Shown: positions 1-5,839 of the stretch, in pieces
Numbering within the stretch: position 1 is the first letter of the stretch
Layout: the number at the start of each line of letters is the position of its first letter
DNA from: Anaerolineales bacterium
Lineage (GTDB): Bacteria; Chloroflexota; Anaerolineae; Promineifilales; Promineifilaceae
Direction: 5' to 3'
Assembly: GCA_020432595.1 (NCBI GenBank)
Contig: JAGQGA010000372.1
Coordinates: 1 to 5,839, forward strand
DNA length: 5,839 nt
Program-made: the position numbers and the translations under genes
The notes under the pieces: model-generated
The model's database searches: none
Seen by the model: only the letters and a program-made list of their open reading frames with translations
What the model was told of the DNA's origin: nothing

Positions 1-17
1 CCACCCACCACGCTTGG

Positions 18-692
18 CTATGCCCGACGCGCCTGTGCGTCAGGGTCGTTTTTCCAGACAATGTAAGAGTAGACCATGGAAACACCAACGGTAATAAGAA
101 TGCCACCCATGAGTACCCAGAACATAAGGATGCTGCTGCCGAGAACGGCCGTTAATAACACCAACACCCCCGTTGCCATAAATAGCTTACCGCCTAGCCG
201 GTGGGTTTTGTTCCACGACAGGTCGCTGTCCAGCGTCCACGGCGTGCGGATGCCAAAGGTGTAGGTGCTGCGGATTTTGCCCATGAAGTTGCCCAGCACG
301 ATGAACATGAGGCCAATACCAACGCCTATCACCAGCGGCAGCGGGATGTTGTAGCCCAAGGCGATGCCGGTGGTGGTGACGTGGAGCATGAGGAAGAAGA
401 GCAGCAGCACGTACCAAAACATGGTAAACGCTTTTTCCGACTGAAGAAAGTTGCCCCGACGCGGTTCGAGACGGGTGATGAAGGCAACCAACACCATGAG
501 GCCAGCGGTAATAATCGGCGACAGCAGCAGCCCTTCGACTTTGCCTCCGTAGCGATCTACTTCCCCAGCAGCGTTCCAATGGACGGGAAGCTGTGCGTCG
601 GCCGGAATTTGACCCCAGGCCCAGGCGGAAATGAGCAGCATCAGGAGGAGAGTAACGGCCGTTAAGCCCAATAATTTACGCAAGTTCTTCAT
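18..692 (-). CDS. SdpI-family integral membrane protein (DUF1648 + SdpI domains)
   Basis: The 224-residue product is a polytopic membrane protein with about six hydrophobic segments (roughly residues 8-27, 57-72, 89-110, 116-134, 165-186 and 189-211). After the first helix comes the DUF1648 signature LPVHWNAAGEVDRYGGK (35-51). The SdpI-type block lies at about 134-171, with GNFMGKIRSTYTFGIRTPWT followed by W-N-K-T-H-R-L-G-G. In Bacillus, SdpI gives immunity to the SdpC killing peptide and sequesters the repressor SdpR at the membrane; a similar sensing or protective role here is inferred. I start it at ATG 692 because AGGTGA ends 5 nt upstream; a GTG at 701 in the same frame would add three residues but lacks that site. 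It overlaps the end of the upstream ArsR-type gene by 17 bp, so the two are co-transcribed and probably translationally coupled. No toxin gene is visible nearby. Family assignment is firm, substrate unknown. Confidence 0.9.
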   Translation of the reverse strand: MKNLRKLLGLTAVTLLLMLLISAWAWGQIPADAQLPVHWNAAGEVDRYGGKVEGLLLSPIITAGLMVLVAFITRLEPRRGNFLQSEKAFTMFWYVLLLFFLMLHVTTTGIALGYNIPLPLVIGVGIGLMFIVLGNFMGKIRSTYTFGIRTPWTLDSDLSWNKTHRLGGKLFMATGVLVLLTAVLGSSILMFWVLMGGILITVGVSMVYSYIVWKNDPDAQARRA

Positions 693-966
693 CGCGTTCA
701 CCTACATCAATCTTAAACGTTTCCAACATCGCCAGCAGCGCCTCTTCCAGCACCGAGACGTTGAGCCGATAGCGGACATAATTTCCATCTTTATCACCCT
801 GAATCAGGTCAGCTTCGCGCAAGACGGAAAAATGGCGCGAAAGCGTGGGTTTGGCTGAGTCAAAATGGTCGGCCAGTTCCCCGGCCGTCATATCTCGTTC
901 TCGCAGCAGTTGCAAAATTTTGCGCCGCGTGGGGTCTGCCAATGCTTTATACACTTTTGTTGGCAT
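676..966 (-). CDS. ArsR/SdpR-family winged-helix transcriptional repressor
   Basis: The 96-residue protein is the usual size for the ArsR/SmtB family. It opens with KALADPTRRKILQLL (7-21), typical of the SdpR-like branch. The helix-turn-helix follows (about 27-50, recognition helix around SAKPTLSRHFSVLREADLI), then the wing GDKDGNYVRYRLN (57-69) and a C-terminal dimerisation helix. It contains no cysteine at all, so it lacks the ELCVCD-type metal site of ArsR/SmtB sensors and is unlikely to be a classical metal sensor. Start ATG 966 is preceded by AAGGAG about 4 nt upstream. The gene overlaps the downstream SdpI-family gene. A consensus promoter and a repeated palindromic operator lie directly upstream, so autorepression relieved through the membrane partner, as for SdpR/SdpI, is the likely scheme (inferred from context). 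Confidence 0.93.
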   Translation of the reverse strand: MPTKVYKALADPTRRKILQLLRERDMTAGELADHFDSAKPTLSRHFSVLREADLIQGDKDGNYVRYRLNVSVLEEALLAMLETFKIDVGERDEELA

Positions 967-981
967 GATGCTCCTTTTTCG

Positions 982-1006
982 TTTAGCTAATTAGCTAAAA
1001 GGCTAA
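982..1006 (-). promoter_or_regulatory. Probable autoregulatory operator: perfect 18-bp palindrome within three 8-bp iterons
   Basis: TTTAGCTAATTAGCTAAA (982-999) is a perfect palindrome. It can also be read on the plus strand as contiguous 8-mers TTAGCTAA (983-990), TTAGCTAA (991-998) and the diverged AAGGCTAA (999-1006). It lies over the expected transcription start and the first ~20 transcribed bases of the ArsR-SdpI operon, 16 bp upstream of the regulator's start codon. That is where a dimeric winged-helix repressor would block the promoter at 1011-1039. Binding by the adjacent ArsR-type protein is inferred. Confidence 0.72.
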
Positions 1007-1010
1007 ATAG

Positions 1011-1039
1011 ATATTACAAAAAAAGGATGTGGGTGTCAA
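1011..1039 (-). promoter_or_regulatory. Sigma70 promoter of the ArsR-SdpI operon
   Basis: On the minus strand a perfect -35 box TTGACA (1039-1034) is followed by a 17-bp spacer and the -10 box TAATAT (1016-1011, five of six matches to TATAAT). The spacer contains a T7 tract. The predicted start is near 1004, inside the operator, giving a leader of about 38 nt before ATG 966. Confidence 0.8.
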
Positions 1040-1076
1040 GTATCAATTAGTTGACAGTTGGGGAAGTTATTTCGGG

Positions 1077-1127
1077 ACGCGGAAGAACACGGAAGGACAC
1101 GGAAAAAGTGTCCGTGTTCTTCCGTGT
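1077..1127. repeat. Hairpin built from 10-bp tandem units
   Basis: Three contiguous 10-mers, ACGCGGAAGA (1077-1086), ACACGGAAGG (1087-1096) and ACACGGAAAA (1097-1106), are followed by an inverted copy (1108-1127). The fold has an outer stem 1077-1090/1114-1127 (14 positions, one mismatch), a GGAA bulge (1091-1094), an inner stem GGACAC/GTGTCC (1095-1100/1108-1113) and a 7-nt loop. It lies in the gap after the M20 peptidase gene. There is no T tract on the minus-strand side, so it is not a classical intrinsic terminator, though it could stop exonucleases or act as a mobile repeat. Confidence 0.8.
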
Positions 1128-1137
1128 ACTGGATTGA

Positions 1138-1160
1138 GGGAGAAACGGCCGTTTTCTCCC
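1138..1160 (-). other. Near-perfect palindrome 3 bp after the M20 stop codon
   Basis: GGGAGAAACGG (1138-1148) and CCGTTTTCTCCC (1149-1160) are complementary except for one extra base, forming an extended palindrome centred on AACGGCCGTT (1144-1153). It would fold as a strong GC-capped hairpin right behind the TAA at 1164-1166. No T tract follows on the minus strand, so a role as terminator or 3'-end stabiliser of the peptidase mRNA is possible but unproven. Confidence 0.55.
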
Positions 1161-1163
1161 ACC

Positions 1164-2315
1164 TTATCCACAAAATTCCGCCACAATCTCTGTCAGCATC
1201 GCGGCAAAGTCCATCAGCGACTGCACATCTACCCATTCCTCGGCAGCGTGGGCACCCTCGCCAATTGGGCCTAGCAGCAGCGCATCAATGCCCGCGTCAG
1301 CCAAAATGGCGGCATCAGTCCAACCGCGCATTCCGGCGTAAGTCGCTGGCTGGCCTAGCTTCTGGCTCACCACCTTATCAACCAACTGCACAATGGGCGC
1401 GTCGGCCGGTGCTTCCAGCGGCGTGCGGCTGAACAGCGGTTTGACCATCGCCTGAAAGGTGGAGTCAGCGGCAGTGAGCTGGTCAATGATCGCCTGGAGT
1501 TCAGCCGTGGCCTGTGCCTCCGTTTCGCCGGGGTTCAGCCGCCGCTCAATTTGCAGGGTGCAGCGGTCGGCGTAGGTGCTAAGGCCGCTGCCGCCGTGGA
1601 GGGTAGCGGCGTGAAGGGAGGGGTAGCCGGTGAGGGGATGCAACGGCCGTTCCGTCCTCAACGCCACCTCCAGCTTCTCCAACTCAGCCAAAAAACGCCC
1701 CATTCGCATGTTGGCATCAATCCCCACGTCATAGAGACTGCCATGCGCCGCCCGCCCCACCACGGTTACGTCGTACCAAACAAAGCCGCGATGGGCGCAG
1801 ACGATTTCCATGTGGGTGGGTTCGGTGACGATGGCAGCATCGGCGGTGTAGCGGCGGGCAATGGCTTCGGTGCCAATGCTAGCGTATTCTTCATCGGCAA
1901 CGGCCGTTAACAGCAAATCCCCCGCCAATTGCACCCCTTGATCGTGTAAAGCCTTGGTTGCCGCCAGCATCGCCGCCAGGCTGCCCTTCATATCATAGCT
2001 GCCCCGGCCGTAAAGCTTCCCATCGCGCACCGCCCCGGAATATGGCTCGGCCATCCCTTCCACCCCCACGGTGTCGAGGTGGCCGTTGAGCATGAGCGAA
2101 CGGCCGTTTCCCGTTCCCCGCCAAATCCCAACCACATTCACCCGATTCTCCCCCAGCGTCTCCGTTTCCACCTCCAGCCCCAACTCGGCCATCAGCCCCG
2201 CCACATATGCCCCAATCTCAGCCTCGCCCGGCGCACCCGCCGTCAAATCGGGGTTGCGCGAATCAATCTGCACCATCCGCGCCAAAACGTTCAACAAATA
2301 ACTCTGGTCAATCAT
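1164..2315 (-). CDS. M20-family (ArgE/DapE/CPG2-type) zinc metallopeptidase or deacylase
   Basis: The 383-residue product has the normal M20 length and no signal peptide, so it should be a cytoplasmic amidohydrolase that cleaves an N-acyl or peptide bond using two metal ions. The family residues are all present: NGHLDTVG with ligand H79 and D81; YGRGSYDMKG with bridging D108; ADEEYAS with catalytic base E142 and ligand E143; TEPT with ligand E165; and the late ligand H356 in GEGAHAAEE. The dimerisation (lid) domain spans roughly 175-290, including RAAHGS (188-193). Sequence alone does not separate acetylornithine deacetylase, succinyl-diaminopimelate desuccinylase and carboxypeptidase G2-like enzymes, and no arginine or lysine genes lie nearby. 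ATG 2315 fits the family start (residues 2-22 resemble the usual L-x-x-x-V-x-I-D-S-x-N-P), but AGGA lies only 1 nt from it, so initiation is atypical. It contains three AACGGCCGTT copies. Confidence 0.92.
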   Translation of the reverse strand: MIDQSYLLNVLARMVQIDSRNPDLTAGAPGEAEIGAYVAGLMAELGLEVETETLGENRVNVVGIWRGTGNGRSLMLNGHLDTVGVEGMAEPYSGAVRDGKLYGRGSYDMKGSLAAMLAATKALHDQGVQLAGDLLLTAVADEEYASIGTEAIARRYTADAAIVTEPTHMEIVCAHRGFVWYDVTVVGRAAHGSLYDVGIDANMRMGRFLAELEKLEVALRTERPLHPLTGYPSLHAATLHGGSGLSTYADRCTLQIERRLNPGETEAQATAELQAIIDQLTAADSTFQAMVKPLFSRTPLEAPADAPIVQLVDKVVSQKLGQPATYAGMRGWTDAAILADAGIDALLLGPIGEGAHAAEEWVDVQSLMDFAAMLTEIVAEFCG

Positions 2316-2331
2316 ATCCTGTCTCGAAAAT

Positions 2332-2376
2332 GGACGCTGATTGACCTGATGTACCTGATCAGGAAAATCTGCGTCC
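2332..2376. repeat. Two-step hairpin with 9-bp periodicity in the M20 leader
   Basis: Outer arms GGACGCTGATT (2332-2342) and AATCTGCGTCC (2366-2376) pair with one mismatch. After a 2x2 internal loop the inner arms CCTGAT (2345-2350) and ATCAGG (2358-2363) pair around a 7-nt loop. CTGAT recurs every 9 bp (2337, 2346, 2355). It ends 16 bp upstream of the peptidase start codon, so if transcribed it forms in the mRNA leader and could limit initiation. Its design (outer stem, interruption, inner 6-bp stem, 7-nt loop) matches the 1077-1127 element on the other side of the same gene. Confidence 0.78.
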
Positions 2377-2409
2377 TGTTTTCATACCCTTAAAATGATG
2401 CTAATCCTG

Positions 2410-3507
2410 TCATACAGTTCCCACCCTGCGTCTGATGGCCCAGCGGAACAGCTGCCCCAGCAGTGCCCAAGCAGCAAAGAAGGCAACCAGAATAATAAGC
2501 GTCAGCCCCATTTCACGGACAAACCCGATGGCGTTGCGCCAAATGTGACTCACTTCGGCATCTACAATCCGCACGGCGCGGGGCGCATCCAGGGCATAGG
2601 CAATCTGCACGCTGCCGCCCTTTTCCAACTGCACCGAGCCAAGATCGGCGGAAGCAACGGCCGTTACTGCCTCCACTTTTCCTTCCGGCACATAGCTAAT
2701 CTTGATGATCTCATATTGCTGCGGTACGTCAAACTCCGTATCCCACTCATTGGAACAATCGGTGTCGCAGGGAAAGGGGTCAATGCGGGTAATGAGCGTT
2801 TTTTCCAGCACCGTTCCTTGCGCCTGCAGTGGCCGCGTCGCCAAACTATCACGCCCCTGCCAGGTGCGGTAAACCGACACGGCCGGATAGGTAAACAGCC
2901 CGGTGATGACCATGCCGCTGATGATGATTAAAGCGGCCGTTCCCGTTTGCGCCAGCTTATAGGCCAACCAACCTGCACCCACCAGTACGACTGCCCCAGC
3001 CATCCAGCCCCAAGGCAGCCACTCCCGCGTGCTGCTGTTTGCCAGCCGCACCAGCGTCAGGCTACGCCACAGCGGCAGCACCTTCAACGCCACCGGCATA
3101 TTAGTGGTCAGTTCATCAAACTGCGCCTCTTTTAGCCGCAGCCCTACACTTGAGTCATCCATTTGCGCCACGAGATCAGTGGACGGTGGCTGCCCATCCA
3201 GCCGATAGCGAGTTATGGCATCAAACTGGTACTGCCAGTCTCCCTGAATCCGCAGCTCAATTTGCTCCTTTTTTTCATACACCACACCCGTGATAGGCTG
3301 CCCAGCAGCATCGAGATAAACCGAGCCGCCGATGATAAGACCGCCAAAAAAGAGGATCATCAGCAGCAGTTGCCAACCGCCCGATTTTAACCCCAGCAGC
3401 CGCAGGATCAGGCCACTAATGCCCAGCAGCAACGGCAGCACAAACAGCATTGCCAGGCTAAAAACAAGTAGAAAACCAAAGTCTTCGACCGAAGAACCAA
3501 AATTCAT
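2410..3507 (-). CDS. Five-helix membrane protein with two extracytoplasmic domains, second one DUF3592-like
   Basis: The 365-residue product has predicted membrane segments at about 11-37, 45-64, 166-184, 190-212 and 332-355. Two soluble domains lie between them (about 66-165 and 213-331), probably outside the membrane. The second has the DUF3592 flavour: QGTVLEK, then I-S-Y-V-P-E-G, V-x-V-A-Y-like strand QIAYALDAPRAVRI (301-314) before the last helix. The first may be a diverged copy. CDTDC (247-251) places two cysteines four residues apart in the second soluble domain, a possible disulfide or metal site. The TGA stop is at 2412-2410. The start codon lies 2 nt after the stop of the lipoprotein gene and has no close Shine-Dalgarno, so it is probably translated by coupling. 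Function is unknown; a joint envelope role with the lipoprotein is inferred from the operon only. Confidence 0.85.
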   Translation of the reverse strand: MNFGSSVEDFGFLLVFSLAMLFVLPLLLGISGLILRLLGLKSGGWQLLLMILFFGGLIIGGSVYLDAAGQPITGVVYEKKEQIELRIQGDWQYQFDAITRYRLDGQPPSTDLVAQMDDSSVGLRLKEAQFDELTTNMPVALKVLPLWRSLTLVRLANSSTREWLPWGWMAGAVVLVGAGWLAYKLAQTGTAALIIISGMVITGLFTYPAVSVYRTWQGRDSLATRPLQAQGTVLEKTLITRIDPFPCDTDCSNEWDTEFDVPQQYEIIKISYVPEGKVEAVTAVASADLGSVQLEKGGSVQIAYALDAPRAVRIVDAEVSHIWRNAIGFVREMGLTLIILVAFFAAWALLGQLFRWAIRRRVGTV

Positions 3508-3509
3508 GG

Positions 3510-4325
3510 CTACTGCTCTGGTGCCTCCACAGTGATGGCGGGGTCGTACTCAATGACCTGGAGAATGGTGGTAACAACGCCATCGCTTTCGCTTTTGCTG
3601 GTTTGCTGTAACGGCCGGCCGGTGGCAATACTAATCCACAGCCGCCCCTGGCTTTCAATAGAACCTGTGCCATCATCAAAGGTCGAGCGATAATCGTACA
3701 TCCAGGTGGGTTCGCCGTTGAGCGTGTCAATACCAGCAAAGGCAACATCATCAAAGGTCATGCCGGCCGCTTCGGGGTCAAGCATAAATTGCTGAGTGAT
3801 TTGGCTAATTGACATACCGCCGGGAAACTGCATCCAGGCTGAGTCAGGTGGCTTCATCCACATTTGGTCAGCCAGGATGATCATCTCGGTGGTGACACCG
3901 CTGGTAGTAGTGGTCACATGCATTTGGTCGGGGGGAACAACTTCGCCCACCAGCGTCGTCACGCCTTCGTCGTCACTGGTGAGGGTGACAGTGGTGCGGT
4001 AGGGGCCGCTGTTAAGGCTTAGCCGCATGGCATCGAGCAATACCTGCTGCGGTTCACCGGTGGGCACATCCGGTGCGGGTTCTGCGGTGGCGGTTGGAGG
4101 TGGTTCGGTGGGCAAGGGAGTGACCATCGGGGAAACGGCCGTTAGCTCAACAGCCACAGGAACAGAGGTTGGCTCAACGGCCGTTTCTGCCGCTGCTTGC
4201 TCAGTTTGGGCAGTGGGCTGAGAAACGGCCGTTTCTGGCTCCACCGCTTCCGGCTCATCCCCACCACACCCCGCTAACAACAACACGCCAATCATCATCC
4301 ACAATAAAAGCTTCTGACGAAACAT
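3510..4325 (-). CDS. Secreted lipoprotein with proline/threonine-rich linker and LolA/LppX-like domain
   Basis: The 271-residue product starts with a lipoprotein signal peptide (positive MFRQK, hydrophobic LLLWMMIGVLL, lipobox L-A-G-C), so Cys20 should be lipidated and the protein anchored outside the cytoplasmic membrane. Residues 21-90 form a low-complexity linker rich in E, P, T, A and V. The folded part (about 91-265) begins with LLDAMRLSLNSGPYRTTVTL, then strands including MIILADQMWMKPPDSAWMQF (148-167). It ends with G-R-L-W-I-S-I-A-T-G-R-P-L (227-239), an arrangement resembling the LolA/LppX-LprG lipoprotein fold that binds lipids in mycobacteria; this is a pattern-level resemblance. 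ATG 4325 is supported by AAGGAG 7 nt upstream. It is first in an operon with the membrane protein 2 nt downstream, behind the promoter at 4478-4505. Three AACGGCCGTT copies in the linker each encode T-A-V. Confidence 0.88.
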   Translation of the reverse strand: MFRQKLLLWMMIGVLLLAGCGGDEPEAVEPETAVSQPTAQTEQAAAETAVEPTSVPVAVELTAVSPMVTPLPTEPPPTATAEPAPDVPTGEPQQVLLDAMRLSLNSGPYRTTVTLTSDDEGVTTLVGEVVPPDQMHVTTTTSGVTTEMIILADQMWMKPPDSAWMQFPGGMSISQITQQFMLDPEAAGMTFDDVAFAGIDTLNGEPTWMYDYRSTFDDGTGSIESQGRLWISIATGRPLQQTSKSESDGVVTTILQVIEYDPAITVEAPEQ

Positions 4326-4653
4326 CTTAATACTCCTTACAAGAAACAGATCATCTAGGAACCGCTCGGCTCCATTGTAACCAACGGGGGAAAGCTAAGG
4401 CTTCTTCAAGAAAATAACGATCCCGTTCAAACTGAAAAAGCCGTGGACTAAATTGCTCCAAGCGAAGCAACACCTGCATTATAACAAATCTACTTACCGT
4501 GTCATTAATCAAGCTGAGGCGATCAGCAGCAACTGGCTGCCGCAATTGCCAACACCGGCCTGTTTACGCATCATCACGCATCAAATTTGGCAACCTGCCG
4601 AATACGAAAGACTCGTATTTGGCCTATTGCATGATATCTGGCGACGCAATCTG
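4326..4653. other. 328-bp gap without a convincing gene
   Basis: The gap separates the peroxiredoxin-like gene from the lipoprotein operon. Its minus-strand right part holds a 7-bp stem AATACGA/TCGTATT around a 5-nt loop (4601-4619), 34 nt after the peroxiredoxin stop, without a T tract. An 8-bp direct repeat ACGCATCA lies at 4566-4573 and 4576-4583. The middle holds the promoter at 4478-4505. Short open frames exist on both strands (minus 4351-4545, starting only at TTG; plus from about 4399 to the 4660s), but neither has a ribosome-binding site or a sequence I recognise. A decayed gene fragment is possible. Confidence 0.55.
4478..4505 (-). promoter_or_regulatory. Extended -10 promoter for the lipoprotein operon
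   Basis: On the minus strand, ATGACA (4505-4500, five of six to TTGACA) is followed by a 16-bp spacer and a perfect TATAAT (4483-4478). TG precedes the hexamer with one base between (TGTTATAAT), the extended -10 element. The predicted start near 4471 would give a leader of about 146 nt before ATG 4325. Confidence 0.65.
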
Positions 4654-5193
4654 TTAACCGCCTTGCAGCAGCGAGAGGACGGTGGAAACGGCCGTTCTAT
4701 CCGTCGGTTCATAGCTGGGGTGCGCCAACTGAATACGGCCGTTGGGGTCAATGACAAAATCCCCGCCAAGCTGGCTGGTGTCTCCCCGCTTGCCAAAAGT
4801 TTCCCGCCCTTGCCACTTTGCCCTTGCATAATAGCGCAAATTTTGCACGCTCCAGGCGCGGCGAACTGAAGTATCCAACCCATAGGCGCGGTAGGCAACG
4901 CGCTCCACATCAAGCAGCAGCGGAAAGGGAGATTGGGTTTCTTGCAGCCAAATGGGTGCCCATTGGGCTGGGCCAAAGGAAACGGTGACAACGTTGGCGT
5001 TGGCCGCCTGAATTTGTGCGGAATGGGCCACAACCTGGGCCACATGATCGCGGCAGGGAAGTCAGGCCAGGTGGCGCAGGAAGATGAGGTGGAGAAAACG
5101 GCCGTTTTGCCAAAAAGAGGAGAGGGGAACAGAACGGCCGTTTAGCGTCTGTAGGCTAATGTCTGGAGCCTGTTTGTTTTTAAAAATAGCCAT
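4654..5193 (-). CDS. Peroxiredoxin-like selenoprotein (SelU/PRXL2-type), in-frame TGA at 5064-5062 read as Sec
   Basis: Read through one TGA, this is a complete 179-residue thioredoxin-fold protein. The N-terminus carries K-Q-A-P-D-I-S-L-Q-T-L-N-G-R (7-20) and VPLSSF (22-27). Next come strand FLHLIFLRH (33-41) and the active site A-U-L-P-C-R-D-H-V-A-Q (43-53). Then follow NVVTVSFG (67-74), FPLLLD (90-95), YRAYGL (101-106) and the late block GDTSQLGGDFVIDPNGRI (137-154). Family members (AhpC/TSA-like, PRXL2/FAM213, SelU) carry C-x-x-C-R-E/D-H; here codon 44 is TGA and Cys47 is kept, so U44 would be the attacking residue and C47 the resolving one. The role would be thiol-dependent reduction of peroxides or another redox substrate in the cytoplasm. 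ATG 5193 is the only start that includes the family N-terminus; no good Shine-Dalgarno precedes it. Elsewhere here TGA ends genes (2412-2410, 5283-5281), so it is not globally reassigned. The alternative is a nonsense mutation or sequencing error, but both flanks are in the same frame and intact. Confidence 0.85.
5018..5051 (-). promoter_or_regulatory. Candidate bacterial SECIS element
   Basis: Numbering from the base after the TGA, GGCC (21-24) pairs with GGCC (33-36). C25 can pair with G31, with U32 bulged, leaving loop AGGUU (26-30), close to AGGUCU of E. coli fdhF. Below are U20-A38, G19-U39 and A17-U40 with a bulged U18 and C37, then GCG/CGC (11-13/42-44). The loop lies about 26 nt from the UGA, within the spacing reported for bacterial SECIS. 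The hairpin is inside the coding sequence, as expected in bacteria. Folded by eye, so details are uncertain. Confidence 0.55.
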
Positions 5194-5203
5194 AAGGATT
5201 ACC

Positions 5204-5274
5204 AACAGGTAACAAGTTGCAAGTGGCAGGTCGCTGACCCATCATGGTTTGTTACCTGCCGCCTATTACTTGCT
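5204..5274. repeat. Opposed 7-bp tandem repeats forming a large intergenic hairpin
   Basis: On the minus strand four contiguous heptamers follow the pattern ACYTGYH: ACCTGCC (5231-5225), ACTTGCA (5224-5218), ACTTGTT (5217-5211) and ACCTGTT (5210-5204). On the plus strand the facing arm has ACCTGCC (5254-5260), GCCTATT (5261-5267) and ACTTGCT (5268-5274). CAGGTAACAA (5206-5215) and TTGTTACCTG (5249-5258) are a perfect 10-bp inverted pair; GGCAGGT/ACCTGCC (5225-5231/5254-5260) is an alternative pairing. It fills the gap between the phosphatidyltransferase stop and the selenoprotein start. Confidence 0.75.
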
Positions 5275-5280
5275 ACATCA

Positions 5281-5839
5281 TCATGCCAAATGGTGTCGCG
5301 CCCAAACCAGCCGCTGCCCAATGGTGATTAGTACCAGCAGCCCCATGAGAACAAACAGCCATACGAGATAGGACGGAAAGAACATAAAAGCGGTATAGAA
5401 AATGATGGTTTCCACGCCACCAATCAGACCCGTGGGCATGGCAATGGTGGTTAGGCGGTTGCTGTGGGCTAATTTGCGCTTTTCCAAAATGGCGGCCAAG
5501 TACATCCACGAGGCTCCGTTAATGTAGAAGCTGCTGAGAAGGAAGATGAGGGCGAGATAAACGGCCGTTTCCCCCCGCCCCAGTGCCAGCCCCGCCGGAA
5601 TCGCCGCATAGACCACGAAATCAACGATGATGTCGAGGTAGCCCCCAAAATCACTCTGCTTGCCGCACTGCCGCGCCACCGCCCCATCCAGCCCATCAAA
5701 CACCCGATTGAGAAACCACAGGCCAAATCCCAACGCATATTGCTGCTGCCATAATGCCGCCGCCGCCAGCAGCCCCACCAACAGCCCCGCCGCCGAGAAG
5801 AGCCACGGGGAAACACTTTGCAGAAGTTGTGCCAGCGGG
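5281..5839 (-). CDS. CDP-alcohol phosphatidyltransferase, 5' end outside the window
   Basis: At least 185 residues are visible, ending at TGA 5283-5281; the frame is open to the window edge, so the start is missing. The complete family signature D-G-x2-A-R-x8-G-x3-D-x3-D is present as DGAVARQCGKQSDFGGYLDI plus IVD, about residues 51-73 of the visible part. Its aspartates bind the metal and the CDP group. It is preceded by SVSPWLFSAAGLLVGLLAA, which corresponds to the family's first helix, and followed by four or more membrane helices. The enzyme moves a phosphatidyl group from CDP-diacylglycerol to an alcohol (glycerol phosphate, inositol, serine or similar) at the cytoplasmic membrane; the acceptor cannot be told from this fragment. 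It lies 87 bp upstream of the selenoprotein gene on the same strand. Confidence 0.92.
   Translation of the reverse strand, partial: PLAQLLQSVSPWLFSAAGLLVGLLAAAALWQQQYALGFGLWFLNRVFDGLDGAVARQCGKQSDFGGYLDIIVDFVVYAAIPAGLALGRGETAVYLALIFLLSSFYINGASWMYLAAILEKRKLAHSNRLTTIAMPTGLIGGVETIIFYTAFMFFPSYLVWLFVLMGLLVLITIGQRLVWARHHLA

What the first reader, a model, noticed from the sequence alone, without database searches (positions are those of the whole stretch)
4654..5193. Unannotated selenoprotein: peroxiredoxin-like protein with TGA at the first active-site cysteine codon
Seen: upstream of the frame most callers would accept (GTG 5043 onward) the same frame continues through L-P-C-R-D-H, hits one TGA (5064-5062), and continues for 43 more codons that match the family N-terminus up to ATG 5193. 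Known: PRXL2/SelU-type and related AhpC/TSA-like proteins have C-x-x-C-R at this point, and SelU of fish has U-x-x-C. Inference: the TGA encodes selenocysteine, giving U44-x-x-C47. A random nonsense mutation landing exactly on the catalytic cysteine codon with both flanks intact is unlikely.
Basis: partly seen in the sequence, partly recalled or inferred. Interest (0 to 1): 0.92.

Follow-up and report, generated by a model that had tools for sequence, protein, structure and literature searches.

The report
Selenocysteine-containing peroxiredoxin-like redox protein
A bacterial gene that software cuts short at a stop-like codon very probably makes a complete redox protein with selenocysteine in its active site; its family is already known, so this is a sound correction rather than a new kind of protein.

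Summary
In detail: one minus-strand frame (5193-4654) with a single in-frame TGA (5064-5062) at residue 44 of a 179-residue AhpC/TSA-type protein. The TGA is no lone mutation: in 80 related genome loci this codon is TGA in 79 and TCA in one, and both flanks are under purifying selection. Of the 120 protein relatives listed, 118 are 124-145 residues long, as expected of gene calls starting after the TGA; the two full-length ones have Cys there. A covarying hairpin follows the UGA in 55 relatives; the window's own version forms only 6 of 9 pairs. SelB is over cut-off in 73 of 78 carrier genomes; in one other class, in 31 of 34 TGA carriers against 65 of 164 others. UGA44 therefore almost certainly encodes selenocysteine (U44-L-P-C47). 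The family is already curated (NCBIfam NF040769, 'SelL-related redox protein'): a new member of a known kind. Least expected: a CDP-alcohol phosphatidyltransferase gene directly upstream, also in 29 of 80 loci. The window's own genome is not held, so its Sec machinery is untested.

The parts
4654..5193 (-). selenoprotein gene, 179 codons plus TAA, read through one TGA
5062..5064 (-). TGA codon 44, inferred selenocysteine
   Evidence: TGA in 79 of 80 loci; Cys in P0029 and P0089
5053..5055 (-). TGC codon 47, the only cysteine, inferred resolving residue
5023..5045 (-). candidate SECIS-like hairpin (loop AGGUU), 6 of 9 pairs formed in the window; unproven here
   Evidence: covarying counterpart in 55 relatives
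5041..5043 (-). GTG at which conventional gene calling starts
   Evidence: closest database protein P0002 (129 aa) begins here
5281..5838 (-). CDP-alcohol phosphatidyltransferase gene (5' end beyond the window), 87 nt upstream of the ATG
   Evidence: PF01066; homologue directly upstream in 29 of 80 loci

Best explanation
The gene encodes a 179-residue thioredoxin-fold selenoprotein of the SelL-related/Prx-like group. Shown: the UGA at codon 44 is a conserved codon inside one gene under purifying selection, its column is Cys in full-length homologues, and most carrier genomes encode SelB. Inferred: SelB with Sec-tRNA decodes UGA44, helped by a hairpin just downstream, giving U44-L-P-C47. Inferred: the selenolate of U44 attacks a peroxide or disulfide, C47 resolves it as an intramolecular selenenylsulfide, and a thioredoxin-type donor reduces it (the protein has no other cysteine). 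Weakly inferred: the conserved upstream CDP-alcohol phosphatidyltransferase links it to membrane lipid metabolism, for example reduction of lipid peroxides.
For: TGA in 79 of 80 loci found through patterns downstream of that codon; 118 of 120 listed database relatives have the length of truncated calls and 19 of 19 whose starts were aligned begin after the TGA; purifying selection on both flanks; covarying hairpin in 55 relatives, score reached by 0 of 500 shuffles; selB over cut-off in 73 of 78 carrier genomes and both selB and tRNA-Sec over 60 bits in the genomes of the ten closest loci G001-G010; in the class of G243, selB in 31 of 34 TGA carriers against 65 of 164 others, p 1.3e-8; confident model, pLDDT 95.3; U44/C47 align with CxxC of thioredoxin-family proteins.
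Against: The window's genome is not held, so the machinery is untested there. The window's own hairpin is weak (6 of 9 pairs; energy z -0.43) and no Rfam family reaches its gathering score in the window. Five of 78 carrier genomes lack selB over cut-off (G015, G018, G145, G221, G222); G145 also lacks tRNA-Sec at E <= 1e-10. In the class of G001 the co-occurrence test is not significant (24 of 27 against 104 of 123, p 0.41). selA and selD were not searched. Enzyme activity and the lipid link are inference only.
Confidence: 0.94

Rival explanations
1. Pseudogene or sequencing error: a Cys codon mutated or misread as TGA in this one contig.
For: A single base separates TGC or TGT from TGA; no own genome to compare with.
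Against: The same TGA in 79 of 80 loci, nearly all from different assemblies, and dN/dS below 1 on both sides.
Confidence: 0.02
2. The real product is the short 129-residue protein starting at GTG 5043, and the upstream part is not translated with it.
For: Gene callers choose it; P0002, 96% identical over the covered part, is stored that way.
Against: The 36 codons before the TGA are under purifying selection (dN/dS 0.18-0.58) and carry invariant F38, R40, H41; PF00578 matches from residue 7 on; without the upstream part the core strand and active-site loop of the predicted fold are missing.
Confidence: 0.02
3. TGA is reassigned (to Trp or Gly) in this organism, or read through by an ordinary tRNA.
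For: None specific.
Against: The column is Cys in the two full-length homologues; relatives' genes of this family often end in TGA; selB and tRNA-Sec occur in relatives; the neighbouring phosphatidyltransferase frame in the window ends in TGA.
Confidence: 0.01

Closest known systems
SelL-related redox protein, NCBIfam NF040769
   Same: Read-through product scores 143.4 bits against a cut-off of 120 over residues 7-174.
   Different: Nothing tested separates it; it is a Sec (UxxC) member of this model. SelL proper has UxxU (recalled; the 2007 paper is not held).
Prx-like thiol:disulfide oxidoreductase selenoproteins (PF00578, UxxC or UxxU) as listed in PMC13188914 Table 1
   Same: Pfam family and UxxC motif.
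   Different: Whether the review's representative belongs to the same subfamily was not tested.
Human prostamide/prostaglandin F synthase (PRXL2 group; that name recalled)
Canonical peroxiredoxins (AhpE, Bcp)
   Same: Same fold; C47 aligns with the AhpE cysteine of its TxxC.
   Different: U44 stands where AhpE has the Thr, and R40 where AhpE has the Pro, of the PxxxTxxC motif (motif roles recalled).

Membership tests
SelL-related redox protein (NF040769) | Score over the curated cut-off of 120 bits | tested here: met
   143.4 bits, profile 1-171 of 173
SelL proper | UxxU diselenide motif (recalled) | tested here: not met
   Window has U-L-P-C; 11 of 80 loci do have TGA at both positions
Bacterial selenoprotein | Conserved in-frame UGA at a column that is Cys in other homologues | tested here: met
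   TGA in 79 of 80 loci; Cys in P0029, P0089
Bacterial selenoprotein | SECIS hairpin just downstream of the UGA | tested here: inconclusive
   Covarying hairpin in 55 relatives; in the window 6 of 9 pairs, energy not unusual
Bacterial selenoprotein | selA, selB, selC, selD in the same genome | not testable with these tools
   No genome held for the window. In relatives: selB in 73 of 78, tRNA-Sec over 60 bits in 35 of the 39 tested; selA and selD not searched
PRXL2/SelU group (AhpC-TSA_2) | PF13911 over gathering score | tested here: met
   45.6 bits against 27, but PF00578 scores higher, 58.9
PRXL2/SelU group | Orthology to animal PRXL2/SelU | not tested
   No tree was built; only fold similarity to human PGF synthase
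Canonical peroxiredoxin | PxxxT/SxxC catalytic motif (recalled) | tested here: not met
   R40-H-L-A-U44-L-P-C47; U44 on the Thr and R40 on the Pro of AhpE

The most novel reading that the evidence does not exclude
In Anaerolineae-type Chloroflexota this selenoprotein is a dedicated redox partner of a membrane CDP-alcohol phosphatidyltransferase pathway, for example a selenium-dependent reductase of lipid peroxides or of a redox switch in phospholipid head-group synthesis, encoded in a conserved two-gene operon.
Probability: 0.2. Interest if true: 0.55.

Novelty: new member of a known kind. Interest (0 to 1): 0.36.

Why it matters
A redox family whose members here are almost always Sec-containing is stored in databases cut off at its own active site, so annotation and proteomics searches miss its catalytic half. 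Correcting it adds a widespread selenoprotein to uncultured Chloroflexota and, by record titles, to several other phyla, and the conserved neighbour gives a first functional lead.

Tried and rejected
Own-genome test for the Sec machinery: not possible. Viral contigs: 7 stretches matched a pattern, none encoded a relative. Rfam on the window: 0 matches at gathering score; tRNA scan: 0. Folding energy alone: mean z -0.68 over 81 sequences, window -0.43, so stability by itself does not show a SECIS. The window's minimum-energy hairpin (columns 11-38) is 88.5% paired in its clade but has no double changes and no advantage over shuffles; I prefer columns 20-42, which is only moderately supported: one control, the structure slid by +2, scores higher on covariation (0.141 against 0.115) and on cells changed on both sides (6 against 4). 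RNAalifold on the same clade proposed a third structure without compensatory changes. Rows left out of the hairpin alignments: L014, L065, L070, L072-L074 and L076-L080 (11 of 80 loci).

Co-occurrence around G001 is uninformative because selB is common (128 of 150, p 0.41); I counted only long matches with E <= 1e-25 there and left out weaker ones, mostly shorter; the three of these I opened are other Prx-like groups with TGA. In the class of G243, 45 genomes have tRNA-Sec but no selB at E <= 1e-70, 42 of them non-carriers; leaving those 42 out, the contrast remains (31 of 34 against 65 of 122, p 2.2e-5), and with 'selB or tRNA-Sec' as the trait it is 34 of 34 against 107 of 164 (p 2.6e-6). 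The genomes are related, so these p values are not those of independent draws.

Literature, held library only: 'SelL-related' with 'selenoprotein' gave 0 papers; 'selenoprotein' with 'CDP-alcohol phosphatidyltransferase' and 'operon' 0; 'highly iterated palindrome' with 'Chloroflexi' 0; prostamide search 0. Listings seen but papers not opened: (six of its seven), and ten of the twelve. PMC13188914: 12 of 18 passages and two of three parts of section 7. PMC1794560, PMC2398784, PMC2874816: passages only.

Full report
What is there. The minus-strand frame from ATG 5193 to TAA 4654 is open except for one TGA at 5064-5062. Read through, it has 179 residues, with F38-L-R-H-L-A-U44-L-P-C47-R around the active site; C47 is the only cysteine. 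It matches PF00578 (58.9 bits) and PF13911 (45.6 bits), both over their gathering scores, and the curated NCBIfam model NF040769, 'SelL-related redox protein' (143.4 bits, cut-off 120).

The TGA is conserved. A protein search gave 428 relatives at E <= 0.001. Of the 120 listed, 118 are 124-145 residues long, the length expected when a gene caller starts after the TGA, and two (P0029, P0089) are full-length. In an alignment of 22 of these proteins, window included, all 19 short ones begin at or after residue 45, and both full-length ones have Cys at 44. A scan of genome contigs found 123 loci encoding relatives, of which the best 80 were kept. Codon 44 is TGA in 79 of 80 and TCA in L068; codon 47 is TGC or TGT in 67, TGA in 12 and TAC in one (79 rows, L011). 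The search patterns lay downstream of the codon, so they did not select for TGA. L013 and L015 come from one assembly and L018 and L054 from one contig, so the loci stand for 78 genomes. Most titles are Chloroflexota; others name Poribacteria, Gammaproteobacteria, Bacillota, Planctomycetota, Actinomycetota, Acidobacteria and Myxococcales (record titles only). In the family of G001, 18 of 52 genomes carry the gene at E <= 1e-30; of the 19 matches, 16 hold one TGA and 3 hold two. The window against L001-L009 shows dN/dS of 0.18-0.58 before and 0.10-0.26 after the TGA.

Decoding machinery. The window's genome is not held. Among the 78 carrier genomes selB is over the cut-off in 37 of 39 and 36 of 39. 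The exceptions are G015, G018, G145, G221 and G222; G018 has a partial selB match that starts at a contig end, and G015 and G018 have tRNA-Sec at 69.7 and 68.8 bits. tRNA-Sec was sought in the first 39 of these 78 and exceeds 60 bits in 35; the other four have selB. G001-G010, the genomes of the ten closest loci, have both. G145 counts against the reading: it has a TGA copy (L046) but no selB and no tRNA-Sec; I cannot tell whether the assembly is incomplete. selA and selD were not searched.

Co-occurrence. In the class of G243, 96 of 198 genomes have selB. TGA carriers have it in 31 of 34, all others in 65 of 164 (one-sided Fisher p 1.3e-8); genomes with only TGA-less versions have it in 3 of 8. 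Every TGA carrier there has selB or tRNA-Sec. The contrast survives removal of 42 non-carriers that have tRNA-Sec without selB (p 2.2e-5). In the class of G001 it is not significant: 24 of 27 long TGA-containing carriers against 104 of 123 (p 0.41).

SECIS. In 55 of the 80 loci, aligned without gaps from the UGA, a hairpin with a four-base loop (mostly AGUU) lies 26-29 nt after the UGA. RNAalifold gives its five core pairs, four of them with compensatory changes. The seven-pair version is 84.4% paired and its covariation score was reached by 0 of 500 shuffles. In the window's clade (15 sequences, window included) the corresponding helix has loop AGGUU, is 76.3% paired and has two doubly changed pairs; the window forms 6 of its 9 pairs and its local energy is ordinary (z -0.43). 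I recall that the E. coli fdhF SECIS loop also contains AGGU; that is not a test. The window's own SECIS is inconclusive.

Neighbourhood. A CDP-alcohol phosphatidyltransferase gene (PF01066) ends 87 nt before the ATG on the same strand. Its homologue lies directly upstream on the same strand, with gaps of about 11-168 nt, in 29 of 80 loci, or 28 of the 75 with at least 600 nt of upstream sequence; it is absent upstream in 47 of those 75, including L007 and L010 of the window's clade. No NCBIfam cut-off is reached; the best partial match is archaetidylinositol phosphate synthase (60 bits against 180). A functional link is a hypothesis.

Compared with what is known. Prx-like selenoproteins with UxxC or UxxU are in Table 1 of a 2026 review (PMC13188914, passages and two of three parts of section 7); NF040769 is not in the parts I saw. 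SelL is named as a Prx-like selenoprotein in the GOS paper (PMC2398784, passages), and a 2006 survey lists Prx-like thiol:disulfide oxidoreductase selenoproteins (PMC1794560, passages). What is added here is this member, the scarcity of Cys forms in its branch, the truncated database copies and the conserved gene pair. That is a new member of a known kind, with one modestly novel lead.

Noticed in passing
whole window, e.g. 144-153, 654-663, 4687-4696, 5097-5106, 5133-5142: The palindrome ACGGCCGT occurs 15 times in the window (about 0.13 expected from base composition), 14 of them as AACGGCCGTT. It occurs at 1.1-2.3 per kb in L001-L012 but 0-0.08 per kb in the eight other loci counted (L013-L016, L048, L050, L070, L072): a highly iterated palindrome that marks the window's clade.
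   Followed up: partly
class of G243, e.g. G256, G262, G268, G276, G288: 45 of 198 genomes have a tRNA-Sec match over the cut-off but no selB match at E <= 1e-70, many of them about 1 Mb or smaller. A divergent or missing SelB was not looked into.
   Followed up: no
window 5194-5283 (-): The stretch between the phosphatidyltransferase stop and the selenoprotein ATG folds into a long hairpin (-31.7 kcal/mol, z -3.16; 1 of 200 shuffles as good).
   Followed up: no
L068 around 6109-6120; L058 around 6112-6123: L068 has TCA at codon 44 and TGA at codon 47 (S-x-x-U); L058 has TGA at 44 and TAC at 47 (U-x-x-Y). Single cases, possibly errors.
   Followed up: no
L081, L082, L083: Weaker matches of the same model in Chloroflexota genomes are other Prx-like proteins with an in-frame TGA (U-P-F-C in L081 and L082, U-M-Q-C in L083).
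   Followed up: partly
L053, L057, L059, L061-L064, L069, L071, L075, L077: Eleven loci have TGA at both codon 44 and codon 47, the SelL-like U-x-x-U arrangement.
   Followed up: no
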